Shown piece by piece: positions 1 through 43,914 of a stretch of DNA of 43,914 nt. The stretch lies in the IMG/VR virus record IMGVR_UViG_3300033978_000436, positions 1-43,914 of that record, one strand, 5' to 3'. The notes beneath the pieces are model-generated. The model saw only the letters and a program-made list of their open reading frames with translations, did not search any database and was not told where the DNA came from. Position 1 is the stretch's first letter, and every line of letters begins with the position of its first letter. Position numbers and translations under genes: made by a program. Source of the stretch: a virus.

Positions 1-2
1 AG

Positions 3-2975
<2,973 letters not shown>

Positions 2976-2977
2976 AC

Positions 2978-3895
2978 ATGGATAACGAGCAATTAAATAG
3001 CGAGCCGGTCGTAATGGTGCCGTATGACGGCATGATAATGGCCGAAACAGCCGGCGGCTGCGGTATTTGCCCAGAAGGCCCTCCCGGTCCCGTTGGCCCT
3101 GCTGGCCCTGTTGGGCCGTCCGGACCCGCAGGCCCAAAAGGCGGTACCGGCACAAAAGGTAACACGGGCTCTAAGGGCGATAAAGGTGCCACCGGGCCAA
3201 CAGGGCCAACCGGTAACACTGGCGCTACTGGCTCACCCGGACGCACAGGCCCGACGGGACCAACGGGTCCAGCTGGCGCGGCAGGCGCAGTTGGCGCTAC
3301 CGGCGCTAACGGACAAAAAGGTCAAACAGGTGTAACCGGACCAAAAGGCGATAAAGGCCAAACTGGCCCCACCGGTCCCGGTGGTTCACGCGGGCCTACC
3401 GGTCCAACAGGGCCAAAAGGCGATAGAGGTCCGTCTGGGCCCACAGGACCAAACGGCCGCACAGGCCCGACTGGTCCTACAGGCCCGTCAGGCGGAAAAG
3501 GCGACAAGGGGGCAACTGGTGTAACGGGTGTGACTGGCGCGACCGGCCCGTCAGGCGCGCAGGGTATACAAGGTGTACAGGGTATATCGGGTGTACAGGG
3601 ACCAAGCGGCCCAACCGGCAAGACCGGCGGGAAAGGCGATAAAGGAGTTACAGGCGCATCAGGCCCTAGCGGCCCGAGCGGCGCTAGAGGCCCTACCGGG
3701 CCAGCAGGGCCTTCTGGGCCTTCTGGGCTCTCTATAACTGGTCCTACGGGCCCTTGCGGCAATACCGGCCAAACAGGGCCTACGGGGCCTACAGGGCCGG
3801 CTGGCGATTTAACGCTAGCGGGACTTATTGCGGCTATCAATACAAACGCAACAGTGCGCGCGGCTATTCGTGCCGCTGTTATTGCGTCTGTATGA
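2978..3895 (+). CDS. Collagen-like fibre protein
   Basis: A 305-residue protein. The first 30 residues are non-repetitive and include GGCGICPEG, with two cysteines that could crosslink chains. About 240 residues of Gly-X-Y follow, with a Gln/Ile-rich stretch ([15 protein letters not shown]) and a break near [12 protein letters not shown]. The C-terminus, [17 protein letters not shown], closely matches the end of the upstream collagen protein, suggesting a common cap that drives trimer formation. It follows that gene at 2 bases, so the two are surely co-transcribed and may form homo- or heterotrimers in the same virion structure (inference). Confidence 0.85.
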
Positions 3896-3899
3896 TTTT

Positions 3900-3928
3900 T
3901 TGCGACGCTGTTAGAATGCGAAAATACT
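3900..3928 (+). promoter_or_regulatory. Possible sigma70-type promoter
   Basis: TTGCGA (3900-3905) and AATACT (3923-3928) are spaced by 17 bases in the only gap of this cluster, 16 bases before the ATG at 3944. Each hexamer matches 4 of 6 consensus bases. Weak evidence; host promoter rules are unknown. Confidence 0.3.
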
Positions 3929-3943
3929 AACCGCGAGGACACC

Positions 3944-4312
3944 ATGTCTCAACGTATCACGCGCATGATATCGTTAAACCGCGATAACATCATGCAGATT
4001 ACGCAGCGCCCAGACTTCTTTGAAAAAATGCCGGCGCTGGCCAATTTAATACCGCTATTTGACGAATGCCGCGCGGCCTTTGACGAATCAGCAAAAAAGA
4101 GTGGCTGCCGGTGCCGTGCGGATACGACTGTGTTATTTAATTGCGTTTCGCCGTTTTTGGTCGCGCTGGAGAAATGCAAAGAAACAGACCCAGAAACAGT
4201 CCAACAATTCGTGCGCTATATCGCAAAAGATGAGAATGTCGAATCAACTGGCGTTACAATATACTATTCGGCGCCAAACGAGACCACACCGCAGCGATAT
4301 ATGTTTCCATGA
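3944..4312 (+). CDS. Small Cys-containing protein, paralogue of the gene at 5701
   Basis: 122 residues, preceded by an AGGA ribosome site. No family recognised. A central SGCRCRAD is followed by [19 protein letters not shown] and then VTIYYSAPN near the C-terminus. The same order (SGCGSCARK, then IKSCLAGMS...EFKQLL, then VRIVYGNA) is seen in the protein encoded at 5701-6003, so the two are probably paralogues. They bracket the Ig-like and Fn3 genes, which suggests accessory virion proteins or assembly helpers. The paired cysteines could bind a metal or form disulphides. Confidence 0.75.
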
Positions 4313-4584
4313 GCTATGTCAGCCCGACAAATTCAAAGATCCTATACGCGACGCAACCGCATGTGGCCGCGGACGGAACTACAGCAGCTGTCATAAAAGT
4401 AAGGCTGCGGGATCACGAAAATAACCCAGTAGCAAACCGACAGGCGCAGCTGTATAGCGCAAATACAAATATCACAATCACGCAACCGGGTTTGACCGAC
4501 GTTAACGGTTTGGCGCTGGCCTATGTACGGTCTAGCACACCCGGACAAGTGACCATTTCAGCCCGCGTATTACCAGAGGCTTAA
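4309..4584 (+). CDS. Single-domain Ig-like (Big_1 type) protein
   Basis: 91 residues, start codon overlapping the previous stop (ATGA). The pattern AAVIKVRLRDHENNPVANRQ, then ITITQPGLTDVNGLALAYV and GQVTISA is that of bacterial Ig-like group 1 domains (intimin/invasin type): 'added value of an optional component, then a new term per strand'. A single domain with almost no flanking sequence is most likely a virion decoration or fibre-tip protein binding surface sugars, by analogy with Ig-like domains on other phages. The exact role is inferred. Confidence 0.75.
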   Translation: MSYVSPTNSKILYATQPHVAADGTTAAVIKVRLRDHENNPVANRQAQLYSANTNITITQPGLTDVNGLALAYVRSSTPGQVTISARVLPEA

Positions 4585-4586
4585 TT

Positions 4587-5693
4587 ATGCCATCGAATTG
4601 CGACCCGACACCGATCGAAGGCATCATCGAGCTGCCTGATACGTTGGGTTTGAATTTTTACGACCCGGTTATTGCCGCACCGCCGCCCCAGCCAAATAAC
4701 GGGCGACGTGTGCGGTTAACGTGGCAAGTAAGCCGCTACAATTTTGAGACCACTGACGGCATTCGTGTGCGCATTACCGCCAGTGACCCGATGTTAATGC
4801 CAGAAAAGATCTTTGCTTATTTGTTATTGCCCTTAAAGCCGGGAACCACAGAGCGGGTCGGCGCATTTGACCACGTCTGCTCGCCGACGGATTTAGAAGA
4901 GTATCCCGAAGACGATCCGCTACCGAATGCACGCCCAGAGTGGTTTCGACTGAACTATGTCGATGTTATTTTGCGATCGCGTGCCGAAGTAGAGACGTTT
5001 ATCGGCGAAGTGCTCGAAGACGTACAACGCCTCAAAGACACGCTGGATATCGCCGACGATTTATTACCCGGCGGCCAGTCGTGGGTTGGCGTGCCACCTG
5101 TAGCACCAGCAGCGCCCACAAATCTAACGCGCAGCGCAGGAAACGGGCAGGTTACGCTGACGTGGACGGCGCCAACAAATACCGGCAACGCGCTGCTCAC
5201 AAATTACACGATCCAGTTCAGCACAAACGGCGGAACTACGTGGACAACAATAAATCGGCCGGGAGTGTCTACGTCGACAACTGCGATTATCACCGGACTA
5301 GTAAACGGCACCGCGTATGTGTTTCGAGTTGCTGCGGTTAATGTTATTGGCGCCGGTGCCTATACCGCGGCGACAACCGCTGTCACACCTGTAACTACAC
5401 CCGCCGCGCCGACTAACGTAACTGGAACAGCCGGTAACGCAAGTGTAGCGCTCACGTGGACAGCGCCAACTATTAATGGCGGCGCAGCTATTACAGACTA
5501 CACGATTCAGTACAGCTCCACGGCTGGCGCATCGTGGACTACCTTCTCAGACGGTACTTCCGCGGCCACGTCTGCAACAGTGACAGGATTAAACAACGGG
5601 ACCAGTTATATTTTCCGTGTCGCGGCTACAAACAGCGCGGGCACGGGAGTATACTCAAGTTCTTCTAGCGCACGGACACCAGCAGCGACGTAG
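4587..5693 (+). CDS. Virion protein with two fibronectin type III domains
   Basis: 368 residues. Residues 1 to about 165 form a domain I do not recognise (Pro-rich start, then an Asp/Glu-rich middle and VETFIGEVLEDVQRLKDTL, a probable helix). Two Fn3 domains follow, near 172-265 and 268-366, each with the classical P.AP.N....GN..V.LTWTAP start, the TNYTIQFSTNGG / TDYTIQYSSTAG strand, and GLVNGTAYVFRVAAVN / GLNNGTSYIFRVAATN. The two repeats are very similar, suggesting recent duplication. Fn3 domains of this type sit on the exterior of phage tails and baseplates. Co-transcribed with the Ig-like gene (2-base gap). Confidence 0.85.
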   Translation: MPSNCDPTPIEGIIELPDTLGLNFYDPVIAAPPPQPNNGRRVRLTWQVSRYNFETTDGIRVRITASDPMLMPEKIFAYLLLPLKPGTTERVGAFDHVCSPTDLEEYPEDDPLPNARPEWFRLNYVDVILRSRAEVETFIGEVLEDVQRLKDTLDIADDLLPGGQSWVGVPPVAPAAPTNLTRSAGNGQVTLTWTAPTNTGNALLTNYTIQFSTNGGTTWTTINRPGVSTSTTAIITGLVNGTAYVFRVAAVNVIGAGAYTAATTAVTPVTTPAAPTNVTGTAGNASVALTWTAPTINGGAAITDYTIQYSSTAGASWTTFSDGTSAATSATVTGLNNGTSYIFRVAATNSAGTGVYSSSSSARTPAAT

Positions 5694-5700
5694 GTGTAAT

Positions 5701-6003
5701 ATGACAGAACTTACGGTACTCGAAGACAGCACCATTATTTCGATGCTCAACGACGCTCGGTTTTCTGAAACTATTCCGTGTTTTTTCAACAAACGGGATC
5801 TTTTCAAAACAGGCAATAGCGGCTGCGGTTCTTGCGCCCGTAAGAAGCTTGAACGCCAGCGCGGAGCTATGGCGCAAATTAAGTCGTGTCTGGCGGGTAT
5901 GAGTGTTGAGAAAAAGGCAGAGTTTAAACAACTGCTCAATACGGCAAAAGTGCGCATCGTATACGGGAACGCCACCGGATCTGTTGTGCAGCTGACATTC
6001 TAA
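5701..6003 (+). CDS. Small Cys-containing protein, paralogue of the gene at 3944
   Basis: 100 residues from the ATG at 5701, which has AGGTG upstream overlapping the end of the Fn3 gene. SGCGSCARKKLERQR resembles a zinc-knuckle-like or disulphide loop and aligns with SGCRCRAD of the 3944 protein; the C-terminal VRIVYGNATGSVVQLTF aligns with its VTIYYSAPN strand. No known family recognised. It ends the virion surface cluster: the next 180 bases are non-coding and rich in hairpins. Confidence 0.7.
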   Translation: MTELTVLEDSTIISMLNDARFSETIPCFFNKRDLFKTGNSGCGSCARKKLERQRGAMAQIKSCLAGMSVEKKAEFKQLLNTAKVRIVYGNATGSVVQLTF

Positions 6004-6041
6004 GCTGCGGCGTTAGCCCATTCTAGAATATGGAAAACGCG

Positions 6042-6116
6042 CTGTAAGTCCTTACAGGGCCGGCATGTTCGCAATTCGCGAACACAGGACAGGCGCTAAA
6101 TTTTGCGCAAAAGCGC
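6042..6116 (+). other. Hairpin-rich intergenic segment
   Basis: The 182-base gap 6004-6185 has no ORF I can support but holds three inverted repeats: CTGTAA/TTACAG (6042-6057, 4-base loop), TGTTCGC/GCGAACA (6066-6084, 5-base loop), and GCGC/GCGC with the palindrome TTTTGCGCAAAA (6093-6116). None is followed by a clean T-run, so they could be a processing or regulatory leader for the gene at 6186 rather than an ordinary terminator. Confidence 0.45.
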
Positions 6117-6185
6117 GGCATATTTAATGTCGCTACTGTGTTGTATCGGTAGCTCTCTTCAAACGCGTTACAAGGGAGTTAACGC

Positions 6186-6563
6186 ATGTCTTTTAGTGCC
6201 GCAGCTGAGGGTATCAAACTGGCCGTCACTCGACGGTGTTCTAAACAGGCCCCTCAGTTTCAGATCGTGCCTGACAAAGCACAAATGCTTTTCGACAATA
6301 CAGCAGAAAAGCATTCGAAGGATCTGAGCAAGATTAATGGCTTTTGGGAAAAAGCCGCTTATCTGAAAGAACGTGTTCTCGCTCGTACGACCAAGAGCTT
6401 GCGAGGAAACATGGCCCGCCTGTACCACGAGTGGACAGCGGCAATGTTGCGTGGCGAACTAGCATCAATGGATGATGACACCGTAATGCGGCAAGTCGAT
6501 CCAAATATTGAAAAGATCGCGCAAGGCCATGCATGGCTTGCGTGCACGGCCAGCCTTAATTAG
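6186..6563 (+). CDS. Protein of unknown function
   Basis: 125 residues with a good AGGGAG ribosome site 8 bases before the ATG. Not recognised. The sequence is mostly helical and fairly basic in the middle (ERVLARTTKSLRGNMARLYHEW), with a hydrophobic C-terminal end. It stands alone between two structured non-coding segments, so its expression may be controlled separately from its neighbours. Confidence 0.65.
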   Translation: MSFSAAAEGIKLAVTRRCSKQAPQFQIVPDKAQMLFDNTAEKHSKDLSKINGFWEKAAYLKERVLARTTKSLRGNMARLYHEWTAAMLRGELASMDDDTVMRQVDPNIEKIAQGHAWLACTASLN

Positions 6564-6580
6564 GCTGCGCCTTGTTGTCT

Positions 6581-6648
6581 GGCTGTGTAGCTGGGACGCA
6601 TTCTGGTTTCTGTTTGACAGGACCGAATGTGATCCCGGCTACACAGCC
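6581..6648 (+). repeat. 16-bp inverted repeat, stem with 36-base loop
   Basis: GGCTGTGTAGCTGGGA (6581-6596) pairs with TCCCGGCTACACAGCC (6633-6648); 15 of 16 pairs are Watson-Crick and one is a G-T wobble. The loop contains AGGA six bases before an in-frame GTG at 6629, so in RNA the stem would present a ribosome site in its loop. No T-run follows, so it is not an obvious terminator. Confidence 0.6.
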
Positions 6649-7162
6649 AAACTTTAACCTGCCCCAATTTTCCTTAGCTATTGTACAAATGGCACGAAAA
6701 AGCAAAACAAAATTAGATAAGCAACCGGCAGGTCCAAAACCTAAATTTGTGATGGCCGATCCAAATGACGACGCCGCTGCCTTTGGGTGGACGCTCGGAA
6801 AGTTGCGCTATTTGTCTGAGAACGAGGTTAACGGTGAGCACTGGCCCGGCCGCGGAGTATTTGATGTCCCGTACAGTTTTGAGACGCGGCAGGTGTACGG
6901 GCACATCATAGAGTTCATTAATCCGGCGTTTCTTCAAATCCAGTTAGACAGCAGCGAAGAAGTGCGTGCCGGGGCAGAGTCAGCTAGAAAAGCAGGCTAC
7001 ACGCCCGAAGCGATAGATAAACTGCGTAAAACAATCATTCGCGTGTTTAACGACAAAATAATTCCAGACGTCGCCGCGCGCTTCAAACAGGTAGCTGGAA
7101 TAACCGCAGAATTCTATTGCGCCCGATTAGCGCATATAGATATGTTCGGCGTGGAGGATTGA
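6629..7162 (+). CDS. Protein of unknown function
   Basis: 177 residues if translation begins at GTG 6629, which has AGGA at a 6-base distance within the loop of the inverted repeat 6581-6648. The ATG at 6690 (MARKSKTKLDKQ, 157 residues) looks like a more natural N-terminus but has no ribosome site, so the start is uncertain. The body is unrecognised: a Lys-rich start, WPGRGVFDVPYSFETRQVYGH in the middle, and a helical C-terminus (KLRKTIIRVFNDKIIPDVAARF). The stop (TGA) overlaps the next start (TGAGTG). Confidence 0.65.
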   Translation: MIPATQPNFNLPQFSLAIVQMARKSKTKLDKQPAGPKPKFVMADPNDDAAAFGWTLGKLRYLSENEVNGEHWPGRGVFDVPYSFETRQVYGHIIEFINPAFLQIQLDSSEEVRAGAESARKAGYTPEAIDKLRKTIIRVFNDKIIPDVAARFKQVAGITAEFYCARLAHIDMFGVED

Positions 7163-7882
7163 GTGGCCGAAACAATTTCTGCGTACATGCAGTGCTACAA
7201 CCACCCGCGAGCTGTCTACGAAACGCTAAAAGCTTTTCGCGGGCATTATCCAGAGGTTGGTGTGTCGTTGGTGTCTGATGCCGGGTATGACTTTAAACCA
7301 TTCGCAAAGTGCTTTGACCTACGCTACACACACGCCAACGAGCAGGTGCAACCCAAAGGTTACTTCTCAGGCCGTGAGTCTGCCGAGACATACCTAAAAC
7401 GCGTATACGACCACTGTATAAGCGAAACTAGCGACTGGGTTGTTTTGCTCGAAGAAGACGTAATAACAAAACGTCGAGCCTTACATTTCCCAGAGTCAGC
7501 CTGCGCTGGCGCTAGGTCCAACCCGTTCTCAGAGAAGCTGACCGCGTATTTCAACATACTGAGGCGCAGCGAGAACCGGCAATTCTATTACGGGCTATGC
7601 GGCGGTAGCTGTTTTAGTCGCGCCATATTTTTAGAATGCTACTCGCGTAACAGAGACTTGCGCCTGCTGCATCTTTTGGATGACAAGATCTATTACGCAC
7701 CCGACGCAACGCTGACAAGTCTCTTTACGCTAAACGGCTACAACTACAGTGAGTGGGCCGAGGTCTCAGAACTAAGCTGGGCTAGACCCGAATGGTGTGT
7801 AATGCGTGACGGCGCGTTTGATCACGCCAATAAACAATATTACACAGCAGATTTCGATCCTTCGTTACTCCAAAAAAATTGA
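7163..7882 (+). CDS. Probable GT-A-fold glycosyltransferase (family 2-like)
   Basis: 239 residues, GTG start preceded by GGAGG. The N-terminus (AETISAYMQCYNHPRAVYETL) looks like the nucleotide-sugar-binding start of family 2 enzymes; SDAGYDF and DWVVLLEEDVI near residues 95-100 sit where the metal-binding DxD-type motif is expected. The middle has FYYGLCGGSCFSRAIF, an acceptor-loop-like segment. The natural substrate is unknown. It lies 1.2 kb downstream of the virion surface cluster, so glycosylation of a virion protein (for example the collagen-like fibres) or of host cell-surface sugars are both possible; this is inference. Family call moderate because the conserved motifs are diverged. 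Confidence 0.55.
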   Translation: MAETISAYMQCYNHPRAVYETLKAFRGHYPEVGVSLVSDAGYDFKPFAKCFDLRYTHANEQVQPKGYFSGRESAETYLKRVYDHCISETSDWVVLLEEDVITKRRALHFPESACAGARSNPFSEKLTAYFNILRRSENRQFYYGLCGGSCFSRAIFLECYSRNRDLRLLHLLDDKIYYAPDATLTSLFTLNGYNYSEWAEVSELSWARPEWCVMRDGAFDHANKQYYTADFDPSLLQKN

Positions 7883-7891
7883 GGTTACAGA

Positions 7892-8230
7892 ATGGCAAAA
7901 ATATCAAAAACGCAAAAAAAGAGGCGCGCTTCGCGCGCCTCCGGTGGAGCAAAAAAGAAAGTACTGTCGCGGCAACAGCGCGAACAGGCGCACGCTATGT
8001 CAGGCTATCTAGTTGTCTGGCGACATGGAATGGATGACGTACCCGTCGGGCTGTACGACTCTTTTCTTGCTGCTATGTCCGTCGCAAAGAACATGAGCCA
8101 CCGCGCGGGGTACGCCGCCGCTAAGAAACTCGATATCGACTGCAGCACTCCCGTGTGCTTTGCCGTTGTCGGATTTGACAAAGGCAAACCAGTGGAGATG
8201 TTCATCGCAGACCGAAATGACGACGCCTGA
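7892..8230 (+). CDS. Protein of unknown function with basic N-terminus
   Basis: 112 residues; GAGGT ribosome site 6 bases upstream. The first 35 residues are strongly basic (KKRRASRASGGAKKK), suggesting nucleic-acid contact; the rest (YLVVWRHGMDDVPVGLYDSF ... PVCFAVVGFDKGKPVEMF) looks like a small alpha/beta domain. Its TGA abuts the stop of the reverse-strand gene at 8231, sharing the palindrome TGATCA, with no room for a terminator between the two converging genes. Confidence 0.65.
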   Translation: MAKISKTQKKRRASRASGGAKKKVLSRQQREQAHAMSGYLVVWRHGMDDVPVGLYDSFLAAMSVAKNMSHRAGYAAAKKLDIDCSTPVCFAVVGFDKGKPVEMFIADRNDDA

Positions 8231-8509
8231 TCAGAGCGAGGCTAAGATAACAAAATCGCGGCGGTAGCCCGCGACCGGCCCGCGCTTGCCCATCATAAGC
8301 TCGTCGTCGGTCTTGCCGTTTTCGTCAACGGGATAAGGACCGCCGGCGTTAGATACGCCCGGGCGGTTCAAACCAGCCTCTGCAGCTTTTTGCAGTACCA
8401 TGTTGGCGGTAGACGCCGACAGCAGTTCCTCGATACCATTGCCGCTGACAACAAACTCAGCGCGACCCTGCGTGATGTTAGAAAGGTTATCGACGATGGA
8501 GACGGCCAT
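8231..8509 (-). CDS. Small reverse-strand protein of unknown function
   Basis: 92 residues starting MAVSIVDNLSN, with a strong GGAGGT ribosome site 5 bases upstream on the reverse strand. The frame is open further upstream but the ribosome site decides this start. An Ala/Ser-rich helical middle is followed by NAGGPYPVDENGKTDDELM, and the protein ends in hydrophobic residues. Not recognised. A lone reverse gene among forward genes: it converges with the gene ending at 8230 and overlaps by 14 bases the 5' end of the forward gene at 8496. Confidence 0.65.
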   Translation of the reverse strand: MAVSIVDNLSNITQGRAEFVVSGNGIEELLSASTANMVLQKAAEAGLNRPGVSNAGGPYPVDENGKTDDELMMGKRGPVAGYRRDFVILASL

Positions 8510-9047
8510 AGATACCTCCGAAGAAAAAAAAGACTTGACGTTGGATATGGTAATGCAGGTCGTGAAGCTTAGCAAGTTGCAAATACGCAATTTGTTTACA
8601 GCTGTGTTGAAAAAATCAGTACCGCCCGGTGACGGTATTTTTAGCCGCGATGACCTATTTTGCGTACTTGTGGCAGATATGCTGGAACGGCTCGCGTTTC
8701 TAAAGGCCGAACAGCGCCTGCTAATTGTCGAAGGTGTCTGGACGGTCAAAAGCCAGCCTTTGCCGCCAGACGCACCCTGCTGCCTGAACCAACTGGTTTT
8801 TGCGGACGGGCGCTACTGCACGTGGACCGGGCATACCGGCTTCGTCGACCTTGAAACCGGCGACGAATTTCTGGGCATACTCCCCAGCCCGCCCCTAGAG
8901 TCGATAGCGTATAATCTAGACGAGCTGTACCGCCGGGGCGTACTGCAGATCGAGAATAAGGCAGGGTTTCATGCCAAAAAATTTGATGCAAGAAGCTTGG
9001 ACGAGTCAGGAGACGTTTGCGAGCGTCCTGCTGACGCTGTTCCTTGA
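8496..9047 (+). CDS. Possible MerR-type helix-turn-helix protein
   Basis: 183 residues from the ATG at 8496 (AAAGG about 10 bases upstream). Residues about 15-75 (MQVVKLSKLQIRNLFTAVLK, then GDGIFSRDDLFCVLVADMLE) resemble the winged helix of MerR-like regulators, where a helix-turn-helix is followed by 'y s..Dl..l.....L...g'. The remainder carries LVFADGRYCTWTGHTGFVDL and is unrecognised. It overlaps the divergent reverse gene by 14 bases and the next forward gene by 77. If it is a regulator, the overlapping divergent gene is a natural target (inference). A second possible start is the ATG near 8547. Confidence 0.5.
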   Translation: METAIDTSEEKKDLTLDMVMQVVKLSKLQIRNLFTAVLKKSVPPGDGIFSRDDLFCVLVADMLERLAFLKAEQRLLIVEGVWTVKSQPLPPDAPCCLNQLVFADGRYCTWTGHTGFVDLETGDEFLGILPSPPLESIAYNLDELYRRGVLQIENKAGFHAKKFDARSLDESGDVCERPADAVP

Positions 9048-9645
9048 CCGGTTCGGTGTCGAGGCGCTTGACTGGGATCCGGCGACTATAACCCTTGAAA
9101 TCGAAGAAGAATTTGACGTCGACCTGCCGCAGTTGTCGCTCGACAAGCTTGTGGTAGCGATTCAGATTTTAACGACCGATCGTTTCTTCAAGTCGATGCC
9201 TGACTTCATCGATTTCTGCAACGTTCTCGGTGGCGCCACATACCGCCCAGATATGTGGGACCCCGCTGACGCAGAAGAAGTCGCGTGGGGTATGACTGAG
9301 TCGTTGCTGCTATCGCCGCCCGATGACGACGACAACGAACCGTTTAGCGACGAGATTCGCGCGTATATCGGCTCCGTGCTGGATAGCGAGGGTATCATAA
9401 ACCCGCCAGATATACTGCGCATAGCATTGCGCGTAGCTCGCGTGTCGCCAAACATGGCCGACTTTTCTGATGACCCGCAAATGTTTAGCGCAATCTATGA
9501 CGTAGAAGCTGGCAAGACAGAAGACATTAACGCCGCCATACGTTTAAAAACAGAATTACTTGTTGCGCAACTTTCCGCGCTGAATCTGCAAAACGGAAAT
9601 ACGCAGCAGGTAGTCGCCATGTTACGAAACGCGGGGGCAAAATAA
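8971..9645 (+). CDS. Acidic helical protein of unknown function
   Basis: 224 residues, starting MPKNLMQEAW after an AGGG ribosome site, inside the end of the previous gene. Very acidic (EIEEEFDVDLPQL, SPPDDDDNEPF) and predicted mostly helical. Residues around 95-110 (YRPDMWDPADAEEVAWGMTE) suggest a Pro-anchored turn. No family recognised. It precedes csrA by 11 bases and probably shares its transcript. Confidence 0.6.
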   Translation: MPKNLMQEAWTSQETFASVLLTLFLDRFGVEALDWDPATITLEIEEEFDVDLPQLSLDKLVVAIQILTTDRFFKSMPDFIDFCNVLGGATYRPDMWDPADAEEVAWGMTESLLLSPPDDDDNEPFSDEIRAYIGSVLDSEGIINPPDILRIALRVARVSPNMADFSDDPQMFSAIYDVEAGKTEDINAAIRLKTELLVAQLSALNLQNGNTQQVVAMLRNAGAK

Positions 9646-9656
9646 GGGGACTTACC

Positions 9657-9860
9657 GTGCTTGTTGTCTCGCGAAAAAGAGAGCAAGAAGTAGTTATCTG
9701 TATTGGTAACGGTGTTGTTGTGAAAGTTTTAGAGATCAACGGGGATCGCGTCAAGATTGGCGTAACCGCGCCGCCCACCATATCGGTGTTGCGCGGCGAG
9801 TTGCTTGACCCCAAGAAAAAGAAGAGAAAGAAAAATGGGCTGGAACGACCGGCTACCTGA
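9657..9860 (+). CDS. csrA: CsrA/RsmA-type post-transcriptional regulator
   Basis: 67 residues; GGGGA ribosome site, GTG start. MLVVSRKREQEVVICIG, then VKVLEINGDRVKIGVTAPP and ISVLRGEL follow the CsrA family order exactly. The family's RNA-binding surface at the first strand (L4, here V4, and R6) and the residue equivalent to R44 (R46 here) are present. The basic tail (KKKKRKKNGLERPAT) is longer than in the usual 60-odd-residue host protein. CsrA dimers bind ANGGA motifs in hairpin loops at leader regions and block or stabilise mRNAs. A phage copy could repress host mRNAs or time phage genes. A candidate binding hairpin lies at 22536-22587. Overlaps the next gene by 26 bases. Confidence 0.88.
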   Translation: MLVVSRKREQEVVICIGNGVVVKVLEINGDRVKIGVTAPPTISVLRGELLDPKKKKRKKNGLERPAT

Positions 9861-10104
9861 TGACCCGTATCGCCCGTACGCAAGCCAAGACGACCGCGAT
9901 GCGTACGATAACTGGCAGATGTATCTAGAACACTGCCGCCAAGAAGAACTGACGTCGCAGAATATAGACCCAGCAAGCGTCAATCAATTTCGGCCAGTAA
10001 CTATGGTCGACATGTGTCGTGACTTGCTTTCCCGCTTACTAAAGAACAGCCGTGCCGACCAAAAAAAGCAAAAAGCCAGTAAAGAAAAAAGCCACAAAAA
10101 ATAA
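9835..10104 (+). CDS. Small charged protein of unknown function
   Basis: 89 residues from the ATG at 9835, whose ribosome site (AGAGAAAG) lies within the Lys-rich codons of csrA. WNDRLPDDPYRPYASQDDRD at the start is aromatic and Asp-rich, while the end is Lys/Ser-rich (KKQKASKEKSHKK). Not recognised. The overlap with csrA suggests translational coupling. Confidence 0.6.
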   Translation: MGWNDRLPDDPYRPYASQDDRDAYDNWQMYLEHCRQEELTSQNIDPASVNQFRPVTMVDMCRDLLSRLLKNSRADQKKQKASKEKSHKK

Positions 10105-10279
10105 AGAACGCGAAGAGACGTTAACTGCGATTTATGCTGTTGTAGAGGCGCTAGATCAGACAACAGCTGCCGCGTCGATTGCGCGCGTGCCTCTTGGCGC
10201 TTTAAAGTGCGTATTGGGCGGCTTGTATTGCGCGCTGCACTTAATCAACGACTTTAATGTGCCGCCTGAAAAGAAGTAA
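10052..10279 (+). CDS. Small Lys-rich protein of unknown function
   Basis: 75 residues from GTG 10052, overlapping the previous gene by 53 bases. The first 22 residues are almost all Lys, Thr and Pro (PTKKSKKPVKKKATKNKE); the rest is an Ala-rich helix pair with LGGLYCALHLIND. The basic arm suggests RNA or DNA contact. No family recognised, and the start is uncertain. Confidence 0.5.
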   Translation: MPTKKSKKPVKKKATKNKEREETLTAIYAVVEALDQTTAAASIARVPLGALKCVLGGLYCALHLINDFNVPPEKK

Positions 10280-10282
10280 AAA

Positions 10283-10356
10283 TGGTGGAGGTTGGATTCG
10301 AACCAACGTCCTCTAGCTTATGAGGCTAGCGAGCTACCGGGCTGCTCCACTCCACG
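10283..10356 (-). tRNA. Initiator-like tRNA-Met (anticodon CAU)
   Basis: 74 bases, no encoded CCA. Reverse-strand reading: acceptor CGTGGAG/CTCCACC with an unpaired C1-C72, D arm GAGC-AGCCCGGTA-GCTC, anticodon loop CTCATAA, T arm GTTGG-TTCGAAT-CCAAC, discriminator A. The mismatched 1:72 pair, the A11:T24 pair of the D stem and the D-arm sequence GGAGCAGCC-GGTAGCTC are hallmarks of bacterial initiator tRNA. The three G-C pairs expected in the anticodon stem are absent: the stem is CTAGC/GCTAG. It lies just downstream of the reverse gene 10363-11547, so it may be released from that transcript. Confidence 0.9.
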
Positions 10357-10362
10357 CCAGTA

Positions 10363-11547
10363 CTACTCCGAGAGCTGCGCCAGCTCATGCAGGCGCTCAA
10401 GCGGAAGTAGTGTTTCAAAAGCCGCGGCTTTAACAACCGCGCCCGCATTCTTTTCCTGCATTAAACGGTCTAATGTCGCCGCCATGCCGCGGTCCAGCGT
10501 CGGCACAAGTGCTGCCAGCTTATCGCGGTCCATGTAAACGCCGCCGGCGCTTACCGCTTCGGCAAAATCATCGCCGAGCCACTCGCGCACATCTTCAACC
10601 GCTAGCTTCTCAAGATCTTCTAGCGCGTAAACGTTACCGGTAGTAGTCTCGACGTTTTGACTCATAAAATCGCGGGCGACCTTTTCGGTAATCGCAAACA
10701 AGACTTCTTCCGGCCGAGATAAACCGCCGGCATCGTACATGCGGTTTAAATTGGTGTTACGGTCAAAATCGTCGACCGCGCTCGCCAACTTTAGACGCAT
10801 GTCAGTGTCCCGAGCCCTATCCGGGTTCTGGTCAATGACTGCTGCTAACTTGGACAACTCAGCGGAAAGCGCCCCATGGCTGCGCTGCGTGAGCCGTACG
10901 CGATCTTTGAGCATTTGGCTGGCCACCTTAGCTGCACAAGCACCTAAGCCAGCGGCCAGTTCAAGCGCGCCGTCAGCGTCCGATACGTCGGCACTGTATT
11001 CGGCGGCCTTTTCAAGAATTTTTGTGGCAATAACGTGACGGTCTGCGAACACAAAATTATCGCGGAACTCCCTGAAGTGCGCGGCAGCAAACTTTACTTC
11101 CGACGCATTTCGTAACGGCCAGTGACGTTCCTTACCGCCGACGTCGCTAACCCAGACGATAGCGAATTCAGAGTCAGGTAGGCTGTTTAAATCCTGCGCG
11201 CCAGCAGCGGCCATTTTCTCTTCCAGCTCAGCAATAGTGCCGGAAATGCCAAAATATTCGGCTGCTTGGTGTATCTTAGATTTAATGGCGGCGGCTTCCT
11301 GCGCGTCGAAGTTTGCTTGCTTGTCCATAAAGAACAGCGCAGACATCCATGTTGCGGGAGCCGTGTGACACGGATACAGTTTATTGCGCTGATCGGCGTA
11401 CAGGTGTCGCGGTAAGGATTCCGTGGCTGCGCCAGTTCTGTCTTGTGCGGCACTTTTAACGAATGTCGGGCACGGATAAAGCGTAGTAAGCCTGTGGGTC
11501 TCGCGACCACTTACATCGTGCGCCTGATCGAGCGAGATATTTGTCAT
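10363..11547 (-). CDS. Large helical reverse-strand protein of unknown function
   Basis: 394 residues. AGGTAGGA lies 7-11 bases before the ATG at 11547, inside the opposite-strand gene. The N-terminus has NKLYPCHTAPATWMSALFFM, a conserved-looking Pro-Cys-His segment; the rest is Ala-rich helix (AAEYSADVSDADGALELAAG, LGACAAKVASQML). It could be a virion-internal or scaffold-type protein given length, helix content and Ala richness, but I recognise no family. Its start codon overlaps that of the primase-like gene (shared CATG at 11545-11548). Transcription would run on into the initiator-like tRNA. Confidence 0.7.
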   Translation of the reverse strand: MTNISLDQAHDVSGRETHRLTTLYPCPTFVKSAAQDRTGAATESLPRHLYADQRNKLYPCHTAPATWMSALFFMDKQANFDAQEAAAIKSKIHQAAEYFGISGTIAELEEKMAAAGAQDLNSLPDSEFAIVWVSDVGGKERHWPLRNASEVKFAAAHFREFRDNFVFADRHVIATKILEKAAEYSADVSDADGALELAAGLGACAAKVASQMLKDRVRLTQRSHGALSAELSKLAAVIDQNPDRARDTDMRLKLASAVDDFDRNTNLNRMYDAGGLSRPEEVLFAITEKVARDFMSQNVETTTGNVYALEDLEKLAVEDVREWLGDDFAEAVSAGGVYMDRDKLAALVPTLDRGMAATLDRLMQEKNAGAVVKAAAFETLLPLERLHELAQLSE

Positions 11548-14176
11548 GGGTTTTCCTACCTGTTTAATCGGCCGACATCACCATATGGGCGCCCTATCGG
11601 CATTGGGCGTTGCGCCAGAAAACCCGTCTTTTCCGGCAGTCGTTCGTTGTCCAGTCTGTCAACAGAATACTTTACACCTGTTTGACGATTTAGTCACCGA
11701 CGGTATCTGGCTGCACTGTAATTCGTGCTTAGCCCATGGAGATATCATAACCTTTGCGACGTCAATATGGAATACAAGCCTGCCGGACGCCCTTGACCGT
11801 TTTGCCGACTTAAACCTCATAAATCGCGGCGAAAAAAATAATATGGCCGGCGAGATTGAACGATCTCACAGGCGGCAAACAGATCTTGACCATTTCTGGG
11901 TAGACGTGGAATCGCAGGTCTGGAACCACGGCGATGACGTTATTTCCTGCCGATTACGCGAACTGGGTGTGGCACACGAAATTAACGCTAACGGTTTAGT
12001 CGGCGTTGCGCACACAGACCAGATCGCCAAGATATGCGCCGACCTAGGCCGCCCTCGCCCTAAAAATATTAGAGCCGGTGGCGCCAGCATTGTGTTCCCG
12101 TACTACGATCTGCCGGGTCGTTTTTCTGGTGTCTTGTTATCGCAGTACAGCGATGACTTTGACGTCCGACATACATATATCCCCGTGACAGGGTATAAAC
12201 GCCGCCGACCAGAGGCCGGTTATTTTCTACTCAAAACAATGCTGTTGTCGCCGCCAGAAATATTAAAAAACACGCAATTTATTCTGGACGACCCGTGCTG
12301 GGTTCTGCAGTTACAGTGTGATCAATTAAAACGCGGGTTGTCGCTGCTGCCGTTAATTTCTAGTTACACAGGTAATGAAGCAAACAGTTACGGTAAAAAC
12401 TGGGCGTCCTTCCAGCCAATTGCGCGGTTATTTCAAAGCCGCAGCACATCCCCGGAGTTAATAAGCCGGGTGTGTACGGCGCGCGGTTACGTCTGTATCG
12501 GCGGGCAACGAAACCCGAACGCACGCGACGCCAACGATGCAATTAAGCAGTTGGCTAAAATTCGCAAGAGCGCGGAAACGTGGCAAACAAGCTTAGCGAA
12601 TACGCTCGGCCACATGAACGAAATATCAGCGCATTCGTTTGCCAGCCGTTTAACAATATCGGCTGACAAATTGAGTCCTTTTCTGCAAAAAATCTCGGAT
12701 AAGTTTTCTGCCGGTTTTACAGATCGCGTGTTGGCAAACGCACTGATCTCGGCGCCGCTTGGTACCGTGCAAACCCCGCGGCGGTGGATGGTCACGCCGC
12801 GGTCTGACGGGTGGTGGAATTGCGCAAACCACCGCGTGTGCTCGGCTAATGTTGTTATTCAAAAAATAGTGCAAGCTGACGACGGCGATAAAACATATAG
12901 CGGCGTTATACACCTAAACGGCGAGCAATTTGAATTCTCCGACAACGCTAAAAAAATTGAAAGCATGGGCTTATTGGCTTATGCGCAAGCGTACATGGCG
13001 CCAAAAAGAAAGCTCTTGGTATTTGATCGCGCGTGGAATCGCCGCAGTCATTTGATATCAATTGAGTTAAATAACCCAGAACTCATTAGCGTGTCCAGCC
13101 GACTTGGTTGGGATGAGCGTTCCGGCGTATTCCGGTTTTCAAATTGCGAACTTACAAACGAGGGCGCAATTACACCGACAATAATTCCGGTAACTAAAAA
13201 ACAACGAGTCGCATTTCCCGAACCAACGCCTGTTGCGCCGCCAGCAATCAGGCAGTTTTTAACGCCAAGCTACGAGAACGCATTTACATGGACGGTCTTT
13301 GCCGCCATTGCCGCTGAATTGATAAACCCAATTTTGCGGCGCGATCCAGTAGCCACAGGAATACCCGGCCAGAACTTCAACACTGCCGCCAGAATCGGCG
13401 CCGCCCTTGGTTGCGAACAGACGCAATCGTCGGCGCTCAAGCGCAGCCACGTAAGCCGGCAGCTGTCTGAGGCCTCCGACAAAGCTGACTGGCCGTTATT
13501 CGCTGCCAGCCCGTTCGACGACGCGAGCTACAGTGCCGTTGTTCCGAAATGCCACAACCGGTCGATTTTCGTAAAGATCAACCAGCTTAGTGCCGTAATT
13601 GCGCCCAGCTACAGCTGGCAGGTTATTCACGGGCGTGCCGCGCCAGCTACCACAGATTTTTCTGTTTTGCGGCACGTTTTACCGGCGTATATCCAGCGCG
13701 CTCTTAGATCCCGGATGCGCCTAGCGACACTAAATAAGAATACGACAATCGCCGTTTTGACCGACCTACACGCGTGGCTGCAAGAGACATACGAAGCTAG
13801 TTTCCAGCTGAATTACGCAATAAACCAGTTAACGACGCCAGCGCAGGCACATATAGCTCTTATGGAGGAGCTACAGCGCGGGGTGGCCCTTGGTCAATTA
13901 GCGGTAGTACCCCATCCACGAAAACACAGACAACCTGTAAACTATCTGGTGCGTAAAAAGGAACACTGGTGGTTGAACCAAAGAGGTATAGACCGCTATT
14001 TTTATATCGGTAAAACTGTCGTTCCTAACTGGTTGCTGATTATAGAATTAATGTCAAATGACGGTGTCTTTATTGCGGAAGAGCTTGTGCGTAATATGCC
14101 CGGTTTAATTATTAATACCCAATGGGGCGATAAGTACCTTTTAACGAGCACTAACGAGGCCCGCGAAATCGGATAA
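11546..14176 (+). CDS. Primase-like zinc-finger protein with DUF927-like helicase region
   Basis: 876 residues. Near the N-terminus C35-x2-C38 and C58-x2-C61 (RCPVCQQ ... HCNSCLAHGD) form a DnaG/CHC2-type zinc ribbon, and residues 60-75 continue in the primase style (HGDIITFATSIW). The middle is diverged. RLGWDERSGVFRF near 520 resembles the strand that opens DUF927 helicase domains, but the expected P-loop near 600-620 reads VATGIPGQNFNTAARIG and lacks the GK[ST] of an active ATPase. Probably a replication initiation protein with primase-type DNA recognition. An ATG at 11585 is an alternative start; neither start has a good ribosome site. Confidence 0.6.
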   Translation: MGFPTCLIGRHHHMGALSALGVAPENPSFPAVVRCPVCQQNTLHLFDDLVTDGIWLHCNSCLAHGDIITFATSIWNTSLPDALDRFADLNLINRGEKNNMAGEIERSHRRQTDLDHFWVDVESQVWNHGDDVISCRLRELGVAHEINANGLVGVAHTDQIAKICADLGRPRPKNIRAGGASIVFPYYDLPGRFSGVLLSQYSDDFDVRHTYIPVTGYKRRRPEAGYFLLKTMLLSPPEILKNTQFILDDPCWVLQLQCDQLKRGLSLLPLISSYTGNEANSYGKNWASFQPIARLFQSRSTSPELISRVCTARGYVCIGGQRNPNARDANDAIKQLAKIRKSAETWQTSLANTLGHMNEISAHSFASRLTISADKLSPFLQKISDKFSAGFTDRVLANALISAPLGTVQTPRRWMVTPRSDGWWNCANHRVCSANVVIQKIVQADDGDKTYSGVIHLNGEQFEFSDNAKKIESMGLLAYAQAYMAPKRKLLVFDRAWNRRSHLISIELNNPELISVSSRLGWDERSGVFRFSNCELTNEGAITPTIIPVTKKQRVAFPEPTPVAPPAIRQFLTPSYENAFTWTVFAAIAAELINPILRRDPVATGIPGQNFNTAARIGAALGCEQTQSSALKRSHVSRQLSEASDKADWPLFAASPFDDASYSAVVPKCHNRSIFVKINQLSAVIAPSYSWQVIHGRAAPATTDFSVLRHVLPAYIQRALRSRMRLATLNKNTTIAVLTDLHAWLQETYEASFQLNYAINQLTTPAQAHIALMEELQRGVALGQLAVVPHPRKHRQPVNYLVRKKEHWWLNQRGIDRYFYIGKTVVPNWLLIIELMSNDGVFIAEELVRNMPGLIINTQWGDKYLLTSTNEAREIG

Positions 14177-14181
14177 AAATA

Positions 14182-14532
14182 ATGCGCTATCTAGAGTCCG
14201 CATCATTTCGTCACGCAAGAAAAATAGACGCCAAACACGATGATGGTCTTGATGATGATTTCATCGAAGAGGCGTGGCAATTTGTGAATGACGATGACGA
14301 TGACGATGATGATGACGACGATAGCCTATTCAATTTACCGAAACCAAATTTCTTCATACCTGACGACGAGGATGAAGACGAAGATGAAGATGCCGAATAT
14401 GTCGAAGATGATGAAGACGAAGAATACGAAGATGATGACGACGAAGAATACGACGAAGACGACGAAGATGAAGACGATCCGGCATACAATGAAGATTTTG
14501 ACGTAGACAACGACGAATACGATGATGAATAA
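14182..14532 (+). CDS. Hyperacidic Asp/Glu-rich protein
   Basis: 116 residues; about two thirds of residues 35-116 are Asp or Glu, in runs such as DDDDDDDDDDD and DEDEDEDEDAEY. The first 30 residues are ordinary, including HARKIDAKHDDG. The DNA is an imperfect GAY/GAR tract. Such proteins can mimic DNA, bind divalent metal or act as histone or nuclease decoys; none of this is shown here. Only 5 bases separate it from the primase-like gene, so co-expression during replication is likely. Could be partly a slippage-prone low-complexity tract, but it has a plausible start and the next gene's ribosome site (AAAGGAG) follows it. Confidence 0.6.
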   Translation: MRYLESASFRHARKIDAKHDDGLDDDFIEEAWQFVNDDDDDDDDDDDSLFNLPKPNFFIPDDEDEDEDEDAEYVEDDEDEEYEDDDDEEYDEDDEDEDDPAYNEDFDVDNDEYDDE

Positions 14533-14540
14533 AAGGAGTT

Positions 14541-15005
14541 ATGCAAACTTTTCTACCGCTGCCCAGCTTTCGGGCTTCGGCGGCTTGCTTGGACAATAAA
14601 CGACTTGGAAAACAACGGGTCGAGTGCAAACAAATTCTTTTGTGTCTGGGCGTTCCAATTGGTGAACACACGCCCGGTAAATCCAGCTGGAGAAATCATC
14701 CGGCTGTGCGCATGTGGGCTGGATCTGAAATAGCCCTGATCGCATACAGCGCCGTAATTTGCAGAGAATGGCGCCGCCGCGGGTTTCGCGATACACTGCA
14801 CGCGCAGTTCATGGAAGCATATGATCGCGAACGGGGCGGACTAATAGTTCCGTATCCGCGATGGTTTCGGAGTCGGCGCTTTCATTCCAGTCACCGTAGT
14901 AATTTGCTGCGCAAAGACTATAATCACTACTCGCGTTTCGGTTGGATGGAGTCAATTGACTTGCCATACTATTGGCCCGTTAGTGACGTAGCAGTTAATG
15001 TTTAA
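14541..15005 (+). CDS. Pyrimidine dimer DNA glycosylase-family protein (MSMEG_6728-like)
   Basis: 154 residues; AAAGGAG ribosome site. MQTFLPLPSFRASAACLDNK, RLGKQRVECKQIL, WRNHPAVRMWAGSEIALIAY and CREWRRRGFRDT match, in order, the pattern of the bacterial MSMEG_6728 family, annotated as pyrimidine dimer glycosylase/endonuclease V-like. These enzymes act on UV photoproducts by base excision with a lyase step, as in T4 DenV; the Thr-2/N-terminal amine chemistry of DenV is not clearly conserved, so activity is inferred from family only. Followed 5 bases later by tRNA-Thr. Confidence 0.75.
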   Translation: MQTFLPLPSFRASAACLDNKRLGKQRVECKQILLCLGVPIGEHTPGKSSWRNHPAVRMWAGSEIALIAYSAVICREWRRRGFRDTLHAQFMEAYDRERGGLIVPYPRWFRSRRFHSSHRSNLLRKDYNHYSRFGWMESIDLPYYWPVSDVAVNV

Positions 15006-15010
15006 TATAT

Positions 15011-15083
15011 GCCGGTGTAGCTCAGTTGGTAGAGCCACTGATTTGTAATCAGTAGGTCGTCGGTTCGAGTCCGACCGCCGGCT
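15011..15083 (+). tRNA. tRNA-Thr (anticodon UGU)
   Basis: 73 bases with a full cloverleaf: acceptor GCCGGTG/CGCCGGC, D stem GCTC/GAGC, anticodon stem ACTGA/TCAGT around loop TTTGTAA, T arm GTCGG-TTCGAGT-CCGAC, discriminator T and no encoded CCA. The D stem has the usual elongator-type C11:G24 pair, unlike the initiator-like tRNA at 10283. It may serve ACA codons, which are common in the Thr-rich collagen-like genes. Confidence 0.93.
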
Positions 15084-15085
15084 TT

Positions 15086-15276
15086 ATGGCAGATACGCGG
15101 GGCGCGCGTTTAACGCTTGAAGTGATAAACGTATCGGGCTGATCCCCTGAGCGGACGAAGCTTGCGGACGGGGAAGAAATGCAGAGTTGATCGCTGCTGT
15201 TGTGTACCCGTATTAAATCCTGAAATGACAGGAAAACAAAAATTTATCACAGCCGGTTCGACTCCGGCCTGCCATT
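15086..15276 (+). ncRNA. Structured RNA with tRNA-like ends (tmRNA-like topology or intron-bearing tRNA)
   Basis: The ends form a tRNA-like half-molecule: acceptor ATGGCAG (15086-15092) with CTGCCAT (15269-15275), a 4-bp D stem ACGC/GCGT with a short GGGGCGC loop, and a canonical T arm GCCGG-TTCGACT-CCGGC (15252-15268). Instead of an anticodon arm a 7-bp stem TGATAAA/TTTATCA (15123-15129 with 15243-15249) encloses about 110 bases that fold further: TCCCC/GGGGA (15143-15147, 15170-15174) and TCCTG/CAGGA near 15217-15232. This is the tmRNA layout, but far shorter than usual and without a clear tag ending Ala-Ala-stop. A tRNA interrupted by a short unusual intron is the alternative. Shape is seen; class is not proven. 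Confidence 0.6.
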
Positions 15277-15282
15277 ATTAAT

Positions 15283-15291
15283 TGGTATAAT
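15283..15291 (+). promoter_or_regulatory. Extended -10 promoter for the GNAT gene
   Basis: TGGTATAAT (15283-15291) is a perfect TATAAT with the TGn extension, 27 bases before the ATG at 15318, directly after the structured RNA. There is no clear -35 at 16-18 bases, which extended -10 promoters do not require. It probably starts the operon GNAT, zinc-ribbon protein, alpha-CTD and onward. Confidence 0.5.
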
Positions 15292-15317
15292 CCATAGTTA
15301 GTCACGGAGGACTTGCT

Positions 15318-15746
15318 ATGGATTTTCATATCAGCCTTAAAGATATCAATACATTAGCGCCAACTGAGATTGACGAGATATACAACCGGTTGTCTGTGCC
15401 GGGTCGCAATATGCGCGACGAAATCTCTAAGCGTTATATCGAACGCTGGCCGGGTGAGCACGAAGCCATGACGATGGCGCTAATCCACCAAAACGGTTTA
15501 TTTGTTGCGTGGGTTGGTTCTCGACCTTTTAAAGAAAAATTCAAAGGCAAGATGCTCGACGTTCAAACAGTCGAGTGTTTTACAGACCCAGAACTACGGC
15601 GCCGCGGTATTGCGCAGCTTGGTTTACAAGCGCTTATAAGTGCCGGCGTAATTAATAGAGACAAACCCGTGTCTGTGTACGAAAAATCTGTAGTTAAAAT
15701 GGCGGAGCGCTGCGGATGCAAGTTCGTGGTGTTGTGTATTTCATGA
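15318..15746 (+). CDS. GNAT-family N-acetyltransferase
   Basis: 142 residues; CGGAGG ribosome site. VQTVECFTDPELRRRGIAQL near residues 77-98 is the GNAT core: strand beta4 followed by the R/Q-x-x-G-x-G/A acetyl-CoA pyrophosphate loop (RRRGIAQ), then helix LGLQALISAG and VYEKSVVKMAERCGCK, the usual end motif. Substrate unknown; phage GNAT enzymes may acetylate host proteins, RNA or small molecules. The stop overlaps the next start (ATGA at 15743). Confidence 0.75.
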   Translation: MDFHISLKDINTLAPTEIDEIYNRLSVPGRNMRDEISKRYIERWPGEHEAMTMALIHQNGLFVAWVGSRPFKEKFKGKMLDVQTVECFTDPELRRRGIAQLGLQALISAGVINRDKPVSVYEKSVVKMAERCGCKFVVLCIS

Positions 15747-16003
15747 AACGATATCACGACGAAAAACACATCATTGATAAACGCATTAAAAACTATCGGC
15801 TAATCAATGCTGGTTGGTTATCTGCTGTAACAGATTCAAACAAAAAACAAAACGCTATACCCGAGGGTCGTTATAGAAAAACGGCGCGCTGTGGTGGCTG
15901 CGGTCGTGCGCGTTGCCAGCTGTGTCATCCAGAAAAATATCCAAAAAGAAAACCAACCAGAAAAGAAATTCAATTCAAAAAGGATGCTGAAACAAATGAG
16001 TGA
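15743..16003 (+). CDS. Small basic four-Cys zinc-ribbon protein
   Basis: 86 residues from the ATG at 15743, overlapping the GNAT stop. C50-x2-C53-x4-C58-x2-C61 followed by HPEKYPKRKPTRKE recalls the small phage/bacterial family with CSCxMCGNPR...TRQE, of unknown role; the spacing suggests one bound zinc. Very basic overall, so RNA or DNA binding is possible. It overlaps the alpha-CTD start (ATGAGTGA). Confidence 0.65.
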   Translation: MKRYHDEKHIIDKRIKNYRLINAGWLSAVTDSNKKQNAIPEGRYRKTARCGGCGRARCQLCHPEKYPKRKPTRKEIQFKKDAETNE

Positions 16004-16226
16004 GCCAGAATCTGTGCTCGATTTGCCTATCACTGATTTAAACCTGAGCGTGCGTTGCCGCAAGGCTGCGTCAAAGCTAAACGTGCTTACGATTGGAGAT
16101 CTCACGCGCCGCAGCGTCAGCGATCTACTGGAGTGCAAGAATTTTGGCGTGACTAGTTTAAAGGAAATGCGCGAAAAGCTATCAGAACGAGGGCTTACGC
16201 TGAGCGGCGACAGTTTGCCGCAATGA
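15996..16226 (+). CDS. Free-standing RNA polymerase alpha C-terminal domain
   Basis: 76 residues from the ATG at 15996, with AAGGA upstream and ATG 15984 as an alternative. ITDLNLSVRCRKAASKLNVL, TIGDLTRRSVSDLLECKNFG and TSLKEMREKLSERGLTLS reproduce the helix-hairpin-helix domain of bacterial RpoA. Aligning with E. coli, R20 equals R265, G51 equals G296 and S54 equals S299, the DNA-contacting residues, while N268 is K23 and K298 is T53. It lacks the N-terminal assembly domain, so it cannot join polymerase as a normal alpha. It could bind UP-elements or compete for activators and sigma region 4. Planctomycete genomes are known to carry similar standalone alpha-CTD proteins. Confidence 0.82.
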   Translation: MSEPESVLDLPITDLNLSVRCRKAASKLNVLTIGDLTRRSVSDLLECKNFGVTSLKEMREKLSERGLTLSGDSLPQ

Positions 16227-16486
16227 TCACGCCACGCCACGTGTTCGACTCGTATCCGGGTTCGGATCTAGTCGGTATTGATCCGCCTACAGCAGAAGAA
16301 ACATTTGCCGATTACATTAGGCGTGTTGGTCGCGGACCAATCCAGCGCTGCGGCGATACGTTGTACGCGTTTTTGTTATTTGAAATGGCGGACTCTGGTG
16401 GTAACGCAGAAGAAGCACTGCGTATGCTAGATACCGCAATTCGTGATGTTGAATCTGTTCGCAATTACATCAACTCAAGGAGTTAA
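16223..16486 (+). CDS. Protein of unknown function
   Basis: 87 residues, ATG overlapping the alpha-CTD stop (ATGA), hence likely translationally coupled to it. DPPTAEETFADYIRRVGRG and DTLYAFLLFEMADSGGNAEE suggest an all-helical small domain. Not recognised. Confidence 0.65.
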   Translation: MITPRHVFDSYPGSDLVGIDPPTAEETFADYIRRVGRGPIQRCGDTLYAFLLFEMADSGGNAEEALRMLDTAIRDVESVRNYINSRS

Positions 16487-16488
16487 TT

Positions 16489-16800
16489 ATGGCTAATATG
16501 TCTAACGCTATTGAAACGGCTGCTGCGCGGTTAGCGGATGCCGTCGAAAAAGAAATGGCGCTTGAAGACACGCGGCACACGGTCAAGCTAGCTGCTATCT
16601 CGCGTATCATGCTTGGTGGCGAAAATCAGCTGACCGGTAAGCCGCACAGCTTCAGTTCCGCAGAAGCGGCTGTAAGCACTGATAGCGCCTACGCAGATCA
16701 CCTAGAGCAACTGCGCAACGCGGCGCGCGAGCGTATACTTGCGCGCGGCGGCTATGATGCCGCTGTGGCGGCCGCAAGACTACAGGAAAACCTCATTTAG
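16489..16800 (+). CDS. Conserved phage helical protein
   Basis: 103 residues; AAGGAG ribosome site. ENQLTGKPHSFSSAEAAVST followed by a helix (YADHLEQLRNAARERILARG) and DAAVAAARLQENL resembles a small helical family that occurs in many phages near recombination or ssDNA-binding genes, whose role I cannot name with confidence. The N-terminal half (ETAAARLADAVEKEMALEDT) is amphipathic and probably coiled-coil. Confidence 0.65.
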   Translation: MANMSNAIETAAARLADAVEKEMALEDTRHTVKLAAISRIMLGGENQLTGKPHSFSSAEAAVSTDSAYADHLEQLRNAARERILARGGYDAAVAAARLQENLI

Positions 16801-16807
16801 GTGCACC

Positions 16808-17260
16808 ATGTTTAGCGACGAGTTTGAAGAAGACGGCGACGCCCAACATCACGTAGAAAATTCGATCGAGGGTTTGCGTGATTATGTACTGGGCATGTTC
16901 GGACATTTTGTCGGCAAGCTAAGCGACAATCCAAGCGCTGTTGACGACATCACTGAACAAAAGAAATTTCTTACGGTTCAGGAAGTTGAAAACATCATCG
17001 CTGATATGTGCGACGTCAAAGAAGACGGCCTGTACGCAATTGGCGCTGATTCGTTTGAAGAGTACAAAGAAAAAATGCTAGCGCTTTTTCGGGCTCTCTC
17101 TACGCGCATAATGTCGAACGTCATGCAGGAAGGTGTTCGGCGAGGTTTAGTAGACGCTGAATACGATTGCGAAAACGATCGTTTTGACTTTGAATTAACC
17201 GAAAAGGGGAAACAACTTGCCGTCTTCGGATACGACGCCGACGTCGATAGTGAAGCTTAA
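16808..17260 (+). CDS. Acidic protein of unknown function
   Basis: 150 residues from the ATG at 16808. DEFEEDGDAQHHVENSIEGL at the start, then FLTVQEVENIIADMCDVKED, and an end with DFELTEKGKQLAVFG, which looks like the last strand of a winged helix. There is no ribosome site of normal strength. Not recognised. It overlaps the following TTG-started gene by 44 bases. Confidence 0.6.
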   Translation: MFSDEFEEDGDAQHHVENSIEGLRDYVLGMFGHFVGKLSDNPSAVDDITEQKKFLTVQEVENIIADMCDVKEDGLYAIGADSFEEYKEKMLALFRALSTRIMSNVMQEGVRRGLVDAEYDCENDRFDFELTEKGKQLAVFGYDADVDSEA

Positions 17261-17561
17261 CGAGTTAATTGCCGCGTTTGAAAAAAAACAGCAAAAGTAT
17301 CGCAGTTTTGGCGCAACAGATACTGAACCTGACAGGATATTTCAGCGGCTGCTCTGCGATGCTGTTAACGGTGAGACGCCGTGGATTCCGCGCACGGCTG
17401 ACGCGTGGGAGTTGTACGCCGACTCAATGAATTGCGACGAGGCGACCGCGGCACTAGAAAAGGCCGCCCGCGCAGTCGTGGACGCTATCGAGGCGGTCCC
17501 GATCAAGTCAGCGGGGCCCATACGAAAGCGGATCAAGGAATACTGCTGGCGGTTGCACTGA
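17217..17561 (+). CDS. Protein of unknown function, TTG start
   Basis: 114 residues from a TTG at 17217 with GGGGA 6 bases upstream; a GTG at 17250 would drop 11 residues. IVKLNELIAAFEKKQQKYRS is a strong amphipathic helix, then WIPRTADAWELYADSMNCDE and a Lys/Arg-rich end. Not recognised. It ends 20 bases from the reverse-strand terminase stop, with no T-run between them. Confidence 0.6.
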   Translation: MPSSDTTPTSIVKLNELIAAFEKKQQKYRSFGATDTEPDRIFQRLLCDAVNGETPWIPRTADAWELYADSMNCDEATAALEKAARAVVDAIEAVPIKSAGPIRKRIKEYCWRLH

Positions 17562-17580
17562 AGACGCACAGATTCAGTTA

Positions 17581-19494
17581 TCAATATCCAAAATAACTAG
17601 ATCCAATTGCGTCATCGGCCCAATCGTCATCATCAACAGGCGTTTGGGCTCTTACAGTGCGTTCGCTTAACCGCGCAACACCTGCAATCTCTGCAAAGTT
17701 GGGCCACGCGTTGTTTACATGCCAAAGAGCTGAGCAGCCTAAATTGACAGCCTGCGCAAAGTCGTCTGTCAATAACGTATTGCGCGTAATCGTGTAAATG
17801 TCGCCGCCCAATCGCGACTCTGCTTTCTCTTCCACCAACGCAAGAAAATCTGAAATCAAACCCGGCGAATCTTGCGACGCCCAGTCGTACTGAAAGAACC
17901 GGACTTGTTTTAGTTTAATAGCCTGACACGTGTACAACAGCGATCTCGTTTTATCGAGGCTGTAGTGCGCGCGATGGTTAATTTCTGTTGGTGGTTTATA
18001 GACCATCAAATCCTGCGATGCGGAGCGAACAAGCCGCAACGCAAGGACTCGCTCAAGATTAAACCCAGCCTGCACCATGACCGTTTCACGGACCGTGCCG
18101 GCGCCAGTGTAATCGTGAGCGACAAAATCGCAATTAAACAAATTAGACCAGCGCATACACTCAACGGCTTCGGCTAAGTGATCTCCACCAATAAGGAGAC
18201 GTTTAGCCCAAAGCACATCGATTGTTCCATCGGGCCGGAATCCCAGCACAGACAGCACGGTAAAACTGACACCTGCTTCTCCGCCACCGCCCCAGTCGAT
18301 CGCTAAAATGCGGTGTTTGTAATGCGACAGATTTGTAAAACACTTGGGATCTGGTTCTTTTTTGTTTTCCCAGTCTAGCAGGCATGCAGCTTTCAAATCA
18401 GTTTCGCTGATGAGCTTCTGACCGGTATCAACACTTTCTCCCATAACTTCGTTGTAGAACTGGGCTTGGGTCATATTCCCAAAGCCCTCACGTTTCAACA
18501 AAAGCGTAGACCACTTTTCAGGGTCGGAGAAATGAAGTGGCAGAATCATCTGCGGTACATGATATCCGGAAAACTGCCAGCGGCGTTCGGGATATCTGTG
18601 CACCCAGCGACCGTGTCGGGGGCTTACAGGCTTCCGGCATTTCGCGCATACGGTGCCCGGATACTTCTCGCTGATTTGATCACTGTACGGGCCGATCATT
18701 GCGTCTAAATCATATTCAAGCGCTGGAATGTTCCAGTGCTTACATGAATGACACGGAATGAACCATTCGGCTTGTGATGACCGTTTATACAAACCATAGA
18801 TTAAGTTATCTAGAGTTTTTGGTGTACCCGTGTAATAACTAGTTGCCCAGCGCGAGTAAGACATGGTTTCTTGAATGATTGGCACATGATCAGGATCCAT
18901 GTCTTGAACTTCGTCAATGCATACGCGGTCTGCAGACACACCGCGAATTCTGTCCGAATCAAGCAACGCGAAACTAAACAACATCATCGAGTTGTTTTTG
19001 AAAGAGCGTTGCAACACAGAGTTCTCTGTTGACGTTCCACTCCACTGCGCTTTCACCGGCGACTGATCTATAAATGGACGCACATAGTTGTTTGAAAACC
19101 GCCTAATTTGTTCATACAGCGGTGTAATAAACAACGTCTTAAAAAACGGTATAGAGTTGGCAACTACAACTCCATGCGCTGCTAGACTGGTCGATTTTGA
19201 TACCTGCCGACCCGTGCACCACACTTGATTTTTAGGGGTGAGTAACCTAAAAAGGGGGGCAAACGGAAAATGGTTCTGGAGACTATATGGCCGCCCATTA
19301 AGATTCAGAACCATCGGCAAAATTGGCTCCAACGACGGAAACGCGTGTTGCTGAGCCAATTCCTTTAATACAACCGCGCGTGCTTGTACAGAAGCCGCGT
19401 CTGTTGGGTTGATTGAGATTAATTCCTGTATGAGCGCTTGAACGCCGGCGGACGGCATCTCAAGCGCACTATTTGCATGATCTGGTTTAACCAT
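17581..19494 (-). CDS. terL: Phage terminase large subunit (GpA-like)
   Basis: 637 residues from the ATG at 19494. The ATPase half shows a Walker A (GRQVSKS, 95-101), Walker B (VCIDEVQDM, from 191) and a coupling motif (YTGTPKT). C248-x2-C251 and C283-x2-C286 form a zinc ribbon typical of the lambda GpA type. The nuclease half has acidic residues at AIDWGG (D400), FVAHDY (D461) and TDDFAQAVN (D577, D578), as in RNase H-fold terminase nucleases. The enzyme cuts concatemeric DNA and pumps it into proheads with the portal. No small subunit is visible next to it. It lies alone on the reverse strand, and its start shares CATG with the forward ORF at 19493. Confidence 0.9.
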   Translation of the reverse strand: MVKPDHANSALEMPSAGVQALIQELISINPTDAASVQARAVVLKELAQQHAFPSLEPILPMVLNLNGRPYSLQNHFPFAPLFRLLTPKNQVWCTGRQVSKSTSLAAHGVVVANSIPFFKTLFITPLYEQIRRFSNNYVRPFIDQSPVKAQWSGTSTENSVLQRSFKNNSMMLFSFALLDSDRIRGVSADRVCIDEVQDMDPDHVPIIQETMSYSRWATSYYTGTPKTLDNLIYGLYKRSSQAEWFIPCHSCKHWNIPALEYDLDAMIGPYSDQISEKYPGTVCAKCRKPVSPRHGRWVHRYPERRWQFSGYHVPQMILPLHFSDPEKWSTLLLKREGFGNMTQAQFYNEVMGESVDTGQKLISETDLKAACLLDWENKKEPDPKCFTNLSHYKHRILAIDWGGGGEAGVSFTVLSVLGFRPDGTIDVLWAKRLLIGGDHLAEAVECMRWSNLFNCDFVAHDYTGAGTVRETVMVQAGFNLERVLALRLVRSASQDLMVYKPPTEINHRAHYSLDKTRSLLYTCQAIKLKQVRFFQYDWASQDSPGLISDFLALVEEKAESRLGGDIYTITRNTLLTDDFAQAVNLGCSALWHVNNAWPNFAEIAGVARLSERTVRAQTPVDDDDWADDAIGSSYFGY

Positions 19495-19660
19495 GACCAA
19501 CTATAACAATTCGGGTAGCGAGTTTGAATTTCAATGGGTAGAGGAAGCCGTAAAATTTACAGGTTATGTGTTCCTTGCCGGCCTCGTTGGCCTATCGCAC
19601 GCGGCTAGCTCGGCATACGAGATAGCCCGTGATGCGATCAAAGAAACAACTCGCAAGTAA
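19493..19660 (+). CDS. Short single-pass membrane protein
   Basis: 55 residues. MTNYNNSGSEFEFQWVEEAV is followed by a membrane span around residues 24-42 (GYVFLAGLVGLSHAASSAY) and a charged tail DAIKETTRK. The ATG overlaps the terminase start codon by 2 bases and no ribosome site is clear, so the call rests on the intact frame and transmembrane pattern. If real, it could be a lysis or envelope protein. Confidence 0.45.
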   Translation: MTNYNNSGSEFEFQWVEEAVKFTGYVFLAGLVGLSHAASSAYEIARDAIKETTRK

Positions 19661-19718
19661 ACAGTTCGCGTCGGAGTATACTAAACGGTGACTCTGACGC
19701 TTACTCATAGGAGCAGTT

Positions 19719-19943
19719 ATGGCTACAGTTGGACGATCTGCCAAGCTCTATCAAGAGCGCAAACGCATTTACACAGAAGGTACCTTGCGCGGTCCCGGCC
19801 CGCAAATCTACCTTCCCGATAACGCCGTAAACCATCTTAAACTTGAGGCGCCGTTGCCGCTACCCAAATTTCAAAATAACCCCAGCGCGCCGGACAACGC
19901 ACTAACACAGGTGTGGCCCCACGGCGACAAATACATAACATAA
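19719..19943 (+). CDS. Small Pro-rich protein of unknown function
   Basis: 74 residues; AGGAG ribosome site 6 bases before the ATG. RGPGPQIYLPDNAVNH and EAPLPLPKFQNNPSAPDN are Pro-rich and extended; the protein is probably unstructured or a peripheral virion component. Not recognised. TATACT at 19677-19682 could be a -10 element but has no -35. Confidence 0.65.
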   Translation: MATVGRSAKLYQERKRIYTEGTLRGPGPQIYLPDNAVNHLKLEAPLPLPKFQNNPSAPDNALTQVWPHGDKYIT

Positions 19944-19946
19944 TCA

Positions 19947-20132
19947 ATGGCGCAGCCTGACCCGAATACGACGTTTGCTGGTTACGCTGCTTTGCTGCTA
20001 ATCGGCGGAATTATTGCAATTCCGCAAATTGGCGCAGCCGGCTTGATTGCGGCTAGTGCAGCAATCTATAGTGGCGCATGCTTCATGCGAGGCTATAACG
20101 AACAACCGGTTAAACGAAGAAAGAAAAAATGA
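19947..20132 (+). CDS. Small membrane protein, possible holin
   Basis: 61 residues with two adjacent hydrophobic helices (GYAALLLIGGIIAIPQIG, then AAGLIAASAAIYSGACFM) and a very basic tail (KRRKKK). Size, two spans and positive C-terminus fit small class II holins, and it sits next to other small membrane genes downstream of the terminase. No endolysin is visible nearby, so the holin call is inference. Confidence 0.5.
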   Translation: MAQPDPNTTFAGYAALLLIGGIIAIPQIGAAGLIAASAAIYSGACFMRGYNEQPVKRRKKK

Positions 20133-20473
20133 TCTCGGTATTGGATTTTCTTGCGGTCACGCTTGCTTCTGGCGCGGTAATAGACGTCTGGCACAAGGGC
20201 TCTATTTTCGAAACGCCGCGCGCATATGCGCAAGCTATGCAAGACATAACCCCACGAGAAACAATAAAGGGACGGCTGCTTGAGCTAATCAATTGCCCTT
20301 TTTGCAAATCGTACCATATTCCCTTCTATCTGTTTTTAGCGCTCTTGGCAGGAAATTGGTTTGGGGGTATTGTGGGTTTTTGCGTGACGTTAGTGATCTA
20401 CAGCTGGGCCGCGACCCGGCTCGGCAATATCGTCAACGGCATGCTACCGACAGACGCCCGCTACGACCAATAA
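20129..20473 (+). CDS. Membrane protein, DUF1360-like
   Basis: 114 residues, ATGA overlap with the previous gene. LELINCPFCKSYHIPFYLFL resembles the ELL-x-CPFC-x-G-[FW] motif that defines DUF1360-type membrane proteins; here the Gly/Trp after the second Cys is replaced. Three to four hydrophobic spans (VLDFLAVTLASGAV, PFYLFLALLAGNWF, GGIVGFCVTLVIYSW). Function of the family unknown. Confidence 0.6.
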   Translation: MISVLDFLAVTLASGAVIDVWHKGSIFETPRAYAQAMQDITPRETIKGRLLELINCPFCKSYHIPFYLFLALLAGNWFGGIVGFCVTLVIYSWAATRLGNIVNGMLPTDARYDQ

Positions 20474-20491
20474 CACGTAAGGATTGACTAG

Positions 20492-20890
20492 ATGGCTTCA
20501 GAACAAATTCAAACGCAAGCTGAAATTAGTGTAGAGCGCCTTCCGTTTGATGCAGAGTTTTTTAAACGTAGCGAAGAATTTTGCAACGACGTATTGGCCG
20601 CGGTTCCTGAACTTTCTGGTATTGCATTAGTCCCGCTTTGGCAAAATCAACCAGAAAAAATGCCCGCAGGTCTTCTCAGGCTCCGAAACTCGCAACCGCC
20701 GTTTTTGGCTAGTTTGCTGGGTTTGCTCGGCCGACTCACTAGTTTTGGCGTAGACGTTCATAAGGATCTGATTGGTCAACTCAAGATGTACGACCAATAT
20801 GCCGCAGAACTTGCAGAACGCATTAAATCGCAAACTGACGAACTAAACAAACTCGCAGAGTCGGCAAATACAACAACTAATGAACAATGA
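20492..20890 (+). CDS. Protein of unknown function with coiled-coil C-terminus
   Basis: 132 residues. A Gly/Leu-rich segment (FLASLLGLLGRLTSFGVDVH) could be amphipathic, and the last 40 residues (KMYDQYAAELAERIKSQTDE and onward) form a probable coiled coil. Not recognised. It overlaps the next gene by 11 bases. Confidence 0.6.
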   Translation: MASEQIQTQAEISVERLPFDAEFFKRSEEFCNDVLAAVPELSGIALVPLWQNQPEKMPAGLLRLRNSQPPFLASLLGLLGRLTSFGVDVHKDLIGQLKMYDQYAAELAERIKSQTDELNKLAESANTTTNEQ

Positions 20891-21194
20891 TTTATCGGCA
20901 AACATTCCAGTAGATACAACAAGACAAACGCTTATCAACGTTTTACGCGAACAATTTGCAACACGCGACGCAGAAGAATTGCGCAAATTGTTAGAGACGC
21001 AGTACGGCGAGCAGATGTGGGACAGCGAGCAGCTTCTTAACGAATTTGAAGTTTCGCATTTCGACCCGCCGTACGTTCACGTCATTAGAAAAGTAGACGG
21101 CGTTGCTGGTACCGTCGCATTTAACGAAGAACCACGATTCTATTTCTCATTCAAACCAATAAAGGCCGAAAACCATGTCAGAGGGTCGACATGA
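20880..21194 (+). CDS. Protein of unknown function
   Basis: 104 residues. LLNEFEVSHFDPPYVHVIRK, then DGVAGTVAFNEEPRFYFSF, looks like a small beta-rich domain; the N-terminus is helical (TRQTLINVLREQFATRDAEE). Homologues with 'FEV..F..P.V.V.rk.dg..Gtl.F.h.PRfYf.F' occur in phage genomes, role unknown to me. Overlaps the next gene by 20 bases. Confidence 0.65.
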   Translation: MNNDLSANIPVDTTRQTLINVLREQFATRDAEELRKLLETQYGEQMWDSEQLLNEFEVSHFDPPYVHVIRKVDGVAGTVAFNEEPRFYFSFKPIKAENHVRGST

Positions 21195-21537
21195 GTACGA
21201 TACCGGCGCTGTTCGTAGCGATGATTGCGATCAGGTACGTTACGATTTGATTTCTCCCATTGGTTTGCGCGCGTTAGCCAGAACGTACGACGAGGGCGCA
21301 AAAAAGTTTGGGCCGTACAACTGGGAAAACGGTATGCCGGTTGCGGATCTACTGAATCACGCAATTGCGCATATCTTCAGTTTCTTGAACGGCGATCGCA
21401 CAGAGGAACATTTGGCGCACGCCACATGGAATCTAATCGGCGCTGTCCACTCATACGAAAAGTGGCCAGAACTAAACGCCGGTATGCTGCGCGACGCAAA
21501 AGGCGATGTTCCGCCCGCCTATAAAACAAGCAAGTAA
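21175..21537 (+). CDS. dATP/dGTP diphosphohydrolase-like (DUF5664, MazG-like)
   Basis: 120 residues. RYDLISPIGLRALARTYDEG, KKFGPYNWENGMP and HLAHATWNLIGAVHSYEKWP reproduce the helical phage family annotated as dATP/dGTP diphosphohydrolase N-terminal or DUF5664, related to MazG. Members clear or remodel nucleotide pools during phage replication; one group (MazZ) works in 2-aminoadenine phages, but no PurZ or DatZ gene is seen here. A second MazG-like gene lies at 42131. Confidence 0.7.
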   Translation: MSEGRHEYDTGAVRSDDCDQVRYDLISPIGLRALARTYDEGAKKFGPYNWENGMPVADLLNHAIAHIFSFLNGDRTEEHLAHATWNLIGAVHSYEKWPELNAGMLRDAKGDVPPAYKTSK

Positions 21538-21640
21538 CCGGCATATTTTGTCGGGGGTTGCTTTTGATTTTGGGCGGTGTATTTTTCATTTAGCCGCGCG
21601 AACTGATTTGTTTCGGTCGCGGCATTACTAGGAGGAAGTT

Positions 21641-22522
21641 ATGGCTAAAGCTGATGACTTTATCAGCCCTGCGAATTTGTGGGGTAAACCGCTCCCCGGT
21701 TCCATGAGCAAATCCGCAGCCACGGAAACTACAAAGAAAAAGGCGACAGGGATGAGAGCCGAAGACGAAGATTACGAAGACGACGACGAGACCGCACAAG
21801 AAGTTGACGACGCTGAAGAAGACGTTGACGTAGAACTTGAAGACGCTACACCCGTAGCAGAACTCGACGAAGTGGATGACGAAGAAGCCTATGTCGAGGC
21901 CGAGGTAACGGAAGAAGAGGAAGAAGACGACGACGAGACGGAATATGCGCCCGAAGAGGGCGATGAAGACGATGTAGAAATTGCGGCAGAAAACGAGGAG
22001 GAAGTCGACGCCACTGTGGACGCCGACGAAGAAGAAGTTTCCGAAGAAGCAACTGCGCCGGTTAATTCCGGCACTACAAAGAAGAAGGTGCGAGATATGG
22101 CTACTAAGCTGAGCGGTGCTGATCACATTCGTAATGAAATTGCGAAGCGGCAGGAAACTGGCGCATCGCTTCGCGGCGTTGATATCGTGGCCGCACTGGC
22201 CAAGAAGAACATCACGGTAAGTCCGGCACAGGTGAGCCAGTTGCTGAAGAAGTCTGGCGCGCCGGCCAAGAAGCCCGCGGCTGCAAAGCCGGAGGGTAAG
22301 AGTTTTGTAGCAGCGCGCGTTGGTAGGAAGACGGCTGAAGTTGAGCAGCCGCGGAAGGCGAACCGCACGCCCGCTCCGGCCGCTCCCGCGCGGTCGACAA
22401 ATCTGCCGATGACGCAGATCAAGGCCGCAGGTGCGTTTCTGGAAGCCTGCGACGGTTGCTACGACACAGCGCGCGATATCCTCAGCGCGCACAAGCAGCT
22501 CGCCACAGAATTCGGCGGCTGA
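21641..22522 (+). CDS. Acidic two-part protein with planctomycete-type helical DNA-binding segment
   Basis: 293 residues; AGGAGG ribosome site after a 6-bp hairpin (21593-21623). Residues about 42-140 are extremely acidic. From 155 on, KLSGADHIRNEIAKRQ, SLRGVDIVAALAKKNITVS and PAQVSQLLKKSG match a helix-turn-helix-like segment I associate with planctomycete proteins (IR..L...P..s..EV...L...gi.Vt...VS..). An Ala/Lys/Pro linker and a C-terminal helical end (AAGAFLEACDGCYDTARDIL) complete the family pattern. Probably a DNA-binding protein whose acidic part mimics DNA or binds basic partners; this is inference. Confidence 0.65.
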   Translation: MAKADDFISPANLWGKPLPGSMSKSAATETTKKKATGMRAEDEDYEDDDETAQEVDDAEEDVDVELEDATPVAELDEVDDEEAYVEAEVTEEEEEDDDETEYAPEEGDEDDVEIAAENEEEVDATVDADEEEVSEEATAPVNSGTTKKKVRDMATKLSGADHIRNEIAKRQETGASLRGVDIVAALAKKNITVSPAQVSQLLKKSGAPAKKPAAAKPEGKSFVAARVGRKTAEVEQPRKANRTPAPAAPARSTNLPMTQIKAAGAFLEACDGCYDTARDILSAHKQLATEFGG

Positions 22523-22535
22523 GCCGTTTTCGGCG

Positions 22536-22587
22536 ATCTACCCGCGCGGCGTTAGTCAGGGAGGGCTAACGCCGTAGCGGGGTAGAT
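22536..22587 (+). promoter_or_regulatory. Strong hairpin with CsrA-type loop
   Basis: ATCTACCCGC (22536-22545) pairs with GCGGGGTAGAT (22577-22587, one extra G), and CGGCGTTAG (22547-22555) pairs with CTAACGCCG (22566-22574). The 10-base loop TCAGGGAGGG contains ANGGA, the core of the CsrA-binding site. No T-run follows. It could terminate transcription of the gene above or be a CsrA-binding RNA element. Confidence 0.55.
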
Positions 22588-22596
22588 AATCTCTTC

Positions 22597-22619
22597 GTAT
22601 CCGCTACGCTAGCGGATAC
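22597..22619 (+). promoter_or_regulatory. Perfect 10-bp hairpin upstream of the gene at 22637
   Basis: GTATCCGCTA (22597-22606), loop CGC, TAGCGGATAC (22610-22619). It ends 8 bases before the CGGAG ribosome site of the 22637 gene, so it could affect translation start or mark a processing point after the first hairpin. Confidence 0.5.
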
Positions 22620-22636
22620 CCACCACGGAGCACGAT

Positions 22637-22930
22637 ATGGCTACGGCCAACGTATGCCCGTTGCCAACGGTTAGGCTCCAGCGAGCTTTCGTTATGCCAG
22701 CGGGCACAATTAAACGGGTTCACGTCAACCAACACATCGTCAGAGCCAACAAAAAAACCGGAGCGCAAGATTCGGTCATTACAGTGCAATGGCGAAATAA
22801 ATCATACACGGCCAAACGTTTAAAAATTCTTGGCGAGTCAACCGCAATTTACTCACCAGAGAAGCCGTTGAAATGCGGAGCACACGTGTGGATTGAAACC
22901 ACAGCACCAATCGAGATTGATAACCGATGA
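22637..22930 (+). CDS. Conserved phage protein (HVNQHxxRxNKKxG family)
   Basis: 97 residues. VHVNQHIVRANKKTGAQDS, ITVQWRNKSYTAKRLKILG and STAIYSPEKPLKCGAHVWIE form a pattern I recognise from many phage genomes, of unknown role. Mostly beta and basic, so a small nucleic-acid-binding or structural fold is likely. Begins a forward run to 25305. Confidence 0.65.
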   Translation: MATANVCPLPTVRLQRAFVMPAGTIKRVHVNQHIVRANKKTGAQDSVITVQWRNKSYTAKRLKILGESTAIYSPEKPLKCGAHVWIETTAPIEIDNR

Positions 22931-23247
22931 GTGCTTACGACGACCCAAAAGAAATAGCAGCTGATCGCGAACGTATATTGACCGCGCTAGATGCATTAAA
23001 CAATTTACGCGAACGTTATAAAGACGTTATTGCAATTCCCGAGGTCGTCGCATTGCACGACATAACGGAATACCACTTAGACACGCCGCGCGGTCCAAAA
23101 CAGTTTAAAAAAATCTACAACAGAGCAGCAGCCGTTGCTGTGCTTGAATATTTTGCGGGCACTGATTACATATCGCCCGAGCTATTTGAAAGCACAATCA
23201 TGTGCGCACTACAAGATTACCCACAAAGAAAGGTTAACAAAGGCTGA
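22927..23247 (+). CDS. Helical protein of unknown function
   Basis: 106 residues, ATGA overlap with the previous gene. ILTALDALNNLRERYKDVIA, RGPKQFKKIYNRAAAVAVLE and ESTIMCALQDYPQ suggest a helical bundle. Not recognised. It uses mostly AAA for lysine, unlike the genes that follow. Confidence 0.6.
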   Translation: MSAYDDPKEIAADRERILTALDALNNLRERYKDVIAIPEVVALHDITEYHLDTPRGPKQFKKIYNRAAAVAVLEYFAGTDYISPELFESTIMCALQDYPQRKVNKG

Positions 23248-23250
23248 CCC

Positions 23251-23613
23251 ATGAGTCACATTGTTCAGATCAAGACGGAAGTAAAGGACGGCGCCGCGGT
23301 GCAGGCGGCTTGCCGTCGACTGGGGCTGAAGGAGCCGACCAGCGGTAAGTTTCGCGTGTTCTCGGTGGAGCGCGAAGGTCTCGGCGTTATGCTGCCCGGC
23401 TGGCAGTACCCGGTTGTTTGCAACCTGACGTCCGGCGCCGTGGATTTTGATAACTATAACGGTTCGTGGGGCAAGCAGGAGGAGCTGGACAAGTTCCTGC
23501 AGGCTTACGCCGTTGAGAAGGCCACCTTTGAAGCCCAGAAGGGCGGCTACTCGGTGTACGAAGAAGTTCTGGCTGACGGTTCGATCAAGCTCAACCTGAC
23601 CGGAGGATTCTAA
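23251..23613 (+). CDS. DUF1257 (Ycf35-like) protein
   Basis: 120 residues; AAAGG ribosome site. MSHIVQIKTEVKDGAAVQAA is the characteristic start of DUF1257/Ycf35, and the rest (YPVVCNLTSGAVDFDNYNGS, WGKQEELDKFLQAYAVEKAT) follows. The family occurs in cyanobacteria, plastids and some other bacteria beside DUF2997 and a Ycf46-type AAA+ protein, exactly as here; biochemical role unknown. Codons favour AAG and GGC, unlike the AT-rich neighbours. Confidence 0.82.
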   Translation: MSHIVQIKTEVKDGAAVQAACRRLGLKEPTSGKFRVFSVEREGLGVMLPGWQYPVVCNLTSGAVDFDNYNGSWGKQEELDKFLQAYAVEKATFEAQKGGYSVYEEVLADGSIKLNLTGGF

Positions 23614-23615
23614 TT

Positions 23616-23807
23616 ATGACGAAGACTATCGAAATCACGATCACGCCCAAGGGCGAAACCAAGATCTCAACCAGCGGGTTTAGCGGTAGTTCGTGTCAGG
23701 ACGCCACGCGCGAACTCGAAAAGGCGCTAGGCGCGCAGATTGATGAGCAGCTGACCGGCGAGTATTACGCCGCCGCAAACGAGCAGCAGATCGAAACGCA
23801 GAACTAA
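23616..23807 (+). CDS. DUF2997 protein
   Basis: 63 residues; GGAGG ribosome site. KTIEITITPKGETKISTSGF followed by GSSCQDATRELEKALGA is the family pattern, with the Cys in the helix start. In other genomes it sits directly beside DUF1257, as here. Possibly a small partner of the AAA+ protein. Confidence 0.78.
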   Translation: MTKTIEITITPKGETKISTSGFSGSSCQDATRELEKALGAQIDEQLTGEYYAAANEQQIETQN

Positions 23808-23820
23808 CCAAAGGGAACAC

Positions 23821-25305
23821 ATGTCGCTCGACAAAGAGATCAAAGAACTTGTGTGCGCTGGTTTCAGCGGTATCTGGATCGAATCGCAGGAGTGCGACGA
23901 TGCAATTGCGACGGTGAAGGCCGCCGCCGAATCGAAAGATTGGGGTTTTGATATCTGGGACATTGATCGAAAGCTGTATTCCGGCACGTTCTCGGCGCCC
24001 GGCCCGCTGCAGGCGCTACAGTTTCTTGATCAGCCAAAAATGAAGCCGACCTCGTTGCTGGTCCTAAAGAACTTTCACCGGTTCTTGGGCAACCCGGAGG
24101 TTCTGCAGGCGCTGGCCAACCACGTCGTTAAGGGCAAGGGCGAGGGCCAGCACATTATCATTGTGGCCCCGGTGCTGCAGCTGCAGCCCGAGGTAGAGAA
24201 GCTGTTTACGGTTGTGCACCACGAACTCCCTGACACGGAGCAGCTGAAGTCGGTGTGCAACGCGTTGTTTGAAGAAGAGTCGGCGTTCGCGAAGCCGACT
24301 GAGGAAGAAGTCGCGGCGGTTGTTGACGCGTCTCGTGGCCTAACGCGGCTGGAGGCGGAGAACGCCTACGCGCTGTCGTTGGTGCATAACAACAAGTTAG
24401 TGCCGGATACGATCTGGGGTATCAAGGCCCAGACGCTTGAAAAGAGCGGCACGATGACGCTATATCGCGGCGACGCTAACTTTGAAAACCTTGGCGGCCT
24501 TGAAAACCTCAAGTCGTTCTGTCTACGCGCCATGCGGCGACAGGGCGAAACAAACGTGGACAAGCGCCCCAAGGGTGTACTTTTGCTGTCGCCTCCGGGC
24601 TGCGGCAAGTCGCAGTTTGCCAAGGCGTTGGGCAATGAAGTCGGTCGGCCGACTGTCATGCTAGACTTCGGTAGCTTGATGGGTAAGTTCGTGGGCGAGT
24701 CCGAGGGCAACATGCGTCGGGCGCTCAAGCAGGTTGACGCGATGGCGCCGTGCGTGCTGTTCGTCGACGAGATCGAGAAGGGTTTGGCTGGCGTCGGTAG
24801 CTCCGGCCAGACTGACTCTGGCGTATCTGCTCGCCTGTTCGGTACGTTGCTGACGTGGCTCAATGACCACACCAGCGACGTGTTCTTCATCGGCACCTGT
24901 AATGACGCCAGCCAGCTGCCGGCGCCGTTCGCGCGTGCTGAGCGTTTCGACGGTGTGTTCTTTGTGGATCTGCCGTGCGCCGAGCAGCGCGCGGCAATCT
25001 GGAATATCTACATGACGCAGTTTGGTATCGAAGAAGCGCAGGATAAGCCTGACGACACCAACTGGACTGGCGCCGAGATCAAGTCCTGCTGCCGACTGGC
25101 GGCGTTGCTTGAGATCCCGCTTGTAGAAGCTGCTTTGAATGTTGTGCCCGTGTCTGTAACGTCAGCCGAGCCAATTGAGAAGCTTCGCCAGTGGGCAGAA
25201 GGTCGGTGCCTCTCGGCTGATAGTCGCGGGATCTACAGTCGCGTGGGAAAGGCCGCGGCAACGGCTAGCGGCCGGCGCCGTGTGGCGTCGCCGTCGAAAA
25301 ATTAA
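23821..25305 (+). CDS. Ycf46-like AAA+ ATPase
   Basis: 494 residues; AAAGGG ribosome site. The N-terminal 200 residues match Ycf46 (SGIWIESQECDDAI, SLLVLKNFHRFLGNPEV, HIIIVAPVLQLQPEVEKL). The AAA+ core has Walker A GCGKS (260-264), Walker B VLFVDEIE (312-319), and a probable arginine finger in APFARAERFDGVF. An unfoldase- or remodelling-type motor. In Ycf46 systems the accessory DUF1257 and DUF2997 proteins lie alongside, suggesting a functional complex; in cyanobacteria it has been linked to inorganic-carbon or low-CO2 responses, which may not transfer. AAG outnumbers AAA for lysine here, so it may be highly expressed or recently acquired. Confidence 0.88.
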   Translation: MSLDKEIKELVCAGFSGIWIESQECDDAIATVKAAAESKDWGFDIWDIDRKLYSGTFSAPGPLQALQFLDQPKMKPTSLLVLKNFHRFLGNPEVLQALANHVVKGKGEGQHIIIVAPVLQLQPEVEKLFTVVHHELPDTEQLKSVCNALFEEESAFAKPTEEEVAAVVDASRGLTRLEAENAYALSLVHNNKLVPDTIWGIKAQTLEKSGTMTLYRGDANFENLGGLENLKSFCLRAMRRQGETNVDKRPKGVLLLSPPGCGKSQFAKALGNEVGRPTVMLDFGSLMGKFVGESEGNMRRALKQVDAMAPCVLFVDEIEKGLAGVGSSGQTDSGVSARLFGTLLTWLNDHTSDVFFIGTCNDASQLPAPFARAERFDGVFFVDLPCAEQRAAIWNIYMTQFGIEEAQDKPDDTNWTGAEIKSCCRLAALLEIPLVEAALNVVPVSVTSAEPIEKLRQWAEGRCLSADSRGIYSRVGKAAATASGRRRVASPSKN

Positions 25306-25320
25306 GTTATGGCAACACTG

Positions 25321-25350
25321 CGGCTGCGGGGTGTAAAAACCCCGCAGCTG
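25321..25350 (+). terminator. Strong hairpin without T-run
   Basis: CGGCTGCGGGGT (25321-25332) pairs with ACCCCGCAGCTG (25339-25350), 12 bp with one G-T pair, loop GTAAAA. It separates the AAA+ gene from the 25380 gene. Lacking a T-run it may attenuate or stabilise mRNA rather than terminate. Confidence 0.5.
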
Positions 25351-25379
25351 TGGGTTGCTGAAAAACACAAAGGTAAAAA

Positions 25380-26324
25380 ATGTCTACAGTAGAAATGTCG
25401 GATACAGAAAACCAGTCGGTTGCGCAGACGGCCAACGAACTGCGTCAGACAATGGGCGCGGTTAAGTTATCATTCTCGTGGCTTGGAACGCAGCGAAAGC
25501 TTTCTGACGCGCAGACAAAGCAGGCTGCAGATACTTTTGACGCGGCTACAGATCTTGTTACCGCGTCCAAGCGCTTGATCGATACCAAGCATCCGGCGTA
25601 TCGCGCTGCCACAGCCATCAAGAGTCAGGCGTCTGCTTTCTGGCGCGGTATTACGTTGCCGTATCCGCAAGAGGGTACGCGGCTAATCAAGCAAGACGAC
25701 ATTGCGCGTTTTGAAGAAACGATGAGCGGCTACAAGGAACAGCTCGCAGCGGCTGTTTCCAACCTGCAGCTTGAATACGAGACGATCAAAAATGCTGCCC
25801 GCGAAAAGCTTGGTAGCCTGTATAACGCGAATGACTACCCGGCAACGCTAGAAGGCGTTTTTGATATCTCTTGGGAATATCCGCCGGTCGAGCCGCCGCG
25901 ATATCTTGTAGCCTTGAATCCCGGTGTATATCAGGCCGAGCAGGGTCGCGTACAGCAGCGTTTTGAGACGGCGGTCGCCATGGCCGAAAACGCGTTTGCG
26001 GAAACACTGCAAGAGTTGGTCAGCCACCTTATTGAGCGGCTAACCGACGAACCTGACGGCACAAAGAAAACATTCCGTGCCAGTGCTGTCGAAAACTTCA
26101 AAGAGTTTTACGACAATTTTCGCCGCATGAATGTGCGCTCAAACGCGCAGCTTGAGCAGCTGATTGAAAACGCAAACGCGCTTGTCGCTGGAGTCGACCC
26201 CAAGGAGTTGCGCAAAAACGAACAGCTGCAAACCCAGCTGCGCACACAGATGGGCGACCTAAAGAATTCGCTGGATAATTTGATCACCAATGCGCCTCGT
26301 CGGCGTGTTATGCCGATGGAGTAA
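25380..26324 (+). CDS. Large helical protein, resembling DUF3150-type partner of AAA+ proteins
   Basis: 314 residues; AAAGG ribosome site. Nearly all helix: KHPAYRAATAIKSQASAFWR, then GTRLIKQDDIARFEETMSGY, EYETIKNAAREKLGSLYNAN and RFETAVAMAENAFAETLQEL, plus a C-terminal coiled coil (KNEQLQTQLRTQM). The layout (a Lys-Pro-rich start, an AAA-adjacent position and a middle W-Y-P segment, ISWEYPPVEPPRY) is like the helical proteins accompanying MoxR/AAA ATPases, some annotated DUF3150. Its placement directly after the Ycf46-like AAA+ gene suggests a substrate or partner, by inference. Confidence 0.5.
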   Translation: MSTVEMSDTENQSVAQTANELRQTMGAVKLSFSWLGTQRKLSDAQTKQAADTFDAATDLVTASKRLIDTKHPAYRAATAIKSQASAFWRGITLPYPQEGTRLIKQDDIARFEETMSGYKEQLAAAVSNLQLEYETIKNAAREKLGSLYNANDYPATLEGVFDISWEYPPVEPPRYLVALNPGVYQAEQGRVQQRFETAVAMAENAFAETLQELVSHLIERLTDEPDGTKKTFRASAVENFKEFYDNFRRMNVRSNAQLEQLIENANALVAGVDPKELRKNEQLQTQLRTQMGDLKNSLDNLITNAPRRRVMPME

Positions 26325-26326
26325 GT

Positions 26327-27310
26327 ATGTTGTTAGTAGACATGGAGCCAAACTTAGAGGTAAAAGCAGCCGCGGTGACAGGAGAAGTCACGCCGGCTAA
26401 ACCCAGAAAGAAACGCGCATCTAAACACGACTTTAAAGACGGTTGCGGTCGCGTGTTTGCGCATCGACATATAAACGGCGGTGGTTGGGTTGCAGACACC
26501 GCAGTAGTAGACGATAGAGTCGAAGTAGACAAAATGGCGCAAGTGTATCATTTCGCCAAAATTACCGGCAACGTAAAAATCAAACACAGAGCGAAAGTTG
26601 GCGGAACAGCTGTGTTGCGCGATTCTGTGCAGATCTTAAACCGTGCAGAAATTTTCGGAACTGCGCGCATAGAAGAAGAAGTTGTTGTCTCAAATAACGC
26701 GTCTGTTTTCGGCGGAACAATCTGCGGAACGACGCAAATCAAAGAAAACGCGCAGATTCGAAATAAGCCGCTTATTCGTGACAGCGTGATTAGCGGATCA
26801 ACGTCGATCAACGGATACGCGTCGTTGTTTGAGGTAACGTGCGAAGAGAATGTATTTATCAGCGGAGCTGCATTTATCGCTCATTCTGGTTTGCGTGGTT
26901 ATATTTCTGTCGGCGGCGATGCACGAATAATGTATAGTCAGCTTCGGCACAGTATTTACTTGCGTAATGATGTACCAGAAGACGATCAACGCTTAAAAGT
27001 TTGTGAACACGCAACAATTTGTTCGTGTGAACATATTAACGGTTATATTGCATTTACTGGTCATTCAAACACAGTTAATTGCCATATTGCGCTTTTGGCG
27101 CCAAATAATATCCGGTTACAAACTGACGAGCAGGCATTTTTTGCCGGGCTGCGAATAAACACGCCGGCTATGTTTAACACGTATAACGTGCCGCCAAATG
27201 CGCGACCAGCTATGGGTAGTCAGCCTATGCAGCCGCTCAACAGACCAGTCGACATGTCGGTACTTTCTCCTCCGCGTCGTCTAATGTCCGCTAACGAGGC
27301 CCCGGTATGA
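26327..27310 (+). CDS. Hexapeptide-repeat (left-handed beta-helix) protein
   Basis: 327 residues; GGAG five bases before the ATG at 26327. A basic N-terminus (KPRKKRASKHDFKDG) precedes a long run of beta-helix turns: GWVADTAVVDDRVEVD, ITGNVKIKHRAKVGG, AEIFGTARIEEEVVV, ASVFGGTICGTTQIKENAQI, LIRDSVISGSTSING, ISVGGDARIMYSQLRHS. This is the pattern of left-handed beta-helix proteins such as the YdcK-like phage and bacterial proteins; no catalytic His of acyltransferases is evident. The C-terminus is Pro/Met-rich and probably flexible. A structural or adhesion role is likely. Confidence 0.7.
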   Translation: MLLVDMEPNLEVKAAAVTGEVTPAKPRKKRASKHDFKDGCGRVFAHRHINGGGWVADTAVVDDRVEVDKMAQVYHFAKITGNVKIKHRAKVGGTAVLRDSVQILNRAEIFGTARIEEEVVVSNNASVFGGTICGTTQIKENAQIRNKPLIRDSVISGSTSINGYASLFEVTCEENVFISGAAFIAHSGLRGYISVGGDARIMYSQLRHSIYLRNDVPEDDQRLKVCEHATICSCEHINGYIAFTGHSNTVNCHIALLAPNNIRLQTDEQAFFAGLRINTPAMFNTYNVPPNARPAMGSQPMQPLNRPVDMSVLSPPRRLMSANEAPV

Positions 27311-27570
27311 ACATCTTTATCCGACCAAACGGAAACGCACAATGTTTATATGGCGAAAATATCAATCTCGCCAAGTTGGGGCAACTGGATATCAAACGTG
27401 CAAGTCACGTAGAACCAAACGAAAACAAACCCGGTGAATGGATTGCAGACTTAGCCCCTGTGGGCGGTCCGCTTTTTGAGGGTTTTGATTCTCGTGCCGC
27501 GGCTCTTGCGGCGGAAGAAAAATGGCTCAACGCAAAAATGGCGCAGTTTAATATACATGTGGTGACGTAA
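27307..27570 (+). CDS. Conserved phage protein (RASHVEP family)
   Basis: 87 residues, ATGA overlap with the previous gene. INLAKLGQLDIKRASHVEPN followed by GEWIADLAPVGGPLFEGFDS and AAALAAEEKWLNA is a pattern I have seen in many phage genomes, role unknown. Its stop overlaps the start of the next gene. Confidence 0.7.
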   Translation: MNIFIRPNGNAQCLYGENINLAKLGQLDIKRASHVEPNENKPGEWIADLAPVGGPLFEGFDSRAAALAAEEKWLNAKMAQFNIHVVT

Positions 27571-27965
27571 TGCACCCTGTAACGTGGACTGTCGAAGATT
27601 CGTCGACCTCTAATCCGCTTGGGAAGTCAGGCGAATTTGAATTTGAAGTCGATTTTATTTTTGAGCCAGAAGAACAACAAGTTCGATATGACAGTGATCT
27701 TGGTGGTTATCCGGGTAGTCCCGCGCGCGCAATTGTCTCTGACGTTTGTTGCACGCACGTGTCTTTAACTGGCGAAGAACCAAGAGAACCCGAAAAGGTA
27801 GAAAATAAAAAACTGCAACAGTGGTTTTTTGATTGGCTAGAACAACATCCAAAAGAAGAGAACGCGTTGTGCTCGCGTGCACTTAAACTCAATGACCCGT
27901 CTAACGATGTGACAGACTGGGAAATAGAGGCTGAAGAGCGCGACCGCTTAGATGATTATTTTTAG
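27570..27965 (+). CDS. Acidic protein of unknown function
   Basis: 131 residues, start directly at the previous stop (TAATG). EFEFEVDFIFEPEEQQVRYD, then VCCTHVSLTGEEPREPEKVE and LQQWFFDWLEQHPKEEN suggest a small beta domain with a helical end. The end of the protein is strongly acidic (DWEIEAEERDRLDDYF). Not recognised. A terminator-like hairpin follows. Confidence 0.6.
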   Translation: MHPVTWTVEDSSTSNPLGKSGEFEFEVDFIFEPEEQQVRYDSDLGGYPGSPARAIVSDVCCTHVSLTGEEPREPEKVENKKLQQWFFDWLEQHPKEENALCSRALKLNDPSNDVTDWEIEAEERDRLDDYF

Positions 27966-27973
27966 TTTTGGAT

Positions 27974-28007
27974 ACCCCGCCGGTAGGATTGCCGGCAAAT
28001 TTGGGGT
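27974..28007 (+). terminator. Nested hairpin after the gene ending at 27965
   Basis: ACCCC (27974-27978) with GGGGT (28003-28007) and GCCGG (27979-27983) with CCGGC (27992-27996). The T-rich part lies inside rather than after the stem, so the terminator call is tentative. Confidence 0.4.
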
Positions 28008-28034
28008 TGCATAAAAATTCGAATCGGCTATACA
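28007..28034 (+). promoter_or_regulatory. Possible promoter for the secreted peptide gene
   Basis: TTGCAT (28007-28012) and TATACA (28029-28034) with a 16-base spacer, about 110 bases before the ATG at 28143. The -10 also lies in a CGGCTA/TAGCCG hairpin (28025-28044). Match to consensus is only fair. Confidence 0.35.
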
Positions 28035-28053
28035 CATGTAGCCGTGCAATACT

Positions 28054-28118
28054 GCGACGCACACTTGGTGGAACCAACGTGCGCCGCATTTGAAAAACGG
28101 ACGCGTGTCCGTTTTCAA
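28054..28118 (+). promoter_or_regulatory. Structured leader of the secreted peptide gene
   Basis: Two stems: a nested one at 28054-28087 (GCG/CGC, CGCAC/GTGCG, TTGGT/ACCAA around a GGA loop), and CGGAC/GTCCG extended by A/T pairs at 28089-28118. The second ends 16 bases before the AAAGGAG ribosome site. Could be a leader controlling translation or mRNA life. Confidence 0.5.
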
Positions 28119-28142
28119 TGTTCGGTGGTTTTAAAGGAGTTC

Positions 28143-28478
28143 ATGATGAAGTCTTTCTTTGCTGCTTTTGTTCTTTCTTTCGTCTCGTTCGTTTCGGCGG
28201 CCTCTGCCGGCGAGGGCCCGCAGAGCGTGCTCCAGCAGCCAACGGTTGCTGAGTCCGTTGCTGCGGCTCCGGCCTGTGAGACCGTCGTTGCGAGCCAGCC
28301 CGCCGTGGTTTGCGCTTCTGGCAACTGCCAGCGGCTCTACACCGCGGACACCAAGTCCACCGAGAGCTGTCGGAATCGGCTGTTCGGTGGTAAGGTGGTG
28401 AAGAAGGTAAGCCGTACGGTTGTTCGTCCGGTTCGTGAGCGCGCTCGCGACTGCGGCGGCAACTGCGCTTGCCGTTGA
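28143..28478 (+). CDS. Small secreted Cys-rich protein
   Basis: 111 residues from ATGATG at 28143 (AAAGGAG upstream). A Sec signal peptide is clear: MMKSFFAAFVLSFVSFVSAA, cut probably after ASA. The mature part holds Cys pairs (PACETVV, CASGNCQRLY, ESCRNRLFGG) and ends in CGGNCACR, with a basic KVVKKVSRTVVRPVRERARD. This composition (short Cys-rich secreted proteins with Val/Arg-rich middle) resembles small exported proteins of planctomycetes. Codons are GC-rich. An independent unit: its own leader and a strong terminator bound it. Function unknown; a cell-surface or host-interaction peptide is possible. Confidence 0.7.
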   Translation: MMKSFFAAFVLSFVSFVSAASAGEGPQSVLQQPTVAESVAAAPACETVVASQPAVVCASGNCQRLYTADTKSTESCRNRLFGGKVVKKVSRTVVRPVRERARDCGGNCACR

Positions 28479-28507
28479 ACATCTGACAGCATTTAGGCAG
28501 TACGCCA

Positions 28508-28546
28508 AGGAGGGCGTCGAGCTTGCTCGGCGCCCTCCTGCTTTTT
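28508..28546 (+). terminator. Rho-independent terminator
   Basis: AGGAGGGCGTCGAG (28508-28521) pairs with CTCGGCGCCCTCCT (28526-28539), 14 bp with one G-T pair and a CTTG loop, then GCTTTTT. A textbook terminator for the secreted peptide gene. Confidence 0.85.
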
Positions 28547-28559
28547 ACAAGGATACAGA

Positions 28560-28784
28560 ATGAAATACTACTGCGTGCGAATCAATGTGACGTCTACGGA
28601 AGAATATCTAGTTGCCGCTGAAGATATCAATGCAGCCAGTTTGATTGCCGGCGATCTTGACCCTAGAAACGCCAACGACGCCGACGCATTTATGACACGC
28701 GAATACCAAAATACGAGCACAGATATTTCCGAGGTTGACAGCGCTGTGTGGGAAGAAGAAAAACTCAATCGGGGGATCAAATAA
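28560..28784 (+). CDS. Small acidic protein of unknown function
   Basis: 74 residues. MKYYCVRINVTSTEEYLVAA is beta-rich and typical of small phage proteins with 'EDINAASLIA', where an opening strand is followed by a helix; the end is acidic. Not recognised. It shares its stop codon bases with the next start. Confidence 0.6.
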   Translation: MKYYCVRINVTSTEEYLVAAEDINAASLIAGDLDPRNANDADAFMTREYQNTSTDISEVDSAVWEEEKLNRGIK

Positions 28785-29293
28785 TGGGTATTGATATTTA
28801 TTTGGAATGGGACAACATGTCCGAAGAGGACCGGAAAGCGCAAGCTACCGGATTTTCGATCACATCTGGAAATGTTGGCTATTTGCGAGAAGCGTACCAC
28901 GGCGGGCCATACGCCACGCGTATCCTTGTGCGTGAAGCGTTTGAGGCCGACAACTGTAAAGCGCCTATTCCAGCCGCAATAATGCGCGAGCGGCTAACCA
29001 GCCTGACAGAACCTGATTACGGAGCTACCGGCGGACACAAGCTTGCCGCCGCGGTAGTTGAGCTACTCAGCAGTATGAACGGGCCAGACGACAATCACAC
29101 GTTTGTTCAAGCAGATACGACACGCCCGATGAGCGTAGAAGAAGCTGTACGCGAACGTATGCGCCGGTTATACCCCGACGCTACACCAGACTTTGTCAAC
29201 GAGGTTGTTGAGTCGTTTCGTGCGTTTGTCGCACTCGCAGAAGACAAGGAAAAAAAGACTGGCAAACCATGCACCGTGTTGGCGTCTTATTGA
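28784..29293 (+). CDS. Conserved protein (MGIDIYLxWD family)
   Basis: 169 residues from the ATG at 28784 with GGGGG upstream. GIDIYLEWDNMSEEDRKAQA, then GYLREAYHGGPYATRILVRE forms a pattern I recognise as conserved between phages and bacteria (Asp at residue 4 and an HGGPYAT segment), role unknown. The C-terminal helix (VNEVVESFRAFVALAEDKEK) is amphipathic. Confidence 0.65.
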   Translation: MGIDIYLEWDNMSEEDRKAQATGFSITSGNVGYLREAYHGGPYATRILVREAFEADNCKAPIPAAIMRERLTSLTEPDYGATGGHKLAAAVVELLSSMNGPDDNHTFVQADTTRPMSVEEAVRERMRRLYPDATPDFVNEVVESFRAFVALAEDKEKKTGKPCTVLASY

Positions 29294-29299
29294 GCAATC

Positions 29300-29749
29300 A
29301 TGGCAAAAACTAAAACAACAAAAACCCCGGTTGAGCAGATTAAAGATTTTTGCACTGTGCTTCATGCGTTTGGCGTTTCACGCGTTGAAGCTGAGTACTG
29401 CGGCAGCGGAGACTCCGGCGATTTTGACACGATAATGTACGACTTTAATGATACCTCTGCCGCAAATACATCGCAGATAAGAGACACGGGCGTGGCTCCG
29501 CACAATTCACCACTGCGAATGGTGCACAAGGACGGTCTCCTAGAAAAATTAAATAACCCCGGCGGAGACATCATTACAAAAAAAAAGTTAGATGTGTTCG
29601 AAAATAACTTGTTTCATTTGCTGCCCGGTGGTTGGGAAATAGATTCCGGTAGTTTTGGCAGCATTGTCGTCGACGTGGCAAGGAAGACAATTCACGTCCA
29701 TCACAACGAACGAATCGAAGAAGTAAATTCAACAACATATGATTTCTAA
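29300..29749 (+). CDS. DUF6878-like protein
   Basis: 149 residues. FGVSRVEAEYCGSGDSGDFD resembles the GVTRVEVEYDGSGDSG pattern of DUF6878, and LLPGGWEIDSGSFGSIVVDV plus VHHNERIEEVNS continue it. The family is small, role unknown, common in proteobacterial and phage genomes. A basic N-terminus (MAKTKTTKTP) precedes it. The next gene starts at its stop codon. Confidence 0.65.
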   Translation: MAKTKTTKTPVEQIKDFCTVLHAFGVSRVEAEYCGSGDSGDFDTIMYDFNDTSAANTSQIRDTGVAPHNSPLRMVHKDGLLEKLNNPGGDIITKKKLDVFENNLFHLLPGGWEIDSGSFGSIVVDVARKTIHVHHNERIEEVNSTTYDF

Positions 29750-29994
29750 TGCCACGTAAATTTTCGCCTGACCTGCATTGCGCTACGGTCACAGTTCTTG
29801 AGTTTATTCGCGTTGCGGTAACGCATTTTCCGAAAACAACGGACAAGATCCTTACACATATGGATCTATCCGACGAGGGTTTTGACGAAGAAATCGACGT
29901 GCTCGAAAACATGCTGGCGGCCGCTGACGAGAAGGACAAAAAGCACGAACGAATTGTGCCGCGGCTGGCAGAGCAAAAAGAGGACGAAGATTAA
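29749..29994 (+). CDS. Small acidic protein of unknown function
   Basis: 81 residues, TAATG overlap. ATVTVLEFIRVAVTHFPKTT then KILTHMDLSDEGFDEEIDVL, ending in charged residues. Predicted helical. Not recognised. Confidence 0.6.
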   Translation: MPRKFSPDLHCATVTVLEFIRVAVTHFPKTTDKILTHMDLSDEGFDEEIDVLENMLAAADEKDKKHERIVPRLAEQKEDED

Positions 29995-30014
29995 ACAAGA
30001 AAGACAACACAACC

Positions 30015-30290
30015 ATGACACCCGGAACACAGTATCGCGTAATCAAGCCTGATGCTCGATTGCAGTGGTGGAAGCCTTGTGGGCCCAACTGTCAGCAGGG
30101 CGCAAGCCTAAAGCTGGCCGTCGGCGACATCATTACATACGAACGTAACGCGTATGGCGGCGGGAGCGACGACGTTAATTACGACTACTTCAGCAAAGAC
30201 GGCAAGTGCGGCGCGTTCTGGCCTAACAACTGGGGCTCGTGCGACAAGAGTTTCTTTGAGCCCGTAGATGAACCTGTCGGTGCCGCATGA
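30015..30290 (+). CDS. Small Trp/Gly-rich protein of unknown function
   Basis: 91 residues. LQWWKPCGPNCQQGASLKLA, NAYGGGSDDVNYDYFS and CGAFWPNNWGSCDKSFFEPV give four cysteines in a compact, mainly beta-looking protein; SH3-like is possible. The weak Shine-Dalgarno region (AAGAAAGAC) leaves the start plausible. ATGA overlap with the next gene. Confidence 0.6.
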   Translation: MTPGTQYRVIKPDARLQWWKPCGPNCQQGASLKLAVGDIITYERNAYGGGSDDVNYDYFSKDGKCGAFWPNNWGSCDKSFFEPVDEPVGAA

Positions 30291-30496
30291 CTATAGACGA
30301 CGCAATTAGAAACCTAGAGTCGGCCAAACGCGGCGGCACAAAAAGCATCATCCTTGCGTGGTGGTCAGCCGATATGTTTGACCGAGAAGATAACGACGAA
30401 TGGGAACACGCCACCGAAGTCGTTGAGGACAAAATGGATTGGTCAGCTGCGCACAGCGATTTACATCAAGTTCTTGACCTTTACACAAACGAATAA
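30287..30496 (+). CDS. Small protein of unknown function
   Basis: 69 residues. IDDAIRNLESAKRGGTKSII then WWSADMFDREDNDEWEHATE suggests a helical, acidic protein, with AHSDLHQVLDLYTN at the end. Resembles short phage proteins with 'L..ak..G.k.I.L.ww..d.F...D..eW', role unknown. TAATG overlap with the next gene. Confidence 0.6.
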   Translation: MTIDDAIRNLESAKRGGTKSIILAWWSADMFDREDNDEWEHATEVVEDKMDWSAAHSDLHQVLDLYTNE

Positions 30497-30966
30497 TGAA
30501 CGTGCACAAACAACTGTGCACACCAACTGGCGTGCAAGAAGCGGCTAAAGAATGGTGGGATTGCAACGTCTCCACAGAAATAGCAGAAAAGCTCAGCGCA
30601 AAGTACGTAAAACAGCGCAAAAAACCGATGGAAGCAAGTATTAAAACCGGCAGCACAAATAGCGCGTTGGCCGGCGGCCACCTTGTTTGGCTTAAAAATA
30701 TGTTAAACGAAGCCGGTTTATTGCCGGTGTCGGGCTCGCCGCCGCCGGACGATAAAGCTGTTGCCGTGACAGCTGTTTTGCACGTTGGTTTTATTACGCT
30801 TGCTGAAACCGAAAAGATGATTGAGCGACTTCAAAACGAAGAACAGCTTGAAGAAACAAACGCGCCGGCCAGATCAAAGATATTTAAAACAGCACAAAAA
30901 CAAACAATCACACCGATTGATGCAACGGCTAGCATAGTGACGCACAGTACGCAAGAAGACAAATAA
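30496..30966 (+). CDS. Protein of unknown function
   Basis: 156 residues. AAKEWWDCNVSTEIAEKLSA and LAGGHLVWLKNMLNEAGLLP form a helical body, followed by a Pro-rich turn (SGSPPPDDKA) and a basic C-terminal tail. Not recognised. Confidence 0.6.
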   Translation: MNVHKQLCTPTGVQEAAKEWWDCNVSTEIAEKLSAKYVKQRKKPMEASIKTGSTNSALAGGHLVWLKNMLNEAGLLPVSGSPPPDDKAVAVTAVLHVGFITLAETEKMIERLQNEEQLEETNAPARSKIFKTAQKQTITPIDATASIVTHSTQEDK

Positions 30967-30976
30967 AGGACGAATA

Positions 30977-31360
30977 ATGGCACACCCATATCACCACGCA
31001 CTGTCGTCAGTACGCAAGTGGGGCGGCTGCGTAGAAGACTACCAGCCAATCCACGACTGGTTCGATGAGTCCAAAGCGCACATGGCTGATTTCAGACACA
31101 GGGCGCTCAGGCATCATTCCGAAGGGATTTTCTTATCAGAAAAAATCTTTGGCAAAACAATCACAAATAGCGACGGCCGCGTTGTGCCCGTCCGGTACGT
31201 TGGCGAGCAACACGTAAACGAAGACCTTGGTCGAATTCCGTCAGTCGCGGACTGGCTGCGCTGCATTCGTCCTAGCGACGACGCCGCGTGGATGTTTGGT
31301 CGCGGTAAAAACCTAGAGAAGGAGTTAGCTGATGCCGATTTGTCGGTTCAAAGCGTCTGA
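30977..31360 (+). CDS. DUF6915-like protein
   Basis: 127 residues; AAAGGA ribosome site. HPYHHALSSVRKWGGCVEDY, IHDWFDESKAHMADFRHRAL, SEGIFLSEKIFGKTITNSDG and VRYVGEQHVNEDLGRIPSVA follow DUF6915 almost throughout. His-rich and Asp-rich patches at the start suggest a metal site, unproven. Conserved from bacteria to phages; role unknown. It overlaps the next gene by 29 bases. Confidence 0.8.
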   Translation: MAHPYHHALSSVRKWGGCVEDYQPIHDWFDESKAHMADFRHRALRHHSEGIFLSEKIFGKTITNSDGRVVPVRYVGEQHVNEDLGRIPSVADWLRCIRPSDDAAWMFGRGKNLEKELADADLSVQSV

Positions 31361-31796
31361 GCTAAAGCGCTGCATTAATCACGCCCGCGCATCGACAGAA
31401 TGGGAAATGGGTTACGAAAATATGACTGACGAGCAGTTAGCAGAAGTTGGTTTACCGCCAATAGCGAATCGCACGCCAGTCGGCCCGTGTCTTTTATTTG
31501 TGCACGATAGCGGTGTGTACCTGATGAGCAACGGTATTCCGCGAGACTTAGATGAAAGCGAACGGCGAGAAAAGTCATACGCTGTATACGCCGAAGATTG
31601 TAACCCGATACACAACGAAGACTGCTGGGAAACTAGCCGCGCATTAGTTGGCGGCGACGACTTTGTGGAAACAATTCCGATTCCTAAAAGCTGGCTAGAT
31701 GCCTGCGATCAGTTTGAAACGTTTGAAATTAAGATTGACAACGCCGTCATAGATTGCGGCTTTGCTGACCCCATCCTTTCTTCTCCAACTAATTAA
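31332..31796 (+). CDS. DUF3085-like protein
   Basis: 154 residues. CLLFVHDSGVYLMSNGIPRD is the signature of DUF3085 (L-x-V-x-D-x-GVYLMSNG), and PIHNEDCWETSRALVGGDDF, VETIPIPKSWLDACDQFETF continue the pattern. Role unknown. It overlaps the DUF6915-like gene, so the two are likely translated together. Confidence 0.75.
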   Translation: MPICRFKASELKRCINHARASTEWEMGYENMTDEQLAEVGLPPIANRTPVGPCLLFVHDSGVYLMSNGIPRDLDESERREKSYAVYAEDCNPIHNEDCWETSRALVGGDDFVETIPIPKSWLDACDQFETFEIKIDNAVIDCGFADPILSSPTN

Positions 31797-31797
31797 C

Positions 31798-33225
31798 ATG
31801 AAGTCCAAAATTTCCAAGGCTCACCGCGCAATTGTACGAAACACGCTTGATCGCTGGGTGCAGAACTTAACAGACGGAACGCCTGACGTTCATAAAGCTG
31901 AAGAATATCTTCGCGCTGGTTACAACAACGGTATTGGCTCGTTTCGCCGAGACAAATACAAGAAAATGGACGTGGATTTTCATGTAGTCCCGTCACCTAT
32001 TGCATTTATGATTGCCGTAACTGTAGCGCGTGGGCGTATGAGCAAACGGGCAGGAAAAGATCTGTGTCACGAGCTGGGCATTGAGTCCGGGTTTCTACGA
32101 GATATTCACCGAGACTCGTTGCTGAAGTGGAACCCGGAGACTAGCCGTTGGCGGCAAGAAGCAAACAACGAATTTACGCGTACGTGGCTCAGGGCTATTC
32201 GAGAAGAATATTTGTCTGACGAACAATTGGTAGCGTCGGTCAATGGCGTAGCGCGACGATGGTGGCGAAATAGCAACCGGGATGACAATCTTGTGCAGAT
32301 GATGTACCGCACAAATGACCTAGCGCAGGTTATACCAATACTGCACTCGCTTCTTAATGACTCTCTTGGCTTAGAGAAAGTAAATCAGACTGCGCGATCG
32401 TGGGACGGTCGTCAGACTACTTTCCAACGTTCCAAGGCAGAAAGTCGCCGCAACGAGCTAGTTAATAAAATCATCTGGGACAGCGGTACGACCAGAGGAT
32501 CGCTTGGAGAGTTGCGGCGCGCTGTCGATATAAACGATCTTATGCGGGCGGACACAAGCGATAACGTAAATCCGTGGTTAGGTTCAGTGCCGAAAGCTGT
32601 TGACGCAGAAATCCTCTGCAAAATTCTAAAGATTGACGACGCTGAAATGACGTGGGAGCATGAAGTGTTTCATCACTGCACAGCTTTTGCAGCGTTTCAG
32701 CGGTCGTGCATTGTTTTATCCGCGCGTCCGCAACTCAGCATGAACGAAGAAGGTAATTTGCATAATACAACTGGCCCGGCTGTGTCGTGGGCTGATGGCA
32801 CACAGCTCTGGTACAACGACGGTCACTACCTCAACGAATGCGGCAAGCGTATTGTCGCTGAACCACATAAGCTGTCGACGGCGCATATTCTTGAGATTAA
32901 CAACGAAGAAACACGCCGAGTTGCCATTGAAAAGTTTGGATGGGATCGTTTTATCGCAGAAGCTGATTGTCCAGTTATTGATCGCCGTGTAAATGACATT
33001 GATAACACAATCGAAATGCTGGTCGGCCCACCCCGCGCTGATGAGGGTCGCGCCCGTCAAAACCGAATGGTTCTGTTCTGTCGGTCAACCGGTCGCCGTT
33101 ACTTTTTAGGCGTACCGCGAAACGTTGAATCGTGCGAGGCGGCTCAGACGTGGATGTCTGATTCTGGTAGCAACCCGCTTATTCCCTATTCGGCCATGCC
33201 AATGCGGCTGGTCGGAGCATCGTGA
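31798..33225 (+). CDS. DUF6745-like protein
   Basis: 475 residues from the ATG at 31798 (the frame is open upstream, but this start follows the previous stop directly). The C-terminal half has NEEGNLHNTTGPAVSWADGT, LWYNDGHYLNECGKRIV, and a tail HILEINNEETRRVAIEKFGW that match the DUF6745 pattern (L-H-x-x-x-GPA-x-x-W-x-DG, then a rearranged repeat and RVMIERYG). GRRYFLGVPRNVESC near the end also fits. The N-terminal 230 residues are helical and unrecognised. In other genomes a partner protein follows it directly; the gene at 33246 fits that role. Confidence 0.72.
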   Translation: MKSKISKAHRAIVRNTLDRWVQNLTDGTPDVHKAEEYLRAGYNNGIGSFRRDKYKKMDVDFHVVPSPIAFMIAVTVARGRMSKRAGKDLCHELGIESGFLRDIHRDSLLKWNPETSRWRQEANNEFTRTWLRAIREEYLSDEQLVASVNGVARRWWRNSNRDDNLVQMMYRTNDLAQVIPILHSLLNDSLGLEKVNQTARSWDGRQTTFQRSKAESRRNELVNKIIWDSGTTRGSLGELRRAVDINDLMRADTSDNVNPWLGSVPKAVDAEILCKILKIDDAEMTWEHEVFHHCTAFAAFQRSCIVLSARPQLSMNEEGNLHNTTGPAVSWADGTQLWYNDGHYLNECGKRIVAEPHKLSTAHILEINNEETRRVAIEKFGWDRFIAEADCPVIDRRVNDIDNTIEMLVGPPRADEGRARQNRMVLFCRSTGRRYFLGVPRNVESCEAAQTWMSDSGSNPLIPYSAMPMRLVGAS

Positions 33226-33245
33226 TTTTCACAGGAGTTTTAGAC

Positions 33246-33863
33246 ATGAGTACTGCAGTTCTCGACGATCGCACCATCAACCACCCGGCTGTCCTCGCTT
33301 TGCGTGAGGCGCAGGCTACGGTGGAAAGTATTAAGAATGACGCGCCGCAGTATTTCCCGGAGGCTGCGAGCGTTGGCGACGCCGTTCGGCAGGGCGACAT
33401 CTATATCCAGCTCATCGAGCCGGTGACCAAGACGCCGTTTTTATACCGCAACGCCTTTCCAACGTTCCCAATGCAGCTGGCTGACGGTAACACCAAGGGC
33501 AGCCGACACTGCCTTGCGCGCGGTAACGGCGTTACGGTGTACGCCCCGGTTGGCGTTAACAGCTTAGAAATGCTGTCGGACGTTGCTGCGCAATTTGGTA
33601 TCAAGCCGTCAGATGTCGACTGGACCACAAAGCTACGCAACGCCGAGTGGGAAGAACGTCGTACGGCTTCACCGCAGAAGAACACACATACCGTGAATGC
33701 CGCGCAAATGCTCACGTTTGCCGGACCGATCTTCAACCTGACGGAAACTAACACTGTAACGCACCCTGAGCACGGGGACTGGATTCTGCCGCCCGGCTCA
33801 TACCGTGTCACTTATCAGCGAACCGTGGCGCGTGACAACACGGTCACGCGAGTCCTCGACTGA
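33246..33863 (+). CDS. Partner protein of the DUF6745-like gene
   Basis: 205 residues from the ATG at 33246 (AGGAG 8 bases upstream). AVRQGDIYIQLIEPVTKTPF, then GSRHCLARGNGVTVYAPVGV, and a C-terminal THPEHGDWILPPGSYRVTYQ follow the pattern 'RQGDvl..pv ... trHvv ... EHP...lppGtY.v..QREY' found directly next to DUF6745 genes. Beta-rich; function unknown. Codon use is more GC-rich than the neighbours. Ends before a strong terminator. Confidence 0.65.
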   Translation: MSTAVLDDRTINHPAVLALREAQATVESIKNDAPQYFPEAASVGDAVRQGDIYIQLIEPVTKTPFLYRNAFPTFPMQLADGNTKGSRHCLARGNGVTVYAPVGVNSLEMLSDVAAQFGIKPSDVDWTTKLRNAEWEERRTASPQKNTHTVNAAQMLTFAGPIFNLTETNTVTHPEHGDWILPPGSYRVTYQRTVARDNTVTRVLD

Positions 33864-33884
33864 TAGATATCTAAATGCAACCAC

Positions 33885-33922
33885 ACCCGGACGGTAGCCT
33901 CAAAAACTACCGTCCGGGTTTA
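33885..33922 (+). terminator. Rho-independent-type terminator
   Basis: ACCCGGACGGTAG (33885-33897) pairs perfectly with CTACCGTCCGGGT (33907-33919), 13 bp, loop CCTCAAAAA, followed by a short TTTAT. It closes the DUF6915 to 33863 block. Confidence 0.7.
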
Positions 33923-33937
33923 TCTAAGAGTAGACGA

Positions 33938-34312
33938 ATGACAAAAACAGAAATGCTTTGGACAGACGTATCGCCGGACGTAGTAAAAGCAGCCGCAGAA
34001 CTGTGTGACGGGCACAGCATCTTTGACCCGGAAGCGCTGCGGGAAGTTGGCGTGCCACCAGCACTAGTCGAGCGCTTTACCGAGATCTTTGAGAGCGATT
34101 TCAGCAATCCAAAGGCCACGATCTTTGATAACAAAACCGGTAAGCCGGTCAATCAGATGAGCGGCGTCTACGGCTACAACGTGCTGTCGGGAATGGTTCG
34201 CGACTTGCAGCTACTGTGTGCACCAAAGTTTGGGCGCGGGTTTCAAGCTGAAGTATGGAAAAAAGCAATTTTTGACTACTGTGACGGCGCAAAGCCGGCG
34301 GAGAATTTATGA
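33938..34312 (+). CDS. Protein of unknown function
   Basis: 124 residues from the ATG at 33938. KAAAELCDGHSIFDPEALRE is helical; the rest has NQMSGVYGYNVLSGMVRDLQ and APKFGRGFQAEVWKKAIFDY, a helical C-terminal pattern seen in other phage proteins. No ribosome site is strong (TAAGAG). First gene after the terminator; no clear promoter seen. Confidence 0.6.
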   Translation: MTKTEMLWTDVSPDVVKAAAELCDGHSIFDPEALREVGVPPALVERFTEIFESDFSNPKATIFDNKTGKPVNQMSGVYGYNVLSGMVRDLQLLCAPKFGRGFQAEVWKKAIFDYCDGAKPAENL

Positions 34313-34776
34313 ACGAGGCCGACCTGCAACTGCAATACATGGTGGCGAATAAAGAACCCGTAACAGCAGAAGTTATAGAAGCATTAATCTTGCGAGCTTT
34401 TGCGAATCACTTCTGCGACGTGGATAACGCAGAGACGGCTGGCAACGTTATTTCCAGTTTATGCGGCTGCCTGTGCGACATGCGGCTTGGCGAAGCTTAC
34501 GCAGCCGGCGAAGAACAAGAAACAGTTGTTGAGACGCAAATCCTAAGTGGCTCAGACGCAGAAACATGCTACTGCAACGAAGTTATTCGGCTGTACTGTG
34601 AGCGCGGGTTTGACAGGCTGTACGCCGAAGAATCTGCATCATGGCCAGATGTACTTCCAATGAGCAGCGAATATCTAGAAAACACGCTGCACAAGCTGGC
34701 AGCACTAGAAGTTGGGCATGACCTTATCGTGCTTGATTACCTTCGCGCAACGGCAGCACGTAAACGTAAAGGTTAA
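34309..34776 (+). CDS. Acidic helical protein of unknown function
   Basis: 155 residues, ATGA overlap. VTAEVIEALILRAFANHFCD, SLCGCLCDMRLGEAYAAGEE and ETCYCNEVIRLYCERGFDRL give seven cysteines in helices, possibly metal-linked. Not recognised. Confidence 0.6.
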   Translation: MNEADLQLQYMVANKEPVTAEVIEALILRAFANHFCDVDNAETAGNVISSLCGCLCDMRLGEAYAAGEEQETVVETQILSGSDAETCYCNEVIRLYCERGFDRLYAEESASWPDVLPMSSEYLENTLHKLAALEVGHDLIVLDYLRATAARKRKG

Positions 34777-34778
34777 AA

Positions 34779-35051
34779 ATGGTCTCGATAAATAGTAATT
34801 TTGAATTAGATCATCCGTCTGACGACGTTTTGGAATTCTGCAAAAACATCGTGCGCGTTATTGCGGACGGCGGTGTGTGGGGAATTCCAAGATCTAACAC
34901 AATCTTTCGTTTAGACCACAAAAACAAACGACTGGTACTTATAAACGCCGGCAACGACGATGACGCAGATTTTCTTGCAACGCAGCGAGTATTTAAACAC
35001 ATTGGCTGGGACGTAGTAGAAAAAGAAGACCATGGAACAACAAAATCATGA
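34779..35051 (+). CDS. Small protein of unknown function
   Basis: 90 residues; AAAGG ribosome site. VLEFCKNIVRVIADGGVWGI then RSNTIFRLDHKNKRLVLINA reads as a helix followed by beta strands, the pattern of a small conserved phage domain ending in 'GWdV' (HIGWDVVEKEDHG). Role unknown. Overlaps the next gene by 20 bases. Confidence 0.6.
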   Translation: MVSINSNFELDHPSDDVLEFCKNIVRVIADGGVWGIPRSNTIFRLDHKNKRLVLINAGNDDDADFLATQRVFKHIGWDVVEKEDHGTTKS

Positions 35052-35562
35052 ATTGCTTGGTCTCGTTGTAGCCCGGCAACGCGCTCTTTGTGACGCGCTA
35101 CGAAATACAGAGAAGAAAGAAGAAGACCAACTAGCTTTGCGGCACGCAGCGTTTATAGATACATGCCTGCCGCAAATATGGAATAGCATAATCGCGCTAG
35201 ACATTCTTGTGCCGCACTATAATGACGACAGGCGCGCGCTTACAATCCCGGCGCGGCGTTACGGTCGTTATGTACGCGCAAATGACGTCATTGTTGGGAT
35301 TACGCTTAAACGGCACGGCGGCGGAGAAGCCACGTGGAAATGTCGTCGAACCAAGAGCGGCGAGATTAAATATATGGGCGATCTTGTAGAGGTTGACGAC
35401 CGTTTAGAGTGCAACAAAGAATTTACAAAACAGCAATTTGAGCAGACGTTTATAAATCACGTCGCGCAGATTATCCCAGTTGATAAGCTGGAACACATCG
35501 AACCAGTTGACACAATTGAAAAGAAAGGGCGGCGTCGCGTTTTAGCGCCGCTAGCGCAGTAG
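35032..35562 (+). CDS. Protein of unknown function
   Basis: 176 residues. ALCDALRNTEKKEEDQLALR is helical; ALTIPARRYGRYVRANDVIV then EATWKCRRTKSGEIKYMGDL is a basic beta-rich core, then a helical end and KKGRRRVLAP. Could bind nucleic acids; not recognised. Confidence 0.6.
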   Translation: MEQQNHELLGLVVARQRALCDALRNTEKKEEDQLALRHAAFIDTCLPQIWNSIIALDILVPHYNDDRRALTIPARRYGRYVRANDVIVGITLKRHGGGEATWKCRRTKSGEIKYMGDLVEVDDRLECNKEFTKQQFEQTFINHVAQIIPVDKLEHIEPVDTIEKKGRRRVLAPLAQ

Positions 35563-35563
35563 C

Positions 35564-35836
35564 ATGAAACTGACAGAGCAAGAAACGCAGTTAGTTTATC
35601 AATTGTTGCGCGTTTCAAATGCAGCGGTAAGCAAACACAAAATCGAGCTAATCCGCCAATACATTAAAGACACCAAAAACGACGAATGCGCGGATTCAGC
35701 GGAATTAGACGCCACATTTGACTTCCACGAAAAAATATGGCAACTTCTCCAAAAAGTTGAAAAACGCGTAAAAAACAGCGACAAAAAATCGTTGAATAAG
35801 AAACCAAGGAACGGTAATCGTGAGAGACGAACTTGA
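35564..35836 (+). CDS. Small basic helical protein of unknown function
   Basis: 90 residues, start next to the previous stop. LVYQLLRVSNAAVSKHKIEL, EKIWQLLQKVEKRVKN, then a Lys/Arg-rich tail (KKSLNKKPRNGNRERR). Overlaps the next gene by 17 bases. Not recognised. Confidence 0.55.
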   Translation: MKLTEQETQLVYQLLRVSNAAVSKHKIELIRQYIKDTKNDECADSAELDATFDFHEKIWQLLQKVEKRVKNSDKKSLNKKPRNGNRERRT

Positions 35837-36284
35837 GCAGCAATTGGTCACGAAGTTTCCTGAGCTGTTTGGAGATCGGGACAAACCGCCCACGGAAACG
35901 CTGATTTGTTTTGGCTGCGAGTGCGACGACGGCTGGTTTGACCTGATCTACACAGCCTGCCACGTGATTCAAAATCACATGGAATACAAGCCTGAAACTC
36001 CGCAGTTTCGGTTTAGCCAAATCAAAGAAAAGTTTGGCGGACTGCGGTTGTACTTCTACGGCGGCGATGACTACACACGCGCGGTGTGCGTCGTGGCTGA
36101 AACTATGTCGTACAAGATCTGCGAGATCACTGGCGACCGCGGGCAGCTGTGTTCAACCGGATACTGGCTGCGCACTTTGTCACCAGCAATGGCAGAAAAA
36201 CACGGATACAAGCTGCTGTCAAAGGATGACGACGATGACGAAGAAAAAAACAATAGCGACAGCGCCGAGCAAACAGAAAAGTGA
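35820..36284 (+). CDS. Conserved phage protein (KEKFGGLRFY family)
   Basis: 154 residues from GTG 35820 (AAGGAA upstream). CFGCECDDGWFDLIYTACHV, then IKEKFGGLRLYFYGGDDYTR and AETMSYKICEITGDRGQLCS and WLRTLSPAMAEKHGY follow a pattern common in phage proteins (qvKEKFGgLRfYv ... S..iCe.CG..G). Cys pairs may bind zinc. The C-terminus is a short acidic run (DDDDDEEKNN) that overlaps the next gene. Role unknown. Confidence 0.7.
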   Translation: MRDELEQQLVTKFPELFGDRDKPPTETLICFGCECDDGWFDLIYTACHVIQNHMEYKPETPQFRFSQIKEKFGGLRLYFYGGDDYTRAVCVVAETMSYKICEITGDRGQLCSTGYWLRTLSPAMAEKHGYKLLSKDDDDDEEKNNSDSAEQTEK

Positions 36285-36615
36285 GCGGGCTCCGCGCGTG
36301 TCAGTGCCCGAGCTATTTCGGTTGTGGCACGAAGAAATAAACACAACCGATATCTGCGTGCGGCTTGGTATTAGCAAATCAGCTATTAGCCGGCTAGCTA
36401 AAAGATACGGATTGCCAAAACGAAAAAACGGCAATAACGGAAAAACTAAAAACGTTGACCCGTCGCCAGAAGAAATAGCAAAGTTGGCACTTGAAACACG
36501 CGCAAAATGGTCGGATAAAGAACTAGACGATCGCTATCAAGGTCCGAGTCGCAAGAACTGGTGCGCGCCTGCGTATACGTATAACGCTAGCAGCGGCAGC
36601 TTTTTACCAAAATGA
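36235..36615 (+). CDS. Helix-turn-helix DNA-binding protein
   Basis: 126 residues from the ATG at 36235, with AAAGG upstream at 9 bases (an ATG at 36226 is possible). VSVPELFRLWHEEINTTDIC followed by RLGISKSAISRLAKRYGLPK is a clear helix-turn-helix, of the type used by transposase-like or Sigma-70-region-4-like regulators; the second part (EEIAKLALETRAKWSDKELD) adds helices. The overlap with the previous gene's acidic end suggests a coupled pair. Confidence 0.65.
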   Translation: MTKKKTIATAPSKQKSERAPRVSVPELFRLWHEEINTTDICVRLGISKSAISRLAKRYGLPKRKNGNNGKTKNVDPSPEEIAKLALETRAKWSDKELDDRYQGPSRKNWCAPAYTYNASSGSFLPK

Positions 36616-36624
36616 GCAACGCAA

Positions 36625-36858
36625 ATGACACTACCTTACGAGCGTTATCGCGCGGTGCAACACGCCCGGGAATTGCTGCAAGACTTACTAGACGCAAAGA
36701 AAACGCCAAAAGTACCAAGAAAAATTCGCCTGCGTGCGCTCAGTGTGTTGCGGCACTATCCGTATAAATATGACATGGAGAATGCGGCACAAGCAGCGCC
36801 AGACGTATTTGCAGTAACAAGCCCGCTGTGTAAAGGAGACACGCGCGAAGATGCTTAG
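36625..36858 (+). CDS. BPSL0761-family-like protein
   Basis: 77 residues. LPYERYRAVQHARELLQDLL, KTPKVPRKIRLRALSVLRHY and PYKYDMENAAQAAPDVF match the BPSL0761 family pattern (tPyERtraV..tr.fL..l...prvPr.iR..a..lLRHyP...d...aa). Role unknown; conserved in bacteria and phages. The next gene overlaps by 8 bases. Confidence 0.7.
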   Translation: MTLPYERYRAVQHARELLQDLLDAKKTPKVPRKIRLRALSVLRHYPYKYDMENAAQAAPDVFAVTSPLCKGDTREDA

Positions 36859-37180
36859 AACAAATAAAAAGTACGACGGTTACGAACCGTCAGACCAAGA
36901 TATTGTTATCAATAACTACAGGCTCGTCTGTACGTGCCCCGCGTGCCCTGAGCAATATGACGTATTTGACGATACCACTGGCGGGCTTATGGGCTACCTG
37001 CGTTTGCGCCACGGCGACTTTCGCGCTGACTGCCCAGACGTTGGCGGCGAAATTGTCTACTCGTCAAATCCAAAAGGCGACGGAATATTTGACGAAGACG
37101 AACGGTTACCAGAACTCATAAAAGCCGTAGTGGCAATAAAAAACTGGTGGGACAAACTTAAGGAGGAGCAAAATATATGA
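36851..37180 (+). CDS. Conserved phage protein (VFDxxTGxLxGYLRLRHG family)
   Basis: 109 residues. VINNYRLVCTCPACPEQYDV has two Cys pairs; FDDTTGGLMGYLRLRHGDFR and DVGGEIVYSSNPKGDGIFDE, ERLPELIKAVVAIKNWW follow a conserved phage pattern, role unknown. The C-terminus overlaps the next gene by 4 bases. Confidence 0.65.
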   Translation: MLRTNKKYDGYEPSDQDIVINNYRLVCTCPACPEQYDVFDDTTGGLMGYLRLRHGDFRADCPDVGGEIVYSSNPKGDGIFDEDERLPELIKAVVAIKNWWDKLKEEQNI

Positions 37181-37440
37181 AAAAACAACACGACGATGCC
37201 GGCATTTGGTCGCTGATGGCAATAGTGTTTATTATCGGCACATTTGTATCTATGGTAATCGGCGGCGTTACAAATACAAGCAGCACGCCAACTCCAATGT
37301 TCAACCCCGACGCAGGCTCGTTTGAGCATCGGTACGTCAAAGAGCGCGTCAAGTTAGAAGGCTATAGCGACAAAGAAGCAAGCCAAGCCGCAGACGCGAT
37401 CATGAAGTTTCACAACGCTCAACAGGCGCGCAAGAAATGA
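37177..37440 (+). CDS. Single-pass membrane protein
   Basis: 87 residues; AAGGAGG ribosome site. A hydrophobic segment around residues 10-31 (IWSLMAIVFIIGTFVSMVIG) starts after a short N-terminus; the rest is helical and charged (FEHRYVKERVKLEGYSDKEA). Probably membrane-anchored with a cytoplasmic or periplasmic helix. Function unknown. Confidence 0.6.
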   Translation: MKKQHDDAGIWSLMAIVFIIGTFVSMVIGGVTNTSSTPTPMFNPDAGSFEHRYVKERVKLEGYSDKEASQAADAIMKFHNAQQARKK

Positions 37441-37574
37441 AAACGTACATTGTGTACGACCCCAAGGGCGATGAGATGCCCGAACTAATTAAAGCGGCAA
37501 GCCATAACGCAGCCGAAAAGAAAGCCGTAAAAAAATACGGCGCAGGTTCAAGCGTCTCTTACACTGAGGTTTAA
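37437..37574 (+). CDS. Very small protein of unknown function
   Basis: 45 residues, ATGA overlap. MKTYIVYDPKGDEMPELIKA then ASHNAAEKKAVKKYG follows a small phage pattern (Mkty.v.D..g.....ikAaS.naAekkA). Too short for confident family assignment, but the overlap and coding pattern support it. Confidence 0.55.
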   Translation: MKTYIVYDPKGDEMPELIKAASHNAAEKKAVKKYGAGSSVSYTEV

Positions 37575-37575
37575 C

Positions 37576-37902
37576 GTGACCCAGAAATACAAATATCTGG
37601 ACAAAGGATTTCTCAACCGCATCAATCGCATGTCGCGCGACGTGCTGCAGTACAACAGGTCGCTACCGCAGTCGCTAGTAGACGCGCTACCAGAAGAGCG
37701 GTTTTACGTTATCACGTGGTCAATGTTGCACGAGCACATTGCCGGAAAGCCGGCTGACCCGCATATGCGCTGCCTGATCTATGGCGGCCCAGACGTACCA
37801 AACCCACTAATCCTCGATATGGAAATGGGATTGTACGAGATTCTGCCTGAATACGAAGTGCGTGAAAAAGAAAACGGCGAAATTGAAACCGTGCAAGTTT
37901 AA
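37576..37902 (+). CDS. Protein of unknown function, GTG start
   Basis: 108 residues from GTG 37576, one base after the previous stop. RINRMSRDVLQYNRSLPQSL, then EHIAGKPADPHMRCLIYG and LDMEMGLYEILPEYEVREKE suggest a mixed domain. Not recognised. Confidence 0.55.
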   Translation: MTQKYKYLDKGFLNRINRMSRDVLQYNRSLPQSLVDALPEERFYVITWSMLHEHIAGKPADPHMRCLIYGGPDVPNPLILDMEMGLYEILPEYEVREKENGEIETVQV

Positions 37903-37915
37903 TGAAAGGATTTAT

Positions 37916-39343
37916 ATGGGACGAGGGAGCAATAAGCGAATGGCCAAGAAACGCGCTGCCCGGCAAGTTGCGGCAGCAAGAAATGAAAGCTATCTAGACG
38001 CGCAAGACGTAGATCTTGACGACGAAGATATGGTTGTGGCAAATGTTACAGTCAAGCCAAAGCAGTTGTCGTGGAAGCACCGCAAGTCTGGAGAGACGGG
38101 TGTATTCGCAGCGCTGTTTGAAGAAGTGCTATACGACGTACCAGAAGGATTGAGCGCTACACCGGCGACACGTATTGCAAAATACAACGCCATTATGCGG
38201 GCTATTAATTCAACGCCGGCAAACGCGGACAAGACTGGAACCATCACAGTCCGCATTCCGTGGACGATGTTGGACTTCCCGCCAGACGGCGTGGGCCGTG
38301 AGGTGCGCGTTAATAAAGGCCACATCGGCCATATTGTGCGGCATTATCACGAGCCAAGCTGGTGCCCGCCAATGGTTACAATGCTGCCAATCTATGACGA
38401 CAACGGGCAGCTTATTACCGTGCGCTTTTATGTACCAGATGGCTGGCATCGCACACGTATCCGGCTAGAGATGCATTACGCGCAAAACCCGGAGAATCTG
38501 CGCACAGGTAAAAATCCTGTCGAGATCGAAGTGAGTGCGGCGCCAGTAAAGTCTATTGTTGAAGTAGCAGAGGCGTTTGCTGCTGCTAACGGCAAAGGCA
38601 CGCAGCCGATGGCCGGCAGCGATTCGTGGCGCAACGACTACATTGCCGGCGAAGAAAACGTTGTCAAGGCAGTTGAGCTGGCGGCTGAGTATGGGCTTGA
38701 TGCATCTGCGTCCCCAAACAAGCGCGGTTGGCCGCGGTTTACAAACGGCAAGATCATCATGCATATGTGCAATGGCGCGCGTTATCATTTTCCGTGGATC
38801 ACAGAAAAAGACGTACGCCGAGCACTGCAGCTGATTACAGATCCGGCGTGTGAAGGGCTGTACGGTCACAAAGACGCCTTGAAGCAAAACTTCTTTGGCG
38901 GACTGTGCCACCTGATTGCTTATTACGAGCGACCGGGTTACATGCACGACGCAGGGCTAAAGCACGTGTTCTCTCGACCTGACGTTTTGTCGCGCGTCGA
39001 AGAGCTGGCCAAGGAAATGTCGCCAGCGTTGCTCGTAGTTGAAATGCAGATTCCAGAAGCGTCAATCTCGCGTGACGAGTCAAAGCGCTATCACAACTAC
39101 GCTGCGGCAATGCGCCGGCTATACTTAGCCAGCGTACCGGCACCAAAAGCGCGCAACAGCAACTGGATGGAATGCCCGCCAGAGCTGCGACAGTTGTTTC
39201 ACGTAGCGCCCGGCATTCAAGATGAAAACGAGCGTAAGCGATTCATTGCCGAAATGAACGCTGCGCTTATTAAGAAAACAGGACCCAAGAAAAGGGCCAA
39301 CAAGAGCAAAATTACCGATGAAGATAAAAACTTCACACGGTAA
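37916..39343 (+). CDS. ParB-like protein
   Basis: 475 residues from the ATG at 37916 (AAAGGA). The N-terminal 30 residues are strongly basic. A ParB/sulfiredoxin-like core is suggested by RIPWTMLDFPPDGVGREVRV, VTMLPIYDDNGQLITVRFYV and PDGWHRTRI, where 'DG-x-HR' is the family's nucleotide-loop motif. The second half (WRNDYIAGEENVVKAVELAA, WPRFTNGKIIMHMCNGARYH) is unrecognised. Such proteins act as nucleases or DNA-binding factors in phages. It ends the operon, 15 bases before a strong terminator. Confidence 0.6.
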   Translation: MGRGSNKRMAKKRAARQVAAARNESYLDAQDVDLDDEDMVVANVTVKPKQLSWKHRKSGETGVFAALFEEVLYDVPEGLSATPATRIAKYNAIMRAINSTPANADKTGTITVRIPWTMLDFPPDGVGREVRVNKGHIGHIVRHYHEPSWCPPMVTMLPIYDDNGQLITVRFYVPDGWHRTRIRLEMHYAQNPENLRTGKNPVEIEVSAAPVKSIVEVAEAFAAANGKGTQPMAGSDSWRNDYIAGEENVVKAVELAAEYGLDASASPNKRGWPRFTNGKIIMHMCNGARYHFPWITEKDVRRALQLITDPACEGLYGHKDALKQNFFGGLCHLIAYYERPGYMHDAGLKHVFSRPDVLSRVEELAKEMSPALLVVEMQIPEASISRDESKRYHNYAAAMRRLYLASVPAPKARNSNWMECPPELRQLFHVAPGIQDENERKRFIAEMNAALIKKTGPKKRANKSKITDEDKNFTR

Positions 39344-39357
39344 AGTAAGATAAACGC

Positions 39358-39402
39358 GTAGGGGCGGGTGTAATAACCCGCCCCTACCGTTTCTTTTCTT
39401 TT
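39358..39402 (+). terminator. Rho-independent terminator
   Basis: GTAGGGGCGGGT (39358-39369) pairs perfectly with ACCCGCCCCTAC (39376-39387), 12 bp, loop GTAATA, followed by a T-rich CGTTTCTTTTCTTTT. Ends the long 33.9-39.3 kb operon. Confidence 0.85.
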
Positions 39403-39418
39403 GATATCAGCAGCTTGT

Positions 39419-39577
39419 CCGGCAGCTTCCTGTCCAGTAAAGCCGGGCTCACTTGTCTGTTCTACGTGCTGTGTTCACTTCCACAGAAAACAGACTGGTA
39501 ATCCCAAACGCGTGTCACGATAGGTTCATGCCCTATTGTGTGACTGTGCAATTCAGTCGTTGGGATCTTTTTAAAAA
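39419..39577 (+). ncRNA. Structured non-coding segment, possible RNA
   Basis: Three folds: CCGGC/GCCGG (39419-39423, 39442-39446); GTCTGTT/AACAGAC enclosing CTGTG/CACAG (39455-39495); and an outer stem ATCCCAA (39501-39507)/TTGGGAT (39560-39566) around an inner hairpin with ATAGG/CCTAT (39520-39524, 39532-39536), then CTTTTT. The last fold with its T-run may terminate a small RNA starting within the segment. No ORF above 50 codons is supported here. Confidence 0.5.
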
Positions 39578-39607
39578 CGTGTAGTACCTACAAAGCTACA
39601 ACAACAA

Positions 39608-39769
39608 ATGACCAGAGAACAAGCAATAAAGTTTATTCTGCGCGTTTTAAACAGCCGAATGTCAATCTTGAGTCCAGACAAAGCAAAAGCATTACAACTA
39701 GCAGAAGAACACAAAGTAACAACTATAGAGTTGATCGAAGCGTACGAAAAAATAGCTAAACAGATCTAA
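39608..39769 (+). CDS. Small helical protein of unknown function
   Basis: 53 residues. MTREQAIKFILRVLNSRMSI, then KALQLAEEHKVTTIELIEAY is strongly helical, with a basic and Ala/Leu-rich body that looks like a real protein; homologues are not known to me. No good ribosome site, so start and expression are uncertain. It lies between the two non-coding structured segments. Confidence 0.45.
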   Translation: MTREQAIKFILRVLNSRMSILSPDKAKALQLAEEHKVTTIELIEAYEKIAKQI

Positions 39770-39824
39770 GCTGTCATCTAAAAAATAATCAAACAGCCCC
39801 CGATCATCTAATACCCTTAAAAAC

Positions 39825-39968
39825 GCTTAGAGAGCCTTTTTGGCTCTAAGCTCCGTGTAGGCAAAGCCTACACTAGGTCCGCGTAAATCGGACAAGATTT
39901 GTGTTTTGCGCTTGCTCTAAGTCTTTGGTGCGTAAGACTTTGAAGCGCAATTTTGGGTCATTTTACCC
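39825..39968 (+). ncRNA. Run of five hairpins, candidate small RNA
   Basis: Five stems in 144 bases: GCTTAGAGAGCC/GGCTCTAAGC (39825-39851), GTGTAGGC/GCCTACAC (39855-39873), GTCCG/CGGAC (39877-39893), a two-part stem TTGCGCTT/AAGCGCAA around AAGTCTT/AAGACTT (39906-39950), and GGGT/ACCC (39955-39968). GCTCTAAG occurs at 39843 and again at 39914, so CTTAGAG could pair with either, which would allow two alternative structures. No ORF in this stretch is convincing. It precedes the DUF7227-like gene at 40005. Confidence 0.5.
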
Positions 39969-40004
39969 CCTTGGTTTTGCCCTCGCACCAATTTAAATAT
40001 CAAA

Positions 40005-40895
40005 ATGTCAGATCTCACTCTTATGCCCGCTAGAAAAAAACGGGCTGCAACGATAGGCTCTGTCCAAGTAGCAGTCAAAACTGTGACGGGCAAAGCGCTA
40101 CGAGCCAGAAAAAAACGACAGCAGCGCCGGCAGACAGCTTCCGGGTGCGTTCTGTACCGCGGGCCGAGCCCGTGGGCGTTAGACGGCCTCCCAGAAGCTG
40201 ACAGGGCCATTGTGATCCTGCTGACGTTCTCGTCCACGAACCGCAAGACAGGCGACACGTGCCAGCTGTGGCTTTTTGCCGACAAGCTCAAGCCCACCGA
40301 AGCCAAAGCTGCTGGGCTGAACCAGCTGGTCTGTGGCGACTGCGCGCTGATGCAGGTCTGCTACGTCAAGCTGCATCAGGCTCCGCGCATGATCTGGAAC
40401 TCCTACAAGAACGGAAACTACCCAGATTACCAGCCAGACCAGCACGATTGGATTATTGCTGAGAAAGGCGTTCGGTTCGGCGCCTACGGCGATCCAGTTC
40501 TGGTACCGATTGAATTGGTCCAGCATTTTGTTAGAGTTTCAAATCACAACTACACCGGGTTCACAGAGCAATGGGCCAAACCCGAGTACCAGATGTACCG
40601 GCCGTATTTCATGGCCAGCGTTCACCGCGACGAAGATATTCCCAGAGCCACGGCACTGGGTTGGCGCCACTACAGGGTTGGCACTGACGGCCCGAAAGCC
40701 GGCGAAGTCTTGTGCCCGCACCAGAACGAAAAACTTACGCAGGTTATTCAGTGCAGCACGTGTCAGGCGTGCAATGGCGCCAGCAGACCAGTGGGCCAGC
40801 AGCAGCGTCACAGTATTTTTGCCTATCCGACTGGCACAAAGTACATCAACACGCGATGGAAGAAAAACCTCGCAAGAACTCAACTAGAAAATTAA
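40005..40895 (+). CDS. DUF7227-like phage protein
   Basis: 296 residues. LTFSSTNRKTGDTCQLWLFA, NQLVCGDCALMQVCYVKLHQ, APRMIWNSYKNGNYPDYQ, RFGAYGDPVLVP, YTGFTEQWAKPEYQMYRPYF, MASVHRDEDIPRATALGWRH, then VIQCSTCQACNG follow a phage family I know as DUF7227: two or three Cys pairs and the segment 'GAYGDP', role unknown. The cysteines could bind zinc. The first 48 residues are very basic (ARKKRAATIG, RARKKRQQRRQ). A single ORF, with the upstream structured region as its leader. Confidence 0.7.
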   Translation: MSDLTLMPARKKRAATIGSVQVAVKTVTGKALRARKKRQQRRQTASGCVLYRGPSPWALDGLPEADRAIVILLTFSSTNRKTGDTCQLWLFADKLKPTEAKAAGLNQLVCGDCALMQVCYVKLHQAPRMIWNSYKNGNYPDYQPDQHDWIIAEKGVRFGAYGDPVLVPIELVQHFVRVSNHNYTGFTEQWAKPEYQMYRPYFMASVHRDEDIPRATALGWRHYRVGTDGPKAGEVLCPHQNEKLTQVIQCSTCQACNGASRPVGQQQRHSIFAYPTGTKYINTRWKKNLARTQLEN

Positions 40896-40909
40896 TCAAA
40901 GAACTAAAA

Positions 40910-41047
40910 ATGAACAACATTCATTTTGATCCGGTAGCCGTTATTGACCACCCAGAATTATTGACCTCTGAGCTAGGTAAGGTATGCTGCGCAATATTTT
41001 GTATGCGCGATAGCTTTAAAGACGACTGCCGTTTGCCTAAAGAATAG
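40910..41047 (+). CDS. Very small Cys-containing protein
   Basis: 45 residues (MNNIHFDPVAVIDHPELLTS then GKVCCAIFCMRDSFKDDCRL). Four cysteines. Start 15 bases after the previous stop; no clear ribosome site. Short but in a sensible place; function unknown. Confidence 0.4.
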   Translation: MNNIHFDPVAVIDHPELLTSELGKVCCAIFCMRDSFKDDCRLPKE

Positions 41048-41076
41048 GCCGCGTACGTTTTAACACGGAGGTTTAT

Positions 41077-41607
41077 ATGAGTTTGATTCGTGGCAACATG
41101 TCTGTTCGACGCAACGATAAATGCCCGTGCGACAGCGGCAAGAAATATAAACATTGCCACTCGCCGGAAGCGTCAAAGCATCCAAACAGCCACATGAAGC
41201 CGGTGAAGTACATAGACAGCGGCGAAGAAGCTGTGAAGTACGTAATCGGCGATAGTACAGGCGTAAAATTCTTCTCCGACAAAGATAACAATATCCTTGT
41301 CTTTGCCTCGCGCGAAGAAGCCACGGCAATTGCGCTGCTCGAAGACTTTGCTGACCAAGCGCCCGGCGAGATTAACGTTGCCGGCGTTGGGCAAACCAAG
41401 TGGGAGCATTTGCAAACCAAGCTGCCGTATGTAGAAGTTAAAAGTGTTGAGCACGCCGCGAGCCTCATTCGCGAGCGTATTGAAATTCAAGCCGCCAAAC
41501 TGGAGAGCATGTCTGATGAAGTCGACCAACCAGAAGAAGAAAATAGTTCCAAAGAAAAAGCCCAGCCGGAAACCGCAAGCGAAGAAAACGAAATCAACGC
41601 GCAGTGA
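41077..41607 (+). CDS. SEC-C zinc-motif protein
   Basis: 176 residues; CGGAGGT ribosome site. Residues 12-28, RNDKCPCDSGKKYKHCH, are the SEC-C metal-binding motif (C-P-C-x-S-G-x-K-Y-K-x-C-[CH]) known from the C-terminus of SecA, but here it opens the protein. The rest (FFSDKDNNILVFASREEATA then VKSVEHAASLIRERIEIQA) is unrecognised and ends in an acidic tail. Function unknown; SEC-C often marks zinc- or ribosome-binding proteins. It overlaps the next gene by 92 bases. Confidence 0.7.
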   Translation: MSLIRGNMSVRRNDKCPCDSGKKYKHCHSPEASKHPNSHMKPVKYIDSGEEAVKYVIGDSTGVKFFSDKDNNILVFASREEATAIALLEDFADQAPGEINVAGVGQTKWEHLQTKLPYVEVKSVEHAASLIRERIEIQAAKLESMSDEVDQPEEENSSKEKAQPETASEENEINAQ

Positions 41608-41902
41608 TGCCGTTGACGTAGTCCTTCTTGAAACGCTGGACGAGTTGGTGTCTGTATTGAAGGGTCACCGGGAAGTGCTGGCCGACCTGCAAAAGCATGT
41701 AGCTGCGTTATATGCGCGCAGTAAATACGATAATCAGCCGCAGCAGCCGCAGCCGCAACAATGGCCTAGCTGGCCGTTAGCCGGCAAAGGCACATACACA
41801 TATGCGGCGCCGTATTACGTCGACTGCACGAACGGTTCGCAGCATTTGTACGGGTATATCGGCAACCAGCCAGCGGGTTCAAACCAACCTAAGAACAAAT
41901 AA
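41516..41902 (+). CDS. Lys-rich start, Pro/Gln-rich end protein
   Basis: 128 residues from the ATG at 41516, inside the SEC-C gene's acidic tail. KKKIVPKKKPSRKPQAKKTK is a strongly basic arm; a helix (VVLLETLDELVSVLKGHREV) follows, then a low-complexity QPQQPQPQQWPSWPLAG and an aromatic end. Not recognised. Such overlap of acidic and basic tails is an accident of frame but looks coding by its start codon and ribosome site (GGAG). Confidence 0.5.
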   Translation: MKSTNQKKKIVPKKKPSRKPQAKKTKSTRSDAVDVVLLETLDELVSVLKGHREVLADLQKHVAALYARSKYDNQPQQPQPQQWPSWPLAGKGTYTYAAPYYVDCTNGSQHLYGYIGNQPAGSNQPKNK

Positions 41903-41904
41903 CA

Positions 41905-42201
41905 ATGGACCTTGAGCCTATTTGGGCCGGCGACAAGCAGGCTATTCGGCTTGCCATGGGTGAGTTGAGCGCGCAAGAAATGCGTAGCGTTCTTGCGTTG
42001 CTCAATCTTCTTCGCCCAGAGCACGAGAAGCTGCAATACAAGCTGCGCGAGTATTCATTGGAATTACTCGCGCTGCACGATCAGGCACTATTAACTCAGA
42101 TGGCTTACCTCAAACAACAAGGATGCTGTAATGACGTTTCACGAACTGGAAGAGAAGGTGCTGCAGTGGGCGATGGACCGGAAGATCATTCCCAACAGTA
42201 A
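41905..42201 (+). CDS. Helical protein of unknown function
   Basis: 98 residues. DKQAIRLAMGELSAQEMRSV, LNLLRPEHEKLQYKLREYSL and HDQALLTQMAYLKQQG suggest helices. The last 20 residues overlap the MazG-like gene and probably carry no independent fold. Not recognised. Confidence 0.6.
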   Translation: MDLEPIWAGDKQAIRLAMGELSAQEMRSVLALLNLLRPEHEKLQYKLREYSLELLALHDQALLTQMAYLKQQGCCNDVSRTGREGAAVGDGPEDHSQQ

Positions 42202-42439
42202 TCCCACAGCGCAACTCATGAAGACAATGTCGGAGTTGGGCGAGTTAGCCGACGCCACGCTCAAGGGCGATGACGCCGGCATTGTGGACGGCGTAGGCGA
42301 CGTGCTGGTGACACTGATTCTGTACTGCAAATTACAAGAAATCAGCGTAGCGGCATGTTTAGGTCGTGCCTACGATGAGATTAAAGATAGAAAAGGCACT
42401 TTAACACCAGAAGGTATTTTTGTGAAAGAGACAGCATGA
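42131..42439 (+). CDS. MazG-like nucleotide pyrophosphohydrolase
   Basis: 102 residues; AAGGA ribosome site. MKTMSELGELADATLKGDDA with EL-x-EL and GIVDGVGDVLVTLILYC supply the acidic metal-binding residues of the MazG/all-alpha NTP pyrophosphohydrolases (ExxE...ExxD), and RAYDEIKDRKGTL the usual C-terminal signature. Converts (d)NTPs to NMPs with PPi. In phages these enzymes may adjust nucleotide pools or ppGpp. Overlaps both neighbours by a few bases. Confidence 0.82.
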   Translation: MTFHELEEKVLQWAMDRKIIPNSNPTAQLMKTMSELGELADATLKGDDAGIVDGVGDVLVTLILYCKLQEISVAACLGRAYDEIKDRKGTLTPEGIFVKETA

Positions 42440-42741
42440 TCGATCCAAATAAAGTAATAAGTGACTGCGAGCAAGCCGATCATATTATGCAGGATCAACG
42501 GGCCGAAATTGATCGGCTCAAGGAAGCCCTCCGCCGCCTCGCTGACCAAGACGCCACGCTCTCGGTGTGCAACGGCAACGTAATTGTGACGATGGACGCC
42601 ACGCTCACCGACGAGGAGTTGGAGGCGGTGGAGTGGTCGATTAACGATCAGATTGCCGGTGGGCATCAAGATCACCCAACTGTTAAAGCCGTTATCGTCA
42701 CCCTGCGCGGCCTGCTGGAGCGGCTTGGAGGTGACAAGTGA
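42436..42741 (+). CDS. LTDxE...LRGLLERL family protein, copy 1
   Basis: 101 residues. A coiled-coil start (RAEIDRLKEALRRLADQD) is followed by LTDEELEAVEWS and a C-terminal VTLRGLLERLGG. The same two motifs recur in the next four genes, so this is a tandem family. ATGA start overlap with the MazG-like gene. The family motif, LTD-x-E-x-x-AV-x-WA, then LRGLLERL, I associate with planctomycete proteins; function unknown. Confidence 0.65.
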   Translation: MIDPNKVISDCEQADHIMQDQRAEIDRLKEALRRLADQDATLSVCNGNVIVTMDATLTDEELEAVEWSINDQIAGGHQDHPTVKAVIVTLRGLLERLGGDK

Positions 42742-42989
42742 GTGACATCGTTTTCGACGGCATGGTGTTTGACAGGCTCCGCGAGATAGGCGACCAGAGC
42801 GACAGGATTGCATCGCTGGAGTCAGAGATCGCCCGCCTGCGCCTCACCGACGATGAACGGGAGACGATCAAGCGGGCGATTGACTCGCAGCAGGACCGGG
42901 CTGCCGAAATGCACAGTAGATCATGGGACGCAGCCGCCATCGACGAGGACTGCGACACGCTACGCGGGCTGCTGGAACGACTAGGTTGA
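42738..42989 (+). CDS. LTDxE...LRGLLERL family protein, copy 2
   Basis: 83 residues from GTG 42738, overlapping the stop above. RIASLESEIARLRLTDDERE, then CDTLRGLLERLG: the helix, the LTDDERE core and the tail of copy 1 recur with a differently worn middle (a longer Ala/Asp-rich spacer). Confidence 0.62.
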   Translation: MSDIVFDGMVFDRLREIGDQSDRIASLESEIARLRLTDDERETIKRAIDSQQDRAAEMHSRSWDAAAIDEDCDTLRGLLERLG

Positions 42990-43032
42990 GAACACCGAAG
43001 ATCAACAGCCGCGAACTAGGAGGGCGGCGACT

Positions 43033-43356
43033 ATGAGCGATACGAATGAGCAGTCTGTTGCATCGAATGGTTCTCACGGGGAGCCAGTCGCGTGGGGTGT
43101 GTTTTACGGCGATGGAAAACTTCATTCATTATTGGACTCGCACGCAAAGGCCGAATGCACGGCGTTGACAATGCGAAAGTTCGACCATCTCGGCGTCTAT
43201 GTTTCGCCGCTCTATTGCCAGCCAACGCTCACCGAAGCGGAGCAACTCGCAGTTGCATGGGCGGCGAGAGAGGCCGACGAGTGGGACGAGGAAGACACCC
43301 CAGAGGTCGCTGCACACGCCGATGCGTTGCGCGGGTTGGCAAGGCGACTATTCTGA
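43033..43356 (+). CDS. LTDxE...LRGLLERL family protein, copy 3 (diverged)
   Basis: 107 residues; GGAGG ribosome site. A different N-terminus (EPVAWGVFYGDGKLHSLLDS then HLGVYVSPLYCQPTL) precedes LTEAEQLAVAWAAREADEWD and ADALRGLARRLF, so the C-terminal module is shared but the N-terminal half has been exchanged, as in a domain fusion. Confidence 0.6.
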   Translation: MSDTNEQSVASNGSHGEPVAWGVFYGDGKLHSLLDSHAKAECTALTMRKFDHLGVYVSPLYCQPTLTEAEQLAVAWAAREADEWDEEDTPEVAAHADALRGLARRLF

Positions 43357-43394
43357 GAACGAACAGGATCGCGTGGTTCTGGAGACACACACAC

Positions 43395-43562
43395 ATGACA
43401 ATCACTCAAATAATCGGCGCTGCACTGATCTCATCACCATTTGCGGGCGTTGCTGTGTTGTGCCACATGCACGGCGGCTGGCCCGCCGTTGCTGTAGTGT
43501 TTGGTGCGAGCGGAGCCGTTGTTGCTGCTATCGCACTTGGGTGTCGACTTCTGGTTCCATAA
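43395..43562 (+). CDS. Small two-span membrane protein
   Basis: 55 residues; GGAG ribosome site. Two hydrophobic spans (IIGAALISSPFAGVAVLCHM, then WPAVAVVFGASGAVVAAIAL) with a short loop. Not related to the tandem family around it by sequence. A holin-like or anchor protein is possible. Confidence 0.5.
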   Translation: MTITQIIGAALISSPFAGVAVLCHMHGGWPAVAVVFGASGAVVAAIALGCRLLVP

Positions 43563-43587
43563 CACGCAGGATCAGGAGCGGCGAACA

Positions 43588-43782
43588 ATGAGCGATGACA
43601 ACACGCACATGGCTACGGCAAAGCTGGCTGCCGCGAACACATGGCTGCAAGAAGAAATCAAGCGGTTGCGGCTCACCGACGCGGAGCGGGAGGCGGTGGA
43701 GTGGGCGGAAGAACTCGCTGGAAACTGCGAAGAGTTTGATCGCGTTGACACGCTTCGCAACCTACTGGAGAGAACGAAGTGA
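43588..43782 (+). CDS. LTDxE...LRGLLERL family protein, copy 4
   Basis: 64 residues from the ATG at 43588 (AGGAG). WLQEEIKRLRLTDAEREAVE then FDRVDTLRNLLERTK reproduces copy 2 closely. Its 5' flank, AGGATCAGGAGCGGCG, resembles the flanks of copies above, consistent with duplication of gene and leader together. Confidence 0.62.
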   Translation: MSDDNTHMATAKLAAANTWLQEEIKRLRLTDAEREAVEWAEELAGNCEEFDRVDTLRNLLERTK

Positions 43783-43914
43783 CTAAAACACAATGTCAAG
43801 TTCCGTCGCAAATAAACGTGACGCTCACAGACGAGCAGCGAGAGTCATTGCGGGCGTCCTTGTCAGGCGGTGCAGGAGGCCCGCTGGTTCATCCACCGCA
43901 GCCCGCGCTCACCG
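43779..43914 (+). CDS. LTDxE family protein, copy 5 (3' end outside window)
   Basis: The frame opens at GTG 43779, overlapping the stop of copy 4 by 4 bases, and stays open to the window end (45 codons). INVTLTDEQRESLRASLSGG carries the family core. Too short to say whether the LRGLLERL tail follows. Confidence 0.5.
   Translation, partial: MTKTQCQVPSQINVTLTDEQRESLRASLSGGAGGPLVHPPQPALT

What the first reader, a model, noticed from the sequence alone, without database searches (positions are those of the whole stretch)
15086..15276. Unclassified RNA with tRNA-like ends and tmRNA topology next to tRNA-Thr
A full acceptor stem, D stem and T arm enclose about 150 bases and a long 7-bp stem placed where tmRNA has P2, plus internal hairpins. 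It is much shorter than known tmRNAs and I see no tag ORF with an Ala-Ala-stop end (one candidate frame from the GCA at 15181 ends VVYPY then stop, which is atypical). It may be a reduced phage tmRNA, a tRNA with a short unusual intron, or a new tRNA-like RNA.
Basis: partly seen in the sequence, partly recalled or inferred. Interest (0 to 1): 0.75.

Follow-up and report, generated by a model that had tools for sequence, protein, structure and literature searches.

The report
New tRNA-capped phage RNA beside tRNA-Thr
A group of large bacterial viruses carries, just after a transfer-RNA gene, a roughly 190-base RNA that is closed by transfer-RNA-like ends and has a conserved structured core but no conserved coding frame; it matches no catalogued RNA family and is not the viruses' own tmRNA, and what it does is unknown.

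Summary
Window 15086-15276 holds a 7-bp acceptor-type stem, a 5-bp D-type stem, an 8-bp (not 7-bp) P2-like stem next to a canonical T arm, and about 113 nt inside P2. It is a conserved RNA. Homologues lie in IMG/VR contigs of related phages (three lineages plus one decayed copy), 2-4 nt after a tRNA-Thr(UGU) 3' end, next to two unrelated tRNA-Thr types. Across three lineages 14 of 41 pairs change on both sides (0-2 in slid controls), including 4 of 7 acceptor and 4 of 8 P2 pairs. No Rfam family matches beyond the T arm. It is not shown to be a tmRNA: no G3-U70 (alanine) pair in any lineage, no tmRNA D-loop motif, no tag frame kept in all lineages. Twelve related phage contigs, one of which also carries this RNA, hold a separate canonical tmRNA. 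Outside the T arm it resembles neither those tmRNAs nor T4 RNA C/D above chance. Best reading: a new, small family of tRNA-operon-borne noncoding RNA with a tRNA-like cap, probably matured like a tRNA and acting as a tRNA/tmRNA mimic or protein-binding RNA. Function is inferred, not shown.

The parts
15011..15083 (+). tRNA-Thr (UGU); the RNA starts 2 nt after its discriminator base and is presumably co-transcribed
   Evidence: ARAGORN, Rfam RF00005 72.4 bits; a tRNA-Thr(UGU) precedes the RNA in all homologues
15086..15276 (+). tRNA-capped noncoding RNA, whole predicted mature body (15276 = discriminator position; no CCA encoded)
   Evidence: covariance model built from window + L045 + L014 + L015; homologues; covariation
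15086..15092 (+). acceptor-type stem, 5' strand (pairs with 15269-15275); third pair is G-C, not G-U
   Evidence: 4 of 7 pairs compensatory, 100% paired
15095..15109 (+). D-type hairpin ACGCG-GGGCG-CGCGU
   Evidence: 100% paired, one compensatory A-U/G-C pair
15110..15121 (+). conserved linker TTAACGCTTGAA; GCUU may pair with AAGC (15158-15161) across the P2 5' strand (invariant, so untested)
   Evidence: alignment; helix list
15122..15129 (+). P2-like stem, 5' strand (8 bp with 15243-15250)
   Evidence: 4 of 8 pairs compensatory, 100% paired; top of an unbiased helix search
15130..15161 (+). most conserved internal block, CGgATAtgGGyTGATCaCCTGArCGGACGAAGC
   Evidence: alignment; pattern scan
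15168..15172 (+). variable stem, 5' strand (pairs with 15207-15211)
   Evidence: 100% paired, 2 of 5 pairs compensatory
15181..15197 (+). hairpin GCAG-AGTTGATCG-CTGC inside the variable stem; its loop repeats the TGATC of the conserved block.
   Evidence: sequence; TGATC also in the matching stretch of L014 and L015
15207..15211 (+). variable stem, 3' strand
15213..15216 (+). invariant TTAA; a stop in one frame of the window, but the frame is not kept across lineages
15218..15233 (+). hairpin TCCTG-AAATGA-CAGGA
   Evidence: 80% of cells paired, 2 compensatory pairs
15243..15250 (+). P2-like stem, 3' strand
15252..15268 (+). T arm, loop TTCGACT (invariant in the intact copies)
   Evidence: 100% paired, one compensatory pair
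15269..15275 (+). acceptor-type stem, 3' strand

Best explanation
It is a structured noncoding RNA that sits in a phage tRNA transcription unit. Shown by comparison: a tRNA-like cap (acceptor stem, D-type stem, T arm) in which the anticodon arm is replaced by an 8-bp helix leading to a conserved internal domain of 110-126 nt, kept as RNA structure and not as a coding frame. Inferred from its place 2-4 nt after a tRNA-Thr(UGU) 3' end and from its tRNA-like ends: it is cut out of the tRNA-Thr precursor by RNase P at the 5' end and by tRNA 3' processing at the other, gets its CCA added, and accumulates as a stable RNA. Inferred and weaker: it acts as a tRNA/tmRNA mimic that binds a host factor handling tRNA-shaped RNA (a ribosome-rescue factor, EF-Tu or a tRNA enzyme) or presents the internal domain to a protein, and does not tag proteins. 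My estimates: real, structured, noncoding and not a trans-translating tmRNA, about 0.8; the mimic/decoy mechanism in particular, about 0.3.
For: Homologues with the full structure in L045 (78% identity over 189 nt by BLAST), L014 and L015; an identical copy in contig 3300034019_001535. 96.9% of cells paired, 14 of 41 pairs changed on both sides, against 0-2 in slid controls and none of 500 shuffles reaching that measure; the unbiased helix list puts P2 and the acceptor first. L014 and L015 differ at one base in the RNA while flanking DNA is 91% (downstream) and 70% (upstream) identical. A tRNA-Thr(UGU) 3' end lies 2-4 nt upstream in every copy, of two unrelated sequence types. No coding frame kept in all lineages. 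A separate canonical tmRNA in 12 related contigs, including G013 which carries this RNA.
Against: No transcript, processing or aminoacylation data. Only three independent lineages, plus one decayed copy (L018), so the pairs rest on few events, and the structure was derived from the same sequences it was counted on. Most related phages with the same tRNA-Thr site lack it, so it is dispensable. The binding partner is a guess. The discriminator position varies (T, T, G), which speaks against charging by one synthetase through that base. No SmpB gene was found in 17 related records, so any SmpB partner would be the host's.
Confidence: 0.6

Rival explanations
1. A highly reduced tmRNA that still tags proteins, with a short atypical tag, for example ADEACGRGRNAELIAAVVYPY-stop from the GCG in the conserved block.
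For: tmRNA topology (acceptor + P2 + T arm). The conserved block reads GCG GAC GAA (Ala-Asp-Glu) in the window and L014; in the window and L045 that frame ends at the conserved TTAA.
Against: In L014 and L015 the same frame has no stop inside the P2-enclosed domain; the frames share no C-terminal sequence (VVYPY, ADVAS, none). No G3-U70. No tmRNA match beyond a T arm in Rfam at E up to 10. A phage with this RNA already has a canonical tmRNA.
Confidence: 0.06
2. A tag-less tmRNA relative that acts on ribosome rescue: it binds host SmpB and either frees ribosomes without tagging or inhibits the host's trans-translation.
For: Precedent: mycobacteriophage DS6A encodes little more than the tmRNA tRNA-like domain, and a similar molecule, chargeable or not, strongly inhibited tmRNA, perhaps by titrating SmpB (PMC4131195, PMC11915505). 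P2 joins the T arm as in tmRNA.
Against: The D region is a 5-bp hairpin and lacks the TATCGAC / TTTCGAC motif of the phages' own tmRNAs; outside the T arm no similarity to them above shuffled sequence. The related phages keep a canonical tmRNA, so blocking rescue would be odd.
Confidence: 0.18
3. A decaying remnant of a tRNA or tmRNA gene with no function.
For: Patchy distribution; L018 is clearly decayed, with the middle missing and the T loop changed.
Against: Many compensatory changes; near-identity between L014 and L015 while flanks diverge; L018 shows what decay looks like.
Confidence: 0.06
4. A tRNA gene interrupted by a short intron, spliced to a tRNA of about 75 nt.
For: Complete acceptor stem, D-type stem and T arm.
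Against: Twelve nt between D stem and P2 and one nt between P2 and T stem do not leave a normal anticodon arm; no intron family matches in Rfam.
Confidence: 0.02
5. A mobile or attachment-site element tied to the tRNA-Thr 3' end, whose RNA structure serves its mobility.
For: Relatives L006 and L009 have the identical tRNA-Thr with nothing of the kind after it; in L045 the tRNA-Thr 3' end is duplicated around an inserted gene.
Against: No integrase was identified next to it, and I saw no repeats bounding the RNA; mobility alone does not explain a covarying tRNA-type cap.
Confidence: 0.06

Closest known systems
Phage T4 RNA C (species 1) and RNA D (species 2)
   Same: Phage RNAs of 139 and 119 nt encoded among or next to tRNA genes, of unknown role. 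RNA C ends in a T arm followed by a sequence that can pair with its 5' end, an imperfect acceptor-like stem.
   Different: Different internal layout in RNA C by predicted fold (a long arm and a hairpin, no D stem or enclosing P2); no sequence similarity above shuffles outside the T arm; the covariance model finds neither.
Mycobacteriophage DS6A tRNA-like-domain-only tmRNA
   Same: Phage-encoded tRNA-like RNA without a tag; a similar molecule inhibits tmRNA (PMC4131195, PMC11915505).
   Different: DS6A's is described as little more than the tRNA-like domain; this RNA encloses 110-126 further nt and lacks the G3-U70 pair and the tmRNA D motif. The DS6A record could not be fetched, so no direct comparison was made.
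tmRNA (RF00023), including the canonical tmRNAs of related phages
   Same: Acceptor stem, T arm, and a P2 helix placed directly before the T arm.
   Different: About half the length; D-type hairpin; no G3-U70; no tag frame kept across lineages; a separate gene from the phage tmRNA.
GOLLD / ROOL RNAs
   Same: Structured noncoding RNAs also discussed together with phages and tRNA arrays.
   Different: No Rfam match to either. That they are several hundred nt long is my own knowledge.

Membership tests
tmRNA (RF00023 and relatives) | 7-bp acceptor stem and T arm of tRNA type | tested here: met
tmRNA (RF00023 and relatives) | long P2 helix directly before the T arm | tested here: met
   8 bp, 4 compensatory pairs
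tmRNA (RF00023 and relatives) | G3-U70 alanine identity pair | tested here: not met
   read by hand from the alignment: G-C (window), A-U (L045), G-C (L014, L015); the canonical phage tmRNAs read G3-U70 in the sequences
tmRNA (RF00023 and relatives) | D region with the UCGAC-type motif instead of a tRNA D stem | tested here: not met
   5-bp hairpin ACGCG-GGGCG-CGCGU instead; motif visible in the phages' own tmRNAs
tmRNA (RF00023 and relatives) | tag reading frame conserved among relatives | tested here: not met
tmRNA (RF00023 and relatives) | covariance-model match over the gene | tested here: not met
   no match over the cut-off; at E up to 10 none for the window or L045, and only 17 nt of the T arm for L014
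tmRNA (RF00023 and relatives) | alanylation, SmpB binding, trans-translation | not testable with these tools
   needs biochemistry
tRNA, with or without intron | anticodon arm between D and T arms | tested here: not met
   P2 and 113 nt in its place; RF00005 matches only the neighbouring tRNA-Thr and the tRNA-Met
T4 RNA C / RNA D | sequence homology outside the T arm | tested here: not met
   model searches
T4 RNA C / RNA D | RNA encoded in or next to a phage tRNA gene or cluster | tested here: met
T4 RNA C / RNA D | accumulates as a stable RNA in infected cells | not testable with these tools
   no transcript data here

The most novel reading that the evidence does not exclude
A new class of phage RNA that wears a tRNA cap on a dedicated internal domain to act on the host's ribosome-rescue or tRNA machinery without coding for anything, deployed alongside the phage's own canonical tmRNA.
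Probability: 0.25. Interest if true: 0.8.

Novelty: new variant of a known kind. Interest (0 to 1): 0.6.

Why it matters
Phage T4 RNA C and D are still described as of unknown function. This is another phage RNA beside a tRNA gene, unrelated by sequence at the sensitivity used, with a tRNA-like closure, which hints that tRNA capping is a recurring way for phages to build and stabilise noncoding RNAs. Phages that carry both a canonical tmRNA and this RNA would let one ask whether phages tune ribosome rescue with RNA mimics.

Tried and rejected
Rfam at its curated scores and at E up to 10: nothing beyond T arms. ARAGORN at lowered threshold: only partial tRNA-like stretches. Pattern GCTTGANGNNNTANACGNAT was too loose, its hits mostly chance. 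Pattern hits in bacterial genomes: none shows the RNA's structure around the matched motif, judged chance. A 217-nt model hit in G017 reads as two neighbouring tRNAs. T4 RNA C/D homology, suggested by short shared motifs, failed shuffle tests. DS6A records not held. A kissing interaction between the two TGATC loops and a GCUU/AAGC pseudoknot are possible but the pairs do not vary, so they are untested.

Full report
Observation. The window is one virus record of 43,914 bases. At 15086-15276 (+) the stems described are present: acceptor 7 bp, D-type 5 bp, P2-like 8 bp and T arm with the TTCGACT loop, two bases after tRNA-Thr(UGU). A descriptor for acceptor + P2 + T arm finds only this place in the window and nothing in 2.6 Mb of random sequence of like dinucleotide make-up. 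Folding energy is only modestly better than shuffles, so homologues decide.

Homologues. Loci fetched through the neighbouring UV-endonuclease-like protein (Pyr_excise) include L045, L014 and L015 with the RNA after tRNA-Thr, an identical copy in contig 3300034019_001535, and a decayed copy in L018. Four patterns from different parts of the RNA recover only these contigs, or these plus a chance hit; a fifth, GATCACCTGANCGGACGA, misses the window's own sequence, which differs there, and adds chance hits. So in IMG/VR the family seems small: three lineages and one remnant, at the sensitivity of exact patterns. A covariance model (R1) run over 48 whole records found no further full-length member; weaker hits fall on tRNAs, tmRNAs or short stretches.

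Structure. Across the lineages 96.9% of cells are paired; 14 of 41 pairs change on both sides, against 0-2 when partners are slid and none of 500 shuffles reaching that number. Acceptor and P2 give 4 compensatory pairs each, the variable stem and the TCCTG hairpin 2 each, D and T stems 1 each. An unbiased list of shared helices puts P2 and the acceptor first. The most conserved stretch is the block after P2; the hairpin loop at 15181-15197 repeats its TGATC.

Not a trans-translating tmRNA, as far as sequence can tell. Reading the alignment by hand, the third acceptor pair is G-C, A-U and G-C, never G-U. The D region is a hairpin. No frame is kept: the window and L045 have a frame from the conserved block to TTAA, L014 and L015 do not. 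Rfam gives no tmRNA match beyond the T arm. Of 47 related records 12 hold a tmRNA over the family's cut-off. ARAGORN, run on eight of these, calls five with tags: four end in ALAA (GAPLALAA, GAYAPALAA, GASAPALAA, GAHAPALAA) and one reads ADYVSSWRFCSGPRCLVNRPVGEAT, not of that type; the other three, G013's among them, have the tmRNA by Rfam only. G013 carries both that tmRNA and this RNA. Outside the T arm, local alignment scores between this RNA and those tmRNAs lie within shuffled values. No SmpB gene was found in 17 related records, some of which may be fragments.

Context. The RNA follows a tRNA-Thr(UGU) 3' end by 2-4 nt in every copy; in L045 a small inserted gene separates the full tRNA from a duplicated tRNA-Thr 3' end, and the RNA follows the duplicate. 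The tRNA-Thr is of one type in the window and L045 and of an unrelated type in L014 and L015. The window's tRNA-Thr is identical to that of L006 and L009, which lack the RNA. No terminator-like site was found in 14900-15400, and the one promoter-like site is on the other strand and no more than chance, which fits co-transcription without proving it.

Known relatives. T4 RNA C and D are phage RNAs at a tRNA cluster whose roles are described as unknown (PMC3014915, PMC9697503, PMC12685909). RNA C also closes with a T arm and an imperfect acceptor-like stem, but neither is similar to this RNA above chance. Mycobacteriophage DS6A encodes little more than a tmRNA tRNA-like domain, and a similar molecule inhibits tmRNA (PMC4131195, PMC11915505); this is the best precedent for a mimic.

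Judgement. Existence and noncoding, structured nature: well supported, though on few lineages. tRNA-like maturation: inferred. Mimic or decoy function: a reasoned guess. Novelty: a new RNA family not in Rfam, of a kind (phage RNAs with tRNA-like parts) already known.

Noticed in passing
L045:3516-3790: The 3' end of tRNA-Thr is duplicated on both sides of a small inserted ORF, as if a gene had inserted at the tRNA 3' end.
   Followed up: partly
L014:3527-3964: An ORF with several CxxC-type motifs, HNH-like by eye but without a Pfam match, lies just upstream of the tRNA-Thr/RNA pair in L014 and is absent at that place in L015, whose tRNA and RNA are nearly identical.
   Followed up: partly
related phage contigs, e.g. 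L207, L209-L212: Phages of about 200 kb carry canonical tmRNA genes with tags such as GAPLALAA and GAYAPALAA; ARAGORN reads one (L209) with an atypical 25-residue tag and misses three that Rfam finds.
   Followed up: partly
L213:409-672 and relatives: T4 RNA C and D have no Rfam match; sequences matching RNA C lie between tRNA genes in Karamvirus, Winklervirus and Gelderlandvirus phages, and an RNA D-like stretch follows tRNA-Met in a phage listed under Vequintavirinae.
   Followed up: partly
window 264-3895: Two tail-fibre-like proteins in a row, the first with collagen repeats by Pfam, both matching collagen-like tail families of PHROGs.
   Followed up: no
window 15318-15746: Weak match to the GNAT acetyltransferase family, below its cut-off, directly downstream of the RNA; by eye, similar reading frames follow tRNA-Thr in many relatives.
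   Followed up: no
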